Origin: Parvularcula dongshanensis
GTDB lineage: Bacteria; Pseudomonadota; Alphaproteobacteria; Caulobacterales; Parvularculaceae
Direction: 5' to 3'
Assembly (NCBI RefSeq): GCF_014199615.1
Contig: NZ_JACHOB010000001.1
Span: 868,001-932,000 of the forward strand
Length of the DNA: 64,000 bases
The notes beneath the pieces are model-generated. The model searched no databases and was not told the origin of the DNA. It saw only the letters and a program-made list of their open reading frames with translations. Made by a program: the position numbers and the translations under genes. Of this stretch, positions 1 to 64,000 are shown piece after piece; positions within the stretch are counted from its first letter, which is position 1; every line of letters begins with the position of its first letter.

Positions 1-3021
<3,021 letters not shown>

Positions 3022-3028
3022 GGCAGGC

Positions 3029-3565
3029 TTACGCCGCGTCTTCGAGCTCGCGCGCCGCGGTCTCGCGGTCGCCGCGCGCCAGCGCCACGAAGTAGGGGTC
3101 CGGCAGGTCCCGCATCTCGCCGAGGCGCCGGGCCTCTTCGACGACCGGCCCGGGGTGATCCTCCTTCGCCGCCGCGCGAAGGCGCGAGGCGAGGTCGGTC
3201 ATCGCGCAGGCGGGTTCGGCGCGCGCCTTTGCGGCCTTGCCGAGGACGACCGCCTCGTCGGGCAGGAAGCGCCAGCCTCGCTGCGGCAACGTCTCGATGA
3301 AGAGGGGCGCCTGCGGCTCGTCGCCGAGCGCCGCCGCGACGGCGCGAACCGCGTGCTCGACCGTACCGTCCGCCAGCTCCTCGCCGTCCCAGACACAGGC
3401 CCGCAGGTCCTCGCGCGTCATCAGTCGGCCGGGGTTCTGAACCAGCACTTGCAGGAGGCGGCGTTGCCGCGCGGAGAGGGGCACGGGACGCCGCTCGATC
3501 CGCGCCAGGCCTTCCGTCTCGCTCAGCGCGAAGCGCACCCCGCCGCTCGCGAACTCGTAAGCCAT
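3029..3565 (-). CDS. Stand-alone winged-helix (OmpR/PhoB-type) DNA-binding protein
   Basis: Residues about 25-108 form a transcriptional-regulator C-type winged helix: the motifs LSARQRRLLQVLVQNPGRL, TREDLRACVW, TVEHAVRAVAAAL and the wing RGWRFLP are visible. There is no receiver domain before it and no obvious membrane segment. About 70 residues follow the DNA-binding domain, Ala/Arg/Glu-rich and possibly helical. ATG 3565 is preceded by AAGGGGG with 6-base spacing. It is probably a transcription factor of the CadC/HilA-like one-component type, but the signal and targets are unknown. Confidence 0.75.
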   Translation of the reverse strand: MAYEFASGGVRFALSETEGLARIERRPVPLSARQRRLLQVLVQNPGRLMTREDLRACVWDGEELADGTVEHAVRAVAAALGDEPQAPLFIETLPQRGWRFLPDEAVVLGKAAKARAEPACAMTDLASRLRAAAKEDHPGPVVEEARRLGEMRDLPDPYFVALARGDRETAARELEDAA

Positions 3566-3702
3566 GTCTGCCCCCTTCGTGCCGGCCGCCGCTCTCCTGC
3601 CACGACGAAGTTAAGACGGCCCTTGGGCCCGGCGCAGAGGCCCGCCTTGTGCGGGGGCGCCGGGACTGCCTAGGCTGCGTTCGCGAGACAAGGGAACGTG
3701 CG

Positions 3703-4566
3703 ATGACTGTCCAGGAGTGGATCGAGGCGAACGTGACGCCGTCGGGCGAGGCCTCGGCAAGGATCATGCGGGACGTCCTTGCGAAGGCGGACGCGCTCGG
3801 CGGCGAGGCCTACGTCACGCCGAACGGCAGGCAGCTCGGCGTTCGTCTTCCTGCCGAGACGAGCAAGGGCTCGGTCGTCGCGCTGGAGCTCAAGTCCGAG
3901 CCCGCGCGGATCTGCCTGCCGCTGCGCTGGATCCAGTCCGCGCCCGCCTATCAGGAAGAGGACGCCCGGCAGGGGCTGCGCGATGAGCTCTCTGCCGTCG
4001 TCGGCGACCTCTCGACCGAAGGCGTCACGGGCTATCCGGACTTCCCGGCCGAAGCGCTCGAAGATGCCCAGACGAAGGAGCGCTTCGGCGCTTGGCTCGA
4101 AGGCATGGCAGCGACCCTGAAAGGCGCCGAGAGCCCTGCGGCCGAGCCAAGCGCCGAAGCGCCGGAGACCCCGGCGGTTGCGCCGGCTACGCAGAGCCCG
4201 CCCGAGCCCGCAGAGCCGGTCGAGGCCGAACCCGCGATCGCCGCATCGGCACCCGCGGAAGAAGAGGCGCTGCCGGCGGCGGAGGAGGCGCCCGGCGCCG
4301 CGGCGGACGATGCGCTGACGGCCGCGCCGGCGCCCGTACCGCCCGCGAATGCCCTCGGATCGGACGAGACGACCCCATCGTCCGAGCCCGAGCCCGAGCC
4401 CGAGCCTGAGATCGAGCCCGAGGCGCCCCCGGCGGCGTCCGAACCCGTGCCCGCCGAGGCGGCGACGCCCGAAGAGAAGCACGCCAAGGCCCGCCGCCCG
4501 CTCGTCACGGGCGGCATCCTCGCCGCGATCGGCGCGACGGCGATGAAGCTCCTTCGGCGGGGTTAG
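3703..4566 (+). CDS. Hypothetical protein with acidic Ala/Pro/Glu-rich tail
   Basis: Unrecognised 287-residue protein. Residues 1-140 look like a small folded domain (starts MTVQEWIEANVTPSGEAS). From about residue 145 to 265 it is a low-complexity acidic linker dominated by Ala, Pro and Glu, with Pro-Glu dipeptides near 4380-4420. The last 25 residues are basic with a short hydrophobic stretch (LVTGGILAAIGATAMKLL), so the tail may bind a membrane or nucleic acid. ATG 3703 follows AAGGGA. Its stop overlaps the convergent gene by 4 bases. Confidence 0.6.
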   Translation: MTVQEWIEANVTPSGEASARIMRDVLAKADALGGEAYVTPNGRQLGVRLPAETSKGSVVALELKSEPARICLPLRWIQSAPAYQEEDARQGLRDELSAVVGDLSTEGVTGYPDFPAEALEDAQTKERFGAWLEGMAATLKGAESPAAEPSAEAPETPAVAPATQSPPEPAEPVEAEPAIAASAPAEEEALPAAEEAPGAAADDALTAAPAPVPPANALGSDETTPSSEPEPEPEPEIEPEAPPAASEPVPAEAATPEEKHAKARRPLVTGGILAAIGATAMKLLRRG

Positions 4567-5450
4567 GCTTCGGTGCGCAGCGACCGGACAGCGGCGTCCA
4601 GCCCCTCGCGATAGGTCGGGTAGCGCAAGGCGAAGGCCGGCAGCGATCTGAGCTGATCGTTCCTGAGGCGCTTGTTCTCGGCGTAGAAGCTGCGCGCCAT
4701 GTCGGACATCTCGGCGGCCTCGAACGGGACTTCGGGGGGCGCGCCCACACCCAGAAGCCTCGCGGCGTAGGCGATCACGTCCTGCGGCGGACTCGGCTCG
4801 TCGTCGGCGAAGTTGACGACGCCCGGCGGGGCGTCGGCGTCCAGCAACGCGTGAAGACCGCCCGCGATGTCGTCGCGGTGGATGCGGTTGAAGACCTGAC
4901 CGGGCTTGATCACGCGTTGGGAAAGGCCGGACCGCGCGCCGCGCGTGCCGCCGGACAGGCTCTCCACCGCGTTTCGTCCGGGCCCGTAGATGCCGGCGAG
5001 GCGGCAGAGGGTGAGGCGGGCGCCAACCCGCGCGGCGAGCGCCTGCCAGCCCGCTTCGGCTTCAAGGCGCCGCCGCCCCCGCGCGGTCCCGGGCGTGCAG
5101 GTCGCGGTCTCGTCGATCCAAGCGCCGTCCTTGTCACCGTAGACACCCGAGGATGAGAGGTAGAGAAGACGGGTTTCGGCCCGCAGCGTCTCCTCGGGCA
5201 GCGCATGAAGGGCGGGGCACCCTTCTTCTCCCGGCGACACCGATACGACGATCGCGTCCGCCGTCCGCACGACCTCTTCTGGCAGCCGGGCGGGCGCGGC
5301 CCAGCGCAGCGCGGTGACGCCTTCGGAACGCAGCGCGTCGGCCTTCTCCTCGCTTCTGGTGGTGCCCGTCACGGCCCAGCCTTCGTCCGCGAGGCGCCTC
5401 AGAAGCGGCCGGACCGAGTAGCCCGCCCCGATCGCAAGAAGGCTAGGCAC
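4563..5450 (-). CDS. NAD(P)-binding SDR-type protein, YeeZ-like
   Basis: A 295-residue Rossmann protein of the atypical SDR/epimerase group. The N-terminus LLAIGAGYSVRPLLRRLADE carries the GxGY-type dinucleotide-binding loop, and LYLSSSGVYGD is the strand plus YGD segment that follows the substrate region in such epimerases. GTG 5450 is preferred: it overlaps the upstream phosphatase gene by 8 bases and begins just before the first beta strand, whereas an ATG at 5489 would add residues with no family character. The two genes form a coupled unit. The substrate is unknown. Confidence 0.75.
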   Translation of the reverse strand: MPSLLAIGAGYSVRPLLRRLADEGWAVTGTTRSEEKADALRSEGVTALRWAAPARLPEEVVRTADAIVVSVSPGEEGCPALHALPEETLRAETRLLYLSSSGVYGDKDGAWIDETATCTPGTARGRRRLEAEAGWQALAARVGARLTLCRLAGIYGPGRNAVESLSGGTRGARSGLSQRVIKPGQVFNRIHRDDIAGGLHALLDADAPPGVVNFADDEPSPPQDVIAYAARLLGVGAPPEVPFEAAEMSDMARSFYAENKRLRNDQLRSLPAFALRYPTYREGLDAAVRSLRTEA

Positions 5451-5901
5451 GACGCGAAGCCAGCGCTTTGACGAGGCCGTCGCTCGCATGCTCGATCATG
5501 TCGAGCACGGTCTCGAAACCGCTCGGCCCGCCATGATAGGGGTCGGGCACGTCGCCGCCCACGCCGTAGGAGAGGAAGGGCCGCAGCTTCGCCGTCGCGT
5601 CGGGCGGCGCGAGGTCTTCGAGGTCCGCCATGTTCGAGGTGTCCATCGGCAGGATCAGGTCGAAGGTGTAGAAGTCGCCCGTGTCGACCTGCCGCCCGCG
5701 CAGCGTCTTGAGGTCGTAGCCCCGCTTGCCCGCCGCCTTGATCATCCGCGCGTCCGGTGGCTTGCCGACGTGCCAGCGCCCCGTGCCCGCGCTGTCGATC
5801 TCGAGGTCGATCCCCGCCTTCTCCGACTTGTCGCGCAGGATCGCTTCAGCAGCAGGAGAACGGCAGATATTGCCGAGGCAGACGAGGAGGACGCGGGTCA
5901 T
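5443..5901 (-). CDS. Low-molecular-weight protein tyrosine phosphatase
   Basis: A 152-residue cysteine phosphatase. The P-loop VCLGNICRSPAAEA (C-x5-R-S) lies at residues 7-20, and the general-acid loop is the late DPYHGG segment. ATG 5901 gives the standard family length; a longer reading to 6009 lacks family similarity. It is the first gene of a two-gene unit with the SDR-type gene. Family members dephosphorylate tyrosine kinases of polysaccharide export or act on small substrates; nothing here decides which. Confidence 0.92.
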   Translation of the reverse strand: MTRVLLVCLGNICRSPAAEAILRDKSEKAGIDLEIDSAGTGRWHVGKPPDARMIKAAGKRGYDLKTLRGRQVDTGDFYTFDLILPMDTSNMADLEDLAPPDATAKLRPFLSYGVGGDVPDPYHGGPSGFETVLDMIEHASDGLVKALASRRA

Positions 5902-5921
5902 GCCCTGAGGTCTGCCACGCC

Positions 5922-7598
5922 TCAGGCGGAGAGGCCACCCGCGCCGATCGTCACGCGGCTGCCATCGAACCGGGTCAGCGAGAAGCCGTCGAAGGTGGCC
6001 GAGTAGCAAGCGGCCCGCGAGGCGAGCAGAGACAGCGCCACGTCCTCGCCGAGCTTCAGCCCGTCGATGCCGTCCGACCGGTAGTGGACGCCGGCCCAGT
6101 CGCGACCGAGCGCGACGTTGGCGGCGAGCTTGTCGAGCTCTCCGCCCACGGTGAGGGCATTCGGAACCGGCAAGAGCGCCGTGCCGTGCTCGTTCGCCTG
6201 AACGGGGGCGGGCAGGACGAAGCCTTCCTCGAAGAACGCCTTGAGCATGGTCACGCAGGCACCGGCGATGACGGCGTGGCCGGCGGGGAAGGAGGGGTGG
6301 GTCGGCGCCCCTTCGGGATAGGTCTGGCTGAGTAGGGCGGTTCCCTGCCGGGCCTTCGTGCGCCCGACGCCATCGGTCTCACCGAGCGCTTCGGGCAGTC
6401 CGTAGGCGTGACGGCCGGTCAGCTGGTTGTGCAGGCGCCCCGAATAGGCCTCGGGGCGCAGCCGCCTGTGAACGGACCACTTTTGGAACCAGGTGGCGTG
6501 GAGCGCCTCGCGCGCGGCGCCCGCGACCGCGTCGACGACGTCGGCGGGACCGAAGCTGACGAAGCCGCCCGTCGTCTTCGAACTGCGCGCCGGGCTGTCC
6601 TTCGCGACGGCGTCGGGACCGAGGCCGAGCAGGATGAGGGCGGCGTTGAGGTAGGTCTGGTAGGTGAAGTCGGTATGGACGTAGGCGGCGAGGCTGCGGC
6701 CGTCATGAATGAACCGCGCGCCGCGAAGGTCCGGCGTACCCGGCACGCCGCCGTTCTGAACGAAGAGCCACTCGTCCCACGACGTGCCCCAGTCCGCCCC
6801 TGCGGGCGGGCTCGCATAGCGCTGGACGTGGACCGAGTTCCCGAAGGGCACGTCGCGCAGCAGGAACTGGCTGACATAGGGGCCGACGCGGTCCCCCGCC
6901 GTCTCGCCGCGAAACGCCGTCAAAGGGGTAAGCGGGCCGCCCGCCGTATGCGCAAAGGCGTTCATGTCCGAAGCCGCGCGGGCGACGAGGGGGTCGCTGC
7001 CGAACTTCAGGAACGGACGGTCGCGAAGCAGCGCCTTCCAGTAGAGCTCCAGGACCTCGCCCGCCGTCTCTTCCGACGCGAAGCCGGGGGCGGGACGCAT
7101 GCGGAGCGCCTGGCCGTCGAGGCCTGCCATGGCGAAGTCGTAGGCCGCCTCGGGGTTGGCGAGCTTGCGCGGCCCCCCGAGCGGGATCCGGTCGTAGGCG
7201 GCTCCGCTGTTCTGCCGCAGCGCATCGAGCAGTCGCTCATAGGCGGGCGGGTCGACGTGGCCGAGCGCGTCGTGCGGCAGGGCCTTGGTGAACATGGCGC
7301 AGTAGCCCTCATGCGCCGCCTCGTCGCCATTGGTCGCCTGCGCGCCGACCCGGGCGTCGAAGGCGTCCCGGGCGAGGCCGAGCCGCAGGCGCAAGGCGTC
7401 GCTCGCGCGCTTCAAGGGGCTGTCGGCGAGGACCGGATGGGTGGCCCTCGTGAAGAGGCTCGCCCGCGCGCGGCCCTTCGCTGCCGCCGGCAGCGCCGCG
7501 CCGGCGGCGAGCACGCCCGCCCCCGCCGTCACGCCGCGCAGCAACCGGCGGCGGCCGGCCAGGCGCGGTTCTTCGTTCTGGTCCTTCGTTCCCGTCAC
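5922..7598 (-). CDS. Vanadium-dependent haloperoxidase family protein, Tat-exported
   Basis: A 558-residue exported protein of the vanadium haloperoxidase/acid phosphatase (PAP2) fold. The N-terminus has twin arginines in RRRLLRG followed by a hydrophobic stretch ending LPAAAKG, a Tat signal. The vanadate/phosphate pocket is complete: KWSVHRRLRPEAY, HPSFPAGHAVIAGA and GRDWAGVHYRSDG carry the conserved Lys, Arg, Ser-Gly-His, Arg and His. Start GTG 7598 follows a strong AGGAGGG. The likely activity is halide oxidation with peroxide in the periplasm, although related proteins are phosphatases. Confidence 0.85.
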   Translation of the reverse strand: MTGTKDQNEEPRLAGRRRLLRGVTAGAGVLAAGAALPAAAKGRARASLFTRATHPVLADSPLKRASDALRLRLGLARDAFDARVGAQATNGDEAAHEGYCAMFTKALPHDALGHVDPPAYERLLDALRQNSGAAYDRIPLGGPRKLANPEAAYDFAMAGLDGQALRMRPAPGFASEETAGEVLELYWKALLRDRPFLKFGSDPLVARAASDMNAFAHTAGGPLTPLTAFRGETAGDRVGPYVSQFLLRDVPFGNSVHVQRYASPPAGADWGTSWDEWLFVQNGGVPGTPDLRGARFIHDGRSLAAYVHTDFTYQTYLNAALILLGLGPDAVAKDSPARSSKTTGGFVSFGPADVVDAVAGAAREALHATWFQKWSVHRRLRPEAYSGRLHNQLTGRHAYGLPEALGETDGVGRTKARQGTALLSQTYPEGAPTHPSFPAGHAVIAGACVTMLKAFFEEGFVLPAPVQANEHGTALLPVPNALTVGGELDKLAANVALGRDWAGVHYRSDGIDGLKLGEDVALSLLASRAACYSATFDGFSLTRFDGSRVTIGAGGLSA

Positions 7599-7815
7599 GG
7601 CCGTTCCCTCCTCGATCGCGCCGAGCCGCAGGCGCCCGTTCTGCCTATCCAGCGGGCAGGGGCCCGGCCAAGGCGCGATAGGCGCGCTTCGGACACCATG
7701 GCGTGATGCGCGTCACGCAGGCCCCCCGCTGGCTGAACTCGCCGGGCCTCCTGCACGCGGGCCGTGCGCGCCGCGTCGCGAGAGGCGGCTTGGCAGGTCC
7801 GGCCCCGCCCTCTAG

Positions 7816-7830
7816 GAACGAAGTGGGAAC
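7816..7830 (+). promoter_or_regulatory. Candidate LexA box upstream of priA
   Basis: GAAC-N7-GAAC, the reverse complement of the alphaproteobacterial LexA consensus GTTC-N7-GTTC, lies 18 bases before the priA start and overlaps the space just before its AAGGAG ribosome binding site. The match is exact at the eight consensus bases. About two such matches are expected by chance in a window this long, so this single site is only suggestive. Confidence 0.35.
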
Positions 7831-7848
7831 GGGGTAAGGAGCGTCTCC

Positions 7849-10071
7849 ATGCCCGCCGCGCAGGCCTTTCTCGACATCGCCGGTGCGCCCGAGCCGAAGG
7901 TTCGGGTCAAGGTCCTGCTGCCCCTGCCGGCGGGGAATGGCTACGACTACGCCGTGCCCGACGGCATGATCGTCGGCCCCGGCGACTTCGTCGTGGTGCC
8001 CTTGGGGCCGCGCAAGGTGATCGGCGTCGCCTGGGGCGACGAGGCCGATGGCAGCGTGCCGGACGCGAAGTTGAAGGAGGTCGTCGGCGTCCTGGACGCC
8101 CCGCCCTTGAGCGCGGACGTGCGCGACTTCGTCGACTGGGTCGCGGCCTACTGCGTCTCGCCGCGCGGCGTCGTCCTGCGCCTCGTCATGCGGTCGGGCA
8201 GCGCGCTCGAGAAGGCGCGGGGCAAGTCGGCCTTCGTGCCGGCGGAGAGCCCGCCCCTGGAACTGAAGCTCACCGAGAAGCGGCGCGCGGTCCTCAAGGC
8301 CGCCCGTCCCGGCCGTCCGATGACGGCGGCGCAGCTCGCGAAGCGCGCGGGCGTGACGGAGGCGGTGGTGCGCGGCCTCGCGCAGGCCGGCGCGCTCAGG
8401 GTCGTCGAACTCGATCCCGACCCGGCCTTCGATCCGCCGGACCCCGACCTTCCAGGCCGTGCGCTGTCGGACGACCAGGCGGCGGCGGTGCGGGCGTTGT
8501 CTCAGAAGGTCCGCGCGAGTGGTTTCTCCGCGACGCTGCTCGACGGGGTGACGGGGTCGGGCAAGACCGAGGTCTACCTTGAGGCCGTCGCCGAAGCGCT
8601 GCGCGCGGACGAGGGCGCGCAGGTTCTCGTCCTCCTGCCCGAGATCGCGCTCACCCTGCCCTTTCTCGAACGCATCGAAGCGCGCTTCGGCGCGCCCGCC
8701 GCCGCCTGGCACTCCGGCATGACGTCGGCCGCGCGGCGGCGGGTGTGGAAGCGGGTCGCGGACGGCGGCGCGCGGCTCGTCGTCGGCGCGCGCTCCGCGC
8801 TCTTCCTTCCTTACACGAACCTCAAGCTGATCGTCGTCGACGAGGAGCACGAGGCCGCCTACAAGCAGCATGACGGCGTCCTCTACCACGCGCGCGACAT
8901 GGCCGTGGCGCGGGGCGCGCGGCAAGGCTTCCCCGTGGTCCTCGCGTCCGCGACGCCGAGCCTCGAGACCCTCGCCAACGTGGAGGAGGGCCGGTACGGC
9001 CGCGTCGAGCTTCCTTCCCGCTTCGGCCCCGCCGAGCTGCCCGACACGCAAGTCGTCGACATGCGTGCCAGCCCGCCCGACAAGCAGCGCTGGCTCTCCC
9101 CGCCCATCGTCGAGCGCACGACGGAGGTCCTGCGCCGCGGCGAGCAGGTCATGCTCTACCTCAACCGCCGCGGCTACGCGCCGGTGGTCCTGTGCCGAAA
9201 GTGCGGGGAGCGCATGTGCGCGCCCGACAGCGACACCTGGCTCGTCGAGCATCGGTACACGAACCGCCTCGTCTGCCACCACACGGGCTTCTCCATGCCG
9301 AAGCCCGAGGCGTGCCCCCATTGCGGGGCGCATGACAGCCTCTCGCCCTGTGGCCCTGGCGTCGAGCGCGTGGCGGAGGAGGCGCAAGAGCGCTGGCCGG
9401 ACGCACGGGTCGAGATCTTCAGCTCAGACACGGTCCAGCACGCAGGCGCGGCGCGGTCGCTCCTTGAACGGATGACAGCCGGCGAGATCGACATCCTCGT
9501 CGCGACGCAAGCCGCCGCGAAGGGGCACAACTTCCCCGGCCTCACCCTCGTCGCGGCGGTCGACGCGGACCTCGGACTCGCAGGCGGCGACCTGCGCGCG
9601 GCGGAGCGGACCTATCAGGTGCTCTCCCAGGTCTCGGGGCGCGCCGGCCGGGCGGAGAAGCCGGGCTCGGTCATGCTGCAGTCCTACCAGCCCGAGCACC
9701 CGGTCATCCGCGCGCTCGCGGGCCAGGACCGCGACGGCTTCCTCGCGGCGGAGCTCGACGGGCGGCGAAGCCTGGGCTTCCCCCCCTACGGCCGCCTCGC
9801 GGCCCTCGTCCTCTCCGGCGAGAACGAGGCCAAGCTGATGGAGACGGCACAGACCTTGGTGCAGGCCGTCCCGCACGCCGACGGCGTCGAGGTCTGGGGC
9901 CCGGCGCCCGCGCCGCTCTATCGCCTGCGAGGCACCTACCGCGTCCGCTTCCTCGTCAAGACGGCGCGCCGCGTCAGCGTGCAGAACGTGCTCGGCGCGT
10001 GGCTGTCGCGGGTGAAGCTGCCGAGTAGCGTGCGGTGCACGGTGGACGTGGACCCTTACAACTTCAGCTGA
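7849..10071 (+). CDS. priA: Primosomal protein N' (replication restart helicase PriA)
   Basis: A 740-residue superfamily 2 helicase that recognises stalled forks and reloads the replicative helicase. Walker A is GVTGSGKTEVYLEA, the DExH box is VVDEEHEAAYK, and the zinc-binding insert has paired cysteines in VLCRKCGERMC, LVCHH and CPHCGAHDSLSPC. The C-terminus VKLPSSVRCTVDVDPYNF is typical of the family. ATG 7849 has AAGGAG at 7-base spacing. It stands alone, with a candidate LexA box just upstream. Confidence 0.96.
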   Translation: MPAAQAFLDIAGAPEPKVRVKVLLPLPAGNGYDYAVPDGMIVGPGDFVVVPLGPRKVIGVAWGDEADGSVPDAKLKEVVGVLDAPPLSADVRDFVDWVAAYCVSPRGVVLRLVMRSGSALEKARGKSAFVPAESPPLELKLTEKRRAVLKAARPGRPMTAAQLAKRAGVTEAVVRGLAQAGALRVVELDPDPAFDPPDPDLPGRALSDDQAAAVRALSQKVRASGFSATLLDGVTGSGKTEVYLEAVAEALRADEGAQVLVLLPEIALTLPFLERIEARFGAPAAAWHSGMTSAARRRVWKRVADGGARLVVGARSALFLPYTNLKLIVVDEEHEAAYKQHDGVLYHARDMAVARGARQGFPVVLASATPSLETLANVEEGRYGRVELPSRFGPAELPDTQVVDMRASPPDKQRWLSPPIVERTTEVLRRGEQVMLYLNRRGYAPVVLCRKCGERMCAPDSDTWLVEHRYTNRLVCHHTGFSMPKPEACPHCGAHDSLSPCGPGVERVAEEAQERWPDARVEIFSSDTVQHAGAARSLLERMTAGEIDILVATQAAAKGHNFPGLTLVAAVDADLGLAGGDLRAAERTYQVLSQVSGRAGRAEKPGSVMLQSYQPEHPVIRALAGQDRDGFLAAELDGRRSLGFPPYGRLAALVLSGENEAKLMETAQTLVQAVPHADGVEVWGPAPAPLYRLRGTYRVRFLVKTARRVSVQNVLGAWLSRVKLPSSVRCTVDVDPYNFS

Positions 10072-10172
10072 GGTTCGCGGCATTCAGTCCTTGGCGAACT
10101 GTCAGCGCAACACGGGTCAGCCGCGAGCTAGGCGCGAAGGAGAAGGAACCAACAGCGACAGGCCGCCTGAAC

Positions 10173-10187
10173 TTCCTTATAAGGGAA
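10173..10187. repeat. CCTTATAAGG palindrome, copy 1
   Basis: The core CCTTATAAGG is at 10175-10184, flanked by TT and GAA so that the near-perfect palindrome covers 15 bases. It lies 73 bases before the preferred GTG start of the SeqA-like gene and 54 bases, centre to centre, before copy 2, about five helical turns. AT-rich palindromes of this kind stand out in this GC-rich region. An operator or recombination site is possible. Confidence 0.7.
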
Positions 10188-10226
10188 AGATTGACTGCAA
10201 ACAGCTAGGCAGCCATGATGAATTCG

Positions 10227-10240
10227 CGCCTTATAAGGGA
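10227..10240. repeat. CCTTATAAGG palindrome, copy 2, overlapping the ribosome binding site
   Basis: The core CCTTATAAGG is at 10229-10238. Its right half, AAGGGA (10235-10240), sits 7 bases before GTG 10248 and so would itself serve as the Shine-Dalgarno sequence of the next gene. Binding of a protein here, or pairing within the RNA palindrome, could block translation or transcription. Confidence 0.65.
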
Positions 10241-10247
10241 AGGTGGA

Positions 10248-10820
10248 GTGCCACGGTTCAGCGTAGCGTACGTCCGGCTAGGGGAGCTTGCTCGCCGACT
10301 CGAAGCGGCTGGCTTCGAGGATCCGGCTTTGATGATAGAGAGCGACCGCCTCCTCGTTGGACGGTCTCCAGGGCATCCCACGCACGTCTTCGACCCAGCG
10401 ACTGACCGGCTGTCCGCGCTGTCGGGCCGAAGCGAGGCGCCGCCCGACTTCGCCGCGAAGCGCGATGAGGCTCTCGCAGCCCGGCGTACGGGGGTCTACG
10501 CGGTCGACGTATTAGGGGACGCTCGCAGCTACCCCAACCTCAAAGCGCTCCTCATCGGAACGCTGCGCAGGCTCGCCGACAGGGACCCGGACTTCCTAGA
10601 CCGGTTGCAGGGGGAGAGGGGGCGGACGCGGGGCCTCGTCGCGCGTTCGAAGATCGACCTCTTCGACAAGGCGCACCTCGCTGAGAAGCACGCCGCGCCG
10701 CTAGACGGCGAGTGGTGGGTGAACACCAACAACTCGAAGGATCAGGTCAAGCGATGGCTGGGCGTCATGGCCCGCGTCGCGGGGCTCGAACTCGGTCGAG
10801 ACCTTCGCTGGAGCTTCTAG
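10248..10820 (+). CDS. Unknown protein with SeqA-like C-terminal pattern
   Basis: A 190-residue protein with no confident family. Its last 90 residues follow the order of motifs known from the C-terminal domain of SeqA: a Leu-rich helix (LKALLIGTLRRL), GRTR, a variable stretch, then WWVNTNNSKDQVKRWLGVM, corresponding to the WV-TN-x5-K-x7-M pattern with which SeqA grips hemimethylated DNA. SeqA itself is known from gammaproteobacteria, so this is a resemblance by eye. The SeqA ribbon-helix-helix N-terminus is not seen. GTG 10248 is preferred over ATG 10215 because AAGGGA lies at good spacing. The gene is bracketed by three palindromes. Confidence 0.6.
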   Translation: MPRFSVAYVRLGELARRLEAAGFEDPALMIESDRLLVGRSPGHPTHVFDPATDRLSALSGRSEAPPDFAAKRDEALAARRTGVYAVDVLGDARSYPNLKALLIGTLRRLADRDPDFLDRLQGERGRTRGLVARSKIDLFDKAHLAEKHAAPLDGEWWVNTNNSKDQVKRWLGVMARVAGLELGRDLRWSF

Positions 10821-10868
10821 ACGGCTTCTAGCTGAGGGGATCGATCGAACCGGTCTAGCGAGGAAGCG

Positions 10869-10882
10869 TCCCTTATAAGGGA
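10869..10882. repeat. CCTTATAAGG palindrome, copy 3 (perfect 14-base form)
   Basis: TCCCTTATAAGGGA at 10869-10882 is a perfect 14-base palindrome, 48 bases after the stop of the SeqA-like gene and 68 bases before the end of the convergent GFA gene. With copies 1 and 2 it brackets the gene, sharing the 12-base word CCTTATAAGGGA in all three. Confidence 0.7.
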
Positions 10883-10950
10883 TTAAGGTCGCTGCCTTCC
10901 ACGACGTGGGAAGCCTCGACGGTTTGTGGTGACAAGGGGGTAGCCGAACC

Positions 10951-11349
10951 CTAGCCATCCCCCGCCGCCCGCGGCGCGTCCCCGCCGATCTGGTAGGCAT
11001 CGCCCTTGTCGGCCGTAAAGATGTGCAGGTCCACGGAGAGGCCGGTCGGCTGGTCGAGCGCGCCGATCGCCACCGCGACGTGGGGCGCGGCCTCGTCGAT
11101 CTGCCGCCAGAAGAGGCTCGCGCCGCAGATGACGCAGAAGCCGCGCTCGGCGCGCTCGGAGGAGGGGTACCAGGCGAGGCTTTCCGCGCCGTGCTCGATC
11201 ACCAAAGCATCTTGGGGCACGCTGACCGAGGACCAGTAGGTCCCCGACCAGCGCTGGCACTGCGTGCAGTGACAGGCCGTCACGCGGCCGGTCTCGCCTT
11301 CGATCCGGAAGCGGACGTCGCCGCAGAGGCAGCCGCCAGCCTTACTCAC
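10951..11349 (-). CDS. GFA-family (CENP-V type) zinc protein
   Basis: A 132-residue protein of the glutathione-dependent formaldehyde-activating enzyme fold. The zinc ligands are visible as GGCLCGDVRF, ACHCTQCQRW and FCVICGASLF. Members are often called S-(hydroxymethyl)glutathione synthases, but for most the substrate is not proven. Start GTG 11349 overlaps the stop of the upstream SDR gene by 4 bases (GTGA), so both are translated as one unit. Confidence 0.85.
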   Translation of the reverse strand: MSKAGGCLCGDVRFRIEGETGRVTACHCTQCQRWSGTYWSSVSVPQDALVIEHGAESLAWYPSSERAERGFCVICGASLFWRQIDEAAPHVAVAIGALDQPTGLSVDLHIFTADKGDAYQIGGDAPRAAGDG

Positions 11350-12029
11350 CAGGGGATCTCCTGGCCGTCATAGGCGAGGAAGGGCGCCTTGTCGGCGGGC
11401 TTGAGCCCGGCGATGCGCTCCTTGAGGCCCGCAGCGCTCGTCTTCGCGTCGATGTTGCCGTTGGGGCCGCCCATGTCGGTCTGGACCCAGCCGGGATGGA
11501 GGACCGCGACGGCGACGCCTTGGCGCTTGGCTTCGGGCGCCGCGACGGCCATCGCCATGTTCAGCGCGGCTTTGGACGTCCGGTAGATGACCGAACCGCC
11601 CGAAGCGTCCGCAATCGAGCCCATCTTCGAGGTGATCGCGGCCATCTTCTTCTCCCCCGACTGCGCGACCTGCGGCAGGAAGGCCTCGCAGGTCTTCACC
11701 GTGCCCAGGAGGTTCGTCTCCAGCGTGTCGCGCAACGCGCCGTAGTCGAGGGAGCCGAAGGTCTGCGCCTCCGAGCCCGGACCGTAGACCCCGGCATTCG
11801 CGATCAGCACGTCGATCGGCTCTTTGATCTCGGTGGCGAGCGCGTCGACGGCGCCGTGATCGGTGACCTCGAGCGCGTGGATCGTCACGTCGCCTTCGAC
11901 GTCGCGAAGCTCGTTCGCCTGGCTCGGCGTGCGGCAGCATGCATGGACCTTGTACCCTTCGGCCGCATAGGCGCGGGTAAGCTCGAGCCCGATGCCTCGA
12001 TTGGCGCCGGTGATGAGGGCGGTGGGCAT
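11346..12029 (-). CDS. Short-chain dehydrogenase/reductase
   Basis: A 227-residue classical SDR. Residues 2-14 (PTALITGANRGIG) are the TGxxxGIG cofactor loop; LIANAGVYGP is the NAG motif; the YRTSKAALN segment carries the catalytic Tyr-x3-Lys. ATG 12029 has a strong AAGGAGG. It heads a two-gene unit with the GFA protein, which could suggest aldehyde or carbonyl detoxification, but the substrate is not identifiable. Confidence 0.88.
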   Translation of the reverse strand: MPTALITGANRGIGLELTRAYAAEGYKVHACCRTPSQANELRDVEGDVTIHALEVTDHGAVDALATEIKEPIDVLIANAGVYGPGSEAQTFGSLDYGALRDTLETNLLGTVKTCEAFLPQVAQSGEKKMAAITSKMGSIADASGGSVIYRTSKAALNMAMAVAAPEAKRQGVAVAVLHPGWVQTDMGGPNGNIDAKTSAAGLKERIAGLKPADKAPFLAYDGQEIPW

Positions 12030-12130
12030 GAAAGCCTCCTTCGTGTCGCTCGGAGGGGGACACTCCTGCGCCGGGCTGGTTCGCAAATCCAGTCGGCCTA
12101 GCTTGCCGACTCGCCGCCTTGGAAGATCGC

Positions 12131-13315
12131 ATGACGTCCCCCCTCCGCACCGCGCTCCTCGCCTGGGACTACCCGCCGGCGAAGAGCGGCCTCGCAATGG
12201 CGGCCCGGGAGGTCGCGGAGAGCCTGGCCGCGCGCGGGCACGACGTCACCGTCCTCGCGCTCGACCGCACGGACGACGAAGAGGCGGGCGGCGTTCGCGT
12301 CCTCGGGGCAGGGCGGCACATGACCGGCGATCTGAAGGCGCTGCGCGAACGGGCGGGCACCGGCCACCTCGCCGCGCCGATCGCCTTCGCCGAGGCGGTG
12401 CGGGCGTCGGGCCCCTTCGACCTCGTCGAGTCCACGAACTGGTACGCTCCCGGTGTCTGCGTCCCCCGCCTGGGCCTCCCGCTCGTCACGCGCTGCTCGA
12501 CGCCGGTCTCGGGCACGGCCGAGCCGGGCGACGCGCGGGCCGCCTTCGATCTTCGCGCGGCGGCGGGGCTCGAGCGGGCGCAAGCGCGAGCCTCCGCAGG
12601 GTTCGTCTCGAACACGGATCATCACGGCGCGGCCATGGCGACGCTGTACGGCGTGGCGCCCCCCGGGCCTCTTCACGCGGTCATCGGCCTCAGCCTGCCG
12701 CCCGGCGCGGTCACGGCCGCGCCGCCCGCGCCGGACGGCCCGCCGCACCGCCTCCTCTTCGTCGGGCGGCCGACCCGGCGGAAGGGCTTCGATGCGCTCC
12801 TCGAGGCGGCAGGCCTGCTGGGGGCCGCGTACGAACTACGCCTCGTCGGCATCGCGCAGGGGGAGGGCGAGCTGCCGCGGAACTGCGTCGCCCTGGGCAA
12901 GCTGTCGGAGGATGCGCTGCGGGCCGAGCTTCGCGCGGCGCACGCCGTCCTCGCGCCCTCGCGCTACGAGAGCTTCGGCCTCGTCTATCAAGAAGCGATC
13001 CAGGCCCACCGACCGCTCGTCGCCTGCGCCGAGGACCCTTCGGCCCGCGCCTTCGTCGGCGAAGCGGGAACGGGCGTCCTCTCCGCCTCTTGCGAGGGCA
13101 GGGCGCTCGCGGCGGCCGTCCGGTCGCTCCTGGAGGACGAGGACAGAATGCACGCCGCGCGCGAAGCCTGCGCGGTCGCTGCGAGGCGCTTCACGCGGAA
13201 GAGCCTCGGCGCGGAGACCGAGGCGCTCTACCGGCGCGTGCTTCAGGGGCGGAAGGGGGTCAGCAGCGCCGCTTCGTCGGACGGGCGCGCGCCGCCCTTC
13301 GCCATCGCGCCGTAA
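12131..13315 (+). CDS. Glycosyltransferase, GT4 type
   Basis: A 394-residue GT-B fold enzyme. The N-terminal domain begins with TALLAWDYPPAKSGLA, typical of the GT4 group, and the C-terminal donor-binding domain shows LLFVGRPTRRKGFDALLEA and APSRYESFGLVYQEAIQA, the E-x7-E type nucleotide-sugar site. ATG 12131 follows GGAAG at 5-base spacing. The 3' end overlaps the convergent GT2 gene by 73 bases. The acceptor is unknown; an envelope or exopolysaccharide glycan is likely. Confidence 0.85.
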   Translation: MTSPLRTALLAWDYPPAKSGLAMAAREVAESLAARGHDVTVLALDRTDDEEAGGVRVLGAGRHMTGDLKALRERAGTGHLAAPIAFAEAVRASGPFDLVESTNWYAPGVCVPRLGLPLVTRCSTPVSGTAEPGDARAAFDLRAAAGLERAQARASAGFVSNTDHHGAAMATLYGVAPPGPLHAVIGLSLPPGAVTAAPPAPDGPPHRLLFVGRPTRRKGFDALLEAAGLLGAAYELRLVGIAQGEGELPRNCVALGKLSEDALRAELRAAHAVLAPSRYESFGLVYQEAIQAHRPLVACAEDPSARAFVGEAGTGVLSASCEGRALAAAVRSLLEDEDRMHAAREACAVAARRFTRKSLGAETEALYRRVLQGRKGVSSAASSDGRAPPFAIAP

Positions 13316-14070
13316 ACCTCGGTGCGGGCCCGCACGCGCGCCGCGCTCAGATGGTGCTCGATCGGGGCGCCCAACGCCAAGCGGGCGTGCCGCGGGCGGG
13401 AGAGAAGGGCAGGGCGCTCATGAACGACCCCCGCGAACCGGACGAAGCGGCGGTTCAGCCTGTACTGAGGATCGGGGTAGAGGTCCGACAAGCGGCCATC
13501 GACCAAGTTTCGCCTCGGTAGCCCGAGCGAGGTGACGCCGTCCCGCGCCGCGTGGCGCAGGACCGTGCCGAGCCGCGCGACGCTCGACAGCGGCATCGTC
13601 TCGTCCGTGTCGAGCTGAAGCACCCAAGAAGACGCCGCGAGCCGCTGCACGGCGTTCCGCCGCGCGGCGAAGTCGCCTGCGAAGGGCTCTGCGTAGAGCC
13701 GGACCTTCTCGGGCAGCCGCACCGACGGCACCTCGTCGGCATCGAGCAGGATCACGGCTTCCGCCAAAGGCGGGACGAGGCGCTCGCAAAGGGCGATGGC
13801 CGCATCGAGGTCGCACTGGCGAGCCATGATACCGAGGGTGACCGGGGGCAGGGGGCTGCCCGGGCCGCGCGAAGCCGCGACGGCGCGGGCCGTGCTTGAA
13901 GTCAGGCGCCAGTCCTTCGAACTCGTCCCTAGCCGGAAAGAGGCGGCATGGGCGCGGGTGCCGTCCGCGCGCCGCCGCCAGCGCGTATCGCAATAGTCGC
14001 AAGCCTGCCAGGCGGGCGTGACCTTCGCCGGGCGGCGGCCGCAGACGAAGCACCGCGTATGCGCGGTCAG
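13243..14070 (-). CDS. Zinc-ribbon glycosyltransferase, GT2 type, probable CTG start
   Basis: The obvious reading from ATG 13827 gives a 194-residue GT2 fragment with LLDADEVP and the DxD motif in LQLDTDETMP, but it lacks the first strand. The same frame stays open upstream and adds PPVTLGIMARQ, the usual GT2 first strand, and a zinc ribbon (Cys 7, 10, 24 and 27 in RCFVCGRRP and ACDYCDTRW). No ATG, GTG or TTG precedes the ribbon. CTG 14070 overlaps the thiolase stop as CTGA and has GGAG 10 bases upstream, so a CTG start is proposed, giving 275 residues. The acceptor is unknown; with the neighbouring GT4 it may modify a surface glycan. Confidence 0.6.
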   Translation of the reverse strand: MTAHTRCFVCGRRPAKVTPAWQACDYCDTRWRRRADGTRAHAASFRLGTSSKDWRLTSSTARAVAASRGPGSPLPPVTLGIMARQCDLDAAIALCERLVPPLAEAVILLDADEVPSVRLPEKVRLYAEPFAGDFAARRNAVQRLAASSWVLQLDTDETMPLSSVARLGTVLRHAARDGVTSLGLPRRNLVDGRLSDLYPDPQYRLNRRFVRFAGVVHERPALLSRPRHARLALGAPIEHHLSAARVRARTEVYGAMAKGGARPSDEAALLTPFRP

Positions 14071-15260
14071 GACACGAGCTCCAACGACACCGCCGTCGCC
14101 TCGCCCCCGCCGATGCAGATCGCCGCGACCCCGGTCCGCAGGCCCCGCCTCCGCAAGGCGCCGACCAGCGTCACGAGGATCCGCGTGCCGCTAGCCCCGA
14201 TCGGATGGCCGAGCGCGCAGGCCCCGCCGTGTACGTTCATCTTCTCGTGCGGGATCTGAAGGTCCGCCATGGCCGCCATGGGCACGACCGCGAAGGCTTC
14301 GTTGACCTCGAACAGGTCGATCTTCTGCTTGGTGAGGCCGGTCTCCTCCATGAGCGCTTTCAGCGCGCCGACGGGCGCGGTCGTGAACCAGGCGGGGGCC
14401 TGCGCGTGGCTCGTCATGGCGGTCAACCGCGCGATGGGGGCGATGCCGAGCGCCTCGGCGCGCGACGCGCGCATCATGACGACCGCCGCCGCGCCGTCGG
14501 AGATGGACGAGGCGTTCGCCGCCGTCACCGTGCCGCCCTCGCGCTTGAAGGCGGGCTTCAGCTGCGTGATCCGCTCGGGCTTCGCCTTGAAGGGCTGCTC
14601 GTCCTTCGAGACCTTCACCGTCCCGGTCTTCGTCTCGACGCAGATGGGCGCGATCTCGTCCGTAAACGCACCGTCAGAGGCGGCGAGGCTCCGGTTCAGG
14701 CTCTCGATCGCGTACTCGTCCTGCTCCGCGCGGGAGAACTCGTACTTGGACGCGCAAGCTTCCGCGAAGTTGCCCATCAGCCCGCCCTCATAGGCGTCCT
14801 CGAGCCCGTCGAAGAACATCGAGTCCACGACCTTGCCGTGACCGAGGCGCATGCCGCCGCGCGCCTTGGGCAGGAGGTAGGGCGCGTTCGTCATCGACTC
14901 CATGCCGCCCGCGACGATCACCGCCATGGGGTCGGCGCACAGAGCTTGGGCGCCGAGCATCACCGTCTTCATGCCCGAGCCGCACATCTTGTTGACCGTG
15001 GTGCAAGGTACGCTGTCGGGCAGGCCGGCGCCGAGCGCCGCCTGCCGCGCGGGCGCCTGGCCGAGGCCTGCGGAGAGGACGCAGCCCATCAGCACCTCGC
15101 TGACCTCCTCCTCGCGCAGGCCGGCCCGCCTGATCGCCGAAGCGATGGCTTTGGCGCCGAGCTGCGGCGCGCTCAGCGCTTCGAGCTCGCCTTGAAAGCC
15201 GCCGATCGGCGTGCGGGCGATCGACGCCAGAACGATCGGATCCTCGCTCGGTAGGAGCAT
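14067..15260 (-). CDS. Acetyl-CoA acetyltransferase (thiolase)
   Basis: A 397-residue thiolase that condenses or cleaves acetoacetyl-CoA-type substrates. The nucleophile cysteine is in NKMCGSGMKTV, GGMESMTNAPYLLP is the family signature, and the C-terminal NVHGGACALGHPIGASG and AICIGGGEATA segments carry the catalytic His and Cys. ATG 15260 follows GGAGGAAA. The stop overlaps the proposed CTG start of the GT2 gene. A role in fatty acid, ketone body or polyhydroxyalkanoate metabolism is expected; phaB and phaC are not nearby. Confidence 0.92.
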   Translation of the reverse strand: MLLPSEDPIVLASIARTPIGGFQGELEALSAPQLGAKAIASAIRRAGLREEEVSEVLMGCVLSAGLGQAPARQAALGAGLPDSVPCTTVNKMCGSGMKTVMLGAQALCADPMAVIVAGGMESMTNAPYLLPKARGGMRLGHGKVVDSMFFDGLEDAYEGGLMGNFAEACASKYEFSRAEQDEYAIESLNRSLAASDGAFTDEIAPICVETKTGTVKVSKDEQPFKAKPERITQLKPAFKREGGTVTAANASSISDGAAAVVMMRASRAEALGIAPIARLTAMTSHAQAPAWFTTAPVGALKALMEETGLTKQKIDLFEVNEAFAVVPMAAMADLQIPHEKMNVHGGACALGHPIGASGTRILVTLVGALRRRGLRTGVAAICIGGGEATAVSLELVS

Positions 15261-15559
15261 CGTGTTTCCTCCGTTTTTCGGCCTTCTTGCGCCTTGTCAG
15301 GCAGGTTCGCAAAGCGCGGCCACAGAGGCCGCCCACGGCCGCGCGGTCCCAGAAGGGCGTACCCTCCCGGCCCTGTGAGGAAACGGCTCCCCTAGGCGTT
15401 CCATTGGGAGGGGTGTACGGAGTTAAGGAAAGACCATGACGAGGCACTCACGGCTCTTCGCGCCGGTACCTTCGCCCTGACGCCCGCCCCCGCTAAGGCG
15501 GATCGGCGCAGGGTCCGGGCGTAAGGACGGACGAGCGTCCACCTTCGCATGCGCCTCGA

Positions 15560-15991
15560 TCAGAGACGCTTCAGCGTCTCGGCGTCCCGCTCGCCGCCAT
15601 AGAAGGTGTCGAGCGCCCGGGCGTAGAGGTCGGGTTCGGCCGCCGCCCGCTCGAACAGCGTCATCGAACTCTTGAACTTGAGGTCGTCGGGATGCCCGAA
15701 GATCGCGTTCGCGCTTCTTCCCTCATGCGCCAGCACCGCCTCGGTGCACTCGCGCAGACGCGCGCCGAGCACGTCGTGGGCGAGGTAGGCGGCGGCCTCT
15801 TCCAGGCTCTTGATCGCAAAGCGCTGCGCCGTGGGGCTCGATCCGAGGCCGGCGATCTGCGGAAATATGTACCAGATCCAGTGGGTCTGCTTCTCGCCCC
15901 CGCGCAGTTCGCCGAGCGCCCGGGCGTAGGCGGGCAGTTGCGCGTCGACGAAGCGCTCGAGGTCGTAAGGATCGTCGCCGCGAATGCTCAT
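15560..15991 (-). CDS. DUF1810 family protein
   Basis: A 143-residue protein matching the DUF1810 family by eye: DLERFVDAQ near the start, HWIWYIFPQIAGLG in the middle and the tail region FGHPDDLKFKSSMTLF. The fold is small and alpha-helical and the function is unknown. ATG 15991 overlaps the stop of the upstream DUF5872-like gene by 4 bases, so it is the second gene of a unit that starts from an EcfG-type promoter. Confidence 0.88.
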   Translation of the reverse strand: MSIRGDDPYDLERFVDAQLPAYARALGELRGGEKQTHWIWYIFPQIAGLGSSPTAQRFAIKSLEEAAAYLAHDVLGARLRECTEAVLAHEGRSANAIFGHPDDLKFKSSMTLFERAAAEPDLYARALDTFYGGERDAETLKRL

Positions 15992-16611
15992 GACAGCGCC
16001 TCCTTCAGCTCGTCCTTGCTCATCTTCGAGCGGCCCTCGATCCCTTCTTCCCGCGCGTCCTCGTAGAGTTCCGCCTTGGTCTCGCCGCCCGAACCCTTCT
16101 TCCGTCCGTTCTCGTCCGTCGCCTGCTCGATCGCCGCGACGAGGTCGTCCTTCGTCATGTCCGAACGCCCATCGATCTCGAGCTCTCTGGCGCGTTCCAT
16201 GAGCATCTTCTTGGTCGGACCGTTCGCCTTGATGTGGCTCACCTTCTCGCGCACGTCGTCGGGTTGATCCACGAACTGCTCGTTGCCGCCGCGCTTCTTC
16301 CTGGTCGAGCGGGCGTATTCGTCCTCGGTGAGGAGCATGCGCACCTTCTTCGGCAGGTAACGCTCGCCGGTCTCGCCGCTCTCCTCGCCGGACTTCGTGC
16401 CCCAGTCCTCTTCGGTCCACGCGTGCAACGAAGTCTCGTCCTGGCTCGCGCCGCTCTCGTCGTAGCCGCCACCGCGACTTTTGTACTCGGAGACGGCCAT
16501 CTGCGCCTTGCGCGCGGACCACTGGCCCGGCTCGCCGCCCTTGTCGCCTTCGGTGACCTTTTTCTTCACCTCTTCCCAGAGCTTAGGGTCGGTCCGCTTC
16601 GCGTCGGTCAT
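15988..16611 (-). CDS. DUF5872-like protein with two Rho-N/SAP-like repeats
   Basis: A 207-residue hydrophilic protein. The first 95 residues (WEEVKKKVTEGDKGGEPGQW, then SARKAQMAVSEYKSRGGGY) resemble the DUF5872 stress-associated domain. Two helix-extended-helix repeats follow: MLMERARELEIDGRSDMTKD with DLVAAIEQA, and LYEDAREEGIEGRSKMSKDE with LKEALS, both of the Rho-N/SAP-like type that binds nucleic acid. ATG 16611 has GGAGA. A perfect EcfG-type promoter lies about 30 bases upstream, so a general-stress role, perhaps nucleoid binding, is inferred. Confidence 0.7.
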   Translation of the reverse strand: MTDAKRTDPKLWEEVKKKVTEGDKGGEPGQWSARKAQMAVSEYKSRGGGYDESGASQDETSLHAWTEEDWGTKSGEESGETGERYLPKKVRMLLTEDEYARSTRKKRGGNEQFVDQPDDVREKVSHIKANGPTKKMLMERARELEIDGRSDMTKDDLVAAIEQATDENGRKKGSGGETKAELYEDAREEGIEGRSKMSKDELKEALS

Positions 16612-16637
16612 GGTGTTCTCCGTCTCTCAAGGGACCG

Positions 16638-16663
16638 AACGAAGCCCCGCGGCGCAGCGTTCC
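16638..16663 (-). promoter_or_regulatory. EcfG-type (general stress) promoter for the DUF5872/DUF1810 unit
   Basis: Read on the minus strand, GGAAC (16663-16659), 17 bases, then CGTT (16641-16638): an exact match to the alphaproteobacterial EcfG consensus GGAAC-N16/17-CGTT. It lies 27 bases before ATG 16611. Confidence 0.65.
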
Positions 16664-16687
16664 CGCGAGGCAGCGCTCATTGCATGC

Positions 16688-16713
16688 GGAACGAGCGCGC
16701 CGCTTTCGTTGTT
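16688..16713 (+). promoter_or_regulatory. Near-consensus EcfG-type promoter for the DUF2141 lipoprotein
   Basis: GGAAC (16688-16692), 17 bases, then TGTT (16710-16713), one base away from the CGTT consensus. It faces away from the minus-strand promoter at 16638-16663 and ends 35 bases before the GTG start of the lipoprotein gene. Confidence 0.4.
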
Positions 16714-16748
16714 CACCCAGCGAGAACCAAGCTCGGGAGACACAAGCT

Positions 16749-17288
16749 GTGACTAAACACCTACCCCTGATCGCCCTGCTCACCCTCGGCGTCGCGGCCT
16801 GCGGCGGCGGCGAAGTCGAGACTGAGGACGATGCGACCGTCGTGACGACCGAAGAGGACATGGGCGGCGACACCATGGCCACGGACGACAGCATGTCGAC
16901 GAGCGGCACCACCTACGGCACGATGGAAGAAGGCGCGACCGTCACCGTGACGATCAATGGCGTGCAGCCTGATGCCGGCGAGGTCTACGTCGCGCTTCAG
17001 ACCGCGCAGGGCTTCTTGAAGAACGAAGGCGAGTACACCGAGACCGCCACCGCGACGGGCAGCACGGTCACCGTGAACTTCGACGACGTCGAGCCCGGCT
17101 CCTACGCCGTGGCCGCGTTCCAAGACACGGACGGCAATGGCGAACTCGCCATGGGCACGCCGACCCCGACCGAACCGTGGGGCCTGTCGGGCTACTCCGG
17201 CGGTCGTCCCGACTTCAACTCGGCGATGATCGACGTCGGCGAGATGGGCGCCAACGCCACCGTCAGCCTGCAAGGCGGCACGATGTAA
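16749..17288 (+). CDS. DUF2141 domain lipoprotein
   Basis: A 179-residue exported lipoprotein. The signal peptide ends in the lipobox LGVAAC. Residues about 25-60 are an acidic Thr/Asp/Met linker, followed by a beta-rich domain with VQPDAGEVYVALQTAQGF and the hallmark YAVAAFQDTDGNGELAMG of DUF2141. GTG 16749 is chosen since it opens the signal peptide and follows GGGAGA; an upstream ATG at 16680 would put 23 polar residues before the signal. Function unknown; periplasmic or outer-membrane location is inferred. Confidence 0.85.
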   Translation: MTKHLPLIALLTLGVAACGGGEVETEDDATVVTTEEDMGGDTMATDDSMSTSGTTYGTMEEGATVTVTINGVQPDAGEVYVALQTAQGFLKNEGEYTETATATGSTVTVNFDDVEPGSYAVAAFQDTDGNGELAMGTPTPTEPWGLSGYSGGRPDFNSAMIDVGEMGANATVSLQGGTM

Positions 17289-17310
17289 GGCGGAACGCCT
17301 CGATGGAATC

Positions 17311-17343
17311 GAGAAGGGGCCCTGCGGGGCCCCTTCTCTTTTT
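17311..17343 (+). terminator. Intrinsic terminator after the DUF2141 gene
   Basis: Perfect 12-base stem GAGAAGGGGCCC (17311-17322) and GGGCCCCTTCTC (17327-17338), loop TGCG, followed by five T at 17339-17343. This is a textbook rho-independent terminator 22 bases after the stop. Confidence 0.93.
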
Positions 17344-17509
17344 GCGGCATGATCGGCGCGTCGCAGCGCGGCGCAGCGCAACTATCTGCTCTGAGAAGGG
17401 GGGCTGATCCCCAAGCTCTGCGAAGAGGGGCTGCAACTTCGCCCGTTCCTCTGCGTGACCGGGGGGCCCGCTTGCGCCATCTTCTTGTTTCTTCCGAAGG
17501 GAGAAGGCG

Positions 17510-18790
17510 ATGGACGGATACAACGGACCGCCAAGGGAGGACGAAGTGGAAGAACGGCGCGCCGCACCGGAGCGCGTGCGTTTGCGCGTGCCCGCGCCCA
17601 AGGTCCGGCCCGGCCAGGCCCCTGACTTCAGCCACCTCGATGTCGGAAAGGCGGGCGCGCTGCCCCGCCCGCCCCTGGACCTCGGGGCGCACGACGCGGG
17701 CGCTTACGCGGACGGCCTGATCCGGGTCCTGGACGACGAAGGCCGCGCGCATGGCGACTGGGCCGAAGGGATCGCGGCGGAGGACAAGCTCGCCGCCCTC
17801 GAAGCCATGGTCCGCACCCGCGCCTTCGACGCGCGCATGGTCCGCTCGCAGCGCCAGGGCAAGACGAGCTTCTACGTCCCCTGCCTGGGCGAAGAGGCGG
17901 TCGCCGTCGGCCAGTCGCTCGCGCTGCGGCCAGGCGACATGCACTTCCCGACCTACCGCCAGCAGGGGATCCTGTTTGCGAACGGATGCGACCCCTACGT
18001 CTGCATGAACCAGATCTACTCGAACGAAGAGGACCCGCTGCAAGGCAAGCAGCTGCCGATCCTCTACTCGTTCAAGGAGTACGGCTTCTTCACCGTCTCG
18101 GGGAACCTCGCGACCCAGTATCCGCAGGCCGTGGGCTGGGCGATGGCGAGCGCGGTCAAGGGCGGGGACGAGGTCGCGGCCGCCTGGATCGGCGACGGCG
18201 CGACGGCGGAGGGCGACTGGCACGCCGCCATGGTCTTCGCCTCGGTCTACAAGCCGCCGGTGATCCTCAACGTCGTCAACAATCAGTGGGCGATCAGCTC
18301 GTTCAGCGGCATCGCGGGCGGGCTCGAGACGACCTTCGCGCGCAGGGGCCTCGGCTACGGCATCCCGGCGCTGCGCGTGGACGGCAACGACCTCCTCGCG
18401 GTCCTCTCGGTCTCACGCTACGCGGCGGAGCGGGCGAGGGCGGGCTTCGGTCCCACCGTGATCGAGCACGTCACCTATCGCGCGGGCGCGCACTCGACCT
18501 CGGACGATCCGTCCAAGTACCGCCCCTCGGACGAGGCGGCCCACTGGCCGCTCGGCGATCCAATCCAGCGGTTGCGCCAGCACCTCATCGCGGAGGGGAC
18601 GCTGAGCGAGGACGACGCGGACGCGATGGAGAAGGCCGCCGAGGCCGAGATGCGCGACGCCGAGGCGCGGGCGGAGGCGAACGGCCTCGTTCACGAGGGG
18701 CGCGGCGCCAAGGCAGGCTACATGTTCGAAGGCGTCTACGCGACGCCGCCCGGACGCCTCGACGAGCAGCGCAAGAAGGCGGGGTTCTGA
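17510..18790 (+). CDS. bkdA1: Branched-chain 2-oxoacid dehydrogenase E1, alpha subunit
   Basis: A 426-residue thiamine diphosphate enzyme subunit that decarboxylates the 2-oxoacids of leucine, isoleucine and valine. The TPP site runs from GDGATAEGDWHAAMVFASVY to VNNQWAIS; the loop RAGAHSTSDDPSKYR is typical of the BCKDH E1 alpha phospholoop region and separates it from pyruvate E1. About 80 N-terminal residues precede the core. ATG 17510 has GGGAGAAGG. E1 beta begins 3 bases after the stop. Confidence 0.94.
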   Translation: MDGYNGPPREDEVEERRAAPERVRLRVPAPKVRPGQAPDFSHLDVGKAGALPRPPLDLGAHDAGAYADGLIRVLDDEGRAHGDWAEGIAAEDKLAALEAMVRTRAFDARMVRSQRQGKTSFYVPCLGEEAVAVGQSLALRPGDMHFPTYRQQGILFANGCDPYVCMNQIYSNEEDPLQGKQLPILYSFKEYGFFTVSGNLATQYPQAVGWAMASAVKGGDEVAAAWIGDGATAEGDWHAAMVFASVYKPPVILNVVNNQWAISSFSGIAGGLETTFARRGLGYGIPALRVDGNDLLAVLSVSRYAAERARAGFGPTVIEHVTYRAGAHSTSDDPSKYRPSDEAAHWPLGDPIQRLRQHLIAEGTLSEDDADAMEKAAEAEMRDAEARAEANGLVHEGRGAKAGYMFEGVYATPPGRLDEQRKKAGF

Positions 18791-18792
18791 CG

Positions 18793-19821
18793 ATGCAAGG
18801 GGCCAACACCCGCACCGCCAACATGATCGAGGCGCTGCGCGACGCGCATGACGTCGCGCTCGGCGAGGACGAGGACGTCGTCGTCTACGGACAGGACGTC
18901 GGCTACTTCGGCGGCGTCTTCCGCGTCACCGCGGGGCTTCAGGAGAAGCACGGCACCTCGCGCGTCTTCGACGCGCCGATCAACGAGTCCGGCATCGTCG
19001 CGACCGCGATCGGCATGGCCGCCTACGGCCTGAAACCCGTCGTCGAGATCCAGTTCGCCGACTACATCTTTCCGGCCTACGACCAGATCACGCAGGAAGC
19101 GGCGCGCATCCGCTACCGCTCGAACGGGCAGTTCACCTGCCCCATCGTGATCCGCACCCCGACGGGCGGCGGCATCTTCGGCGGACAGACACACAGCCAG
19201 TCGCCCGAAGCCATCTTCACCCACGTCTCAGGCATCAAGACGGTCATTCCGTCCACGCCCTACGACGCCAAGGGCATGCTGCTCGCCGCGATCGAGGACC
19301 CCGACCCCGTCATCTTCTTGGAGCCGAAGCGCCTCTACAACGGCCCCTTCGACGGCCACCACGACAAGCCGCTCGTTCCCTGGTCCAAGCACGAGGACGG
19401 ACGCATTCCGGAAGGTCACTACACGGTCCCCTTGGGCAAGGCGGAGGTGCGGCGCGCGGGCGAGGCGGTCACCGTCCTTGCCTACGGCACCATGGTCTAT
19501 ATCTGCATGGCGGCGGCCGAGGAGGCGGGCATCGACGCGGAGGTCATCGACCTCAGGTCGCTCATCCCCCTCGACCTCGAGACCATCGAGGAGAGCGTGA
19601 AGAAGACCGGCCGCTGCGTCATCGTGCACGAAGCGACGCTCACGGGCGGCTTCGGCGGCGAGCTCGCGGCGCTCGTTCAGGAACGATGCTTCTACCACCT
19701 CGAAGCCCCTGTCCTGCGCGTCGCGGGCTGGGACACGCCTTATCCGCATGCGCAGGAGTGGGCGTACCTGCCGGGGCCGGACCGGGTGGGTCGGGCGCTT
19801 AGAGAGGTCACGTCGGCGTGA
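18793..19821 (+). CDS. bkdA2: Branched-chain 2-oxoacid dehydrogenase E1, beta subunit
   Basis: A 342-residue partner of E1 alpha in an alpha2beta2 tetramer. Characteristic segments are GEDEDVVVYGQDVGYFGGVF, the TPP-contacting FDAPINESGIVATAIGMA, EIQFADYIFPAYDQI and the C-terminal VHEATLTGGFGGELAALV. The start ATG 18793 is two bases after the E1 alpha stop codon, so the two subunits are translationally linked. The E2 gene follows after 76 bases. Confidence 0.95.
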   Translation: MQGANTRTANMIEALRDAHDVALGEDEDVVVYGQDVGYFGGVFRVTAGLQEKHGTSRVFDAPINESGIVATAIGMAAYGLKPVVEIQFADYIFPAYDQITQEAARIRYRSNGQFTCPIVIRTPTGGGIFGGQTHSQSPEAIFTHVSGIKTVIPSTPYDAKGMLLAAIEDPDPVIFLEPKRLYNGPFDGHHDKPLVPWSKHEDGRIPEGHYTVPLGKAEVRRAGEAVTVLAYGTMVYICMAAAEEAGIDAEVIDLRSLIPLDLETIEESVKKTGRCVIVHEATLTGGFGGELAALVQERCFYHLEAPVLRVAGWDTPYPHAQEWAYLPGPDRVGRALREVTSA

Positions 19822-19897
19822 CCTCCCGCCCCTGCCACCGCCTACACCGCGGGTCGCCGCGCGGCCCTTCGATACGCTTCCGGGAGAGCTTCCGTTC

Positions 19898-21157
19898 ATG
19901 ACCACCTACACCATCAAGCTCCCTGACGTCGGCGAGGGCGTCGCCGAGGCCGAGTTCGTCGAGCTTCACGTGGCGGTCGGCGACGCGGTCGAACCCGACC
20001 AGAACCTCGCCGACGTGATGACCGACAAGGCGACGGTCGAGATCCCGTCCCCCCGCGCGGGAAAGGTCGTCTGGATCGGCGCCGAGGTCGGCGAGATCGT
20101 CGCCGTCGGCACCGAGATCATCAAGATCGAGGTCGCAGGCGCCGCCGGCGAGCCGGCTGAGGGAACAACCCTCGATGAGGCGCCGCAGGAGGACGCCGAA
20201 GCGGAGGTCGCCGGGACGGCGAGGGAGCCCGCCGTCGCCGCCGTCATGGGCAAGGCGCTGGCGAGCCCGACCGTCCGTAGGCGGGCGAAGGGCCTCGGCG
20301 TCGACCTCGCAGGTGTCGAGGGTACGGGGCCGAAGGGCCGCGTCGTCCACGAGGACCTCGACCGCCACATCGCAGGCGGCTCGGTGAGAGCCGAAGCGCC
20401 CGCAAGGCCCGCCCCGCCTCCGCGCAAGCCCGCCCCGGCCCCCGCGCCCTCCGCGGACGGCGTCACCGAAATCCAGATCCGCGGCCTTCGCCGCAAGATC
20501 GCCGAGCGCATGGCCGAGTCCAAGCGCCGCATTCCGCACATCACCTACGTCGACGAGGTGGACGTCACCGCGCTGGAAGCCCTCCGTGCGCACATGAATA
20601 CGCAAGCGAAGGGCACGGACAGGCCGAAGTTGACGCTGCTTCCCTACCTCATGCGCGCCATCGCGCTCGCGGCGCGCGACTTCCCGCAGGTCAACGCCCG
20701 CTACGACGACGAGGCGGGGATCCTGCGCCAGTCGTCCGCTCTCCACATCGGCATCGCGACGCAGACGGAGGGCGGCTTGATGGTCCCCGTCGTCAGGAAC
20801 GCCGAAGCCAACGACCTGTGGCAGAACGCGGACGAAGTCGCGCGCCTCTCGGCCGCCGCCCGCGACGGCTCGGCCACCCGCGAGGCGCTTTCCGGCAGTA
20901 CGATCACCATCACCTCGCTCGGGGCCCTGGGCGGCATCGTCACGACGCCGGTCATCAACCACCCCGAGGTCGCGATCATCGGCATCAACAAGATCCAGAC
21001 CCTGCCCCGCTACGACGAGGCGGGTCGCGTCGTGCCCAGAAAGCTGATGAACCTCTCTTGCGGCTTCGACCACAGGATCGTCGACGGCTGGGACGCGGCG
21101 AGCTTCGTCGGCACCGTCAAAGCCTACCTGGAGCAGCCCGCGACGATGTTCGTCTGA
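19898..21157 (+). CDS. bkdB: Branched-chain 2-oxoacid dehydrogenase E2 (dihydrolipoyl acyltransferase)
   Basis: A 419-residue lipoyl acyltransferase. Order: one lipoyl domain with the lipoylated Lys in MTDKATVEIPSP, an Ala/Pro/Glu linker, a peripheral subunit-binding domain (SPTVRRRAKGLGVDL, GTGPKGRV), a second Ala/Pro linker, then the catalytic domain with HRIVDGWDAASF (His-x3-Asp-Gly). ATG 19898 has GGGAGA upstream; an earlier reading to 19748 overlaps E1 beta and lacks the lipoyl start. No E3 gene follows in the window. Confidence 0.94.
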   Translation: MTTYTIKLPDVGEGVAEAEFVELHVAVGDAVEPDQNLADVMTDKATVEIPSPRAGKVVWIGAEVGEIVAVGTEIIKIEVAGAAGEPAEGTTLDEAPQEDAEAEVAGTAREPAVAAVMGKALASPTVRRRAKGLGVDLAGVEGTGPKGRVVHEDLDRHIAGGSVRAEAPARPAPPPRKPAPAPAPSADGVTEIQIRGLRRKIAERMAESKRRIPHITYVDEVDVTALEALRAHMNTQAKGTDRPKLTLLPYLMRAIALAARDFPQVNARYDDEAGILRQSSALHIGIATQTEGGLMVPVVRNAEANDLWQNADEVARLSAAARDGSATREALSGSTITITSLGALGGIVTTPVINHPEVAIIGINKIQTLPRYDEAGRVVPRKLMNLSCGFDHRIVDGWDAASFVGTVKAYLEQPATMFV

Positions 21158-21162
21158 CGCTG

Positions 21163-21185
21163 CGCCGCCCCCTCGCGGGGCGGCG
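21163..21185 (+). terminator. Hairpin after the BCKDH operon
   Basis: A 9-base perfect stem, CGCCGCCCC (21163-21171) with GGGGCGGCG (21177-21185), loop of 5, lies just after the E2 stop. There is no T run, so it may be a processing or attenuation hairpin rather than a full intrinsic terminator. Confidence 0.55.
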
Positions 21186-21224
21186 TCAACTTCGATAGGG
21201 CGGCCCGAACCAAAGGATCGCCCC

Positions 21225-22223
21225 ATGACCGAACCTCTTCGCATCGGCCTTCTCGGCGCCGCCCGGATCACGCCGAAGGCGGTGGTCAAGCCCGCCATGG
21301 ACAGGGACGACGTCGTCCTCAAGGCCGTCGCCGCGCGCGACGAGGAGAAGGCGCGCGCCTTCGCCGCCGCGCACGGCGTCGAGCGGCATACGACCTATGA
21401 CGCGCTGATCGAGGCGGACGATGTCGACCTCGTCTACAACGCCCTGCCGGTCAGCGAGCACGCCCCGATGACGATCCGCGCGCTCGAGGCGGGAAAGCAC
21501 GTCCTCTGCGAGAAGCCCTTCGCGATGAACCTCGCCGAGGCGGAGAGCGTGCTCGCCGCGGCGAAGGCGTCGGACCGCCGCGTCGTCGAGGCGTTCCACC
21601 ACCGCTACCATCCCGCCTTCGAGACCTATCTGAGCTGGATCGCAGACGACCGCATCGGCCCGGTGAAGAAGGTCCGCTCGGTCTTCACCGTGCCCATTCC
21701 CGACAAGGACGGCGAGATCCGCTACCGGCCCGAACTCGGCGGCGGCGCCATGCGCGATCTCGGCTGCTACGCGCTCGCCTGGGCGATCGCCGTCTTCGGC
21801 GAGGCGCCGGAGCGGGTGACGGCGCGGGCGACGACCGCGCCCTCGGGCGTCGACGACGCCATGCGGGTCGAGCTCGTCTTCCCCTCGGGCGGCGAGGCGG
21901 AGCTGAACTGCGACATGCGCCCCGAGACCGTGCGCATGGCCGCCATCTTCGCCGAGGGCGAGCGTGGGCAGGCGGGCTTCGTCAACCCGGTCGCCCCGCA
22001 TCAGGGCGCGGCGCTCTCCTGGCATGCACAGGGCGAGGCGGGCACGGCGCCGATCGCGGAGGGCACGACCTACGACCACCAGCTCGCCGCCCTCGTCGAC
22101 GCCTTGCGCTCCGGCGCCCCGCTGCCGACGGAGGGCCAGGCGATCCTCGACCAGCAGCGCGCGCTCGATGCGGCCTACCAGTCCGCCGGGCTCGGCGCGC
22201 TCCTGAACGCCGGGGCAGCCTGA
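21225..22223 (+). CDS. Gfo/Idh/MocA family oxidoreductase
   Basis: A 332-residue NAD(P)-dependent dehydrogenase of the sugar/trans-dihydrodiol group. The N-terminal Rossmann loop is IGLLGAARITPKAVVKPA; HVLCEKPFAMN is the family EKP motif; HHRYHPAF and the GGGAMRDLGCYALAWA segment form the substrate side, with the conserved Asp-x-Gly-x-Tyr. ATG 21225 has AAGGA upstream. The substrate cannot be read from the sequence and the neighbours do not help. Confidence 0.9.
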   Translation: MTEPLRIGLLGAARITPKAVVKPAMDRDDVVLKAVAARDEEKARAFAAAHGVERHTTYDALIEADDVDLVYNALPVSEHAPMTIRALEAGKHVLCEKPFAMNLAEAESVLAAAKASDRRVVEAFHHRYHPAFETYLSWIADDRIGPVKKVRSVFTVPIPDKDGEIRYRPELGGGAMRDLGCYALAWAIAVFGEAPERVTARATTAPSGVDDAMRVELVFPSGGEAELNCDMRPETVRMAAIFAEGERGQAGFVNPVAPHQGAALSWHAQGEAGTAPIAEGTTYDHQLAALVDALRSGAPLPTEGQAILDQQRALDAAYQSAGLGALLNAGAA

Positions 22224-22250
22224 CGCACCGTCCGAACCCGTCCTGCTCGT

Positions 22251-22273
22251 GTCGTGTCCGAAAGAGACACGAC
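22251..22273. promoter_or_regulatory. Inverted repeat in the leader of the dps-like gene
   Basis: GTCGTGTC (22251-22258) and GACACGAC (22266-22273) form a perfect 8-base dyad with a 7-base loop. It ends 15 bases before the TTG start and just upstream of the GGAG ribosome binding site. It could be an operator, an RNA thermometer-like hairpin, or a terminator of the preceding gene; no T run follows. Confidence 0.45.
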
Positions 22274-22288
22274 GCAGGAGACTCAGGT

Positions 22289-22843
22289 TTGAAACGCTTC
22301 CTACTTCCCGCCCTCGCACCCCTCGTCCTCGCGCTTCCAGCGGCGGCCCAAGACCTCTCCGTCTACAAGAACGAGGAGGCCTCATCGATGCTGCCCTTGG
22401 GCGAGGACGTCCGAGACACCTCGAACAAGGCGCTGCAGGACACGCTCTACGAGCTGATCGCGCTCAAGCACGACACCCACCAGGCGCACTGGAACGTCGA
22501 AGGGCCGCTCTTCTACTCGCTGCACGACCTGCTCGGCGAGACCTACCAGGGCCTCTCGCCACTGATCGACACGGTGGCCGAGCGCAAGCGCGCGCTCGGC
22601 GCGCCGGCGGACGGCCGCAACGGCGCGGTCGCGGACGGCGCGAACCTTCCCGTCATGGAGGGCGGCCCGATCCAGGACCATCAGGTCCTCGCCTTTCTGA
22701 CGCAGGAGTACGGAACCGTGTCGCAGAGGGTCGAAGCCCGCATCGAGGCGACGAGCGACGATCCCACCACCCAGGACATCCTGATCGACGTCACGCGCGA
22801 GATCGAGAAGCGCCTCTGGATGCTGCGCGCCTTCCAGCAATAG
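22289..22843 (+). CDS. Dps-family ferritin with signal peptide
   Basis: A 184-residue Dps-like mini-ferritin. Residues 1-20 are a Sec signal peptide (hydrophobic LLPALAPLVLALPAAA, cleavage before QD). The Dps core follows: YELIALKHDTHQAHWNVEG and DTVAERKRALGAP carry the His, Asp and Glu ferroxidase ligands. The start is TTG 22289, required to include the signal, with GGAG 8 bases upstream. Cytoplasmic Dps coats DNA; an exported form would instead store iron or quench peroxide in the periplasm (inference). Confidence 0.85.
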   Translation: MKRFLLPALAPLVLALPAAAQDLSVYKNEEASSMLPLGEDVRDTSNKALQDTLYELIALKHDTHQAHWNVEGPLFYSLHDLLGETYQGLSPLIDTVAERKRALGAPADGRNGAVADGANLPVMEGGPIQDHQVLAFLTQEYGTVSQRVEARIEATSDDPTTQDILIDVTREIEKRLWMLRAFQQ

Positions 22844-22881
22844 GCGCGACCAATGCCGGGGGCGGCGCCACCGTCCCCGGT

Positions 22882-22896
22882 GTTCGCAACTTGTTC
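22882..22896 (+). promoter_or_regulatory. Candidate LexA box upstream of the Panacea gene
   Basis: GTTCGCAACTTGTTC matches the alphaproteobacterial LexA consensus GTTC-N7-GTTC exactly, in the only gap before the Panacea gene. Its right half TTGTTC could double as a -35 element, with TAGATA at 22917-22922 as a loosely spaced (20 bases) -10, so LexA would occlude the promoter. Confidence 0.55.
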
Positions 22897-22946
22897 ACAT
22901 CCCCCTTGACGTGGCCTAGATAGAGGGCGGACGGAAGGTGGATGGC

Positions 22947-23399
22947 ATGCACGACAGCCTCACGGTGGCGAACCGCTTCTTGGAGCTGGCCAGGAAGGAC
23001 AGGCACGCCCTGACGCCGATGCAGCTTCTGAAGCTCGTCTACATCGCGCATGGCTGGAAGCTCGGCCTGACGGGCCGCGCCCTCATCCGCGACCCGGTCG
23101 AGGCGTGGCAGTACGGCCCCGTCATCCCCCGCCTCTACGATCGTCTGCGCACCTATAAGGGCGCGCCGGTGACGGACCTTCTGCCCGCCCCGGTCGGCGA
23201 CGAGCTCGGCGAGGAGGAGATGCCGCTGCTCGAGGACGTCTACGAGCGCTACGGCCGGCTCGACGGCTTCGACCTCTCCAAGCTCACCCACGCGCCGGGC
23301 AGCCCCTGGTCGCAGGTCTATCACGACGGCGCCTTCGGCTCGGTGATCTCGAACGACCGCATCCAGGACTACTACGAAGCCCTCTCGCAGGCCGCGTGA
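22947..23399 (+). CDS. Panacea-domain (SocA/DUF4065-like) protein, putative antitoxin
   Basis: A 150-residue single-domain Panacea protein. Diagnostic segments are LTPMQLLKLVYIAHGWKLG, VEAWQYGPVIPRLYDRLRTY and the C-terminal SPWSQVYHDG with ISNDRIQDYY. Panacea proteins include SocA of Caulobacter, a proteolytic adaptor for the SocB toxin, and the hyperpromiscuous antitoxins of the PanTA systems. ATG 22947 is chosen for its AAGGTGG; a GTG at 22938 is possible. The next gene overlaps it by 4 bases, and a candidate LexA box is 50 bases upstream. Confidence 0.88.
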   Translation: MHDSLTVANRFLELARKDRHALTPMQLLKLVYIAHGWKLGLTGRALIRDPVEAWQYGPVIPRLYDRLRTYKGAPVTDLLPAPVGDELGEEEMPLLEDVYERYGRLDGFDLSKLTHAPGSPWSQVYHDGAFGSVISNDRIQDYYEALSQAA

Positions 23400-23794
23400 G
23401 CGAGACGGGAGAGCCTCGCCCGCGCCCGATCGGCGACAGGGGACGCCAGACCGAGGGCGCCCTCGTCGCGGGCGACTCCTCGGACGCCGCGCGGCGGGAG
23501 CAGGACGTCTTCGACGAAGGCCGGACCGAGGCGGAGCTGAAGGACCAGGCGCTGCGCGGCGACGCCAAGCGGGACGAGCAGTTCAAGAGCTTCCTCGCCT
23601 GGGTCCGCCTCCTCGCGGTCGGCGTCGGGACGCTCCTCGTGGTGATCCTCGCCGTGATCTACGTCCTCCACCTCATCCTGCCCGAAGGGCAGCAATGGCT
23701 GTCGGACGATCAGTTCGACACGCTGAGCGGCCTCTTCACCGGCGTCATCGGCACGATCGTCATCGCGCAGGTACGAAAGGGCCTCGGCTCTTAA
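23396..23794 (+). CDS. Small two-helix membrane protein, putative partner of the Panacea protein
   Basis: A 132-residue protein starting at GTG 23396, which overlaps the Panacea stop as GTGA. Residues 1-62 are hydrophilic and charged, possibly cytoplasmic. A long hydrophobic segment follows (LLAVGVGTLLVVILAVIYVL, about residues 72-91), then a short polar loop and a second segment (LSGLFTGVIGTIVIAQV) ending in Lys/Arg. No known toxin family is recognised. Position and architecture suit a membrane-acting effector neutralised by the Panacea protein, but this is inference. Its 3' end overlaps the convergent gene by 4 bases. Confidence 0.7.
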   Translation: MSETGEPRPRPIGDRGRQTEGALVAGDSSDAARREQDVFDEGRTEAELKDQALRGDAKRDEQFKSFLAWVRLLAVGVGTLLVVILAVIYVLHLILPEGQQWLSDDQFDTLSGLFTGVIGTIVIAQVRKGLGS

Positions 23795-24336
23795 GAGCGC
23801 CGCAGCGCCGCGCCGTAGTCGCGGTTCGGCGCCGCGCTCAGGCCGAGCGCCTCGGCTGCGGCGAGGGCCGCTTCGAAGCCCTCCGCTTCGATCCCGACCG
23901 TACGCAGGACGTCGTCGCTCGCCTGTACGGCCGTGACCTCCGCCTCCGCATCGCCGAGCGCGAAGCGCCGCCGGTGCTTGCGGACGGACAGGACGAGAAG
24001 GTCCGGCAAGCTCTCCGCGTAGGCGCGCAGCGCCTTCGCGTCCGTCAGCGCGTGGGCGGGGGCATCGGGCAGCAGGGCGGCGACCGTCTCGGCGCCGAGA
24101 GGGAAGGGGGCGGAGGTCTCGGCGACCCACCGCTCGAAGCCGTCCCGGACCTCGAGCCTTCGTTTGACCTCGAACCGCTCGTCCGCGCGAATCTTCGGCA
24201 GGACCGCTTCGTCCGCTGTCAGAAGATAGGTGTCGGTGCGGTACTCCGCCCCGATCTCCTTTTCGCCTTGAAGGCGAAGCTCGGCGTCCCGCGCCGCCTC
24301 CCCCCAGACCCGGTACTCCCAACGCTCAGGGTTCAT
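23791..24336 (-). CDS. Hypothetical protein, possibly CYTH-like
   Basis: A 181-residue protein of uncertain family. Charged strand-like segments such as EYRTDTYLLT, FEVKRRLEVRDGFERW and LVLSVRKHRRRFAL recall the triphosphate tunnel (CYTH) fold, where alternating Lys/Arg and Glu line a barrel, but the N-terminal ExExK signature is not clear. ATG 24336 overlaps the stop of the DUF486 gene by 4 bases, so it is the last gene of the ivd unit. No function is assigned. Confidence 0.5.
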   Translation of the reverse strand: MNPERWEYRVWGEAARDAELRLQGEKEIGAEYRTDTYLLTADEAVLPKIRADERFEVKRRLEVRDGFERWVAETSAPFPLGAETVAALLPDAPAHALTDAKALRAYAESLPDLLVLSVRKHRRRFALGDAEAEVTAVQASDDVLRTVGIEAEGFEAALAAAEALGLSAAPNRDYGAALRRS

Positions 24337-24680
24337 CGGAACGGCCTCAGAAAGACGACGGCGGCGCCGAGCCCGATCAGGGCGAAGCCTAGGACGTGGT
24401 TCGCCGTGATCGGCTGCTTCAGGTACAGCGCGGCGAAGCCCAAGAAGACGCATAGCGTCACGACCTCCTGGATCGTCTTCAGCTCCGCCGGCGAGTAGGC
24501 GGCGATGCCGATCCTGTTGGCGGGCACGGCGAGGCAGTACTCGACGAGCGCGATGCTCCAGCTCGCCAGGATCACGAGCAGGAGCGGGGCCCCCCGAAAC
24601 TTCAGATGCCCGTACCAGGCCAGCGTCATGAAGACGTTGGAGCCGATCAGCATCAGGACGGGCAAGACTTTTGCGGTCAT
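24333..24680 (-). CDS. DUF486 family small membrane protein
   Basis: A 115-residue protein with four predicted helices, beginning [20 protein letters not shown], with the family hallmark [19 protein letters not shown] and [18 protein letters not shown]486 proteins resemble half-size drug/metabolite transporters and may dimerise. It overlaps both neighbours by 4 bases (ivd upstream, CYTH-like gene downstream), so it is part of one transcript. The substrate, if any, is unknown. Confidence 0.88.
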
Positions 24681-25849
24681 GCGGTCAGGCGGAACAGCTC
24701 CCGCCCGATCAGCATACGGCGGACCTCCGATGTGCCCGCCCCGATCTCGTAGAGCTTCGCGTCGCGCAGGAGGCGCCCCGTCGGGTACTCGTTGATGTAG
24801 CCGTTCCCGCCCAGAAGCTGGATCGCGTCGAGCGCCACCTGCGTCGCCTTCTCGGCGGCGTAGAGGATGCAGCCCGCCGCGTCCTGGCGCGTCGTCTCGC
24901 CCCGGTCGCAGGCCCCCGTCACCGCGTAGACGTAGGCCTTGCAGGCGTTCATCGTCGAGTACATGTCGGCGATCTTGCCCTGGACGAGCTGGAACTCGCC
25001 GATCGGGGTGCCGAACTGCTCGCGCTCGTGCACGTAAGGCAGCACCACGTCCATGCAGGCCTGCATGATCCCCAGGGGGCCGGCCGCGAGGACCGCCCTC
25101 TCGTAGTCGAGCCCGGACATCAGCACGCGGACGCCGTTGCCGACGCCGCCCATCACGGCGTCCTCCGGCACCTCGCAGTCCTCGAAGACGAGTTCGCAGG
25201 TGTTCGACCCCCGCATGCCGAGCTTGTCGAGCTTCTGCGCGGTGGAGAAGCCGGGCGTGCCCTTCTCGATCAGGAAGGCGGTGATGCCCTTCGCGCCCGC
25301 CTGCGGATCGGTCTTGGCGTAGACGACCAGCGTGTCGGCGTTGGGCCCGTTGGTGATCCACATCTTGTTGCCGTTGAGGACGTAGGCGCCGTCCTTCTTC
25401 TCGGCGCGAAGCTTCATCGAGACGACGTCGGATCCCGCCCAGGGCTCGGACATGGCGAGCGCGCCGACATGCTCGCCGGAGATCAGCTTGGGCAGGTACT
25501 TCGCCTTCTGCTCCTCCGAGCCGTTGAGGCTGATCTGGTTCACGCAGAGGTTCGAGTGCGCGCCGTAGGAGAGGCCGACGGACGCCGAGCCCCGGCTGAT
25601 CTCTTCCATGACGACCGCGTGGGCGAGGTAGCCCATGGCCGCGCCGCCATACTCTTCGGGCGCGGTGATGCCGAGGAGGCCCATCTCTCCCATCTCGCCC
25701 CAGAGGTGCGCCGGGAACTCGTTCTCCTCGTCGACCTTCGCCGCGATCGGCGCGATGCGGTCCGCGACGAAGCGCTGGACCTGACTTCTGACCTCTTCGA
25801 CCTCTTCAGGCAGACCGAAGCGTAAGCCTTGGAAGCTGTTCGTGCTCAT
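24677..25849 (-). CDS. ivd: Isovaleryl-CoA dehydrogenase
   Basis: A 390-residue acyl-CoA dehydrogenase that oxidises isovaleryl-CoA to 3-methylcrotonyl-CoA in leucine breakdown, using FAD and passing electrons to [15 protein letters not shown] and [13 protein letters not shown] are IVD-like. The glutamate of [13 protein letters not shown] matches the unusual position of the IVD catalytic base, and [20 protein letters not shown] is the C-terminal ACAD signature. ATG 25849 has GGAGGAAG. It works between BCKDH (17510-21157) and methylcrotonyl-CoA carboxylase (29218-30825). Confidence 0.92.
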
Positions 25850-26016
25850 GGGTCTTCCTCCGTCGATGTTTTGGGGACGGCTTAGGGCGAGAGGCCGCGG
25901 GGCCGCAACGCGCGGCGGCACGCTTGCGGCGCGTTAACCGAATCGAACTGGCGACTGGGGTAGGGGCGCCCTAACTGGCGAATTCTGCTGCGGCGCAACA
26001 AGCGAGGCGGTGCCGA

Positions 26017-26976
26017 ATGTTCGATCCGCTGTCGCCTTCCCTGGCGTCCGTTCTCCGTACGGCTCAGCGCGGATGGACCGAGCCGTTCTCGCGCCTCCTC
26101 GGCCGGCAAGGGCGCGGCGAGGGCAGTTGGGCTGCCCACCGCTATCGCGGCGCCGGCGGCGCCCGCGACTACCGCCTCTACAGGCCGTCTTCGCTGCCGC
26201 GCCGCCCGGCCCTCCTCGTCATGCTTCACGGCTGTGCCCAGAACGCCGAGGACTTCGCGCGCGGCACCCGCGTGAACCCCCTCGCGGATCGGGCGGGCGT
26301 CCTCGTCCTCTACCCGGAACAGAGCCGGCTCGAGAACCCTCAGGGTTGCTGGAACTGGTTCCGCGGCGAGGGCGCGAGCGGCGAGGCGGCGCTCCTGGCG
26401 AGCCTCATCCGTGACGTCGCCGCGAAGGAGGGCGCCGACCCCCGCCGCATCTTCCTCGCGGGCCTCTCCGCCGGCGGCGCGATGGCCGCACGGCTCGCCG
26501 CCAGCTATCCCGAACTCGCAGCGGGCCTCTTCGTGCACTCGGGCGTGCCCTCGGGCGCCGCGGTCGGCGTGCGCGCCGCGATCGCGGCCATGCGGTCCGG
26601 TCCGAAAGACGCGCTGCCCGGGACGCCGCGCACCCCGACGCTCATCTTCCACGGCGATCAGGACACGACCGTCTCTCCCCGCAATGCGGAGGCGCTGGCG
26701 CGCCAGGCCGCGGGCGGCCCCCGCCTCGTCCTCAGCCGGGAGGCGAGGGGGGAGGCGAACGGCCGCCGCTACGTCCGCCGAACGACGCACCTCGCCCATG
26801 GCACGCCGCTGTGCGAGTCCTGGACCGTAGAGGGCCTCGGTCACGCCTGGTCCGGCGGCGACCCTTCGGGCAGCTACACGGATCCTGCGGGCCCCGACGC
26901 TTCGGAGGTCATGATGCGCTTCTTCCTGCGCCTTCCCGCGCGCGGCGCGAAAGTCCCCGCTTCGTCCGAAGTTTAA
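26017..26976 (+). CDS. PHB depolymerase family esterase
   Basis: A 319-residue alpha/beta hydrolase of the extracellular PHB depolymerase/LpqC group. [16 protein letters not shown] is the oxyanion strand, [14 protein letters not shown] carries the nucleophile Ser (GLSAG), [10 protein letters not shown] holds the Asp and GLGHAWSGG the His. No clear Sec signal is seen at the N-terminus, unlike secreted depolymerases, so an intracellular or feruloyl/acetyl-esterase role is also possible. ATG 26017 has a modest GAGGCGG. Confidence 0.85.
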
Positions 26977-26987
26977 CAGTCGGAAGG

Positions 26988-27013
26988 GGAACGCCGGGCC
27001 CCGGCCCTTCGTT
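26988..27013 (+). promoter_or_regulatory. EcfG-type (general stress) promoter of the catalase gene
   Basis: GGAAC (26988-26992), 17 bases, CGTT (27010-27013): an exact match to the EcfG consensus, 40 bases before the katE start. Catalases are well-known members of the alphaproteobacterial general stress regulon. Confidence 0.65.
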
Positions 27014-27053
27014 CGGCTCCTGCTCCACGCAGACCCGGAACGAAGGTGCCCCC

Positions 27054-29129
<2,076 letters not shown>

Positions 29130-29217
29130 GAAACGGGCGCGGTCGGGGCAAGCCTTGAGCAAGCCCCGGCCCCGCGGGGCGCGGAGCCCTCGCTGCGTAG
29201 GGCGAGGGAGGCCTTTC

Positions 29218-30825
29218 GTGCCGGCGATCAAAACCGAACTGAACACCGCCTCCGAGGACTACAAGCGACGCCGCGCCAAGATGGACGCCCTCGTCGCGGA
29301 GCTGCGCGAGCGGGTCGGCACCGCGGCGCTCGGCGGCGGAGAAGAGCGTCAGGCCCGGCACAAGTCTCGCGGCAAGCTCCTCCCGCGCGAGCGGATCGAG
29401 GCGCTGCTCGACCCCGGCACGCCCTTCTTGGAGGTGGGGCAACTGGCGGGCTACGGGATGTACTCAGGGGACATCCACGCGGGCGGCATCGTCGCGGGCG
29501 TGGGCCGCGTCGCGGGACAGCTCTGCCTCGTCGCGGCGAACGACCCCACCGTGAAGGGCGGCTCCTACCATCCGATCACCGTGAAGAAGCACCTCCGCGC
29601 GCAGGAGATCGCGGCGGCGTGCAACCTGCCCTGCATCTACCTCGTCGAGTCGGGCGGCGCCTTCCTGCCGATGCAGTCGGAGGTCTTTCCGGACAAGGAC
29701 GATTTCGGCCGCATCTTCTACAACCAGGCGAACATGTCCGCCGCCGGCATCCCGCAGATCTCGGTCGTCCACGGCTCCTGCACCGCCGGCGGCGCCTACG
29801 TGCCCGCCATGTCGGACGAGACCGTCATCGTGGAGGGCCAAGGGACGATCTTCCTCGCGGGGCCGCCGCTGGTGAAGGCCGCGACGGGCGAGGAGGTGAC
29901 GGCGGAGGAGCTTGGCGGCGGTGACGTGCACACCCGCATCTCCGGCGTCTCGGACCACTTGGCCCGAGACGACGCCCACGCCCTCGCCATCGCGCGCGAC
30001 GTCACGCGCAGCCTCAACCGGCAAGGCTGGGGCGACCAGGTCCTCAGGGCCGAGCCCCGCCCGCCGCTCTACCCGGCGGAGGAGCTTCGCGGCGTCCCCG
30101 TGCACGACCTCAAGCAGCCCTTCGACATCCGCGAGGTCATCGCGCGGATCACGGACGGTTCGGAGTTCTCCGAGTTCAAGGCCCGCTACGGCACCACCCT
30201 CGTCTGCGGCTTCGCCCACATCGAGGGCGTGCCCGTCGGCATCTTAGGCAATAACGGCGTCCTCTTCTCGGAGAGCGCGATGAAGGGCGCGCACTTCGTC
30301 GAGCTTTGCTGCCAGCGCCGCATCCCGATCCTCTTTCTGCAGAACATCACGGGCTTCATGGTCGGCAAGGGCGCCGAGCACGGCGGCATCGCCAAGCACG
30401 GCGCGAAGCTCGTCACCGCGGTCTCATGCGCGAAGGTGCCGAAGATCACCGTCATCGTCGGCGGCTCCTACGGCGCTGGGAACTACGGCATGTGCGGCAG
30501 GGCTTATGGGCCGAGGTTCCTTTTCATGTGGCCCAACGCCCGGATCTCGGTCATGGGCGGCGAGGCCGCCGCCAACGTCCTCGCCACCGTCAAGGAGATG
30601 GGCATGAAGAAGGGAGAGGCGTGGTCGGAGGAAGAGCGCGCCGCCTTCAAGGCGCCCATCGAGGCGAAGTACGCGGAGGAGGGCAGCCCCTACTACTCGA
30701 CCGCCCGCCTCTGGGACGACGGCATCATCGCGCCCGAGGACACGCGGACCGTGGTCGCGCTCGCGCTCGAGGCGAGCCTCAACGCGAAGATCGAAGAGAC
30801 GACCTTCGGCGTCTTCAGGATGTGA
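29218..30825 (+). CDS. mccB: Methylcrotonyl-CoA carboxylase, carboxyltransferase (beta) subunit
   Basis: A 535-residue carboxyltransferase that moves CO2 from biotin to 3-methylcrotonyl-CoA, the step after IVD in leucine catabolism. The CoA-site [20 protein letters not shown] and the biotin-site [20 protein letters not shown], plus [19 protein letters not shown], are typical of MCC beta. GTG 29218 is chosen: GGGAGG lies 6 bases upstream and the length equals the family norm. The biotin-carrying alpha subunit is not in the window. Confidence 0.9.
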
Positions 30826-31068
30826 GGTCGCTGTCGATCGCGCGGCTCAAGGCCGGTTCAGGCCCATGGTCGCGGCCGGACCGTGAGGCAGGATCGCGGC
30901 AAGAGGCCGCAAGCCGACCGAAACGATGGGTCAGGAGTGCCCCCATCGCGACGGAGCGGGCGGTTCCGGTCCGAGGCGGGAAGGTTCAAGACGGCGCAAG
31001 ACCGGACATCAAGGGGAGGCGAAAGTAATCCCGCCGCTGATGCCGATACGAGAAGCTCGATCGTCGGC

Positions 31069-31590
31069 CTAGGGAAGTTCGAGCCGCATCAGGATGTCGG
31101 TCTGGACATCGGCGCCGACGGTGAAGTCATGGGCACCGAACGGGACGAACCCCTTGCGTTCGTAGAAGGCGATGGCCTTCGGGTTGTTCTCCCAGACCCC
31201 GAGCCAGACTGCCTCCCGACCGGCGCGCCTGGCTTCCGCTAGCGCGAAGTCCAACAACGCCTTGCCGAACCCTTCGCCCTGCCGGTCCGCTTCGACGTAG
31301 ATGCGTTCGATCTCGAGCGTGTCGCCCGGCAGCTGCTCGGTCTGCGCGTCGCCGACATTGACCTTGAGGTAGCCGACCGGCCCGTCCTCTGCCTCGAGGA
31401 AGTAGAAGGTCGAACCTGGGGTTGTCAGTTCCTTGCGCATCTTCTCGGCGCTGAAGGACCGCTCGACATAGGCCGTCATGTCCTCGGCCGTGTTCCCGCT
31501 CGCGAACGTCGCGATGAAGGTCCGCCGGCTCATCGTCGCAAGCGCTTCGGCTTCGCTGGGGTCGACGGTGCGAATGACAGGTTCTCGCAT
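31069..31590 (-). CDS. GNAT family N-acetyltransferase
   Basis: A 173-residue acetyl-CoA-dependent acyltransferase. The acetyl-CoA loop is RQGEGFGKALLDFALAEA (R/Q-x-x-G-x-G/A), preceded by the strand LEIERIYVEA and followed by WLGVWENNPKAIAFYERKGF, which is typical of the PaiA/spermidine acetyltransferase-like branch. The C-terminus HDFTVGADVQTDILM also suits that branch. Substrate not determinable from context; it stands alone next to the gene-poor stretch 31591-32503. Confidence 0.88.
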   Translation of the reverse strand: MREPVIRTVDPSEAEALATMSRRTFIATFASGNTAEDMTAYVERSFSAEKMRKELTTPGSTFYFLEAEDGPVGYLKVNVGDAQTEQLPGDTLEIERIYVEADRQGEGFGKALLDFALAEARRAGREAVWLGVWENNPKAIAFYERKGFVPFGAHDFTVGADVQTDILMRLELP

Positions 31591-32210
31591 TCGTCAGGTG
31601 TTCGGCATCGAACGGGCGACCGTCAAGTCCGAAGGTCCGCTTCCGGTGACGCTCGCCCGGACTGGAAAAGCCGGTCCGGCGCGGGGCGGAACGGCGCCGG
31701 CGGCGGGTACCGGTCTCCGCCGCCCGACATCGAAACGACAGCGCTATTCGTTCCTTCGGGCGAAGACGCCGAACTTCGTTGAGGCGCTTATACTGCTGGC
31801 GAGGGTGTCTCTTTTACAACATCGACGCGAGACCTAATACCGTTCGAATGGATGTGAGGCCTCGGTTCGGCCGCTATCCTCGTCGGCTACCGGTTCGGCT
31901 TCGGCAGCTGAGAAGCATAGCCCCTCGATCAGGGTCCTGGCGGCAGCGAGCGTTCGGTTACGAACCCCGGTCCTATGCCTATCACAGGCCCGGATCATGT
32001 AGACATCTAGACTTATCCCCGCCCTTCCGCTCCGTGCCATGCTTCCCCCGTCGCGGCAGGGCCGGGGCGGGGCGGACAGCTGACGTCTCCCTTGCCTGCC
32101 GCTGCGGGACCACGTGCCGGTCGGCCTGGGTGATGGAATGCATCCCGCCGTATCGGGCCAGACACGCGCCGGGCGAGCTGAAGAACGGCCCCGGCGGATC
32201 GCGCCGAGGG

Positions 32211-32262
32211 GCGTGGAGGGTCCCGTGCCGCGCGTCAGGCTACGGTGTGGGACCCTTCACGC
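32211..32262. repeat. Imperfect 14-base inverted repeat forming a long hairpin
   Basis: GCGTGGAGGGTCCC (32211-32224) pairs with GGGACCCTTCACGC (32249-32262), 13 of 14 positions Watson-Crick plus one G-U in RNA. The 24-base spacer can pair further. No T run follows on either strand, so this is not a simple terminator. Confidence 0.7.
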
Positions 32263-32350
32263 CGCAGCACCTCCAAACCAAACCCTTCGCTGCGGCGAGC
32301 CGCGCGCGGGACACCCCGGACCATCGTACCACCGCGCAAGCGGACGATGA

Positions 32351-32367
32351 GGGCTGCCTCGCTTCCG
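32351..32367. repeat. 17-base direct repeat, copy 1
   Basis: GGGCTGCCTCGCTTCCG occurs at 32351-32367 and again, identical, at 32486-32502 on the same strand, 135 bases apart. The second copy ends right at the boundary of the next gene. Confidence 0.75.
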
Positions 32368-32485
32368 GTCTCGCTGGCCCCGCGCCGCTGGCGCCCGGGG
32401 CCAAACGCCCGTGCCGCCAGCCAGCGCTCAAGCAGGCGGGCGGTCAGCCCGCCGGTAGCGCCACGAAAGAGACCACGGACGCTTC

Positions 32486-32502
32486 GGGCTGCCTCGCTTC
32501 CG
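32486..32502. repeat. 17-base direct repeat, copy 2
   Basis: Second identical copy of the 17-base word found at 32351. It ends one base before the 3' end of the minus-strand phage-type gene, so the repeats may mark the edges of an inserted or duplicated segment. Confidence 0.75.
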
Positions 32503-32503
32503 A

Positions 32504-33031
32504 TCACGCTTCGTGCCGGGCCGCCTCCGCGATCTCTTCCTCCGTCATCGGCAGGAACGCATCCAGCATGAATTCGGGTACGGGGCGCTTCGTATACGTT
32601 GCAAAGCGCGCCTTGTCGCCGGCGTAGAAACGGCGATAGGCCGCGATCGTATCGCCCTCGACCTTGAAGTCCTCGCCCATGCACTGGGGCGGAACGGTCC
32701 GCTCGCCTTCGCCGATGAGGCGGGCGAGGGCGTCGCGGTCGAAGCTGCGAAGAGCGTCATGGGCGCGGTGCGCCTTGCCGAAGCGGTGGACGTACTCCTC
32801 GCCGAGGGCGTCGGAGAGGTCCCAGGTCCAGCGGAAGTTGTCCGCGCTCTGCCGGACCCATCGGTTCATCGGATGGTTCGCGAAGGCGGGCTTCCACGGC
32901 GCCTCGCCGCCCGACAGCACGAGCGCGGTCGAGAGCATCTGGACGTTCTCGACCAGCATCTTGCCGACATGCTTGTCGCAATGAAGCCGGGCCGCAGCGC
33001 GCGGATCGGGGGAGAGGTGGAAGATGTTCAT
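32504..33031 (-). CDS. Phage-type hypothetical protein with HCDKHV motif
   Basis: A 175-residue protein of a widespread but uncharacterised group common in phages and host genomes. Its layout is recognisable: MNIFHLSPDP, then LHCDKHVGKMLVENVQMLST, a NHPMNRWVRQSADNFRWTWD segment, AAYRRFYAGDKARFATY and VPEFMLDA. The Cys/His/Asp cluster could bind metal. No function is known to me for the family. ATG 33031 lacks a clear ribosome binding site. It diverges from the small membrane peptide, sharing a 126-base control region. Confidence 0.7.
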   Translation of the reverse strand: MNIFHLSPDPRAAARLHCDKHVGKMLVENVQMLSTALVLSGGEAPWKPAFANHPMNRWVRQSADNFRWTWDLSDALGEEYVHRFGKAHRAHDALRSFDRDALARLIGEGERTVPPQCMGEDFKVEGDTIAAYRRFYAGDKARFATYTKRPVPEFMLDAFLPMTEEEIAEAARHEA

Positions 33032-33075
33032 GAGTGATCAACGATTTGGACGCCGATCCCGTTCCCGCGACCGGA

Positions 33076-33126
33076 GCGCATTCTTTGCGCACTCCCTTGA
33101 CAGAGCGCACCGGTTGCGCTTATCTG
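33076..33126 (+). promoter_or_regulatory. Sigma-70-type promoter with two GCGCA-N5-TGCGC operators
   Basis: TTGACA (33097-33102) and TATCTG (33121-33126) are 18 bases apart. Two dyads of identical design, GCGCA-N5-TGCGC, lie at 33076-33090 and 33105-33119, centres 29 bases apart. The second is extended to AGCGCA-N5-TGCGCT and fills the spacer between -35 and -10. A dyad in the spacer is the layout used by MerR-type activators, but repressors also bind so. The TF is unknown. Confidence 0.65.
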
Positions 33127-33157
33127 TGACACTTCCATGACACATAAGGAGGGCGAC

Positions 33158-33331
33158 ATGACACACTATTCCCACGCGGCGCCCCCGGCCCGCCGCTCGA
33201 ACGTCTGCTACGCTTGCGTCGGCGCCATCGCGGCGTTGGTCGGCACGACGCTCGCCATGATGACGGGCGCCCCGGCGGTCTCCGATCAGGTGCCCGTCGC
33301 GACCCTGGCGCAGGCCGACACGCTGAACTGA
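33158..33331 (+). CDS. Small membrane peptide of 57 residues
   Basis: Unrecognised small protein. Residues 1-15 are polar with two Arg; a hydrophobic helix follows (ACVGAIAALVGTTLAMMTGA, about residues 20-39), then a short polar tail. Two Cys flank Tyr and Ala just before the helix (VCYACVG). ATG 33158 has a perfect AAGGAGG at 5-base spacing; a start at 33137 would place that site inside the gene. The strong promoter with tandem operators directly upstream supports a real, tightly regulated gene, perhaps a membrane stress peptide or toxin (inference). Confidence 0.6.
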   Translation: MTHYSHAAPPARRSNVCYACVGAIAALVGTTLAMMTGAPAVSDQVPVATLAQADTLN

Positions 33332-33338
33332 CGGGGGA

Positions 33339-33358
33339 CCGGCCGTTCCTACGGCCGG
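33339..33358. terminator. Bidirectional hairpin between convergent genes
   Basis: CCGGCCGT (33339-33346) and ACGGCCGG (33351-33358) form an 8-base perfect stem with a TCCT loop, located between the small peptide gene and the end of the TerB-like gene on the other strand. No strong T run is present. Confidence 0.5.
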
Positions 33359-33792
33359 CTCGCCGCCTCCGCCCGGCGCCTGGCCGTCGTGCTGTCCGTG
33401 TCTTCGAGGTGCAGGAGGCCGACCAGACGCCGGATGACCTGCTCCTCGAACGGGTCGCGCGTCTCGTCCGTCAGGACCACCCGCCACATGTCCTCGATCA
33501 GGCCGAGCTTGCCTTCGCGGTCGAGGCCGTCCCGCACGACGTGACTGAAGCCGTAAAGGTCGCTCGCTTCGGCTTGGTCGGTCTCCGCCTCGATCCGCGT
33601 CGTCCGCGCCTCGTCCCGGCTCATCGAGAAGCGGCGTTCGAGCACCCGGTCGATGACGGCCCGCTCGGCGTCGGTGTAGTCCTCGTCGGCCCGCGCGGCT
33701 TCGACGAGCAGGGCGGCGAGGGCGCGCGGCACGGACGCCGCCTCGTCCTTGGGTTCTTCCTTCTTGAAACCTTCGAACAGCTTTCCGAGCAT
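33349..33792 (-). CDS. TerB-like helical protein
   Basis: A 147-residue all-helical acidic protein resembling the TerB/DUF533 group: ALAALLVEAARADEDYTDAE with AVIDRVLE, then GKLGLIEDMWRVVLTDE near the middle. TerB domains carry acidic clusters proposed to bind metal and occur with tellurite-resistance and stress systems. ATG 33792 follows AGGAGGA, two bases after the hslR stop codon, so it is the last gene of the candidate LexA-controlled unit that starts at 36063. Confidence 0.75.
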   Translation of the reverse strand: MLGKLFEGFKKEEPKDEAASVPRALAALLVEAARADEDYTDAERAVIDRVLERRFSMSRDEARTTRIEAETDQAEASDLYGFSHVVRDGLDREGKLGLIEDMWRVVLTDETRDPFEEQVIRRLVGLLHLEDTDSTTARRRAEAASRP

Positions 33793-33793
33793 C

Positions 33794-34195
33794 CTAGTCC
33801 TCCTGTTCCCGAAGCGCGTCGAGCGCCCGGCGATCCTTCTTGGTCGGGCGGCCAGCGCCCTCACCCCGTTCGAACACGGGCGGCGGCGCGACCTCCCGCG
33901 GCGGGGGCGGCGGCGAGTGGTCGGCGTAGAGCGCCCGCGCCTCGGCGGACGGTCCGCGCCGCTCGCCGAGCGCCACCACCTCGAGGACCAGGACCCGCCG
34001 GCCGCGGCTCAGCGCCACCATGTCGCCGACCCGCACCCCGAAGCTCGGCTTCTCGCAGCGCTGCGTCTGACCGGTGCGGGTGATGCGGACGCCGTCCTCC
34101 TGCACGGCTTTCGCCGCCCCTGCCTTCGTCTTGAAGACCCGGGCGTGCCACAGCCACCGGTCGAGCCGTAAGGAGGCGTCGGGCAGGGCCGTCAC
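33794..34195 (-). CDS. hslR: S4-domain RNA-binding protein (Hsp15 type)
   Basis: A 133-residue protein with an N-terminal S4 RNA-binding domain, LRLDRWLWHARVFKTKAGAA and VRVGDMVALSRG, followed by a basic Pro-rich tail (SPPPPPREVAPPP) and a Lys/Arg end. Hsp15 binds stalled 50S subunits carrying nascent chains under heat stress. Start GTG 34195 overlaps the UdgX stop as GTGA, so the two are co-translated. Pairing of Hsp15 with a DNA repair protein is not a standard arrangement. Confidence 0.85.
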   Translation of the reverse strand: MTALPDASLRLDRWLWHARVFKTKAGAAKAVQEDGVRITRTGQTQRCEKPSFGVRVGDMVALSRGRRVLVLEVVALGERRGPSAEARALYADHSPPPPPREVAPPPVFERGEGAGRPTKKDRRALDALREQED

Positions 34196-35631
34196 GCGGC
34201 GAGGAGCGCCTTGGCGCGCTTGAGGTCGGACAGAAACTTACCCTCCTCGATCCGCCGGGCCCCATCATCGGGCAGGCGAAGAAGATAGGCGGGGTGGAAG
34301 GTCGGGATCAGCTTCGACCCCGTCGGCAGGTCGAGCACCGTGCCGCGCACCCTAGCGAGAGGAACGGATTGGCCAAGAAGGCCACGAAGGGCCGTCGCGC
34401 CCAGCGTGACGGTCACGTGCGGCGCCACGGCCTGGTGCTCCGCCTGCAACCACTCGGCGCAGACGTCGACCTCGCGGGCCGAGGGCGTCCTGTGCAGTCG
34501 CCGCTTGCCGCGAAGCTCGAACTTGAAGTGCTTGACCGCGTTGGTGAGGTAGGTCTCGCCTCGCTCGATCCCGGCCTCGGTCATGGCCTGCGTCAGGACC
34601 TGACCCGCCGGGCCGACGAAAGGGCGGCCTTCGAGGTCCTCCATGTCGCCGGGCTGCTCGCCGATGAGGAAGAGGCGTGCGTCCGCCGGCCCCTCGCCGG
34701 TGACCGCTTGCGTTGCGGGCTCGTGCAACGGGCAGTTCGTGCAGCCGCGCACGAGGGTGTGGATGGCTGGCATGGCGAGCGGCCGCGCCTGTCGCTGCGG
34801 CATCGCATGGCCGAGCCGCGCCTCGTCGTCACGGCGCGCGTCCTCGGCCATCTTGGCGACCCGCGCGGGCGCCGCCTCGATCAATGAGGGGATGGCGCGC
34901 GCTTCGGGCAGGTTGCGCCAGTACTTCTTCGGCATCTCGGCGCGCATCGCCGAGACCTTGACCCGGGCGGGGTTGAAGATCGAGCCGTAATAGGTCCGCC
35001 AAGCATCTTCGAAGGCGTCGTCTGCCGGCACGTCCTCGCGCCGCCCGCCGGGCCCGACATGAAGGCGTTCCGTGTCCCACCGCACCGTCCGGCGCGGCGT
35101 CACGATGGTCCAGTCCATGTTGGCGAAGCGCCGGATGAAGAAGGGCGCTTCGCGTTCGACGATGTGATGGTCCGGCTCGAACCAGGCGACGAAACGCTCG
35201 GCGCCGTCCTGGGCCTCTACCCGCCGGAAGCGGACGAAGGCATGCATCTTGTGGGCGTCCCGACGGATCGCCTTCTCCATCCGGCGAAGCGCCGCGACCT
35301 GCGCATCGGCCGGGTTCTCGGCCAGCCCGCGATCGGTCAGCGAGCGGTACAAGAAGGCGTAGATCAACGAGAACCGGCTCGGATCCGAGTGATGCACCGC
35401 CACGTTGGCGAGCTCGACCGCCGGGCGGGGCAGGGTGACCTCGCCCTTCGCAACCGTCCGCTCTGGCGGCGCGGCGAAGAGGTCGTGCTCGGCGCCCCTG
35501 ACGCGCCAGACGACCTGACCGGGCGGAACGCGGTCGGCAAGGAGGCATCGGGCCTCCCGTTGGAAGCCTTCGGCATCGTCCTCGGCATCGAGGGTGACGA
35601 CAATGGTTGCGGGGGCGAGGACGGTCACCAC
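34192..35631 (-). CDS. udgX: DUF4130 domain fused to UdgX-type uracil-DNA glycosylase
   Basis: A 479-residue two-domain protein. The N-terminal half is DUF4130 (YAFLYRSLTD, HKMHAFVRFRR, FEPDHHIVEREAPFF). The C-terminal half is a family 4-like UDG: CTNCPLH gives two Fe-S cysteines, GEQPGDMEDLEGRPFVGPAG is the active-site loop, and KRRLHRTP is the R-loop typical of UdgX, whose His forms a covalent bond with DNA at uracil. FHPAYLLR is the end motif. GTG 35631 begins 6 bases after the upstream stop. It is the second gene of the candidate SOS unit. Confidence 0.9.
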   Translation of the reverse strand: MVTVLAPATIVVTLDAEDDAEGFQREARCLLADRVPPGQVVWRVRGAEHDLFAAPPERTVAKGEVTLPRPAVELANVAVHHSDPSRFSLIYAFLYRSLTDRGLAENPADAQVAALRRMEKAIRRDAHKMHAFVRFRRVEAQDGAERFVAWFEPDHHIVEREAPFFIRRFANMDWTIVTPRRTVRWDTERLHVGPGGRREDVPADDAFEDAWRTYYGSIFNPARVKVSAMRAEMPKKYWRNLPEARAIPSLIEAAPARVAKMAEDARRDDEARLGHAMPQRQARPLAMPAIHTLVRGCTNCPLHEPATQAVTGEGPADARLFLIGEQPGDMEDLEGRPFVGPAGQVLTQAMTEAGIERGETYLTNAVKHFKFELRGKRRLHRTPSAREVDVCAEWLQAEHQAVAPHVTVTLGATALRGLLGQSVPLARVRGTVLDLPTGSKLIPTFHPAYLLRLPDDGARRIEEGKFLSDLKRAKALLAA

Positions 35632-35637
35632 TGGAAG

Positions 35638-36063
35638 CTAGCGCCGAGGGGTCAGGCGAACCACGTTCGCGGATGGGGCGGGCGCGGCTTTGTCCTCTTC
35701 GGTCTCAGCCGCCTCGGCGCGCTTCGCCTTCTCGGCCGCCCGCGCCTCTTTGACCTTGCGGTTCATGCTCGCGACGACCCGCTTCTGCGCACTCGACAAC
35801 GCGTCGCCGGGACGGCCGAGGCCCGGATCCGCGAAGGCCGCGCCGTACTTGTCGAGCCGTTCGGCGACCGAGCCCGCGAACTCGTCCTCGAAGTCGGTAA
35901 TCTCCCCGTTCTCGGCGAGCGTCTTGCGCAGACGGGCGATCTTGCGCTGGGCGTTGCGGGCGGACCGTTCGCGGGCCTTCTTCTCCCGCTCGCGCTGCTT
36001 CGCGATAGCCGCATCCTGCGCCTCTTGCGCGGCCGCCCAGTTCTTGCGCTGCCAATCCGACAT
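35638..36063 (-). CDS. Unknown basic coiled-coil protein, first gene of the UdgX unit
   Basis: An unrecognised 141-residue hydrophilic protein. It opens MSDWQRKNWAAAQEAQDAAI and continues with a long Arg/Lys/Ala/Glu helix, probably a coiled coil; the middle has FEDEFAGSVAERLDKYGAAF with a run to SSAQKRVVASMNRKVKEAR; the end is disordered and acidic, then basic (NVVRLTPRR). ATG 36063 is preferred over GTG 36087 because the LexA-type box 36068-36082 lies between them. It is followed after 6 bases by udgX, so a DNA-damage role is inferred. Confidence 0.65.
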   Translation of the reverse strand: MSDWQRKNWAAAQEAQDAAIAKQREREKKARERSARNAQRKIARLRKTLAENGEITDFEDEFAGSVAERLDKYGAAFADPGLGRPGDALSSAQKRVVASMNRKVKEARAAEKAKRAEAAETEEDKAAPAPSANVVRLTPRR

Positions 36064-36067
36064 ATAG

Positions 36068-36082
36068 GAACACTTAGGGAAC
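36068..36082 (-). promoter_or_regulatory. Candidate LexA box of the UdgX operon
   Basis: On the minus strand this reads GTTCCCTAAGTGTTC, an exact GTTC-N7-GTTC match, ending 4 bases before ATG 36063. Bound LexA would block initiation of the four-gene unit 36063-33349. The presence of a DNA repair enzyme as second gene gives independent support. Confidence 0.6.
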
Positions 36083-36121
36083 GACACGCGGATTCGCTAG
36101 CGTTCTCTCGCCTGAAACGCA

Positions 36122-36149
36122 GAACGGGCGGCCCGAAGGCCGCCCGTTC
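36122..36149 (-). terminator. Terminator hairpin of the envelope operon
   Basis: A perfect 12-base stem (36122-36133 with 36138-36149) closes a 4-base loop that reads C(TTCG)G on the minus strand, the extra-stable UUCG tetraloop. It lies 22 bases after the stop of the DUF3618 gene. The tail on the minus strand, TGCGTTTC, is only moderately T-rich. Confidence 0.75.
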
Positions 36150-36170
36150 GTTCGCTCATTGGTCTCGCGC

Positions 36171-37367
36171 TTAGGAGGACGCACCGGTCGGCTGCGACGA
36201 CGGGGTGTAACCCGTCGTGTCGGTCTCGGCGTCCGAGACCTCGTTGCTGCCGACGTCGTTCGCAGCGACGTCGTCGACGCGCTCTTCCGTGCGCTCGGCG
36301 AACTCTTGAACGCGGTGCGCGTACTCGGCGATCTTCGCGTTCGCGGCTTCGTTGAGGCGCTTCGCCGCGTCGCCGAGCTGGTCGGAGACCGGACGCAGGG
36401 CCCGGCGCTCATTGCCCGTCACGCTGAAGAACGAACCCGCGATCACACCCGCGGCGACCGCCGCGATGGCGGCGACGAGCGGACGCTCTTCGTAGAAGTC
36501 CGTCGTCGCGTGCACGGAGCGACGGGCAGCGTCCTGCGTGCCGTGAGCGAGGTCGCTGGCGTGCTGCTTCGTGCTGTCGGCGAAACGGCCCGCACGTGCC
36601 TGCGTCCCCTGCGCGAAGTCGGACGCGTGCTGCCGCGTGCTGCCGTACAGGCCACCCGCGCGGGACTTGGCGTCGCCGTAGAAGGCCGAGGTGCGGTCGC
36701 CCGCCCGTTGATAGAGACCGGAGGCCTTCTCGGTCTGACGGCGGCGATAGTCCCCGGCGCGCGTCTTGTACTCGCCGGCCTTCGACTTAGCGCGGTGCAG
36801 ACGCTCGTCGATCCGCTGACGGAAGGACTTGTCGTCCTCGTCGTCGTGACGCTCGATCTCGAAGGCGCGGCCGCGCGCCTCGTAGAGGCGGTTCTGATAG
36901 GTATCCTCGTCCTCGTCGTCGAGGCGGGTATAGGTCCGGTCGATCGCTTCGGACGAGCCGATGACGCGGTGGGTCTCTTCCCACTCCGCATCATAGAGCG
37001 CGTCGAGCTCGGCCTGCTGCGCGGCGTAGTCGTCCGCGAAGACCTCCGCATCCGTATCCGCGCCGAGGCCGTAGGCCGTCGTTTCGTTGACATAAGTCGT
37101 ACGGCCCGGACGCTTGGTCGCGAGGAGCGCCGCGCCGATGCCCATCAAGAGGAGCGGCACGGGGTTCTCGCGGGCTTGCGCCAGCGCGTTCCGCGTGACG
37201 TCCTCCGCATACTTGCCGCTGTCCGTACCGCGGAAGAAGCGGGTCGCTTCGTCCACCACGGCGCGCGGCTGCAGCTTGCGTTGCAGGGCGTCGATCGTCG
37301 CTTCGGTCCTGGCGCGCGTAGCCTCCAGGTCCGACTCGATCGAAGAGATTTCGTCGTTCTTAGCCAT
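36171..37367 (-). CDS. DUF3618 protein with internal repeats
   Basis: A 398-residue protein. Residues 1-40 form the DUF3618 motif (SIESDLEATRARTEATIDAL, QRKLQPRAVVDE). A short hydrophobic helix is at about 70-83 (VPLLLMGIGAALL). The middle carries tandem amphipathic repeats of about 20 residues (SRAGGLYGSTRQHASDFAQG, then RAGRFADSTKQHASDLAHG), and a second hydrophobic helix is near 295-312 (VAAIAAVAAGVIAGSFF). ATG 37367 shares one base with the stop of the holin-like gene. A structural or envelope-stress role is likely. Confidence 0.75.
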   Translation of the reverse strand: MAKNDEISSIESDLEATRARTEATIDALQRKLQPRAVVDEATRFFRGTDSGKYAEDVTRNALAQARENPVPLLLMGIGAALLATKRPGRTTYVNETTAYGLGADTDAEVFADDYAAQQAELDALYDAEWEETHRVIGSSEAIDRTYTRLDDEDEDTYQNRLYEARGRAFEIERHDDEDDKSFRQRIDERLHRAKSKAGEYKTRAGDYRRRQTEKASGLYQRAGDRTSAFYGDAKSRAGGLYGSTRQHASDFAQGTQARAGRFADSTKQHASDLAHGTQDAARRSVHATTDFYEERPLVAAIAAVAAGVIAGSFFSVTGNERRALRPVSDQLGDAAKRLNEAANAKIAEYAHRVQEFAERTEERVDDVAANDVGSNEVSDAETDTTGYTPSSQPTGASS

Positions 37368-37819
37368 CAGACTGACTCCTTAACCATGTGTGCGTCGCGC
37401 GAGATGTTCGCTTGCGTCCGCTTGGGGGCGAGGTTCTTCGCCTTGAGATCCGCCGTGCCCTTCTTGAGAAGCACGTAGCCGATGATCGCGACCACGGCGC
37501 CGACGATCAGCGCGGCGAAGGCCGGATGCATCACTTCGGACAGGCCGTAGACCGCCGCGAGCAGAAGGAAGATCACACCGAGAAAGGCGATGCCGCCGCC
37601 GATCGCGATGTCCCTCACGCCGTGAACGGCCTGCGTCGCCTTCTCGCCGGCCTCGGCCTTGGCGAGCCGAACCTCGTCGCGGACGAGGCGCGACGTGTCC
37701 GACAGGAGGCTGGAGATCAGCGTACCAACGGACGGGTCAGCCACGTAGCCGGGGCCGCCCGCGACGCGGACTTGCTCCGCCGTGTACTCACTTCCGTTAG
37801 GGGGTGTTGCGCTTGCCAT
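37367..37819 (-). CDS. Holin-X-like (phage holin superfamily III) membrane protein
   Basis: A 150-residue protein with the PF07332-type layout: an N-terminal amphipathic helix LISSLLSDTSRLVRDEVRLA with KAEAGEKA, then two membrane helices (IAFLGVIFLLLAAVYGL and ALIVGAVVAIIGYVLL) and a basic tail. In bacteria these proteins are usually not lytic; they occur in operons with DUF3618 and YqjD-like proteins, as here. ATG 37819 has AAGGAGGG. The operon is preceded by a near-consensus EcfG promoter. Confidence 0.85.
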   Translation of the reverse strand: MASATPPNGSEYTAEQVRVAGGPGYVADPSVGTLISSLLSDTSRLVRDEVRLAKAEAGEKATQAVHGVRDIAIGGGIAFLGVIFLLLAAVYGLSEVMHPAFAALIVGAVVAIIGYVLLKKGTADLKAKNLAPKRTQANISRDAHMVKESV

Positions 37820-37829
37820 CTTGCCCTCC

Positions 37830-38636
37830 TTACTGGCGGTTCAGATCGTTGCCGAGCGTCGGATCGTTCGGATCGTTCGCCCGCGTTCCGGCGTAACCCG
37901 CGTCGGCTTCGCCGATGCCGCTGCCCGCCGAGACATCCGACGTCGCCGACGAGTAGGTCTCGTCGGCGAAGTTCGCGCCGCTCGTCGCGCCCGGACGGTC
38001 CGACGACGCCGCGCCGTAGTCGCGCGAACCGGAATAGTCGCCCGAAGCTCCGTCGTCGTAGAGGTGGCCGGTCTGTTCCGAGGCGGCGGCCTTCAGCGTG
38101 CGCGTGATCGCGACGCCGGCGGCGAAGCAGCCTGCCAAGAACAGGCCCGGATGGTTGCGCGCCGCGTTGCGCGCGACGGCCTGGAGCTCGTTCGGCGACT
38201 TGTTCTCGATCGAGCGGCTGACGTCCTCGAGCTGGTTCGCGACGGTCGAGAAGGCGCGGGTCATCCACGACTCTTCCACCGCGTCGGAGGCGGCGCGCAG
38301 GTCACGCGCGGCGAGGCCGAGCGCACCGGTCGCTTGCGCCTTTCGGGTCTCCGCTTCCTCACGAGCGCGTTGCTGGGCGTTGCTCTTGAGCTCGGCAGCC
38401 GTCGAGCGGGCTTGGTCCTTCGCGCTGTCGAACTGCGCGTGCGCCTCGCCCGAGACTTCGTGCGCGACGTCACCCGCCGCACCCTTGGCCTCTTTCGCCT
38501 TCTGGGAGGCCGTCGTCTTCGCCTTGGACGCCGTGTGCTTCACTGCCTCCGCGGCGTCGCGAACGGCCGTCTCCGTCTCTGGCTTGACCAGTTTCTCTTT
38601 GGCGTCGTGCGCCTTGTCGTTCGTCGTATCGTCCAT
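37830..38636 (-). CDS. Amphipathic Ala/Lys-rich membrane-associated protein
   Basis: A 268-residue protein. Residues 1-110 are a long amphipathic Ala/Lys/Glu helix with apolipoprotein/LEA-like 11-residue periodicity (AVKHTASKAKTTASQKAKEA, KEAKGAAGDVAHEVSGEAHA). A short hydrophobic helix follows at about 165-180 (GLFLAGCFAAGVAI), and the last 85 residues are Gly/Ser/Asp/Tyr-rich and disordered. ATG 38636 follows AAGGAGC. It heads the operon with the holin-X and DUF3618 genes. LEA-like helices often protect membranes in desiccation or salt stress. Confidence 0.7.
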   Translation of the reverse strand: MDDTTNDKAHDAKEKLVKPETETAVRDAAEAVKHTASKAKTTASQKAKEAKGAAGDVAHEVSGEAHAQFDSAKDQARSTAAELKSNAQQRAREEAETRKAQATGALGLAARDLRAASDAVEESWMTRAFSTVANQLEDVSRSIENKSPNELQAVARNAARNHPGLFLAGCFAAGVAITRTLKAAASEQTGHLYDDGASGDYSGSRDYGAASSDRPGATSGANFADETYSSATSDVSAGSGIGEADAGYAGTRANDPNDPTLGNDLNRQ

Positions 38637-38706
38637 GACACGCTCCTTCGGTTGTCCTCGGGAGGAGCAGGGCGCGCGAAGGCGCACCCCCTCCTTGCGA
38701 TAGGGC

Positions 38707-38731
38707 AACACAGGCTCAGGGGCGCGGTTCC
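38707..38731 (-). promoter_or_regulatory. Near-consensus EcfG-type promoter of the envelope operon
   Basis: On the minus strand, GGAAC (38731-38727), 16 bases, TGTT (38710-38707), one base from CGTT. It lies about 70 bases before ATG 38636. Confidence 0.45.
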
Positions 38732-38796
38732 GCTCTTCGCTGCTACGCGCGTGAACGGACGGTCACGTCAGGGTGAGTAAAGCCGATTAAGGCAGC

Positions 38797-39765
38797 TTAA
38801 AGGGCGACTTCCGGCGAGAATTGGCCGTGCTTGCGGTAGCGGTAGAGGTAGCTGGGCAGCACGGCGTCCATCGCCGTCGGCGTGATGCCGAGGTCCGCGA
38901 ACGTGCCGACCTTGCCGGTCTCTCCTACGACGTTGTCGCGCTTCAGGAGCTTCACCTGATCGGCGCTCAGCGGGGCCTGAACGAAGGGCAGCTTCGCGGC
39001 GAGGTCGCCAGCCTGTCCCACCAGCCCCGCAATGGGGAAGGGTAGGGGGACGAGCGCCCGACGGCGCCCGGTGACGTGCAGGGTCAGCTGCATGAGCTCC
39101 TTGAACGTCATCACCTCGGGTCCGCCGAGCTCGAAGGTCTTGCCGCGATGGGCCGGGTCGGTGACGGCCGCCGCGACTGCGTCCGCGACGTCGTCGACGT
39201 AGACGGGCTGGAACCGCGTCTTGCCGCCGCCGATCAGGGGCAGCGCCGGGGAGAGGCGGGCGATGCCGGCGAAGCGGTTGAAGAAGGCGTCTTGCGGACC
39301 GAACACGATGGAGGGCCGCAGGATGACGGCCTCGGGGAAGACCTCGGCGACGAGCCGCTCCGCCTCGCCCTTCGTGCGGGCGTAGTCGCTGTCACTGTCC
39401 GCGTCCGCTCCGATGGCCGAGACGTGGACGAGGTCCCGAACGCCTGCGTCCGCCGCCGACTCCGCCACGATGCGGGCGCCGTCGCGTTGCGTGCCGTCGA
39501 ACGTGTTCTTGCCCACCTCGCCCAAGAGGCCGACGAGGTTGACGACGGCGTCGGCCCCCGCGACCGCGTCCTCGACCGAGCGGCGGTGGCGGACATTCGC
39601 CTGGAAGAGCTGCACCGTGCCGGGCACGCCGAAGACCTGAAGGTACTCGGCGAGGTGGGGCCTGCGGACCGCGGCGCGGACGCGCCAGCCGCGCGTGGTC
39701 AGCTCGCGCACGACGTGGCGTCCGAGGAAGCCCGAGGCGCCGAACACGGTGGCGAGCTTGGCCAT
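38797..39765 (-). CDS. NDUFA9-type NAD(P)-binding protein
   Basis: A 322-residue atypical SDR of the complex I NDUFA9/39-kDa family: TVFGASGFLGRHVVRELTTR with the GxxGxxG loop, ANVRHRRSVEDAVAGADAVV, the VSAIGAD strand in place of the catalytic triad, SDYARTKGEAERLV and LRPSIVFGPQDAFFNRFAG. Alphaproteobacterial members may assist complex I assembly or quinone biosynthesis; a nuo operon is not nearby. The 3' end lacks a clear terminator. Confidence 0.88.
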   Translation of the reverse strand: MAKLATVFGASGFLGRHVVRELTTRGWRVRAAVRRPHLAEYLQVFGVPGTVQLFQANVRHRRSVEDAVAGADAVVNLVGLLGEVGKNTFDGTQRDGARIVAESAADAGVRDLVHVSAIGADADSDSDYARTKGEAERLVAEVFPEAVILRPSIVFGPQDAFFNRFAGIARLSPALPLIGGGKTRFQPVYVDDVADAVAAAVTDPAHRGKTFELGGPEVMTFKELMQLTLHVTGRRRALVPLPFPIAGLVGQAGDLAAKLPFVQAPLSADQVKLLKRDNVVGETGKVGTFADLGITPTAMDAVLPSYLYRYRKHGQFSPEVAL

Positions 39766-39864
39766 GATCTGTCTCCGCGATGCTAGGCGCCCGTTAGCGG
39801 GGCGGGGCGCGCTTGTGTAGCCCCAGGGCTCGCGGGCAGTGCGGCAGGGGGCTAGGTGGGGCCC

Positions 39865-41292
39865 ATGACAGGACCGACCGCGCCGAGCCCCGAACACATC
39901 AACGCACTGACCGAGCGCGCTGGACCCAGGGCGCTCGTCGAGGGCCCGGACCGCGAGGCGCACCTCACCGAGTGGCGCGGACGCTGGCGGGGGGAGACGC
40001 CGCTGATCCTGGCACCCGGCAGCACCGAGGCGGTCGGCGCCGTCCTCGCCTACGCCTATGAGAACGGCATCGCGATCGTGCCGCAGGGCGGGAACACTGG
40101 CCTCGTCGGCGGACAGGTGCCGAACGGCGAGGTGCTGGTCTCGACGAAGCGCCTTCGCAAGGTTCGCGAGGTCTCGCCCGAGGGCGGCACGCTGACGGCC
40201 GAGGCGGGGGTGACGCTCGCCGAGGTCCAGGCTGCGGCCGAAGAGGCCGGTCGGCTCTTCCCCCTCTCGATCGGCTCCGAGGGCACCGCGAATGTGGGCG
40301 GGATCCTGTCGACCAATGCGGGTGGGGTCTCGGTCCTCCGCTACGGCAACGCGCGCGACCTCACCTTGGGGATCGAGGCGGTCCTGCCGGACGGCCGGAT
40401 CTGGCACGGGCTGAACGCGCTGCGAAAGAACAATACGGGCTACGACCTCAAGCAGCTCTTCATCGGCGGTGAGGGAACGCTCGGCCTCATCACGGCCGCC
40501 GTTCTGCGCCTCCACCCTGCGCCGCGCGAGCGGGTGACCGCCTTCCTCAGCGTGCCGAGCGCCGAGGCGGCGGTGGAACTCCTCGCGCTGACGCAGGAGC
40601 GGTCGGGCGGTCAGGTGACCTCCTTCGAGCTGATGAACGGCGCGACGGTCGACCTCGTGCTCGAACACTTCTCCGACCTCCACCGCCCGGTCGGCGAGGC
40701 GTCGCCTGCCTACGTCCTGACCGAGCTGACCGCCGGGACGGAAGGCACGCTACGCGCGGTCGCGGAGGGCCTGTTGGAAGAGGCCTTCGAGCGGGGGCTC
40801 GTGACGGACGGCACGATCGCCGAGACGCTGGCGCAGGCTGAAGGCCTCTGGGCGATCCGCCACAACGCGTCGGAGGCCATGAAGAACGACCCGACCTACT
40901 GCGTGAAGTGCGACGTCTCCGTGCCGGTCGCGCGCGTGCCGGCGTTCCTCGAGGAGGCGGACGCGTCGGTGGAGGCCTTGGTGCCGGGCGCGCGCGTCAT
41001 CGCCTTCGGGCACATGGGCGACGGCAACATCCACTACGACGTGCTCGGTCCCGAAGGCGCCGACGATGCCGCGTGGCGGCAGAGGGCGAGCGAGATCGAA
41101 CGCCGCGTCCATGACGTCGTGGTCGCGCATGAAGGCTCGATCTCCGCAGAGCACGGCATCGGCCAGCTCAAGCGGGACGAACTCGCCGAGCGGAAGAGCC
41201 CGGTCGAGATCGCTCTGATGCGGGCGGTCAAGCAGGCCTTCGATCCCAAAGGCCTGATGAACCCCGGCAAGCTCCTGTCGCCCGAAGCCTAG
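39865..41292 (+). CDS. FAD-binding oxidoreductase, GlcD / D-2-hydroxyglutarate dehydrogenase type
   Basis: A 475-residue flavoprotein of the VAO/PCMH family that oxidises D-2-hydroxyacids. The FAD-binding PP-loop is VPQGGNTGLVGGQVP, with IGSEGTANVGGILSTNAGG and YDLKQLFIGGEGTLGLITAA; the C-terminal domain ends GSISAEHGIGQLKRDELAER and FDPKGLMNPGKLL, with metal-binding His in GHMGDGNIHYDV. ATG 39865 is preferred over GTG 39856 as AGGTGGG precedes it. D-2-hydroxyglutarate or D-lactate are the likely substrates. Confidence 0.88.
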   Translation: MTGPTAPSPEHINALTERAGPRALVEGPDREAHLTEWRGRWRGETPLILAPGSTEAVGAVLAYAYENGIAIVPQGGNTGLVGGQVPNGEVLVSTKRLRKVREVSPEGGTLTAEAGVTLAEVQAAAEEAGRLFPLSIGSEGTANVGGILSTNAGGVSVLRYGNARDLTLGIEAVLPDGRIWHGLNALRKNNTGYDLKQLFIGGEGTLGLITAAVLRLHPAPRERVTAFLSVPSAEAAVELLALTQERSGGQVTSFELMNGATVDLVLEHFSDLHRPVGEASPAYVLTELTAGTEGTLRAVAEGLLEEAFERGLVTDGTIAETLAQAEGLWAIRHNASEAMKNDPTYCVKCDVSVPVARVPAFLEEADASVEALVPGARVIAFGHMGDGNIHYDVLGPEGADDAAWRQRASEIERRVHDVVVAHEGSISAEHGIGQLKRDELAERKSPVEIALMRAVKQAFDPKGLMNPGKLLSPEA

Positions 41293-42764
41293 GCGGCCTT
41301 CGCGGCGTCGTCGCGCAAGATGAAGGCCGGCACGTGGTCGCCGAAGCCCACCACCCTGTCGCCATGGCTCATCGCCGGGCCGTCGTCGCGGCGCGACCGG
41401 CCACGGCCGCCGCGAGAAGAGCGGCGATCGTCGTCGCGCTTGTCCGTCTTGCGCGGTTCGTCCTTCGGCGCTTCGGCGGCGGCTTCGGACTTCTCCTCGA
41501 CCTTTTCAGGCTTCGGCTCCTCCGCGACCTTCTCGTCCGCAGGCTTCTTCCGGCTGCGGCTCCTGGTGCCGGACTTGGCGAGCTCGCTGCGCTTGCGCCG
41601 AGGCTTCTCCTCGACTTCGACCGTCTCGAAGAAGTCGCCGAGGTCGGCCTCCTCGATGCCTTCCTGGCTCGTCGTCTTGAGGACGGCGTCGAACTGCTTG
41701 GTGTCGTTCGGCGTCACCAGCATCACCGCCGTGCCCTTGCGGCCCGCGCGGCCCGTCCGGCCGATCCTGTGGACGTAGTCGTCGGAGTTCACCGGTACGT
41801 CGAAGTTGAAGACGTGAGAGACCTCGGGGATGTCCAGGCCTCGGGCCGCGACGTCCGAGGCGATCAGCAGCTTCAGCTCGCCGTCGCGGAACGCCTTCAG
41901 CGTCTCCATGCGGAACGCCTGCGCCAAGTCGCCGTGGATCGGCCGCGCGTCGTAGCCGTGCTTCTGCAGCGACTTCGCGACGACGTCGACGTTCCGCTTG
42001 CGGTTGCAGAAGACGATGCCGTTCTGAAGGTTCTCCGCGTCGTCGATGACCTTGCGCAGGGTCGCGCGCTTCAGCGCGTCGCCGCCCTGCGGCATCTTCA
42101 CGATCAGCTGCCGGATGGTCTCGGCGGTCTGGGCCGGGCGGCTGACCTCGACCCGCGTCGGCGCGGAGAGGAACTGGTTCGTGATCCGCGTGATCTCGTC
42201 GGGCATCGTCGCGGAGAAGAACAGCGTCTGCCGCGTGAAGGGCAGGAGGTTGAAGATCCGCTCGAGGTCCGGAATGAAGCCCATGTCAAGCATGCGGTCT
42301 GCCTCGTCGACGACCATCACCTCGATGCCGGTCAGCAAGAGCTTGCCGCGCTCGTGGTGGTCGAGGAGGCGGCCGGGCGTCGCGACGAGGACGTCGACGC
42401 CGCGCGTCAACTTCATCTCCTGGTCCTTGAACGACACGCCGCCGATCAGGAGCGCCATGGAGAGCTTGTGGTACTTGCCGTACTTCTCGAAGCTCTCAGC
42501 CACCTGCATAGCGAGTTCGCGCGTCGGCGCGAGGACCAGGCTGCGCGGCATGCGCGCCTTGGCCCTGCCCTTGGAGAGGCGGTGGATCATCGGGATGGTG
42601 AAGGCGGCGGTCTTGCCCGTGCCCGTCTGCGCGATGCCGAGGACGTCGCGTCCTTGCAGCGCTTCGGGGATCGCCTTCGCCTGGATGGGAGTCGGCTCGT
42701 CGTAGCCGGCGTCCATGACCCCTTGCAGGGTCTTCGGCTCGAGGCCGAGATCAACAAACTTCAT
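41289..42764 (-). CDS. rhlE: DEAD-box RNA helicase (RhlE type)
   Basis: A 491-residue ATP-dependent RNA helicase. Motifs in order: Q motif and PTPIQAKAIP, Walker A AQTGTGKTAAF, PTRELAMQ, TPGRLLD, DEAD as VVDEADRMLDMGF, SAT in FFSATMP, and HRIGRTGRAGRKG. The last 120 residues are a Lys/Glu/Arg-rich disordered tail (SRSRKKPADEKVAEEPKPEK) with an RG-rich patch for RNA contact. It converges with the FAD oxidoreductase, overlapping by 4 bases. Roles in ribosome assembly, cold adaptation or the degradosome are usual. Confidence 0.92.
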   Translation of the reverse strand: MKFVDLGLEPKTLQGVMDAGYDEPTPIQAKAIPEALQGRDVLGIAQTGTGKTAAFTIPMIHRLSKGRAKARMPRSLVLAPTRELAMQVAESFEKYGKYHKLSMALLIGGVSFKDQEMKLTRGVDVLVATPGRLLDHHERGKLLLTGIEVMVVDEADRMLDMGFIPDLERIFNLLPFTRQTLFFSATMPDEITRITNQFLSAPTRVEVSRPAQTAETIRQLIVKMPQGGDALKRATLRKVIDDAENLQNGIVFCNRKRNVDVVAKSLQKHGYDARPIHGDLAQAFRMETLKAFRDGELKLLIASDVAARGLDIPEVSHVFNFDVPVNSDDYVHRIGRTGRAGRKGTAVMLVTPNDTKQFDAVLKTTSQEGIEEADLGDFFETVEVEEKPRRKRSELAKSGTRSRSRKKPADEKVAEEPKPEKVEEKSEAAAEAPKDEPRKTDKRDDDRRSSRGGRGRSRRDDGPAMSHGDRVVGFGDHVPAFILRDDAAKAA

Positions 42765-43058
42765 GAGTGCCTTAGTGCTTGGTAGGTCTGAGGAGTCTTG
42801 CGTGAGTTGCGCGCCGCAAGCCGTCAGGCCACGAAGCGCAGGGCGGTCTGTCCTGCCTCGCCAGGGGGGCGACCCTGTACGGAAGTCTGGACGCGAGGCT
42901 GCGTGTTACGCCCTGATCTCCGCCTCGGCAGAATCGGCACCGCGCCTTCGCGACTGCGAGGTAAGCAGGGCGCGTGCCAAAGACAAGACGCCGTCTCGGG
43001 TTAAAGACGATCGGCAACCCAACGTGACCAAATCGCCACGATCGGGCATAGCATAGGG

Positions 43059-43970
43059 ATGAGCGGACTTCCGACGGGCGTGCCCTGTTCCGATACGACG
43101 GTCGAGGTCGCGGGCCTGCGCCTGGCCGTCCGAATCTGGGGCGATGAGGCGAAGCCGCCCGTCCTCCTTCAGCACGGTCTCAAGGATACGGGCGCGAGCT
43201 GGGATTGGACCGTCGCCACGCTCGTGGACCGCTATTGCCTCGTCGTACCGGAGCTGCGCGGTCACGGGCGGTCGGCCCACGTGCCGGGCGGCGGCTATGG
43301 CGACGACGACTACCTTGCGGACTTCGCCGCGGTGAACGAGTGGGCGGAAGGCCGCTGGCCGGGGCCGATCGCGCTCGTCGGCCACTCGGCAGGCGGCAAC
43401 GTCGCGCTTCGCTACGCCGCCGCCTTTCCGCAGAGGGTCTCGAGGCTCTGCGTCATCGAAGGTCTCGGCTTCTCGCAGGAGGCCTACGATCGCGTGACTG
43501 CGGCGCCCTGGGCTGCGCGCCTGCGGAAGGAGACCGAGGCGCGGCTCGCGCGGGGCCGCCGGCCGCGGCGGGTGTTCGCGGATGAGGAGGAGGCGATCGC
43601 ACGGTTCGGTGCGCTCCACCCCCGATTGAGCGCCGCGCAGGCTCGCCACCTTGCCAAGGCCGCCCTGCGGCGAGGACCGGAGGGATGGACGTGGCGGCAC
43701 GACCCGCTCGTCGCCTTCGCCACGGTCCGGCCGACCCCGCCCGCCGACTACCTGCCGCTCTACGCAGCGATCCGCTGTCCCGTGCTCCTGGCCTACGGGA
43801 CGGACAGCTGGGCCAGCGATCCGGAGGCCGATGGACGCATGGCGGCGTTCGGCGAGGTTTCTCTGCGCCGCTACGCGGGGGCCGGGCACTGGCCGCATCA
43901 GGACCAGCCGGACGCGTTCGGGGCGGACCTTCGCCGCTTCTTGGAGAAGGGGGCTGCGGCCGGGCGTTGA
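43059..43970 (+). CDS. Alpha/beta hydrolase
   Basis: A 303-residue alpha/beta hydrolase. LLQHGLKDTGASWDW is the oxyanion strand, VVPELRGHGRS follows, LVGHSAGGNVALRYA holds the nucleophile Ser, LAYGTDSWASD the acidic residue and YAGAGHWPHQDQP the His, so the triad is complete. There is no signal peptide. The ribosome binding site is poor (AGGG only one base before ATG). Epoxide hydrolase-like or esterase activity is possible; context gives no substrate. Confidence 0.85.
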   Translation: MSGLPTGVPCSDTTVEVAGLRLAVRIWGDEAKPPVLLQHGLKDTGASWDWTVATLVDRYCLVVPELRGHGRSAHVPGGGYGDDDYLADFAAVNEWAEGRWPGPIALVGHSAGGNVALRYAAAFPQRVSRLCVIEGLGFSQEAYDRVTAAPWAARLRKETEARLARGRRPRRVFADEEEAIARFGALHPRLSAAQARHLAKAALRRGPEGWTWRHDPLVAFATVRPTPPADYLPLYAAIRCPVLLAYGTDSWASDPEADGRMAAFGEVSLRRYAGAGHWPHQDQPDAFGADLRRFLEKGAAAGR

Positions 43971-44014
43971 AGAAAGCCGTGCGGGGCGCGAAGCGGTCGG
44001 TCCGGAGGCCCCTC

Positions 44015-45037
44015 ATGACCACTGCCCGCGAGATCCACCTGACGCGCTACCCGGAAGGGAAGCCGACGCTCGATATCTTCGAGACCGTCGAGCGCGACTT
44101 GCCCGCGCCCAAGGAGGGGGAGGTCCTCGCCGAGACGCTCTACCTCTCCGTCGATCCCTACATGCGCGGCCGCATGCGGCCGGACGTGAAGAGCTACATT
44201 CCGCCCTTCGCGCTGGACGAGCCGCTCGACGGCGGCGCGGTCGGGCGGGTGCTCGAATCGAAGGTCGACGGCTTCGCGCCCGGCGACCTCGTCGTCGCGC
44301 AAGGGGGGCTCGGCTGGCGCAGCCACGGCGTCGTTCCGGCGGGCGCGCTTCGGAAGATCGACCCGAGCCTCGCGCCGCCCTCCGCCTTCTTGGGCGTCCT
44401 CGGCATGCCGGGGCTGACCGCTTGGGCCGGGCTGACGCAGCTCATCCGGCCCAAGGCCGGCGAGACGCTCTACGTGTCGGGCGCGGCGGGCGCGGTGGGC
44501 TCGCTGGTCTGCCAGCTGGGCAAGCAGAAAGGGCTTCGCGTGATCGGCTCGGCCGGCACGAAGGAGAAGCGCGACTGGCTGGTCCGGGAGGCGAGGTGCG
44601 ACGCTGCGGTCGGCTACAAGGAGCACGACGCCGCCTCGCTGACGACCGCGTTGCGGGACCTCGCGCCGAAGGGGATCGACGGCTACTTCGAGAACGTCGG
44701 CGGGATGCAGCTCGAGGCCGTCCTCAACTGCATCAACGATCGCGGCCGCATCGCGCTTTGCGGGCTCATCTCGCAGTACAACGCGACCGAGGCGCCTGCC
44801 GGTCCTTCGAACTTCGCGAACCTGCTGACCCGGCAAGTGCTGATGGAAGGCTTCATCGTCACCCGCTTCATGGACAGGACGGAAGAGTTCCTCAGCGAGG
44901 TCGCGCCGCTCGTCGCCGCCGGGCGGGTCAAGCACGAGGAGACGGTCTATGAGGGCCTGGACCGAGCGCCCGCCGCTTTCGTCGGCCTCTTCGAGGGGAC
45001 GAACACCGGCAAGATGGTGGTGAAGGTAGCCGAGTAG
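44015..45037 (+). CDS. NADP-dependent oxidoreductase (CurA/leukotriene B4 dehydrogenase type)
   Basis: A 340-residue zinc-free medium-chain reductase. Family marks are [13 protein letters not shown] near the start, [14 protein letters not shown], the NADPH loop [20 protein letters not shown] and [19 protein letters not shown], ending [12 protein letters not shown]. It reduces activated C=C bonds in enones and enals, so detoxification of lipid aldehydes is a likely role. ATG 44015 follows GGAGG. It begins 44 bases after the hydrolase and may share its transcript. Confidence 0.9.
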
Positions 45038-45122
45038 AGCGAAACGATCGCGGCCCTGCGCCGCCTTGCGCTTGGGCGCCGACGCCTCTACGTGCCTTGT
45101 TCCCAGAGATTCCGGAGACCTT

Positions 45123-45488
45123 ATGGCCCGCGTCACCGTCGAGGATTGCATCGACAAGGTCGACAACCGTTTCGACCTCGTCCTCCTGGCCGCTCACCGC
45201 GCCCGCCTGATCGGCTCGGGCGCGCCGCTCACCGTCGACCGCGACCGTGACAAGAACCCGGTCGTGGCCCTGCGCGAGATCGCGGACGAGAAGATCACCT
45301 CCAAGGAGATCGCCGACGACCTCGTCACCTCGCTGCAGACGCAGCTGGACGTCGACGAGCCGGAAGAGGCCGAAGGCCTGGCGGCGGCGAAGGCCGACCT
45401 GCCCGAGCACGATACCGTCTCCGAGGAAGACCTCCTCAAGGCGCTTCAGTCGACGGGCATGGCGCCGATCTCGCCCTCGAACAAGTGA
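45123..45488 (+). CDS. rpoZ: RNA polymerase omega subunit
   Basis: A 121-residue omega subunit that helps assemble beta' and is needed for one ppGpp site. The start [20 protein letters not shown] and [11 protein letters not shown], then [16 protein letters not shown], are diagnostic. A longer acidic tail follows, as is common in alphaproteobacteria. It opens the conserved block and precedes rsh by 6 bases, placing omega next to the ppGpp synthetase that acts through it. Confidence 0.95.
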
Positions 45489-45494
45489 CACCCT

Positions 45495-47903
45495 GTGGCT
45501 GCCGATGGCGCGCCCTTCGCACAGACGGACCCGGCGCCAGCGCGCCCGGCGGCAGGGCGCGCTTCGGCGCAGGGTGGCGACGCAGAGGCGCAAGCGATCC
45601 TTCCTGAGGGTTCGGCGCCTGACGGCGCGCATCAAGCTGTTCCGGACGCTGAGGCGGCGGGCGCACCGTCGGCGGCGCGGGGCGGCGAGGCGGCGGTAGC
45701 GCCGCACAAGGGTCCGCCTCCCGGCTTCATCCGGCAGTACGAGCTCGTCGACCGCGTGCGGGCTTACGATCCGCAGGCGGACGAGGGCCTCCTGAACCGG
45801 GCCTACGTCTTCTCGATGCGGGCGCACGGCGATCAGAAGCGCAGCTCGGGCGATCCCTACTTCACGCACCCGCTCGCCGTGGCGGCGATCCTGACCGAAC
45901 TCAAGCTCGATCCGGCGACGATCGCGACCGCGCTCCTTCACGACGTCGTCGAAGACACGGAGGTGACGAGCGAAAGCATCGCCGAGATGTTCGGCGACGA
46001 GGTCGCGGCCCTCGTCGACGGGGTCACCAAGATCTCCAAGCGCGAACTTGCGGCGGATGCCGACGGGAAGGCGGAGAGCTTCGCCAAGTTCATCATGGCG
46101 ACCGCGAAGGACGCCCGCGTCCTCCTGGTCAAGCTCGCCGACCGCCTGCACAACATGCGCACCCTCGAATACATGGCCGAGGAGAAGCGCCGCCGGATCG
46201 CCACCGAGACGATGGAGATCTACGCGCCGCTCGCGGGCAGGATCGGCGTTCATCGCATCAAGGAGGAGCTCGAGAACCTCTCCTTCGAGCACCTCTTCCC
46301 CGAGGCCTATCAGGGGATCACGGCGGAGCTCGATCAGCTCGCCGAGGGCGCGGTCCACGACGTCGTCACGCTCGCCCAGACGATCCGCCGTAAGCTGACC
46401 GAGGCGGGCCTCGAGGCGGAGGTCACGAGCCGGCAGAAGCGCGCCTTCTCTATCTGGCGGAAGATGCAGCGCAAGGAGAGCCTGTTCGAGGAGTTGGCCG
46501 ACATCTACGCCTTCCGGGTCATCGTGAAGGACACGGCGGCCTGCTATCGCGCGCTCGGCGTCATCCATACGGCCTTCCCGATGATCCCGGGCGAGTTCGA
46601 CGACTACGTCTCGACACCGAAACCCAACAACTACCAGTCGATCCACACCGCCGTCCTCGTCACCGGCGACGGGCACAACGGCCAGAAGGTCGAGGTGCAG
46701 ATCCGCTCCAAGACGATGCACGAGACCGCCGAGCGCGGGATCGCGGCGCACTGGCGTTACAAGGACGCCGCCGCGCAGCAGAAGACGGGGCAGACGGTCG
46801 AGATTCATCAGAGCGGGCGCTACGACACCTATGAGTGGCTGCGAAGCACCGTCGGCAGCCTCGAGGAGGGGGGCGACCCAGCCGAGTTCCTGGCCCAGAC
46901 CAAGCTCGACCTCTACCGCGATCAGGTCTTCCCCTTCTCGCCCCGCGGCCGCGTCATCCCGTTGCCGCAGGGGGCGACGGCGCTCGACTTCGCCTACGCG
47001 CTGCACACGGAGATCGGCGATTCCTACGCCGGCGTGAAGATCAACGGCGTCGCGCGGCCGAACAGGACGCCGCTCAAGTCCGGCGACGTCGTCGAGATCC
47101 TGCGCGCGGACGATGCGCCCATTCCGTCCGACTGGGAACGGCTCGTCGTCACCGGCACGGCGAAGAGCGGCATCCGCCGCCGGATCCGCATGCTCGCGCA
47201 GAAGGAGCAGCTGAAGCTCGGCAGGCGGATCGTCACGGCTGCCTTCGCCACGCGCGACCTGCCCTTCGGCGAAGAAGCGGTGAGGGGGGCGGCGAAGCGC
47301 ATGGGCTATCGCGGGCTCAAGCCGCTCCTCGAAGCGGCGGGCCGGCTCGAAGTCTCCGGTCAGGACGTCGTCTCCGCCGTCTATCCGAACCTGGAAGCCG
47401 CCGGACGCAGCCAGCCGGGCGCGCCGGTGGCGGCGGGGCGAACGCTGCCCGCGGCGCAAGTCTCGCTCGAAGGCGTCTCCCGCGGGGCGCAGGTTCGACT
47501 CGCCGATTGCTGCGGGCCGTTGCCCGGAGAGCGCATCGTCGGGGTTGCGGGGCAGGGCGGCACGGTCGCCGTCCACCGCATCGACTGCGACGTCCTGGCG
47601 GCGGCGGCGGATGCCGACTGGCTGAACCTCGCTTGGTCGAGCGCGCCGAGCACCGCCTTCGTCGCGCCGATCGTCGTCACCGTGAACAACCGGACGGGCG
47701 CGATCGGGCACATCGGCACGATGCTGGCCCGCTACGACGCGGACATCGTGGACATGAAGCTCGGCAACAGGGAGGCCCGCTTCTCGGACCTCTGCTTCGA
47801 CATCGCGGTACGCGACGCGCGGCACCTGGCGAACGTGCTGACGGGCTTGCGCGCCTCGGACTACGTGGTCGAGGCGAAACGGTCGGAAAAGGAATGCATA
47901 TGA
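45495..47903 (+). CDS. rsh: Bifunctional (p)ppGpp synthetase/hydrolase, Rsh
   Basis: An 802-residue long RSH enzyme. After an unusual Ala/Pro/Gly-rich leader of about 75 residues come: HD hydrolase (SGDPYFTHPLAVAAIL, ALLHDVVEDT, KLADRLHNMRT), synthetase (YVSTPKPNNYQSIHTAVL), TGS domain (FPFSPRGRVIPLPQGATAL) and a C-terminal ACT domain (IVVTVNNRTGAIGHIGTM). GTG 45495 is the only suitable start; related proteins usually begin near the IRQYELVDRVR segment, so the leader is either real or the true start is a rarer codon downstream. The stop overlaps pyrE. Confidence 0.94.
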   Translation: MAADGAPFAQTDPAPARPAAGRASAQGGDAEAQAILPEGSAPDGAHQAVPDAEAAGAPSAARGGEAAVAPHKGPPPGFIRQYELVDRVRAYDPQADEGLLNRAYVFSMRAHGDQKRSSGDPYFTHPLAVAAILTELKLDPATIATALLHDVVEDTEVTSESIAEMFGDEVAALVDGVTKISKRELAADADGKAESFAKFIMATAKDARVLLVKLADRLHNMRTLEYMAEEKRRRIATETMEIYAPLAGRIGVHRIKEELENLSFEHLFPEAYQGITAELDQLAEGAVHDVVTLAQTIRRKLTEAGLEAEVTSRQKRAFSIWRKMQRKESLFEELADIYAFRVIVKDTAACYRALGVIHTAFPMIPGEFDDYVSTPKPNNYQSIHTAVLVTGDGHNGQKVEVQIRSKTMHETAERGIAAHWRYKDAAAQQKTGQTVEIHQSGRYDTYEWLRSTVGSLEEGGDPAEFLAQTKLDLYRDQVFPFSPRGRVIPLPQGATALDFAYALHTEIGDSYAGVKINGVARPNRTPLKSGDVVEILRADDAPIPSDWERLVVTGTAKSGIRRRIRMLAQKEQLKLGRRIVTAAFATRDLPFGEEAVRGAAKRMGYRGLKPLLEAAGRLEVSGQDVVSAVYPNLEAAGRSQPGAPVAAGRTLPAAQVSLEGVSRGAQVRLADCCGPLPGERIVGVAGQGGTVAVHRIDCDVLAAAADADWLNLAWSSAPSTAFVAPIVVTVNNRTGAIGHIGTMLARYDADIVDMKLGNREARFSDLCFDIAVRDARHLANVLTGLRASDYVVEAKRSEKECI

Positions 47904-48481
47904 AGACGGCGGAGGTATTGCAGCTCTTCGAGGAGACGGGCGCCCTCAAGCGGGGGCACTTCATCCTCTCTTCGGGGCTGCACTCCGATACCTATCTCGA
48001 CAAGTCGGTCGTCAGTACCTACCCCGACAGGACCGAAGTCCTCTGCCGCGCGCTCGCCGAGAAGATCGAGGCGCGGATCGACGACGCGCCCGACTTCGTC
48101 GTCTCCCCCGCGATGGGCGCGATCATCTACGGTTACGAGACCGCGCGGCAGCTTCGCGTTCCCTTCGTCTTCGCCGAGCGGACAGACGGCGGCTTCGCCT
48201 TTCGCCGGTTCCCCCTGCCGAAGGGGGCCAAGGTCGTCGTCGTCGAGGACATCGTCTCGACGGGTCTCAGCGCGCGTGAATGCATCGCCGCGGCGAGGGA
48301 GGCGGGCGCCGACGTATTGGGCCTCGCCTGCCTGATCGACCGGTCGGACGGAAAGTCCGATGTCGGCGTGCCGCTCGTCCCGCTCGCGCAGCTCGACGTG
48401 CAGGCCTGGCCCGCCGACGCCCTCCCCGACCACTTGCGTGACCTGCCGGCAGTGAAGCCCGGCAGCCGGGGCCTCGCGTGA
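47900..48481 (+). CDS. pyrE: Orotate phosphoribosyltransferase
   Basis: A 193-residue enzyme joining orotate and PRPP to form OMP in pyrimidine synthesis. [17 protein letters not shown] is the N-terminal substrate loop and [14 protein letters not shown] the PRPP-binding motif. ATG 47900 overlaps the rsh stop and follows AAGGAA at 6-base spacing; an in-frame ATG at 47894 is less well placed. Position between rsh and pdxJ is conserved in alphaproteobacteria. Confidence 0.94.
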
Positions 48482-49251
48482 GCGGCAACCCCGCCGCGAG
48501 CGCGCCGCGCTGCCGCCTGGGCGTGAACATCGACCACGTCGCGACGATCAGGAACGCACGCGGCGGCGCGCACCCCGACCCCGTCCGGGCCGCCGAGCTC
48601 GCGCTCATGGCGGGGGCGGACGGCATCACCGCCCACCTGCGCGAGGACCGTCGCCACATCCGCGACGAGGACGTTCAGCGCTTGCGGGCGCTGGATGCGG
48701 CCTTGAACCTCGAGATGGCCGCGACCGAAGAGATGCTGGCGATCGCGCTCGAGCTGCGCCCCCACGCGGTCTGCCTCGTGCCTGAGAAGCGAGAGGAGCG
48801 CACGACCGAGGGCGGCCTCGACGCGGCGGGGCAGGAGGAGGCTTTGCGCCGCTTCGCCGAAGAGCTGGGCGCGGCGGGCTCTCGCCTCTCCCTCTTCATC
48901 GACCCCGACGAGCGCCAGGTCGAAGCGGCGGCCCGCATCGGCGCGCCCGTCGTCGAGCTTCACACCGGCGAGTACGCCGAGGCGGCGCTCTCGACGACGC
49001 CGACCCGCATTCAAGCCGCCTGGGACGCGATCGACCGCGCGGCGGCGCTCGGCGACCGGCTGGGGCTCGAGGTTCACGGCGGGCACGGCCTCACCTTCCA
49101 GAACGTCTCCAACATCGCCGCGATCCCGGCCATGCGCGAGCTCAACATCGGCCACTTCCTCGTCGGCGAAGCGGTCTTCATGGGGCTCGACGACGCGATC
49201 CGGGAGATGCGGCGCCTGATCGACGACGCGCGTACGGGGATGCTCGTATGA
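48478..49251 (+). CDS. pdxJ: Pyridoxine 5'-phosphate synthase
   Basis: A 257-residue TIM-barrel enzyme that closes the ring of vitamin B6 from 3-amino-1-hydroxyacetone phosphate and [21 protein letters not shown] and [13 protein letters not shown] are diagnostic, with [25 protein letters not shown] and [17 protein letters not shown] 48478 overlaps the pyrE stop as GTGA and acpS overlaps its end, so the block is translated as a chain. Confidence 0.96.
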
Positions 49252-49652
49252 TCGTCGGCATCGGCTCGGACCTCATCGACATCCGCCGGATCGAACAGAC
49301 CCTCGAGCGGCATGGCGAGCGCTTCACCTACCGCGTCTTCACCGACATCGAGCGCGCCAAGTCCGACAAGCGGCGAATGCGCGCCGCGTCCTACGCCAAG
49401 CGCTTCGCCGCGAAGGAGGCGACGGCCAAGGCGCTCGGCACCGGGCTCAGCGGGGGCGTCTTCTGGCGCGACATGGGCGTCGTGAACCTTCCCTCCGGCG
49501 CGCCCACCATGCAGCTGACGGGTGGGGCGAGAAAACGCCTGGACGCCATCACGCCCAAGGGGCACGAGGTCCAGATCCACCTGACCATCACGGATGACGG
49601 TCCGCTGGCCCAGGCCTTCGTCATCCTCTACGCTTCGCCCCAGGCCCGATGA
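49248..49652 (+). CDS. acpS: Holo-acyl-carrier-protein synthase
   Basis: A 134-residue phosphopantetheinyl transferase that arms ACP with its CoA-derived arm. [16 protein letters not shown] holds the metal-binding Asp, and [19 protein letters not shown] the Glu and Lys of the active site; the FWRDMGVVN segment completes the family pattern. It overlaps pdxJ and lepB by 4 bases each. Confidence 0.95.
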
Positions 49653-50470
49653 GAAGGCCCAACGAGATGAGCATGACCGGAACGAGCAGCCGCAGCGCCG
49701 GCATGAAGGACGAGACCCTCGACGAGAAGAAGCCCATGACCGCCGGCGAGGAGGCGTGGGACATCGCGAAGACCGTGCTGATCGCGGTCGCGGTGACCCT
49801 CTTCGTCCGCTTCTTCCTGTTCCAGCCCTTCAACATCCCGTCGGGCTCGATGAAGCCGACGCTCGCCGTCGGCGACTTCATCATCGTGGACAAGATCGAC
49901 TACGGCTACTCCAAGGCGTCGCTGATCTACCCTCTGACGCGCCTGCCGGGCGAGGGGCGGCTCTTCGCCGATACGCCCGAGCGCGGCGAGGTCGTCGTCT
50001 TCAAGAACCAGAACGACCGCAACCGCGACTACATCAAGCGCGTCATCGGCCTGCCTGGCGACACGGTTCAGGTCATGCACGGCCGCCTCTACGTCAACGG
50101 ACAACAGCTCGCGCGGACCCCGGTCGAGGGCGAGCCCGACTGCGACGGCTATCCGGGCGGACAGCTCTATCGAGAGACGAACACGGACGGCGTCTCCTAC
50201 GTGATCCAGGAGTGCCGCGGTGACGACTACGAGTACGACCGGACGCCGCTCATCACCGTGCCCGACGGCAACTTCTTCATGATGGGCGACAACCGCGACA
50301 ACTCCCTGGACAGCCGCACGCCGACCGTCCGCTTCGTGCCTGAGCACCAGCTCGTCGGCCGCGCGACGCGCATCGCCTTCTCCGTAGACGGCGACAAGTC
50401 CCGCCTCTGGCAGGTGTGGAAGTGGCCGGGCGCCATCCGCTACGGCCGGATCGGCGACAAGGTCGAGTGA
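49649..50470 (+). CDS. lepB: Signal peptidase I
   Basis: A 273-residue membrane protease that removes Sec and Tat signal peptides. One membrane helix ([20 protein letters not shown]) precedes the catalytic Ser in [11 protein letters not shown]; the Lys is in [15 protein letters not shown], and [17 protein letters not shown] is box E. Length and single helix suit the alphaproteobacterial type. ATG 49649 overlaps acpS; other in-frame ATGs up to residue 30 are possible starts. Confidence 0.95.
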
Positions 50471-50474
50471 GGCG

Positions 50475-51179
50475 GTGAGCCGGCGCAAGGACGCCGAGGC
50501 GGCCGTCGAGGAGGCGATCGGGCACAGCTTCGAACGGCGCGACCTCTTGGACCGCGCGCTGACGCATTCCAGCCTGTCGGGCGGGCGGGCCGACGTGCGC
50601 GACCTCGAGCGGCTCGAGTTTCTCGGCGATCGCGTCCTGGGCCTCCTCACCGCCGAAGAACTCTGGCGCCGCTACCCTCAGATGGCGGAGGGCGAACTCG
50701 CCCCGCGGCTCAACGCGCTCGTGCGCAAGGAGACCTGCGCCGAGGCGGCGCGCAGCTGGAAGGTCGGGCCGGCCTTGAAGCTGTCGCGTGGCGAGGCGGC
50801 GAATGGAGGGCGCGACCGCGACGGCGTCCTGGGCGACGCCTGCGAGGCGCTTCTGGGCGCGCTCTACGTCGATGGCGGGCTCGAGGCGGCGCGCCGCGCT
50901 TATGACAGCTTCTGGCTCAAGCACTTCGACCGCATCGCGCGGGGGCACGAGGACGCCAAGACGGCGCTGCAGGAGTGGGCGCAGGAGAGGGGGCACGGCA
51001 CGCCCAGCTACGAAGACGCGGGGCGGAAGGGCCCCGACCACGCGCCCGTCTTCACCGCCCGGGTCATCGTCGGCAGTGTGGCGCCGGAGGTAGCGGAAGG
51101 CGCCTCGAAGCGCGCCGCCCAGACAGAGGCTGCACGAAAGGTGCTGATCCGGGAAGGGGTGTGGTCGGACGATGGCTAA
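50475..51179 (+). CDS. rnc: Ribonuclease III
   Basis: A 234-residue double-strand-specific endonuclease that processes rRNA and mRNA. The signature is LERLEFLGDRVLGLLTAEEL, with the second catalytic cluster GDACEALLGALYVDGG, and the C-terminal dsRNA-binding domain starts near TALQEWAQERGHGTPSYE. GTG 50475 begins 5 bases after lepB. In other alphaproteobacteria era follows at once; here a foreign-looking gene is placed between them. Confidence 0.96.
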   Translation: MSRRKDAEAAVEEAIGHSFERRDLLDRALTHSSLSGGRADVRDLERLEFLGDRVLGLLTAEELWRRYPQMAEGELAPRLNALVRKETCAEAARSWKVGPALKLSRGEAANGGRDRDGVLGDACEALLGALYVDGGLEAARRAYDSFWLKHFDRIARGHEDAKTALQEWAQERGHGTPSYEDAGRKGPDHAPVFTARVIVGSVAPEVAEGASKRAAQTEAARKVLIREGVWSDDG

Positions 51180-51819
51180 TTGGGGAGCTGAACTGCGCCA
51201 AATGGGGTGGTTCGCACTGGCAGGCATCATATCAATTTGCCTCGCCGAGGCGACGGATAGTGCTCTGTTGGCCTATTGCCCCATCGTGTTGTTTTTCGTC
51301 CTTGTGTTCCTACCCAACCAACACCGGGAACTTAAGAGGAGACGAAGCAACACGACGACCAGTCCGCATATGGATAATGTAGTTGCCCCCCGCTCATTCT
51401 CAAGACTGATACGCCTGGTGGTAGTGACCTGGATTTCTTGTGGTGTTGTCTCAATGTTAGCGGCAGGGTTGGAAGTGTTATCTAACCGTCTGATTGGATA
51501 TATCCCAATACTGCTCGCGTCTATATTGGCGGTCTGGAAGGCGGTTCCGATCGTTGGTGATATCGACGAAAGGACGGGAAACGCACGGCGCCTTGGGGGC
51601 CGGTATTATAAATCCGTAGTGGGGGTATCAGGGGCGATGCTGGCAGCGGTTGTTTGGTTCACATCTGACAAGATTATGGAGGAGACGTTAGGAGTCGTTG
51701 TTCATGTGAATGATCTATCGACGTTTTCTAGCGCCTTTGTGCGTGCGTTGTTTGCGACTAGTGCTCTCGCAGGTTCTATAACCGCTTTGTCCCAGCCTAC
51801 TAAACGGGTTCTTTGTTGA
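51172..51819 (+). CDS. Low-GC orphan membrane protein inserted between rnc and era
   Basis: A 215-residue protein with no recognised family. About five hydrophobic segments are visible: WFALAGIISICLAEA, LLAYCPIVLFFVLVFLP, LVVVTWISCGVVSMLAAGL, YIPILLASILAVWK, and VVGVSGAMLAAVVWF, with a last weak one near the end. Base use differs sharply from its neighbours: the 120 bases at 51421-51540 hold 56 G+C (47%). Its start overlaps rnc by 8 bases and its stop is one base before era, so it fits the translational chain despite its foreign look. Confidence 0.75.
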   Translation: MANWGAELRQMGWFALAGIISICLAEATDSALLAYCPIVLFFVLVFLPNQHRELKRRRSNTTTSPHMDNVVAPRSFSRLIRLVVVTWISCGVVSMLAAGLEVLSNRLIGYIPILLASILAVWKAVPIVGDIDERTGNARRLGGRYYKSVVGVSGAMLAAVVWFTSDKIMEETLGVVVHVNDLSTFSSAFVRALFATSALAGSITALSQPTKRVLC

Positions 51820-51820
51820 T

Positions 51821-52786
51821 ATGACCGGTCAGACGTCACGCTGCGGCATCGTCGCCGTGCTCGGCGCGCCCAACGCGGGCAAGTCAACCCTCGTCAACCG
51901 CCTCGTCGGCGCGAAGGTCTCGATCGTCACCCAGAAGGTGCAGACGACCCGCGCCCGCATCCGCGGCATCGCGATGGAGGACGGCGCGGACGGCAAGGCG
52001 GTCCAGATCGTCTACGTCGACACGCCGGGCATCTTCGCGCCGCGCCGCGCGCTCGACCGCGCGATGGTGCAAGCCGCTTGGGAGGGCGCCGAAGGGACCG
52101 ACGCGCTGATCCTGATGGTCGACGCGCCGTCCTACATCGCCGCGTCCGATGAGGCCGGGAAGGCTGCGGCGAGGCGCGCGGCGGAGGACACGGACCGGAT
52201 CGTGGACGGCCTGAAGGAGCAGGGGCTCAAGGCGATCCTCGTCCTCAACAAGATCGACCTCATCCCGGCGCCGCCGCTCCTCAAGCTCGCCGATCGCATG
52301 AACGCGGAAGGCGTCTTCACCGACACCTTCATGATCTCCGCCGACAAGGGGCGGGGGACGGACGACCTCAAGCGGCACTTGACGTCGCTCATGCCCGAAG
52401 GGCCGTTCCTCTACCCCGAGGATCAGCTCTCGGACATCTCCGACCGGCTGATGGCCGCCGAGGTGACGCGCGAGAAGCTGTTCCTCCGCCTCCATCAGGA
52501 GCTGCCCTACAGCCTGACGGTCGAGACCGAGGGCTGGTCGCGCACTAAGAAGGGCGAGCTTCGCATCGAGCAGGTCGTCTACGTCGAGCGGGAGGGCCAG
52601 CGCGCCCTCGTCCTCGGACGGAAGGGGCACACCATCTCGACCGTCGGGCGCCTCGCGCGCGAAGAGCTGACCGAGCTTCTCGGCGAGACCGTGCACCTCT
52701 TCTTGTTCGTCAAGGTCCGCGAGAACTGGGCGCAGGACGCGGAACGCTTCAGGGGCCTCGGCCTCGAGGGCCTGCCCAAGCCGTGA
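51821..52786 (+). CDS. era: GTPase Era
   Basis: A 321-residue GTPase that binds 16S rRNA and couples 30S assembly to the cell cycle. G1 GAPNAGKSTLVNRLVG, the switch region VSIVTQKVQTTRARIRG, G3 YVDTPGIF and G4 LNKIDLI are present, followed by the KH RNA-binding domain (EELPYSLTVETEGW, VLGRKGHTISTVGRLAREEL). It starts one base after the inserted membrane gene and overlaps recO by 4 bases. Confidence 0.96.
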   Translation: MTGQTSRCGIVAVLGAPNAGKSTLVNRLVGAKVSIVTQKVQTTRARIRGIAMEDGADGKAVQIVYVDTPGIFAPRRALDRAMVQAAWEGAEGTDALILMVDAPSYIAASDEAGKAAARRAAEDTDRIVDGLKEQGLKAILVLNKIDLIPAPPLLKLADRMNAEGVFTDTFMISADKGRGTDDLKRHLTSLMPEGPFLYPEDQLSDISDRLMAAEVTREKLFLRLHQELPYSLTVETEGWSRTKKGELRIEQVVYVEREGQRALVLGRKGHTISTVGRLAREELTELLGETVHLFLFVKVRENWAQDAERFRGLGLEGLPKP

Positions 52787-53505
52787 ACTGGTCGGACGAT
52801 GCGATCGTCCTCGACGCGAGGGCCCAAGGCGAGAGCAACGCGATCGGCGACCTCTTCACGCGCCTTCACGGCCGGCAAGGCGCGATCGTCTATGGCGGGC
52901 AGGGCAAGTCGAAGGGTCCGCTCCTGCAGCCCGGCAACGGCGTCGCCGTCACCTGGCACGGCAAGGGCGAACGCGCCCTCGGCTACTTCGACCTGGAGCT
53001 GCGCCGCCCCCGCGCGGCGGGCGCCCTGGCCGAGCGGCACGCGCTCCTCGGACTGACGGCGGTGACCGATACGCTGGCGACCGTGTTGCCGGAGGGCGAG
53101 CAGCAGACCCAGCTCTACGACGCGACCTGCGTGATCCTCGACCACGTCGAGGAGAAGCTCCTCTTCCCGATCCTGCTCGCGAAGTGGGAGGTCGGCCTCC
53201 TCGACGCGCTCGGCTTCGGTCTCACGCTCGACCGCTGCGCGGCGACGGGCCGGATGCTCGAGGACGGCGCCGACCTCGTCTTCGTCAGCCCCAAGAGCGG
53301 CACCGCCGTCAGCCAGGAAGCGGGAATGCCGTACAAGGACAAGATGCTGCCCCTTCCGCCCTTCCTCATCGGCATGGGCGAGCCCGTGCGGGGCGACGTC
53401 GCCGCCGCGCTCCGCATGACGGGCTACTTCCTGGAAGACCGCCTACTGGCCCCGGCGGGCAAGACCCTGCCCGAAGCCCGGCGCAAGCTGGAGACACGCC
53501 TATGA
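52783..53505 (+). CDS. recO: DNA repair protein RecO
   Basis: A 240-residue RecF-pathway mediator that helps load RecA on SSB-coated DNA. Recognisable by the OB-fold N-terminus (DAIVLDARAQGESNAIGDLF), GALAERHALLGLTAV and the helical C-terminus with LDRCAATGR; only one of the usual zinc cysteine pairs is seen, as is frequent in alphaproteobacteria. GTG 52783 overlaps era; the stop overlaps the cupin gene. It pairs functionally with recF at the start of the window. Confidence 0.92.
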   Translation: MNWSDDAIVLDARAQGESNAIGDLFTRLHGRQGAIVYGGQGKSKGPLLQPGNGVAVTWHGKGERALGYFDLELRRPRAAGALAERHALLGLTAVTDTLATVLPEGEQQTQLYDATCVILDHVEEKLLFPILLAKWEVGLLDALGFGLTLDRCAATGRMLEDGADLVFVSPKSGTAVSQEAGMPYKDKMLPLPPFLIGMGEPVRGDVAAALRMTGYFLEDRLLAPAGKTLPEARRKLETRL

Positions 53506-53906
53506 CCGTGACCGACCTCAAAGCGGAGGCCGCCGCGCGGCCCGAGACCTGGTCGCCGAAGATCGTCGCCGAGGTCAACGGCGCCATGGTCAAGGTCGCG
53601 CGCCTCGAAGGGCAGTTCGTCTGGCACGACCACGCGGGAGAGGACGAGGCGTTCTTGGTGCTGAAGGGCAGCCTGCGCATCGAGTACGAGGACCGCCCCG
53701 CCGTCACGTTGAACCCGGGCGACCTTCACGTCGTGCCGCGCGGCGTTCGCCACAATCCCGTCGCCGACGAAGAGTGCCTGATCGCGCTGATCGAACCGGC
53801 GAGCACGGCGCATACCGGGGCGGAGGTCACGCCGCTGACGCGTAGCCTGGAAGAGCAGCGAACCGGCTCGATCAGCCCGCGTGACGGCGGACGCGCGCCT
53901 CGGTAG
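53502..53906 (+). CDS. Small cupin-domain protein
   Basis: A 134-residue single-domain cupin. The metal-site motif 1 is WHDHAGEDEAFLVLKGSLRI (His-x-His-x5-Glu type) and motif 2 is DLHVVPRGVRHNPVA. Such stand-alone cupins may be isomerases, dioxygenases or binding proteins; none can be chosen. It overlaps the recO stop as ATGA, at the end of the core block. The C-terminus is basic and Gly/Arg-rich. Confidence 0.85.
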   Translation: MTVTDLKAEAAARPETWSPKIVAEVNGAMVKVARLEGQFVWHDHAGEDEAFLVLKGSLRIEYEDRPAVTLNPGDLHVVPRGVRHNPVADEECLIALIEPASTAHTGAEVTPLTRSLEEQRTGSISPRDGGRAPR

Positions 53907-53932
53907 GATCAAACGAGATCGGGGAGAGCGTG

Positions 53933-54334
53933 ATGGGCGGAAGGCGCGAGTTTGGTCCGAACGGCGCTGTGCTCGATCATATGTCCGACGGGATGCGGGC
54001 TCGGTACCGCCGACCGTTCGGGCGATGGCAGCCACGCCAAGTTGCGGTTTGGATTGCCCTCGTAAGCGCAATGGCGCTTTGCTACGCAGTCGTACTCGCC
54101 TCTCTGCCTGACTGGTATGTCGCTCCCCCATGGACGGGGATCGTGTTCCTCGTCGTGATCTCGTTTTCGCTCGTCGCCGATATCGTAACGACTACGGTTC
54201 AGCGGCTGACTGGCTACGAGATCGGCGCGCGCGTGTGGGCGATGATCTACCTGTTGATCATCACGAATGCTCTCACGGCGTTGTTCATGGAGGGCCTTTT
54301 GGTCCAGTGGCCTGCATCTTCGACAGCAGGCTGA
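53933..54334 (+). CDS. Small hypothetical membrane protein
   Basis: A 133-residue unrecognised protein. About 35 polar, Arg-rich residues lead to three hydrophobic helices: VAVWIALVSAMALCYAVVLA, GIVFLVVISFSLVADIV and VWAMIYLLIITNALTALFM. ATG 53933 is preferred (GGGGAGAG upstream); a GTG is three bases earlier. Base composition is slightly poorer in GC than the neighbouring genes. It lies between the cupin gene and dusB, with no clear functional link. Confidence 0.6.
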   Translation: MGGRREFGPNGAVLDHMSDGMRARYRRPFGRWQPRQVAVWIALVSAMALCYAVVLASLPDWYVAPPWTGIVFLVVISFSLVADIVTTTVQRLTGYEIGARVWAMIYLLIITNALTALFMEGLLVQWPASSTAG

Positions 54335-54354
54335 CCCAGGCCGGAGTCTTCGCT

Positions 54355-55395
54355 ATGGGCACGTCCATGCTGCGCATCGGCCCGCACACCCTGACGAACA
54401 ACGTCGTCCTCGCGCCCATGTCCGGCGTGACGGACCTGCCGTTCCGGCGTGCCGTCGCGGCCTGCGGGGCGGGGATGGTGGTTTCCGAGATGGTGGCGTC
54501 CGAAGAGTTGGCGCGAGCGCGGCCCGACGTGGTGCTGCGCGCGGCGTTGGACGAGGGGCTCGGCCTCAACGTCGTTCAGCTCGCCGGTCGCGAGGCGCGC
54601 TGGATGGCCGAAGGCGCCCGGATCGCCGAGGCGAACGGCGCGGACGTCATCGACATCAACATGGGCTGCCCCGCGCGGCAGGTGACGGGCGCGCTCTCCG
54701 GCTCTGCCTTGATGCGCGACCTCGACCACGCCCTGACGCTGATCGAGGCGACGGTCGGTACCGTGTCCGTTCCGGTGACGCTCAAGATGCGCCTCGGCTG
54801 GGACCATGACAGCCTCAACGCGCCCGAGCTCGCGCGCAGGGCGGAGGAGGCGGGCGTACAGCTCGTCACCGTGCACGGCAGGACCCGCTGCCAGTTCTAC
54901 AAGGGCGAGGCGGACTGGCACGCCGTCCAGGCGGTCAAGGACGCGGTGACGATCCCGCTCCTCGTCAACGGCGATGTCAGGACCGCTGGCGACGCCCGCG
55001 CCGCGCTCGCGGCGTCGGGCGCGGACGGCGTCATGATCGGCCGGGCGGCGGAGGGGCGCCCCTGGCTCCTCGCAGGCATCGCCAGGGCGCTCGAAGGTGG
55101 CGGCGAGGCGCAGGAGCCCGATCCCCGCACGCGGGCGCGCATCGCGGTTCGTCACTACCGCGAGACCGTCACGCACTACGCATGCGGCCACGGCCAAAGC
55201 GCCGAGCGGGGCAGGGCGCTCGGCATCCGCACGGCGCGCAAGCACGTCGCGGCCTATGTCAGGCACGTCCACGCTTCGGCGCCGGACGGCGGCCGGGCCC
55301 TCGCGGGCGCGCTCTGCCGGTCGACCGATGCCGAACAGGTCGCCGCCGGCCTCGAGGCGGCGATGCTCGAGGAGCCCGCCGCGATCGCAGCCTGA
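54355..55395 (+). CDS. dusB: tRNA dihydrouridine synthase DusB (NifR3)
   Basis: A 346-residue FMN enzyme that reduces uridine in the D-loop of tRNA. VLAPMSGVTDLPFRR is the FMN-side N-terminus, DINMGCPARQV holds the catalytic Cys, HGRTRCQFYKGEADW and VNGDVRTAGDARAAL follow, and MIGRAAEGRPW is the phosphate-binding strand. ATG 54355 has GGAG. In many alphaproteobacteria dusB (nifR3) is followed by ntrB, ntrC, ntrY and ntrX; here ntrYX follow directly. Confidence 0.93.
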   Translation: MGTSMLRIGPHTLTNNVVLAPMSGVTDLPFRRAVAACGAGMVVSEMVASEELARARPDVVLRAALDEGLGLNVVQLAGREARWMAEGARIAEANGADVIDINMGCPARQVTGALSGSALMRDLDHALTLIEATVGTVSVPVTLKMRLGWDHDSLNAPELARRAEEAGVQLVTVHGRTRCQFYKGEADWHAVQAVKDAVTIPLLVNGDVRTAGDARAALAASGADGVMIGRAAEGRPWLLAGIARALEGGGEAQEPDPRTRARIAVRHYRETVTHYACGHGQSAERGRALGIRTARKHVAAYVRHVHASAPDGGRALAGALCRSTDAEQVAAGLEAAMLEEPAAIAA

Positions 55396-55422
55396 GGCGA
55401 AGGCGCACAACGTTCGTTCATG

Positions 55423-55450
55423 GTTACCGATTGTGTTGAATCTCGGTAAC
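55423..55450. promoter_or_regulatory. Dyad GTTACCGA-N12-TCGGTAAC upstream of ntrY
   Basis: Perfect 8-base half-sites (55423-55430 and 55443-55450) are 20 bases apart, two helical turns, and end 40 bases before the TTG start of ntrY. The size suits a dimeric regulator binding one face of the DNA. With a 12-base loop it could also form an RNA hairpin after dusB, but no T run follows. Confidence 0.55.
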
Positions 55451-55490
55451 AGGTGATGCATTCTCGCCGCAGGTCGATCGAGGCGTCGCG

Positions 55491-57707
55491 TTGGCAAGCC
55501 GGCAAAAGCTGTTCCTGAGAAGGCCGGGCCGGTTGTCGAACCGGACCGTCCTCGTCCTCCTCGCCCTGCTCGCGAGCCTCGTCTTCGCGACGACCGCTTG
55601 GGTCCTCGCCCACCTCGTGGACAGTGTGCCGACGGCCGTGCCGGTCCTCTTCGCGTTGTTCCTGGTCCTTGTCGGCGTCCTCGGCCTTCTGGTTGGCAGC
55701 CGCCTCCTCGCCCTCTACCGCGCCGCGCGGGCGGGCAGCCGGGGGGCGAAGCTGCACGGCCGCCTCGTCGGCGTGCTCTCGGTCGTCAGCATCGTGCCGG
55801 CGGTGGTCGCCTTCGTCCTTTCAGGTGCCGTCCTTCAGTCCTTCGCGCAGAACTACTTCCTCGAGCGGGTCCAGGCGTCCAACGCCGTGGCCCGCGACCT
55901 CGCCAACGGCTACTTCGCGGCGCAGGCGCAGGAGGCGGGCGTCAAGCTCGGCGGCCTGGCCGAGGACCTCGTGGTCCTCGAACGCTTCGGCGGCGGACCG
56001 GAGGCCTCCCCCGTCTATTTCCGCAGCTGGCTCCTCGGCCAGGCGGTGCTTCGCGAGTTCGCGGGGCTGACGATCCTCGGGCCGGACGGCCGGGTGGTCG
56101 CCGCCGTGAGCCAGATGCCGGGCGAGCCCTTCGACCTTCCGCCGATCTCGGTCCTGGAAAGCATGAAGGAGGCGGGCGACGGCTCCTTCAACGTGCTCGA
56201 CGCGACCACGCTCGACACCTACTACGCGACGCTCCGCACCGAGGCGCTCGGGGGCGCGACCCTCATCGCCTACAAGTCGGAACTGCCCGCCTTGAGCGGT
56301 CAGCTCCTCGCCGTGCGCGACTTCCGCGACGAGGCGGCGGGGGTCAGGCGCCGGCTTGCGAACCTCAGCGTCAACTTCGCCGTCGGCTACGGCCTCCTCT
56401 TGATGATCCTTCTCCTCGCGGCCGTCTATCTCGGCCTCCTCGTCGCGGAGAGCGTGGTCGACCCCGTGCGCAGGCTCGCGACGGCGGCGGGGCGCGTCTC
56501 CGAGGGCGACCTCTCGAGCCGCGTGAACCTCCCCCCGCGCCGGGACGAGCTCGGCGACCTCGGGCGCGTCTTCGACACGATGACCGAGCAGCTCGAGGCG
56601 CAGCGGGCGGACCTGATCGCCGCGAACGAGGAGCAGGAACAGCGTCGCCGCTTCATCGAGACCGTGTTGTCCGGCGTGCCGGCAGGGGTACTGACGGTCT
56701 CGGGTGACGGGCACGTCGTCTTCGCGAACCCGGCCGCCGCGAGCATCCTCGGCATGGGCAGGCGCACGCTGCAGGGCACGCCGCTCGGTTCGGTCGCCCC
56801 GGAACTGGCCCCTCTCCTCCAGCGCGCGAGCGGAACCCATGACGGCAGCCTCTCGGGTCAGATCGAGGCGCAACGCCGCGGCGTGACCCGCATCCTCAAC
56901 GTGCAGATCGTGGCGGAGGGCGGCGAGCACGACGAGGCGGGCAGCATCGTCATGCTCGACGACATCACGGCGCTCGTCGGCGCGCAGAGAAGCGCGGCCT
57001 GGGGCGACGTCGCGCGCCGCATCGCGCACGAGATCAAGAACCCCCTCACGCCCATTCAACTCTCGGCGGAGCGTATCCGCCGCCGCTACGGCAAGCAGAT
57101 CGATCAGGACGACCGCGAGGTCTTCGACCGCTGCACCGACACCATCATCCGCCATGTCGGCGACATCGGCCGCATGGTGAACGAGTTCAGCGCCTTCGCC
57201 CGCATGCCCGAGCCGGTCATGGCGACCGAAAACCTCGGCGAGCTGATCCGCGAGGCGACCTTCCCGATCACCGTCGCCTTCCCCACCGTCCGCTTCGTCA
57301 CCGAGCTGCCGGAAGCGCCCGTGCTCGCGGCGTGCGACGGGCGCCTTCTCAGCCAAGCGGTCGGCAACCTGCTGAAGAACGCCGCCGAGGCCGTCACGGA
57401 ACACGCCGTGGACGACCCTTCCGTCAGCGTCGCATTGCTGCGTCTGGGCGGGGAGGCGGTCATCGAGGTCGGCGACAACGGCCCCGGCTTGCCCCCGGAA
57501 GCCGCCCATCGGCTGACCGAGCCCTACATGACGACGCGCGAGAAGGGGACGGGGCTCGGCCTCGCCATCGTCCGCAAGGCGACCGAGGACCAAGGGGGCC
57601 GGTTCGAGATCGACAATGCGGAGGGCGGCGGCGCGCGCGCGCGCATCGTCCTGCCCGCACAGGAGGAAACGCGCGGCGGGGCCGCGCGGGAAAGGCTTGA
57701 AGCATGA
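55491..57707 (+). CDS. ntrY: Sensor histidine kinase NtrY
   Basis: A 738-residue membrane kinase. Three N-terminal membrane helices (VLVLLALLASLVFATTAWVL, VLFALFLVLVGVLGLLVG, LVGVLSVVSIVPAVVAFVL), an extracytoplasmic region, a fourth helix (LLLMILLLAAVYLGLLVA), HAMP, PAS (FIETVLSGVPAGVLTV), then RRIAHEIKNPLTPIQLSAER with the phospho-acceptor His513, and ATPase boxes GDNGPGLP and GTGLGLAIVRKA. The start is TTG 55491. NtrYX of alphaproteobacteria senses nitrogen, redox or oxygen cues. The stop overlaps ntrX. Confidence 0.93.
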   Translation: MASRQKLFLRRPGRLSNRTVLVLLALLASLVFATTAWVLAHLVDSVPTAVPVLFALFLVLVGVLGLLVGSRLLALYRAARAGSRGAKLHGRLVGVLSVVSIVPAVVAFVLSGAVLQSFAQNYFLERVQASNAVARDLANGYFAAQAQEAGVKLGGLAEDLVVLERFGGGPEASPVYFRSWLLGQAVLREFAGLTILGPDGRVVAAVSQMPGEPFDLPPISVLESMKEAGDGSFNVLDATTLDTYYATLRTEALGGATLIAYKSELPALSGQLLAVRDFRDEAAGVRRRLANLSVNFAVGYGLLLMILLLAAVYLGLLVAESVVDPVRRLATAAGRVSEGDLSSRVNLPPRRDELGDLGRVFDTMTEQLEAQRADLIAANEEQEQRRRFIETVLSGVPAGVLTVSGDGHVVFANPAAASILGMGRRTLQGTPLGSVAPELAPLLQRASGTHDGSLSGQIEAQRRGVTRILNVQIVAEGGEHDEAGSIVMLDDITALVGAQRSAAWGDVARRIAHEIKNPLTPIQLSAERIRRRYGKQIDQDDREVFDRCTDTIIRHVGDIGRMVNEFSAFARMPEPVMATENLGELIREATFPITVAFPTVRFVTELPEAPVLAACDGRLLSQAVGNLLKNAAEAVTEHAVDDPSVSVALLRLGGEAVIEVGDNGPGLPPEAAHRLTEPYMTTREKGTGLGLAIVRKATEDQGGRFEIDNAEGGGARARIVLPAQEETRGGAARERLEA

Positions 57708-59104
57708 AACCCATGGCCGTCGACGTGCTCGTTGTCGATGACGAGCAGGACATCCGGGAGCTGATCGCCGGCATCTTGGAAGACGAAGGCTACCAGCCTC
57801 GCACCGCACGCGATTCCGACCAGGTCATGGCCGCCGTGCGCGAGCGCCTGCCGAGCCTTGTTGTCCTGGACATCTGGCTACAGGGCTCGCGCCTCGACGG
57901 GCTCGAGATCCTGACCGAGCTGAAGACGCTCCACCCCGACCTGCCGGTCATCATCATCTCTGGGCACGGCAACGTCGAGACGGCGATCGCCGCCATCCGC
58001 AAGGGCGCCTACGACTTCATCGAGAAGCCGCTGTCCGCCGACAAGTTGCTCCTGACGGCGGAACGCGCCCTCGAGACGGCGCAGCTGCGGCGCGAGAACA
58101 CGACGCTCCGCATGCGGTCGGCGGACCTTGCGCTCGTCGGCAATTCGAGCGCCATGGTACAACTGCGCGGCGTCATCGACCGCGTCGCGGACTCCCGCAG
58201 CCGCGTGCTGATCGACGGGCCGGTCGGTTCCGGCAAGGAGACGGTCGCGCGCGCCCTTCACGCCCAATCGCACAGGGCGGATCGGCCCTTCGTCGTCGTC
58301 TCCGCCGCCTCGATCGAGCCTACGCGGATGGAGGAGGCCCTCTTCGGCATCGAGGGCGAGGACGGCCATCCGCGTACGATCGGCTTGATGGAGCAGGCCC
58401 ATGGCGGCACCCTCCTCTTCGACGAGGTCGGCGACATGCCGATGGAGACGCAGAGCAAGATCCTGCGGGTCCTGGTGGACCAGCGCTTCCGCCGCGTCGG
58501 CGGCGCCCAGCCCGTCAGCGTCGACGTCCGGATCATCTCCACGACCTCGGACGACCTTCTCTCCGGATCGGAAGAAGGCCGGTTCCGCAAGGACCTCTAC
58601 CACCGGCTCGCGGTCGTGAAGATCACGACGCCGCCGCTGTCCAACCGGCGCGACGACATCCCTGCCCTCACCGATCACTTCTTGAAGTCGCTTCCGGGGG
58701 GCAGCGGCCTCGGGCGGCGCAGCCTGACGGAGGACGCGCAGGCGGCGCTTCAGACCTATGAATGGCCTGGCAACGTGCGTCAGCTCCGCAACGTCCTCGA
58801 ACGCACCCTCATCATGGCGGGACGCGGCGAGGGGCCGATCAGCCTCGCCCAGCTTCCCGAAGAGGTCCTGGGCAGCGGACCGAGCCTGCCGACGGGCGAG
58901 GGAATGGAGCAGGTCATCAGCCTGCCGCTGCGCGAGGCGCGCGAGCGTTTCGAGCGGGAGTACCTGATGGCGCAGATTTCCCGGTTCGGCGGCAACATCT
59001 CCCGCACCGCCGCCTTCATTGGCATGGAGCGCTCCGCGCTTCACCGGAAGCTCAAGGCGCTGGGCGTGCAGACCGGCTACAGGGCCGAACGCGCCGATGC
59101 CTGA
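57704..59104 (+). CDS. ntrX: Response regulator NtrX
   Basis: A 466-residue regulator: receiver domain (VLVVDDEQDIRELIAGILED, phospho-acceptor Asp56 in LDIWLQGSRLDGLEIL), AAA+ domain with Walker A GPVGSGKETVARAL and Walker B GGTLLFDEVGDMP, and a Fis-type HTH end (ISRTAAFIGMERSALHRKLK). The sigma-54 contact loop GAFTGA is absent: LFGIEGEDGHPRTIGLMEQ stands in its place. It therefore probably acts as a sigma-54-independent activator or repressor. ATG 57704 overlaps ntrY. Confidence 0.93.
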   Translation: MKPMAVDVLVVDDEQDIRELIAGILEDEGYQPRTARDSDQVMAAVRERLPSLVVLDIWLQGSRLDGLEILTELKTLHPDLPVIIISGHGNVETAIAAIRKGAYDFIEKPLSADKLLLTAERALETAQLRRENTTLRMRSADLALVGNSSAMVQLRGVIDRVADSRSRVLIDGPVGSGKETVARALHAQSHRADRPFVVVSAASIEPTRMEEALFGIEGEDGHPRTIGLMEQAHGGTLLFDEVGDMPMETQSKILRVLVDQRFRRVGGAQPVSVDVRIISTTSDDLLSGSEEGRFRKDLYHRLAVVKITTPPLSNRRDDIPALTDHFLKSLPGGSGLGRRSLTEDAQAALQTYEWPGNVRQLRNVLERTLIMAGRGEGPISLAQLPEEVLGSGPSLPTGEGMEQVISLPLREARERFEREYLMAQISRFGGNISRTAAFIGMERSALHRKLKALGVQTGYRAERADA

Positions 59105-59114
59105 GGCTCGGCGG

Positions 59115-59348
59115 CTAGTATGGCACCGGGTTGATCGGCGCCTCGGGTAGATCGGTCGGCTCTGCCATGGGCGGCATGTCGGGCGGGGCCTTTGGCTTCG
59201 GCGCCTCGGCCTTTGGCTCTGCGCGCTGAGGCGGCGTAGCGGCGGCGCTCGGCTGCTCGAACCCGTCGAGGACGACCAGAGCGCCCGCACCGAGAACCGC
59301 AGCGACGCAGATGGAGACGAGGGCGAAGCGCCGTGTCGATCGCTGCAT
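59115..59348 (-). CDS. Small single-pass membrane protein with Pro-rich tail
   Basis: A 77-residue unrecognised protein. After a short basic start (MQRSTRRF) comes one hydrophobic helix (ALVSICVAAVLGAGALVVL), then a Pro/Ala/Lys/Glu-rich tail (EPKAEAPKPKAPPDMPPMAE) of about 45 residues, probably in the periplasm. ATG 59348 follows GAGGAC. It converges with ntrX. The layout recalls short TonB-like or cell-wall-spanning linkers, but no such domain is complete. Confidence 0.5.
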   Translation of the reverse strand: MQRSTRRFALVSICVAAVLGAGALVVLDGFEQPSAAATPPQRAEPKAEAPKPKAPPDMPPMAEPTDLPEAPINPVPY

Positions 59349-59393
59349 GCCGTCCTCGTTCCGCGGCGCCACCTCGACCCCTATCTCACAGTG

Positions 59394-59885
59394 ATGAACG
59401 AAGAATTGGTGATCGGATTCGGGGGCGGCTGCCATTGGTGCACCGAGGCGGTGTTTTCACATCTGCGCGGCGTCGGCCGCGTGGAGCAGGGGTGGATCGC
59501 CAGCGTCGCCCCCGATGACGACTTCTCCGAGGCGGTACGCGTCACCTTCTCTCCTGGCGCGATCCCCCTCGCGGTCCTGATCGACGTCCATCTTCGCACC
59601 CATTCCAGCGGATCGGACCACAGCATGCGGGGCAAGTACCGTAGTGCGGTCTACGCACCGGACGAGGGGACCGAGCGCCTCGCCGAGGCCGCCCTCGCGC
59701 AGGCTCAAATGGAGATGCGATCGGCAGTGGTGACTCGGGTGCTTCCGCTGACCGCGTTCCGCCCGTCCGGCGACCGGTATCAACGCTACTACGAGCGCCG
59801 ACCCGACGCGCCGTTCTGCCGGACCTACATCGATCCGAAGCTCGCGAAGATGCGGCGGCGCTACGGCGTTCGCGTCCTAGGCTAG
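59394..59885 (+). CDS. msrA: Peptide-methionine (S)-S-oxide reductase MsrA
   Basis: A 163-residue enzyme that repairs S-oxidised methionine. The active-site segment reads FGGGCHWCTEAVF, where the usual GCFWC has His for Phe next to the catalytic Cys. Later family segments are RTHSSGSDHSMRGKYRSAVY and AQAQMEMRSAVVTRVLPLTA with FRPSGDRYQRYYER. ATG 59394 is chosen although a GTG is directly upstream; the ribosome binding site is weak. The Phe-to-His change could alter rate or reductant. Confidence 0.85.
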   Translation: MNEELVIGFGGGCHWCTEAVFSHLRGVGRVEQGWIASVAPDDDFSEAVRVTFSPGAIPLAVLIDVHLRTHSSGSDHSMRGKYRSAVYAPDEGTERLAEAALAQAQMEMRSAVVTRVLPLTAFRPSGDRYQRYYERRPDAPFCRTYIDPKLAKMRRRYGVRVLG

Positions 59886-59922
59886 CGAAATCGCCTCCGC
59901 CGCTTCCGGTGCGAGCCTTTCG

Positions 59923-59954
59923 CGGCCGCCCGCGCAGCGAGAGGCGGGCGGCCG
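59923..59954. terminator. Hairpin between convergent msrA and the OmpA-family gene
   Basis: An 11-base perfect stem, CGGCCGCCCGC (59923-59933) with GCGGGCGGCCG (59944-59954), loop of 10. Located between two convergent gene ends, so it could terminate both, although no T run follows on either strand. Confidence 0.55.
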
Positions 59955-59971
59955 ACATTAGCCTCGCGGCG

Positions 59972-60628
59972 TCAGCCTGTAGGCGTCAGCTGGATCTCGA
60001 CACGGCGGTTCTGGGCGCGGCCCGTCTCGTTCGTGTTCGCCGCGATCGGCTGCGTTTCGCCGTAGCCGAGCGCGTTGATCCGCGGCACCGCGACGCCCCG
60101 GCTCGCCAGGTAGTTGCCCACGGCCTCCGCCCGCGCGATCGACAGGTTCAGGTTCGACTGATCGGAGCCCACGTCATCCGTGTGGCCTTCGACCAGCACG
60201 TTGGTCTTGTTGTACTTCTCGAGTACGGTCGCGACCGAGTTCAAGGTCGCGTAGAACTCCGGCTTCACCGAGGACTGCCCCGTTGGGAAGGTGATGTTGC
60301 CCGGCATGATCAGGCGGATGTTGTCGCCGTTGCGCTGAACGCGGACGCCGGTCGAGGCGAGCTCGTTGCGCAGCTCCTGCTCCTGGCGATCCATGTAAGC
60401 GCCGACGCCCGCACCGATGGCCGCGCCCGCGGCCCCGGCAAGCACCGCGTCGCTCGTCTTGTCGCTGCCGACGATGCCGCCGACCGTGCCGACCACGGCG
60501 CCGATCGCGGCCCCGCGCGAGGCTTTGTTGACCCGTTGTTCCCCGGTGTAGGGGTCGGTGGTCGTGCAGGCTGCCGTCATCGCGAGGGGCGCGGCCATGG
60601 CAGCGACCCCGATCATCAGCTTCTTCAT
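59972..60628 (-). CDS. OmpA-family lipoprotein (YiaD type)
   Basis: A 218-residue outer-membrane lipoprotein. Signal peptide with lipobox LAMTAAC; then a glycine-zipper segment ([35 protein letters not shown]), and a C-terminal OmpA peptidoglycan-binding domain (VLVEGHTDDVGSDQSNLNLS, ALGYGETQPIAANTNETGRA, NRRVEIQL). It anchors the outer membrane to the cell wall. ATG 60628 follows AAGGAGC. Convergent with msrA. Confidence 0.93.
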   Translation of the reverse strand: MKKLMIGVAAMAAPLAMTAACTTTDPYTGEQRVNKASRGAAIGAVVGTVGGIVGSDKTSDAVLAGAAGAAIGAGVGAYMDRQEQELRNELASTGVRVQRNGDNIRLIMPGNITFPTGQSSVKPEFYATLNSVATVLEKYNKTNVLVEGHTDDVGSDQSNLNLSIARAEAVGNYLASRGVAVPRINALGYGETQPIAANTNETGRAQNRRVEIQLTPTG

Positions 60629-60774
60629 TCTCCGCTCCTTCGCCCCGCCCTCGGGGGCCGATGCTTCGCCGCCCTGACGCGGCTCCTGCCCGTCTGTAGC
60701 ACGGGGGCCGTGCGTTTGGCCCCTTAACTACAGGCGGGCTTGCCGCGTGCCCGCCGGGACCGTAGCGCGGAGGA

Positions 60775-61551
60775 ATGAACGGACAAGAAAAAGACGGCGG
60801 GGCGCGCGAAGGCGAACGGATCGCCAAGGTCCTCGCCCGCGCGGGCGTGGCGTCCCGCCGAGAGGCGGAGCGCTTGATCGAGCAGCGCCGCGTCACGGTC
60901 GATGGCCAGACGGTCACGACACCCGCGACCCTCGTCACCGAGGGGCAGGACATTCGCTTCGACGGCGAGCGGGTGGGCGGCCGCCCGCCGGTCCGGCTTT
61001 GGCGCTATCACAAGCCCGACGGCCTCGTGACGACGCACAAGGACCCCCAGGGCCGCCGGACCGTCTTCGAGGCGCTGCCGCCGGCGCTGGGCCGCGTCCT
61101 GTCGGTGGGAAGGCTCGACCTCACGACCGAAGGTCTCCTTCTCCTGACCAATGATGGGGGGCTCTCCCGGGCGCTCGAACTGCCGTCGAACGGCTGGCGT
61201 CGCCGCTACCGGGCGAGGGCTTACGGTCAGGTGACGCAGAACGAGCTCGATCGGCTCTCGGCAGGCGTCGAGATCGACGGCGTCCGCTACGGCCCCGTCG
61301 CGGCCAAGCTCGACCAGATCCAGGGCGGCAACGTCTGGATCACCCTCTCGATCACGGAGGGAAAGAACCGCGAGGTCAGAGCGATCCTGCGGCACCTCGG
61401 CCTTCACGTGAACCGCCTGATCCGCACTGCCTACGGCCCCTTCCAGCTCGGCGGCCTGCAGACCGGCGCGGTCGAGGAGGTCCCGACGAAGCAGCTCAAG
61501 GAGCAGCTCGGCGCGAAGCTGTCGGCCGAACTCGGGATAGGCCGGAAGTGA
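60775..61551 (+). CDS. rluB: 23S rRNA pseudouridine synthase RluB type
   Basis: A 258-residue RsuA/RluB-family synthase. An S4 RNA-binding domain (ERIAKVLARAGVASRREAER) is followed by the catalytic domain with the Asp in SVGRLDLTTEGLLLLTNDG and the family segments LWRYHKPDGLVTTHKDPQGR and ITEGKNREVRAILRHLGL. It modifies 23S rRNA helix 89 in relatives. ATG 60775 has GGAGG very close. Its stop overlaps rsmD by 4 bases, so two rRNA-modifying enzymes share a unit. Confidence 0.92.
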   Translation: MNGQEKDGGAREGERIAKVLARAGVASRREAERLIEQRRVTVDGQTVTTPATLVTEGQDIRFDGERVGGRPPVRLWRYHKPDGLVTTHKDPQGRRTVFEALPPALGRVLSVGRLDLTTEGLLLLTNDGGLSRALELPSNGWRRRYRARAYGQVTQNELDRLSAGVEIDGVRYGPVAAKLDQIQGGNVWITLSITEGKNREVRAILRHLGLHVNRLIRTAYGPFQLGGLQTGAVEEVPTKQLKEQLGAKLSAELGIGRK

Positions 61552-62111
61552 GGGTGACCGGCGGCAGCCTCGGCGGCAGACCCCTGCGCGCGCCGAAGGG
61601 CATGGGCACGCGGCCGACGACCGACCGGACGCGGGAAGCGCTCTTCAACATCCTCGCGCATCGCGAGGACGAGATGCTCGAAGGCGCGCGCGTCCTCGAC
61701 CTCTTCGCTGGGTCGGGTGCCCTCGGCATCGAGGCGATCAGCCGGGGCGCCGCCTTCTGCCTCTTCGTCGAGACCGCCGCCGCGGCGAGGGGCGCGATCC
61801 GCGAGAACTGCGAGGCGCTGAGCCTCAACGGCGTCACCCGCCTCCACCGCCGCTCGGCCACGCAGCTCGGCGCGAAGCCTGCCGGCATGGGGGGGCCTTT
61901 CTCCTTGGCGTTCCTGGACCCGCCCTATGGGCAGGATCTCGTGGCGCCGACGCTCGCAGGCCTCTCGGCAGGGGGGTGGCTAGGCGAGGGCGCGCTGATC
62001 GTGGCGGAGCAGGGGCGAAACGATGCCGCCCCCGAAACGGCCGGCTTCGTCCAGGAGGACGAGCGCGGCTTCGGCGACACCCTCGTCCGTTTCCTGCGCT
62101 ACGGGCGCTAG
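61548..62111 (+). CDS. rsmD: 16S rRNA (guanine-N2)-methyltransferase RsmD
   Basis: A 187-residue SAM enzyme that methylates G966 (E. coli numbering) of 16S rRNA. The N-terminus GGSLGGRPLRAPKGMGTRPT with TDRTREALFNIL is diagnostic, VLDLFAGSGALGIEAISRGA binds SAM, and LAFLDPPYGQDL is the DPPY catalytic motif. GTG 61548 overlaps the rluB stop as GTGA. Its end overlaps the convergent DUF938 gene by 4 bases. Confidence 0.95.
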   Translation: MRVTGGSLGGRPLRAPKGMGTRPTTDRTREALFNILAHREDEMLEGARVLDLFAGSGALGIEAISRGAAFCLFVETAAAARGAIRENCEALSLNGVTRLHRRSATQLGAKPAGMGGPFSLAFLDPPYGQDLVAPTLAGLSAGGWLGEGALIVAEQGRNDAAPETAGFVQEDERGFGDTLVRFLRYGR

Positions 62112-62767
62112 CCCTTCTCGAACACGACCGAGAGGTTGTTCGCCGGCATCTCGCATATCTCGGCGAGGTGCAGGCCCAGCGACGCGCCGAGCGGCTGCAG
62201 CGCGTCGTCGAGGTCGCGGACGCCCCAACCCGGATCGCGCGCCTTGAGCGAGGCGTCGAAGCGCCGGTTGCTCTCGGCCATGACGCCGCGCCGCGAGAAC
62301 GGCCCGTAGAGCATCAACCGCCCGCCGGGCCGAAGCAGCGCCGCCGTGCCCCGGAACAGCCCCTCGCAGGCCGAGAAGAGCGCGATGTGGATCATGTTGG
62401 CGCAGAAGACGCCGTCGGGCACCTCGGACACGTCTCGCCACCAGCCAGGGACGGTGACGTCGAGATCCGATGGCGCCGCCATGCAGCCGTCAGGAACGCT
62501 CTCGGCCCACGCCGCGACGCTCGCGCGGGAGCCTTCGTCGGGTTCGGACGGCAGCCAGCGGAGAGAAGGATAGGCCGAACAAAGAGCGGCCCCATGCTCA
62601 CCCGTTCCCGACGCGACTTCTAGGACGACGCCTCCCGTCGGCATGAGCGAGCCGAAGGCGTCGACGATGGCCGCGCGGTTCCGCGCGGCGGACGGGCTGA
62701 ACAACCGCCTCTCCTCGCGCTCCCGCTCTTCCAGGGCGAGCGGACGTCTTCCTTCGGACACCAGCAC
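62108..62767 (-). CDS. DUF938 family SAM-dependent methyltransferase
   Basis: A 219-residue class I methyltransferase-like protein. DUF938 marks are FSPSAARNRAAIVDAF, VLEVASGTGEHGAAL (SAM loop), LRWLPSEPDEGSRASVAAW and FCANMIHIALFSACEGLF, with GRLMLYGPFSRRG. The start is GTG 62767 or the in-frame GTG at 62761. Function of the family is unknown. Its start region carries a TTGACA that may be the -35 of the divergent tRNA-Gly gene. Confidence 0.88.
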   Translation of the reverse strand: MLVSEGRRPLALEEREREERRLFSPSAARNRAAIVDAFGSLMPTGGVVLEVASGTGEHGAALCSAYPSLRWLPSEPDEGSRASVAAWAESVPDGCMAAPSDLDVTVPGWWRDVSEVPDGVFCANMIHIALFSACEGLFRGTAALLRPGGRLMLYGPFSRRGVMAESNRRFDASLKARDPGWGVRDLDDALQPLGASLGLHLAEICEMPANNLSVVFEKG

Positions 62768-62771
62768 CTCA

Positions 62772-62777
62772 TTGACA
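62772..62777 (+). promoter_or_regulatory. Putative -35 element of the tRNA-Gly gene
   Basis: TTGACA at 62772-62777 is a perfect -35 hexamer 38 bases before the tRNA. A matching -10 is poor (CACACA near 62795), so only the -35 is claimed. Confidence 0.35.
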
Positions 62778-62814
62778 GCGCTCGAGCCTCAGCGCACACA
62801 ACGCGACCGGGCTA

Positions 62815-62888
62815 GCGGGTATGATGTAATGGTAGCCTGTCAGCTTCCCAAGCTGAACGCGCGAGTTCGATTCTCGCTACCCGCTCCA
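62815..62888 (+). tRNA. tRNA-Gly (anticodon CCC)
   Basis: A complete 74-base cloverleaf. The acceptor stem GCGGGTA pairs with TACCCGC; the D arm holds AATGGTAG; the anticodon stem TCAGC/GCTGA encloses the loop TTCCCAA with anticodon CCC; the T arm has GTTCGATTC. CCA is encoded at 62886-62888. Its last 12 bases overlap, on the other strand, the 3' end of the hybrid kinase gene. Confidence 0.96.
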
Positions 62889-64000
62889 ACTCGCCGCGTC
62901 GCAACAGTGCGTTACGCCGCCTTGCGTCCACTTTCCGATCATCGCGTGGAAGGCGTCGGAGCGGTTTGGTTTGTATAGGTAGTCGTCCATGCCGGCCTCC
63001 AGGCATCGGTCGCGCTGACCGGTCATAGCATGGGCCGTGAGGCAAAGGATGGGCGTTCGGGGCGCGTTCTTCTTCGACTCATGGGCACGAATGTACTTCG
63101 TCGCCTCGATCCCATCCATCTTGGGCATGGAGAGGTCCATCAGCACCACGTCGAACTCTTCCTCTCGGTAGGCATCGTAGGCCGCCGCACCGTCCTCTGC
63201 GAAGGAGGCCGCATACTGATCGCCGTCGAGGAGGTTTTGCAAGACGAGGCGGTTCACCGCGTTGTCCTCCGCCACGAATATGCGCAGGCGGTGATCGTTC
63301 ACGGCGGCAGGCTCGGGCGTCGATGCCGCGGGCGTTTCGGTAGCCTGCAGGCTTGGGGGCGAAGCGCCTTCGGCCTCCGGCTCGGCAGCGGAGATCGCCG
63401 CGAGGCAGTTGTAGAGCTGCTTTGCCCGAACCGGCTTGACCAGGTAGTCCGACGCGCCGGGCGCTCTGAAAGCGGCGACCGAGTTGTCGTTGTCGACCGA
63501 AGACAGAACGACGATCCGAGCAGGATCCAGCAGCTTCGACCGTGCGGCATGTTGCGCGACGGCGAGTCCGTCCATGTCCGGCATGTGATAGTCCAGCAAG
63601 ACCGCATCGTAAGGCGTTCCATCCGCTGCCGCCCGCTCGAGCATCCTGACCGCCTGTCGGCCCCCGTCAACTCTCCGACAACGAAGGCCCCAGCCGCGGC
63701 ATTGCTCCTCGAGGATGTTGAGGTTCACCGCGACATCGTCGACGAGGAGCACAAGGCCTTCCGCCAACGGACGTTCCTGCGTGGCGGGAAGCGTTCTCGC
63801 ATCCGCGAGACTGAAGGGCAGTTCGATCCAGAAGGTCGAGCCCTCGCCAAACTGCGACGTCACACCAATCTCGCCGCCCATCAGGTCGACCAGACGCTGC
63901 GTGATGGCAAGGCCGAGGCCCGTGCCGCCATAGTGGCGGGTCGTCGTCTTTTCGGCCTGGCTGAAATCGTCGAAGATCAGCCCGAGCTTGCCCTTGGGAA
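62877..64000 (-). CDS. Hybrid histidine kinase, C-terminal part (5' truncated by window edge)
   Basis: The visible 373 residues begin inside the ATPase domain (TTTRHYGGTGLGLAIT and LMGGEIGVTSQFGEGSTFWI), then two receiver domains: LVLLVDDVAVNLNILEEQCR with VLLDYHMPDMDG, and RIFVAEDNAVNRLVLQNLLD with VVLMDLSMPKMDG. The phospho-acceptor Asp and the late Lys are present in both (YLVKPVR, YLYKPNR). No HPt domain is seen at the end. It is a BarA/GacS-like multistep phosphorelay kinase. The stop TAG at 62879-62877 lies inside the tRNA-Gly acceptor stem on the other strand. Confidence 0.9.
   Translation of the reverse strand, partial: PKGKLGLIFDDFSQAEKTTTRHYGGTGLGLAITQRLVDLMGGEIGVTSQFGEGSTFWIELPFSLADARTLPATQERPLAEGLVLLVDDVAVNLNILEEQCRGWGLRCRRVDGGRQAVRMLERAAADGTPYDAVLLDYHMPDMDGLAVAQHAARSKLLDPARIVVLSSVDNDNSVAAFRAPGASDYLVKPVRAKQLYNCLAAISAAEPEAEGASPPSLQATETPAASTPEPAAVNDHRLRIFVAEDNAVNRLVLQNLLDGDQYAASFAEDGAAAYDAYREEEFDVVLMDLSMPKMDGIEATKYIRAHESKKNAPRTPILCLTAHAMTGQRDRCLEAGMDDYLYKPNRSDAFHAMIGKWTQGGVTHCCDAASWSG

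Follow-up and report, generated by a model that had tools for sequence, protein, structure and literature searches.

A distant SeqA homologue in Alphaproteobacteria that probably represses its own gene through a conserved palindromic operator

A 64,000-nt stretch of the Parvularcula dongshanensis genome (hereafter the window) carries a gene whose 190-aa product is predicted to have a C-terminal domain with the fold of SeqA. It is likely, judging from sequence comparison and structural models, that this protein is a distant SeqA homologue and acts as a sequence-specific autorepressor via CCTTATAAGG operators in its own promoter. The parts of this reading differ in strength. Homology to SeqA, as judged from the models, and the conservation of the operator with the gene family, as judged from the sequences, are both well supported. 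In addition, we infer that this protein binds the palindrome, that the C-domain does the reading, that binding represses the gene and that methylation is not needed. The features of the locus, in window coordinates, are as follows.

10072 to 11347, no strand: segment missing from four genomes of the same genus, holding the SeqA-like gene and the GFA gene
10175 to 10184, no strand: putative operator O1, CCTTATAAGG, in extended form CTTCCTTATAAGGGAAAG, just 5' of the predicted -35 box
10191 to 10219, plus strand: predicted sigma-70-type promoter, TTGACT-17-CATGAT, the sole one in 10050-10960 (1 found against 0.1 expected)
10229 to 10238, no strand: putative operator O2, CCTTATAAGG, at the predicted start of transcription, next to a Shine-Dalgarno-like sequence
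10248 to 10820, plus strand: gene for the 190-aa protein of predicted SeqA fold, GTG start, from the open reading frame and fold prediction
10248 to 10487, plus strand: N-terminal region, residues 1-80, a predicted helix and beta hairpins in the place of the SeqA_N-like N-terminus of relatives
10506 to 10817, plus strand: SeqA C-terminal-like domain, predicted to bind DNA, residues 87-190 (1lrr_A, Z 10.3, rmsd 2.5, 101 residues aligned, 14% identity)
10620 to 10631, plus strand: GRTR, residues 125-128, aligned with SeqA G115-R118
10713 to 10736, plus strand: recognition-loop motif WWVNTNNS, residues 156-163, in which N161 corresponds to SeqA N150 and S163 to SeqA N152
10871 to 10880, no strand: third palindrome O3, CCTTATAAGG, 51 bp 3' of the stop codon, between convergent genes

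The gene sits in the gap between two open reading frames which we take, from a reading of their products, to be priA (7849-10071) and a GFA-type gene on the minus strand (10951-11349). The Shine-Dalgarno-like sequence GGGAAGG lies ahead of the GTG at 10248 and is adjoined by O2. An in-frame ATG at 10215 offers an alternative start, and the GTG is favoured because the operator precedes the start codon in relatives.

Evidence for homology to SeqA comes from profiles and from predicted structure. The sole Pfam match of the window protein is to the SeqA C-domain PF03925 (E 0.015, 15.8 bits against a cut-off of 25.5), which reaches E 6e-4 on the Marinicaulis relative, and the NCBIfam SeqA model NF008389 gives 14.1 against a cut-off of 185. 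Because these scores fall under the Pfam and NCBIfam cut-offs, the protein is classed as a distant homologue and not as SeqA itself. Alignment of the family with a profile of five SeqA sequences using hhalign gave a probability of 95.8% and E 8e-9 in a single comparison, and a search of the PDB with the family profile returned two matches in all, both of them SeqA chains, weak at E 0.17-0.25. An AlphaFold2 model built on a 12-sequence family alignment has a mean pLDDT of 88 and about 95 in the C-terminal half; AlphaFold alignments for the family are small (11-12 sequences), and AlphaFold has already seen SeqA. Foldseek searches of the PDB with the window model placed SeqA chains at ranks 1-5 (probability 0.77-1.0, best E 7e-3). 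VIA-align gave SeqA Z scores of 9.3-10.3 over 96-101 aligned residues, against Z 4.3 for the next unrelated chain, and the best match, with the values given in the feature list, was 1lrr_A, SeqA with hemimethylated DNA. Among the folds listed, none other than SeqA exceeded Z 4.3. The original prediction of a SeqA-like C-terminal half is upheld by the agreement of Foldseek, VIA, hhalign and Pfam, and the motif order that it described, GRTR followed by WWVNTN, matches that of the SeqA C-terminal domain. For the N-terminal region, comparison with known folds gave weak DsbC/kelch-type matches, the best being the DsbC N-domain at Z 4.3. The SeqA_N oligomerisation domain is absent from the window protein, whose N-terminus differs.

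Escherichia coli SeqA contacts GATC via R116, T117, R118, N150 and N152 (PMC6225831). In the family alignment, the RTR or an R-x-R/K run is mostly kept and the Asn at the SeqA N150 position is invariant, and the N152 position holds a Ser that is invariant across the family of the window protein. Identity to SeqA is 14-17%. The predicted fold and the residue placement are common to the family and SeqA, but the specificity probably differs, because the equivalent of N152 is Ser while the other contact positions are largely kept.

The search for relatives covered 100 related genomes at the protein level, the order and the class with profiles and, by scanning, 84,980 species genomes. The order-level search was positive in 14 of 398 genomes and the class-level search in 4 of 385, the window genome included; in two other class-level positives the frame is 375-378 aa long, and one of these was read as a restriction-type fusion. 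The scan of species genomes yielded 17 loci. Relatives occur in Maricaulis, Marinicauda, Marinicaulis, a Caulobacter MAG and Sphingomonas cavernae, and C-terminal domains were also found in other bacteria. Two layouts can be distinguished, one with a SeqA_N-like N-terminus (Maricaulis, Marinicauda and Sphingomonas) and one with a different N-terminal domain (the window genome, Marinicaulis and the Caulobacter MAG). The Pfam cut-off for SeqA_N (PF17206) is exceeded by the S. cavernae protein, whose model can be aligned with full-length SeqA (3fmt) over 171 columns. A review states that there is no SeqA homolog in Alphaproteobacteria; by their sequences, the relatives with a SeqA_N-like N-terminus carry the entire SeqA layout in this class. 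Three Maricaulis proteins are 84-90% identical to one another, and C-domains of the main groups share 23-45% identity. The family had no match in PADLOC, and PHROGs returned weak matches of two relatives to families of unknown function and nothing else.

Outside this set, the C-domain is also found joined to an HSDR_N domain (PF04313) in proteins of about 370 aa from gammaproteobacterial and marine MAGs (L071, L073, L079 and L082), which constitute a possible family of methyl- or sequence-reading restriction enzymes. As to chromosomal context, the relative directly adjoins dapE in both Marinicauda salina (L018) and Maricaulis alexandrii (L019); dapD is its neighbour in the former, with a few genes between them in the latter. 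Unlike in these two loci, the Marinicaulis relative follows glyQ.

The window has three exact copies of CCTTATAAGG, at 10175, 10229 and 10871, against 0.00 expected from shuffles. The first two are spaced 54 bp apart, and CCTTATAAGGGA is a longer form common to all three. This exact-word count bears out the earlier description of three palindromes bracketing the 190-codon gene, and a genome-wide search indicates that they are not scattered: the whole 3.13 Mb genome holds four copies of CCTTATAAGG, and the single one outside the locus lies on another contig, inside an unrelated ORF that codes for a secreted-enzyme-like product. The 8-base core CTTATAAG has seven copies in the window genome, of which three are at the SeqA-like gene.

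The palindrome was first noticed upstream of relatives in six loci, and it then proved to be present upstream in nine further loci. In 15 representative loci, a count that leaves out L075, L081 and L088 as cut at contig ends or fragmentary, CTTATAAG lies upstream of the start codon as an exact copy in 12 and with at most one mismatch in all 15. It ranks first in an unbiased 8-mer count from -200 to +30 of these representatives, and random windows of the same 15 loci give an expectation of 0.00 exact copies. The sites have been kept across a divergence, 23-45% C-domain identity, that would have erased neutral promoter sequence. The consensus operator approximates AAWTCCTTATAAGGAWTT, and sites are often paired or tripled with a spacing of 10-54 bp, while at some loci there is just one site, or none better than a one-mismatch copy. 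CTTATAAG was found upstream of none of the four HSDR_N fusions (0/4), no palindrome was seen at L033, a weak, C-domain-only member of the order, and no downstream palindrome like O3 was seen in the relatives scanned.

Genome-wide, exact copies of CTTATAAG (those at the gene in brackets) number 3 (2) in G038, 3 (2) in G114, 4 (2) in G099 and 3 (2) in G073, and two Marinicaulis genomes are richer, with 23 and 12 copies. In all listed carriers except the window genome, the core is less frequent than its reversed control. Because it is rarer than that control in most carriers, a large regulon of exact sites is not indicated, and because they are rare elsewhere in most carriers, exact sites would serve mainly their own gene. 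Two regions away from the family genes are worth recording. One is in M. alexandrii (G099), where a recN-like and a ligA-like gene are separated by a gap that contains a perfect CCTTATAAGG (L054:2265-2274). In Maricaulis maris (G150; L044:3519-3680) and in its sister genome G103 (L045:3780-3940), three CTTATAAG copies lie in a non-coding region 3' of an oxoprolinase-like gene, spaced by 19-20 and 130-131 bp and followed by a long inverted repeat, in a similar arrangement in both genomes. From its sequence, this three-palindrome region is a candidate second target. Rfam had no match either there or at the window locus.

The predicted promoter of the window gene lies between O1 and O2; O1 directly precedes the -35 box, and O2 is located where transcription is expected to start. 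Operator centres in most relatives fall either on the -10 box, near -11, or close to the predicted start, between about -2 and +9, promoters being consensus-matching predictions and not mapped starts. Operators on the -10 box or at the start are the usual layout of autorepressors. The conservation of TATAAG could partly reflect its use as a -10 box. The same rare palindrome is present in the promoter of nearly every relative, so the most likely mode of control is that the protein binds this palindrome at its own gene and does not read GATC methylation. Autoregulation had been proposed for the gene from the window alone, and the retention of the palindrome upstream of relatives as divergent as those described above now gives it strong support at the level of sequence. 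The SeqA-like C-domain is the probable reader, because the palindrome accompanies proteins with differing N-termini that share only this domain. In the proposed mechanism, the predicted SeqA-fold C-domain would recognise CCTTATAAGG (core CTTATAAG, loosely AAWTCCTTATAAGGAWTT) as a DNA sequence. Either a dimer or a pair of linked C-domains would bind the two operators, one 5' of the -35 box and the other at the transcription start, and the bound protein would block RNA polymerase at its own promoter. Such autorepression would keep the level of the protein low, and beyond its own gene the targets would be few or of weaker sequence.

Among the alternatives, the one that survives best, which we nevertheless consider unlikely, is a methylation reader whose target after replication would be hemimethylated CTTATAAG (methylated at A) or GATC/GANTC, and which would couple its own expression, perhaps replication as well, to the fork. 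The predicted SeqA fold, the two-domain SeqA layout of relatives with a SeqA_N-like N-terminus, the invariant Asn aligned with SeqA N150 and the presence of adenines on both strands of the operator are all consistent with it, and so is the frequent pairing of sites, as E. coli SeqA binds GATC pairs up to 31 bp apart (PMC6225831). However, the 200 bp preceding the window gene contain neither GATC nor GANTC, as is also the case at several other loci. A Dam-type methylase (PF02086) was not found in the window genome; among the 13 carriers searched, 10, the window genome included, have none and three have any, G038 being marginal. Because GATC/GANTC is missing upstream and a PF02086 methylase is missing from the genome, SeqA-type reading of hemimethylated GATC at the window gene is unlikely. 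The replacement of SeqA N152 by Ser also argues against methylation reading, and the exact operator is too rare for a genome-wide mark. A related proposal, to which we assign a lower probability, is an alphaproteobacterial sequestration protein that would sense methylation or hemimethylation of CTTATAAG or of another site in CcrM bacteria and couple its autoregulated level to replication.

Less probable again is the binding of CTTATAAG by a different transcription factor, which would control the gene while the SeqA-like protein itself does not bind the palindrome. An association in sequence does not prove which protein binds. Nevertheless, in Maricaulis, Marinicaulis, Caulobacter and Sphingomonas alike the site accompanies the gene, whose chromosomal positions are unrelated, and these genomes have few copies in other places; together, this is the pattern expected of self-binding.

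The original prediction had also allowed for a mobile cassette bounded by the palindromes, which is now very improbable. Comparison of the priA-GFA junction sustained one part of this idea, as the segment is indeed present or absent between strains: in four genomes of the same genus, priA directly adjoins a short-chain-dehydrogenase gene, where the window has 1.28 kb extra. The SeqA-like gene has a lower GC3 (0.80) than priA and the GFA gene (0.92), the distribution over 14 of 398 genomes of the order is patchy, and a protein search of nine other genomes of the genus found no relative. The gene itself was probably gained horizontally, as these sequence features suggest. However, the empty-site alignment (L041) places query 1800 at window 10071 and query 1804 at window 11348, and the cassette reading is disfavoured because the palindromes, at 10175 and 10871, do not mark these borders. 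Moreover, palindromes of relatives lie upstream, in promoters at unrelated positions, and lack a downstream copy in the loci seen; the segment contains no recombinase gene, and no relatives were found in plasmid, phage or viral contig collections. Least credible of all is a role of the palindrome in the mRNA, through Shine-Dalgarno or translational control, or as merely a shared -10 box: O2 does abut a Shine-Dalgarno-like sequence and TATAAG often lies on the predicted -10 box, but a 10-base palindrome without a loop makes no useful hairpin, O1 in the window lies 5' of the -35 box, other loci have tandem copies 10-30 bp apart, the full CCTTATAAGG symmetry is kept and Rfam gives no match.

The autorepressor reading can be compared with three known systems. 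Methylation-linked regulation in Alphaproteobacteria is represented by GcrA and CcrM, the latter acting at GANTC (PMC10073500). They belong to the same class of bacteria as the window gene, whose promoter region, in contrast, is without GANTC. With SeqA of E. coli and Vibrio cholerae (C-domain PF03925, N-domain PF17206), the family shares the predicted C-domain fold at Z of about 10, the GRTR and W-x-x-T-N motifs with the invariant Asn at the N150 position, the two-domain order in several relatives with a SeqA_N-like N-terminus, and sites that are often paired. In contrast to these similarities, its identity to SeqA is only 14-17%, it has Ser in place of N152 and it falls short of the Pfam and NCBIfam cut-offs. 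In the window protein the N-terminal domain is a different one, the genome is without a Dam-type methylase, and the family has a conserved CTTATAAG operator without GATC, a patchy distribution in Alphaproteobacteria and chromosomal neighbours other than pgm. At least two orders of Alphaproteobacteria have predicted SeqA-fold proteins, some with the whole SeqA layout, each of them associated with a defined palindrome. Should the domain be able to read unmethylated CTTATAAG, the SeqA fold would be a more general sequence reader, of which the reading of hemimethylated GATC is one specialisation. The HSDR_N (PF04313) fusions have a homologous C-domain (tblastn E 1e-12 to 8e-5) with the motif GW[WY].G.NLS, whereas theirs is joined to a restriction-type nuclease domain and has no CTTATAAG upstream; presumably they use it for the selection of cleavage targets and not for autoregulation. 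The occurrence of the same domain on restriction-type nucleases elsewhere suggests a wider family, from which SeqA may have arisen.
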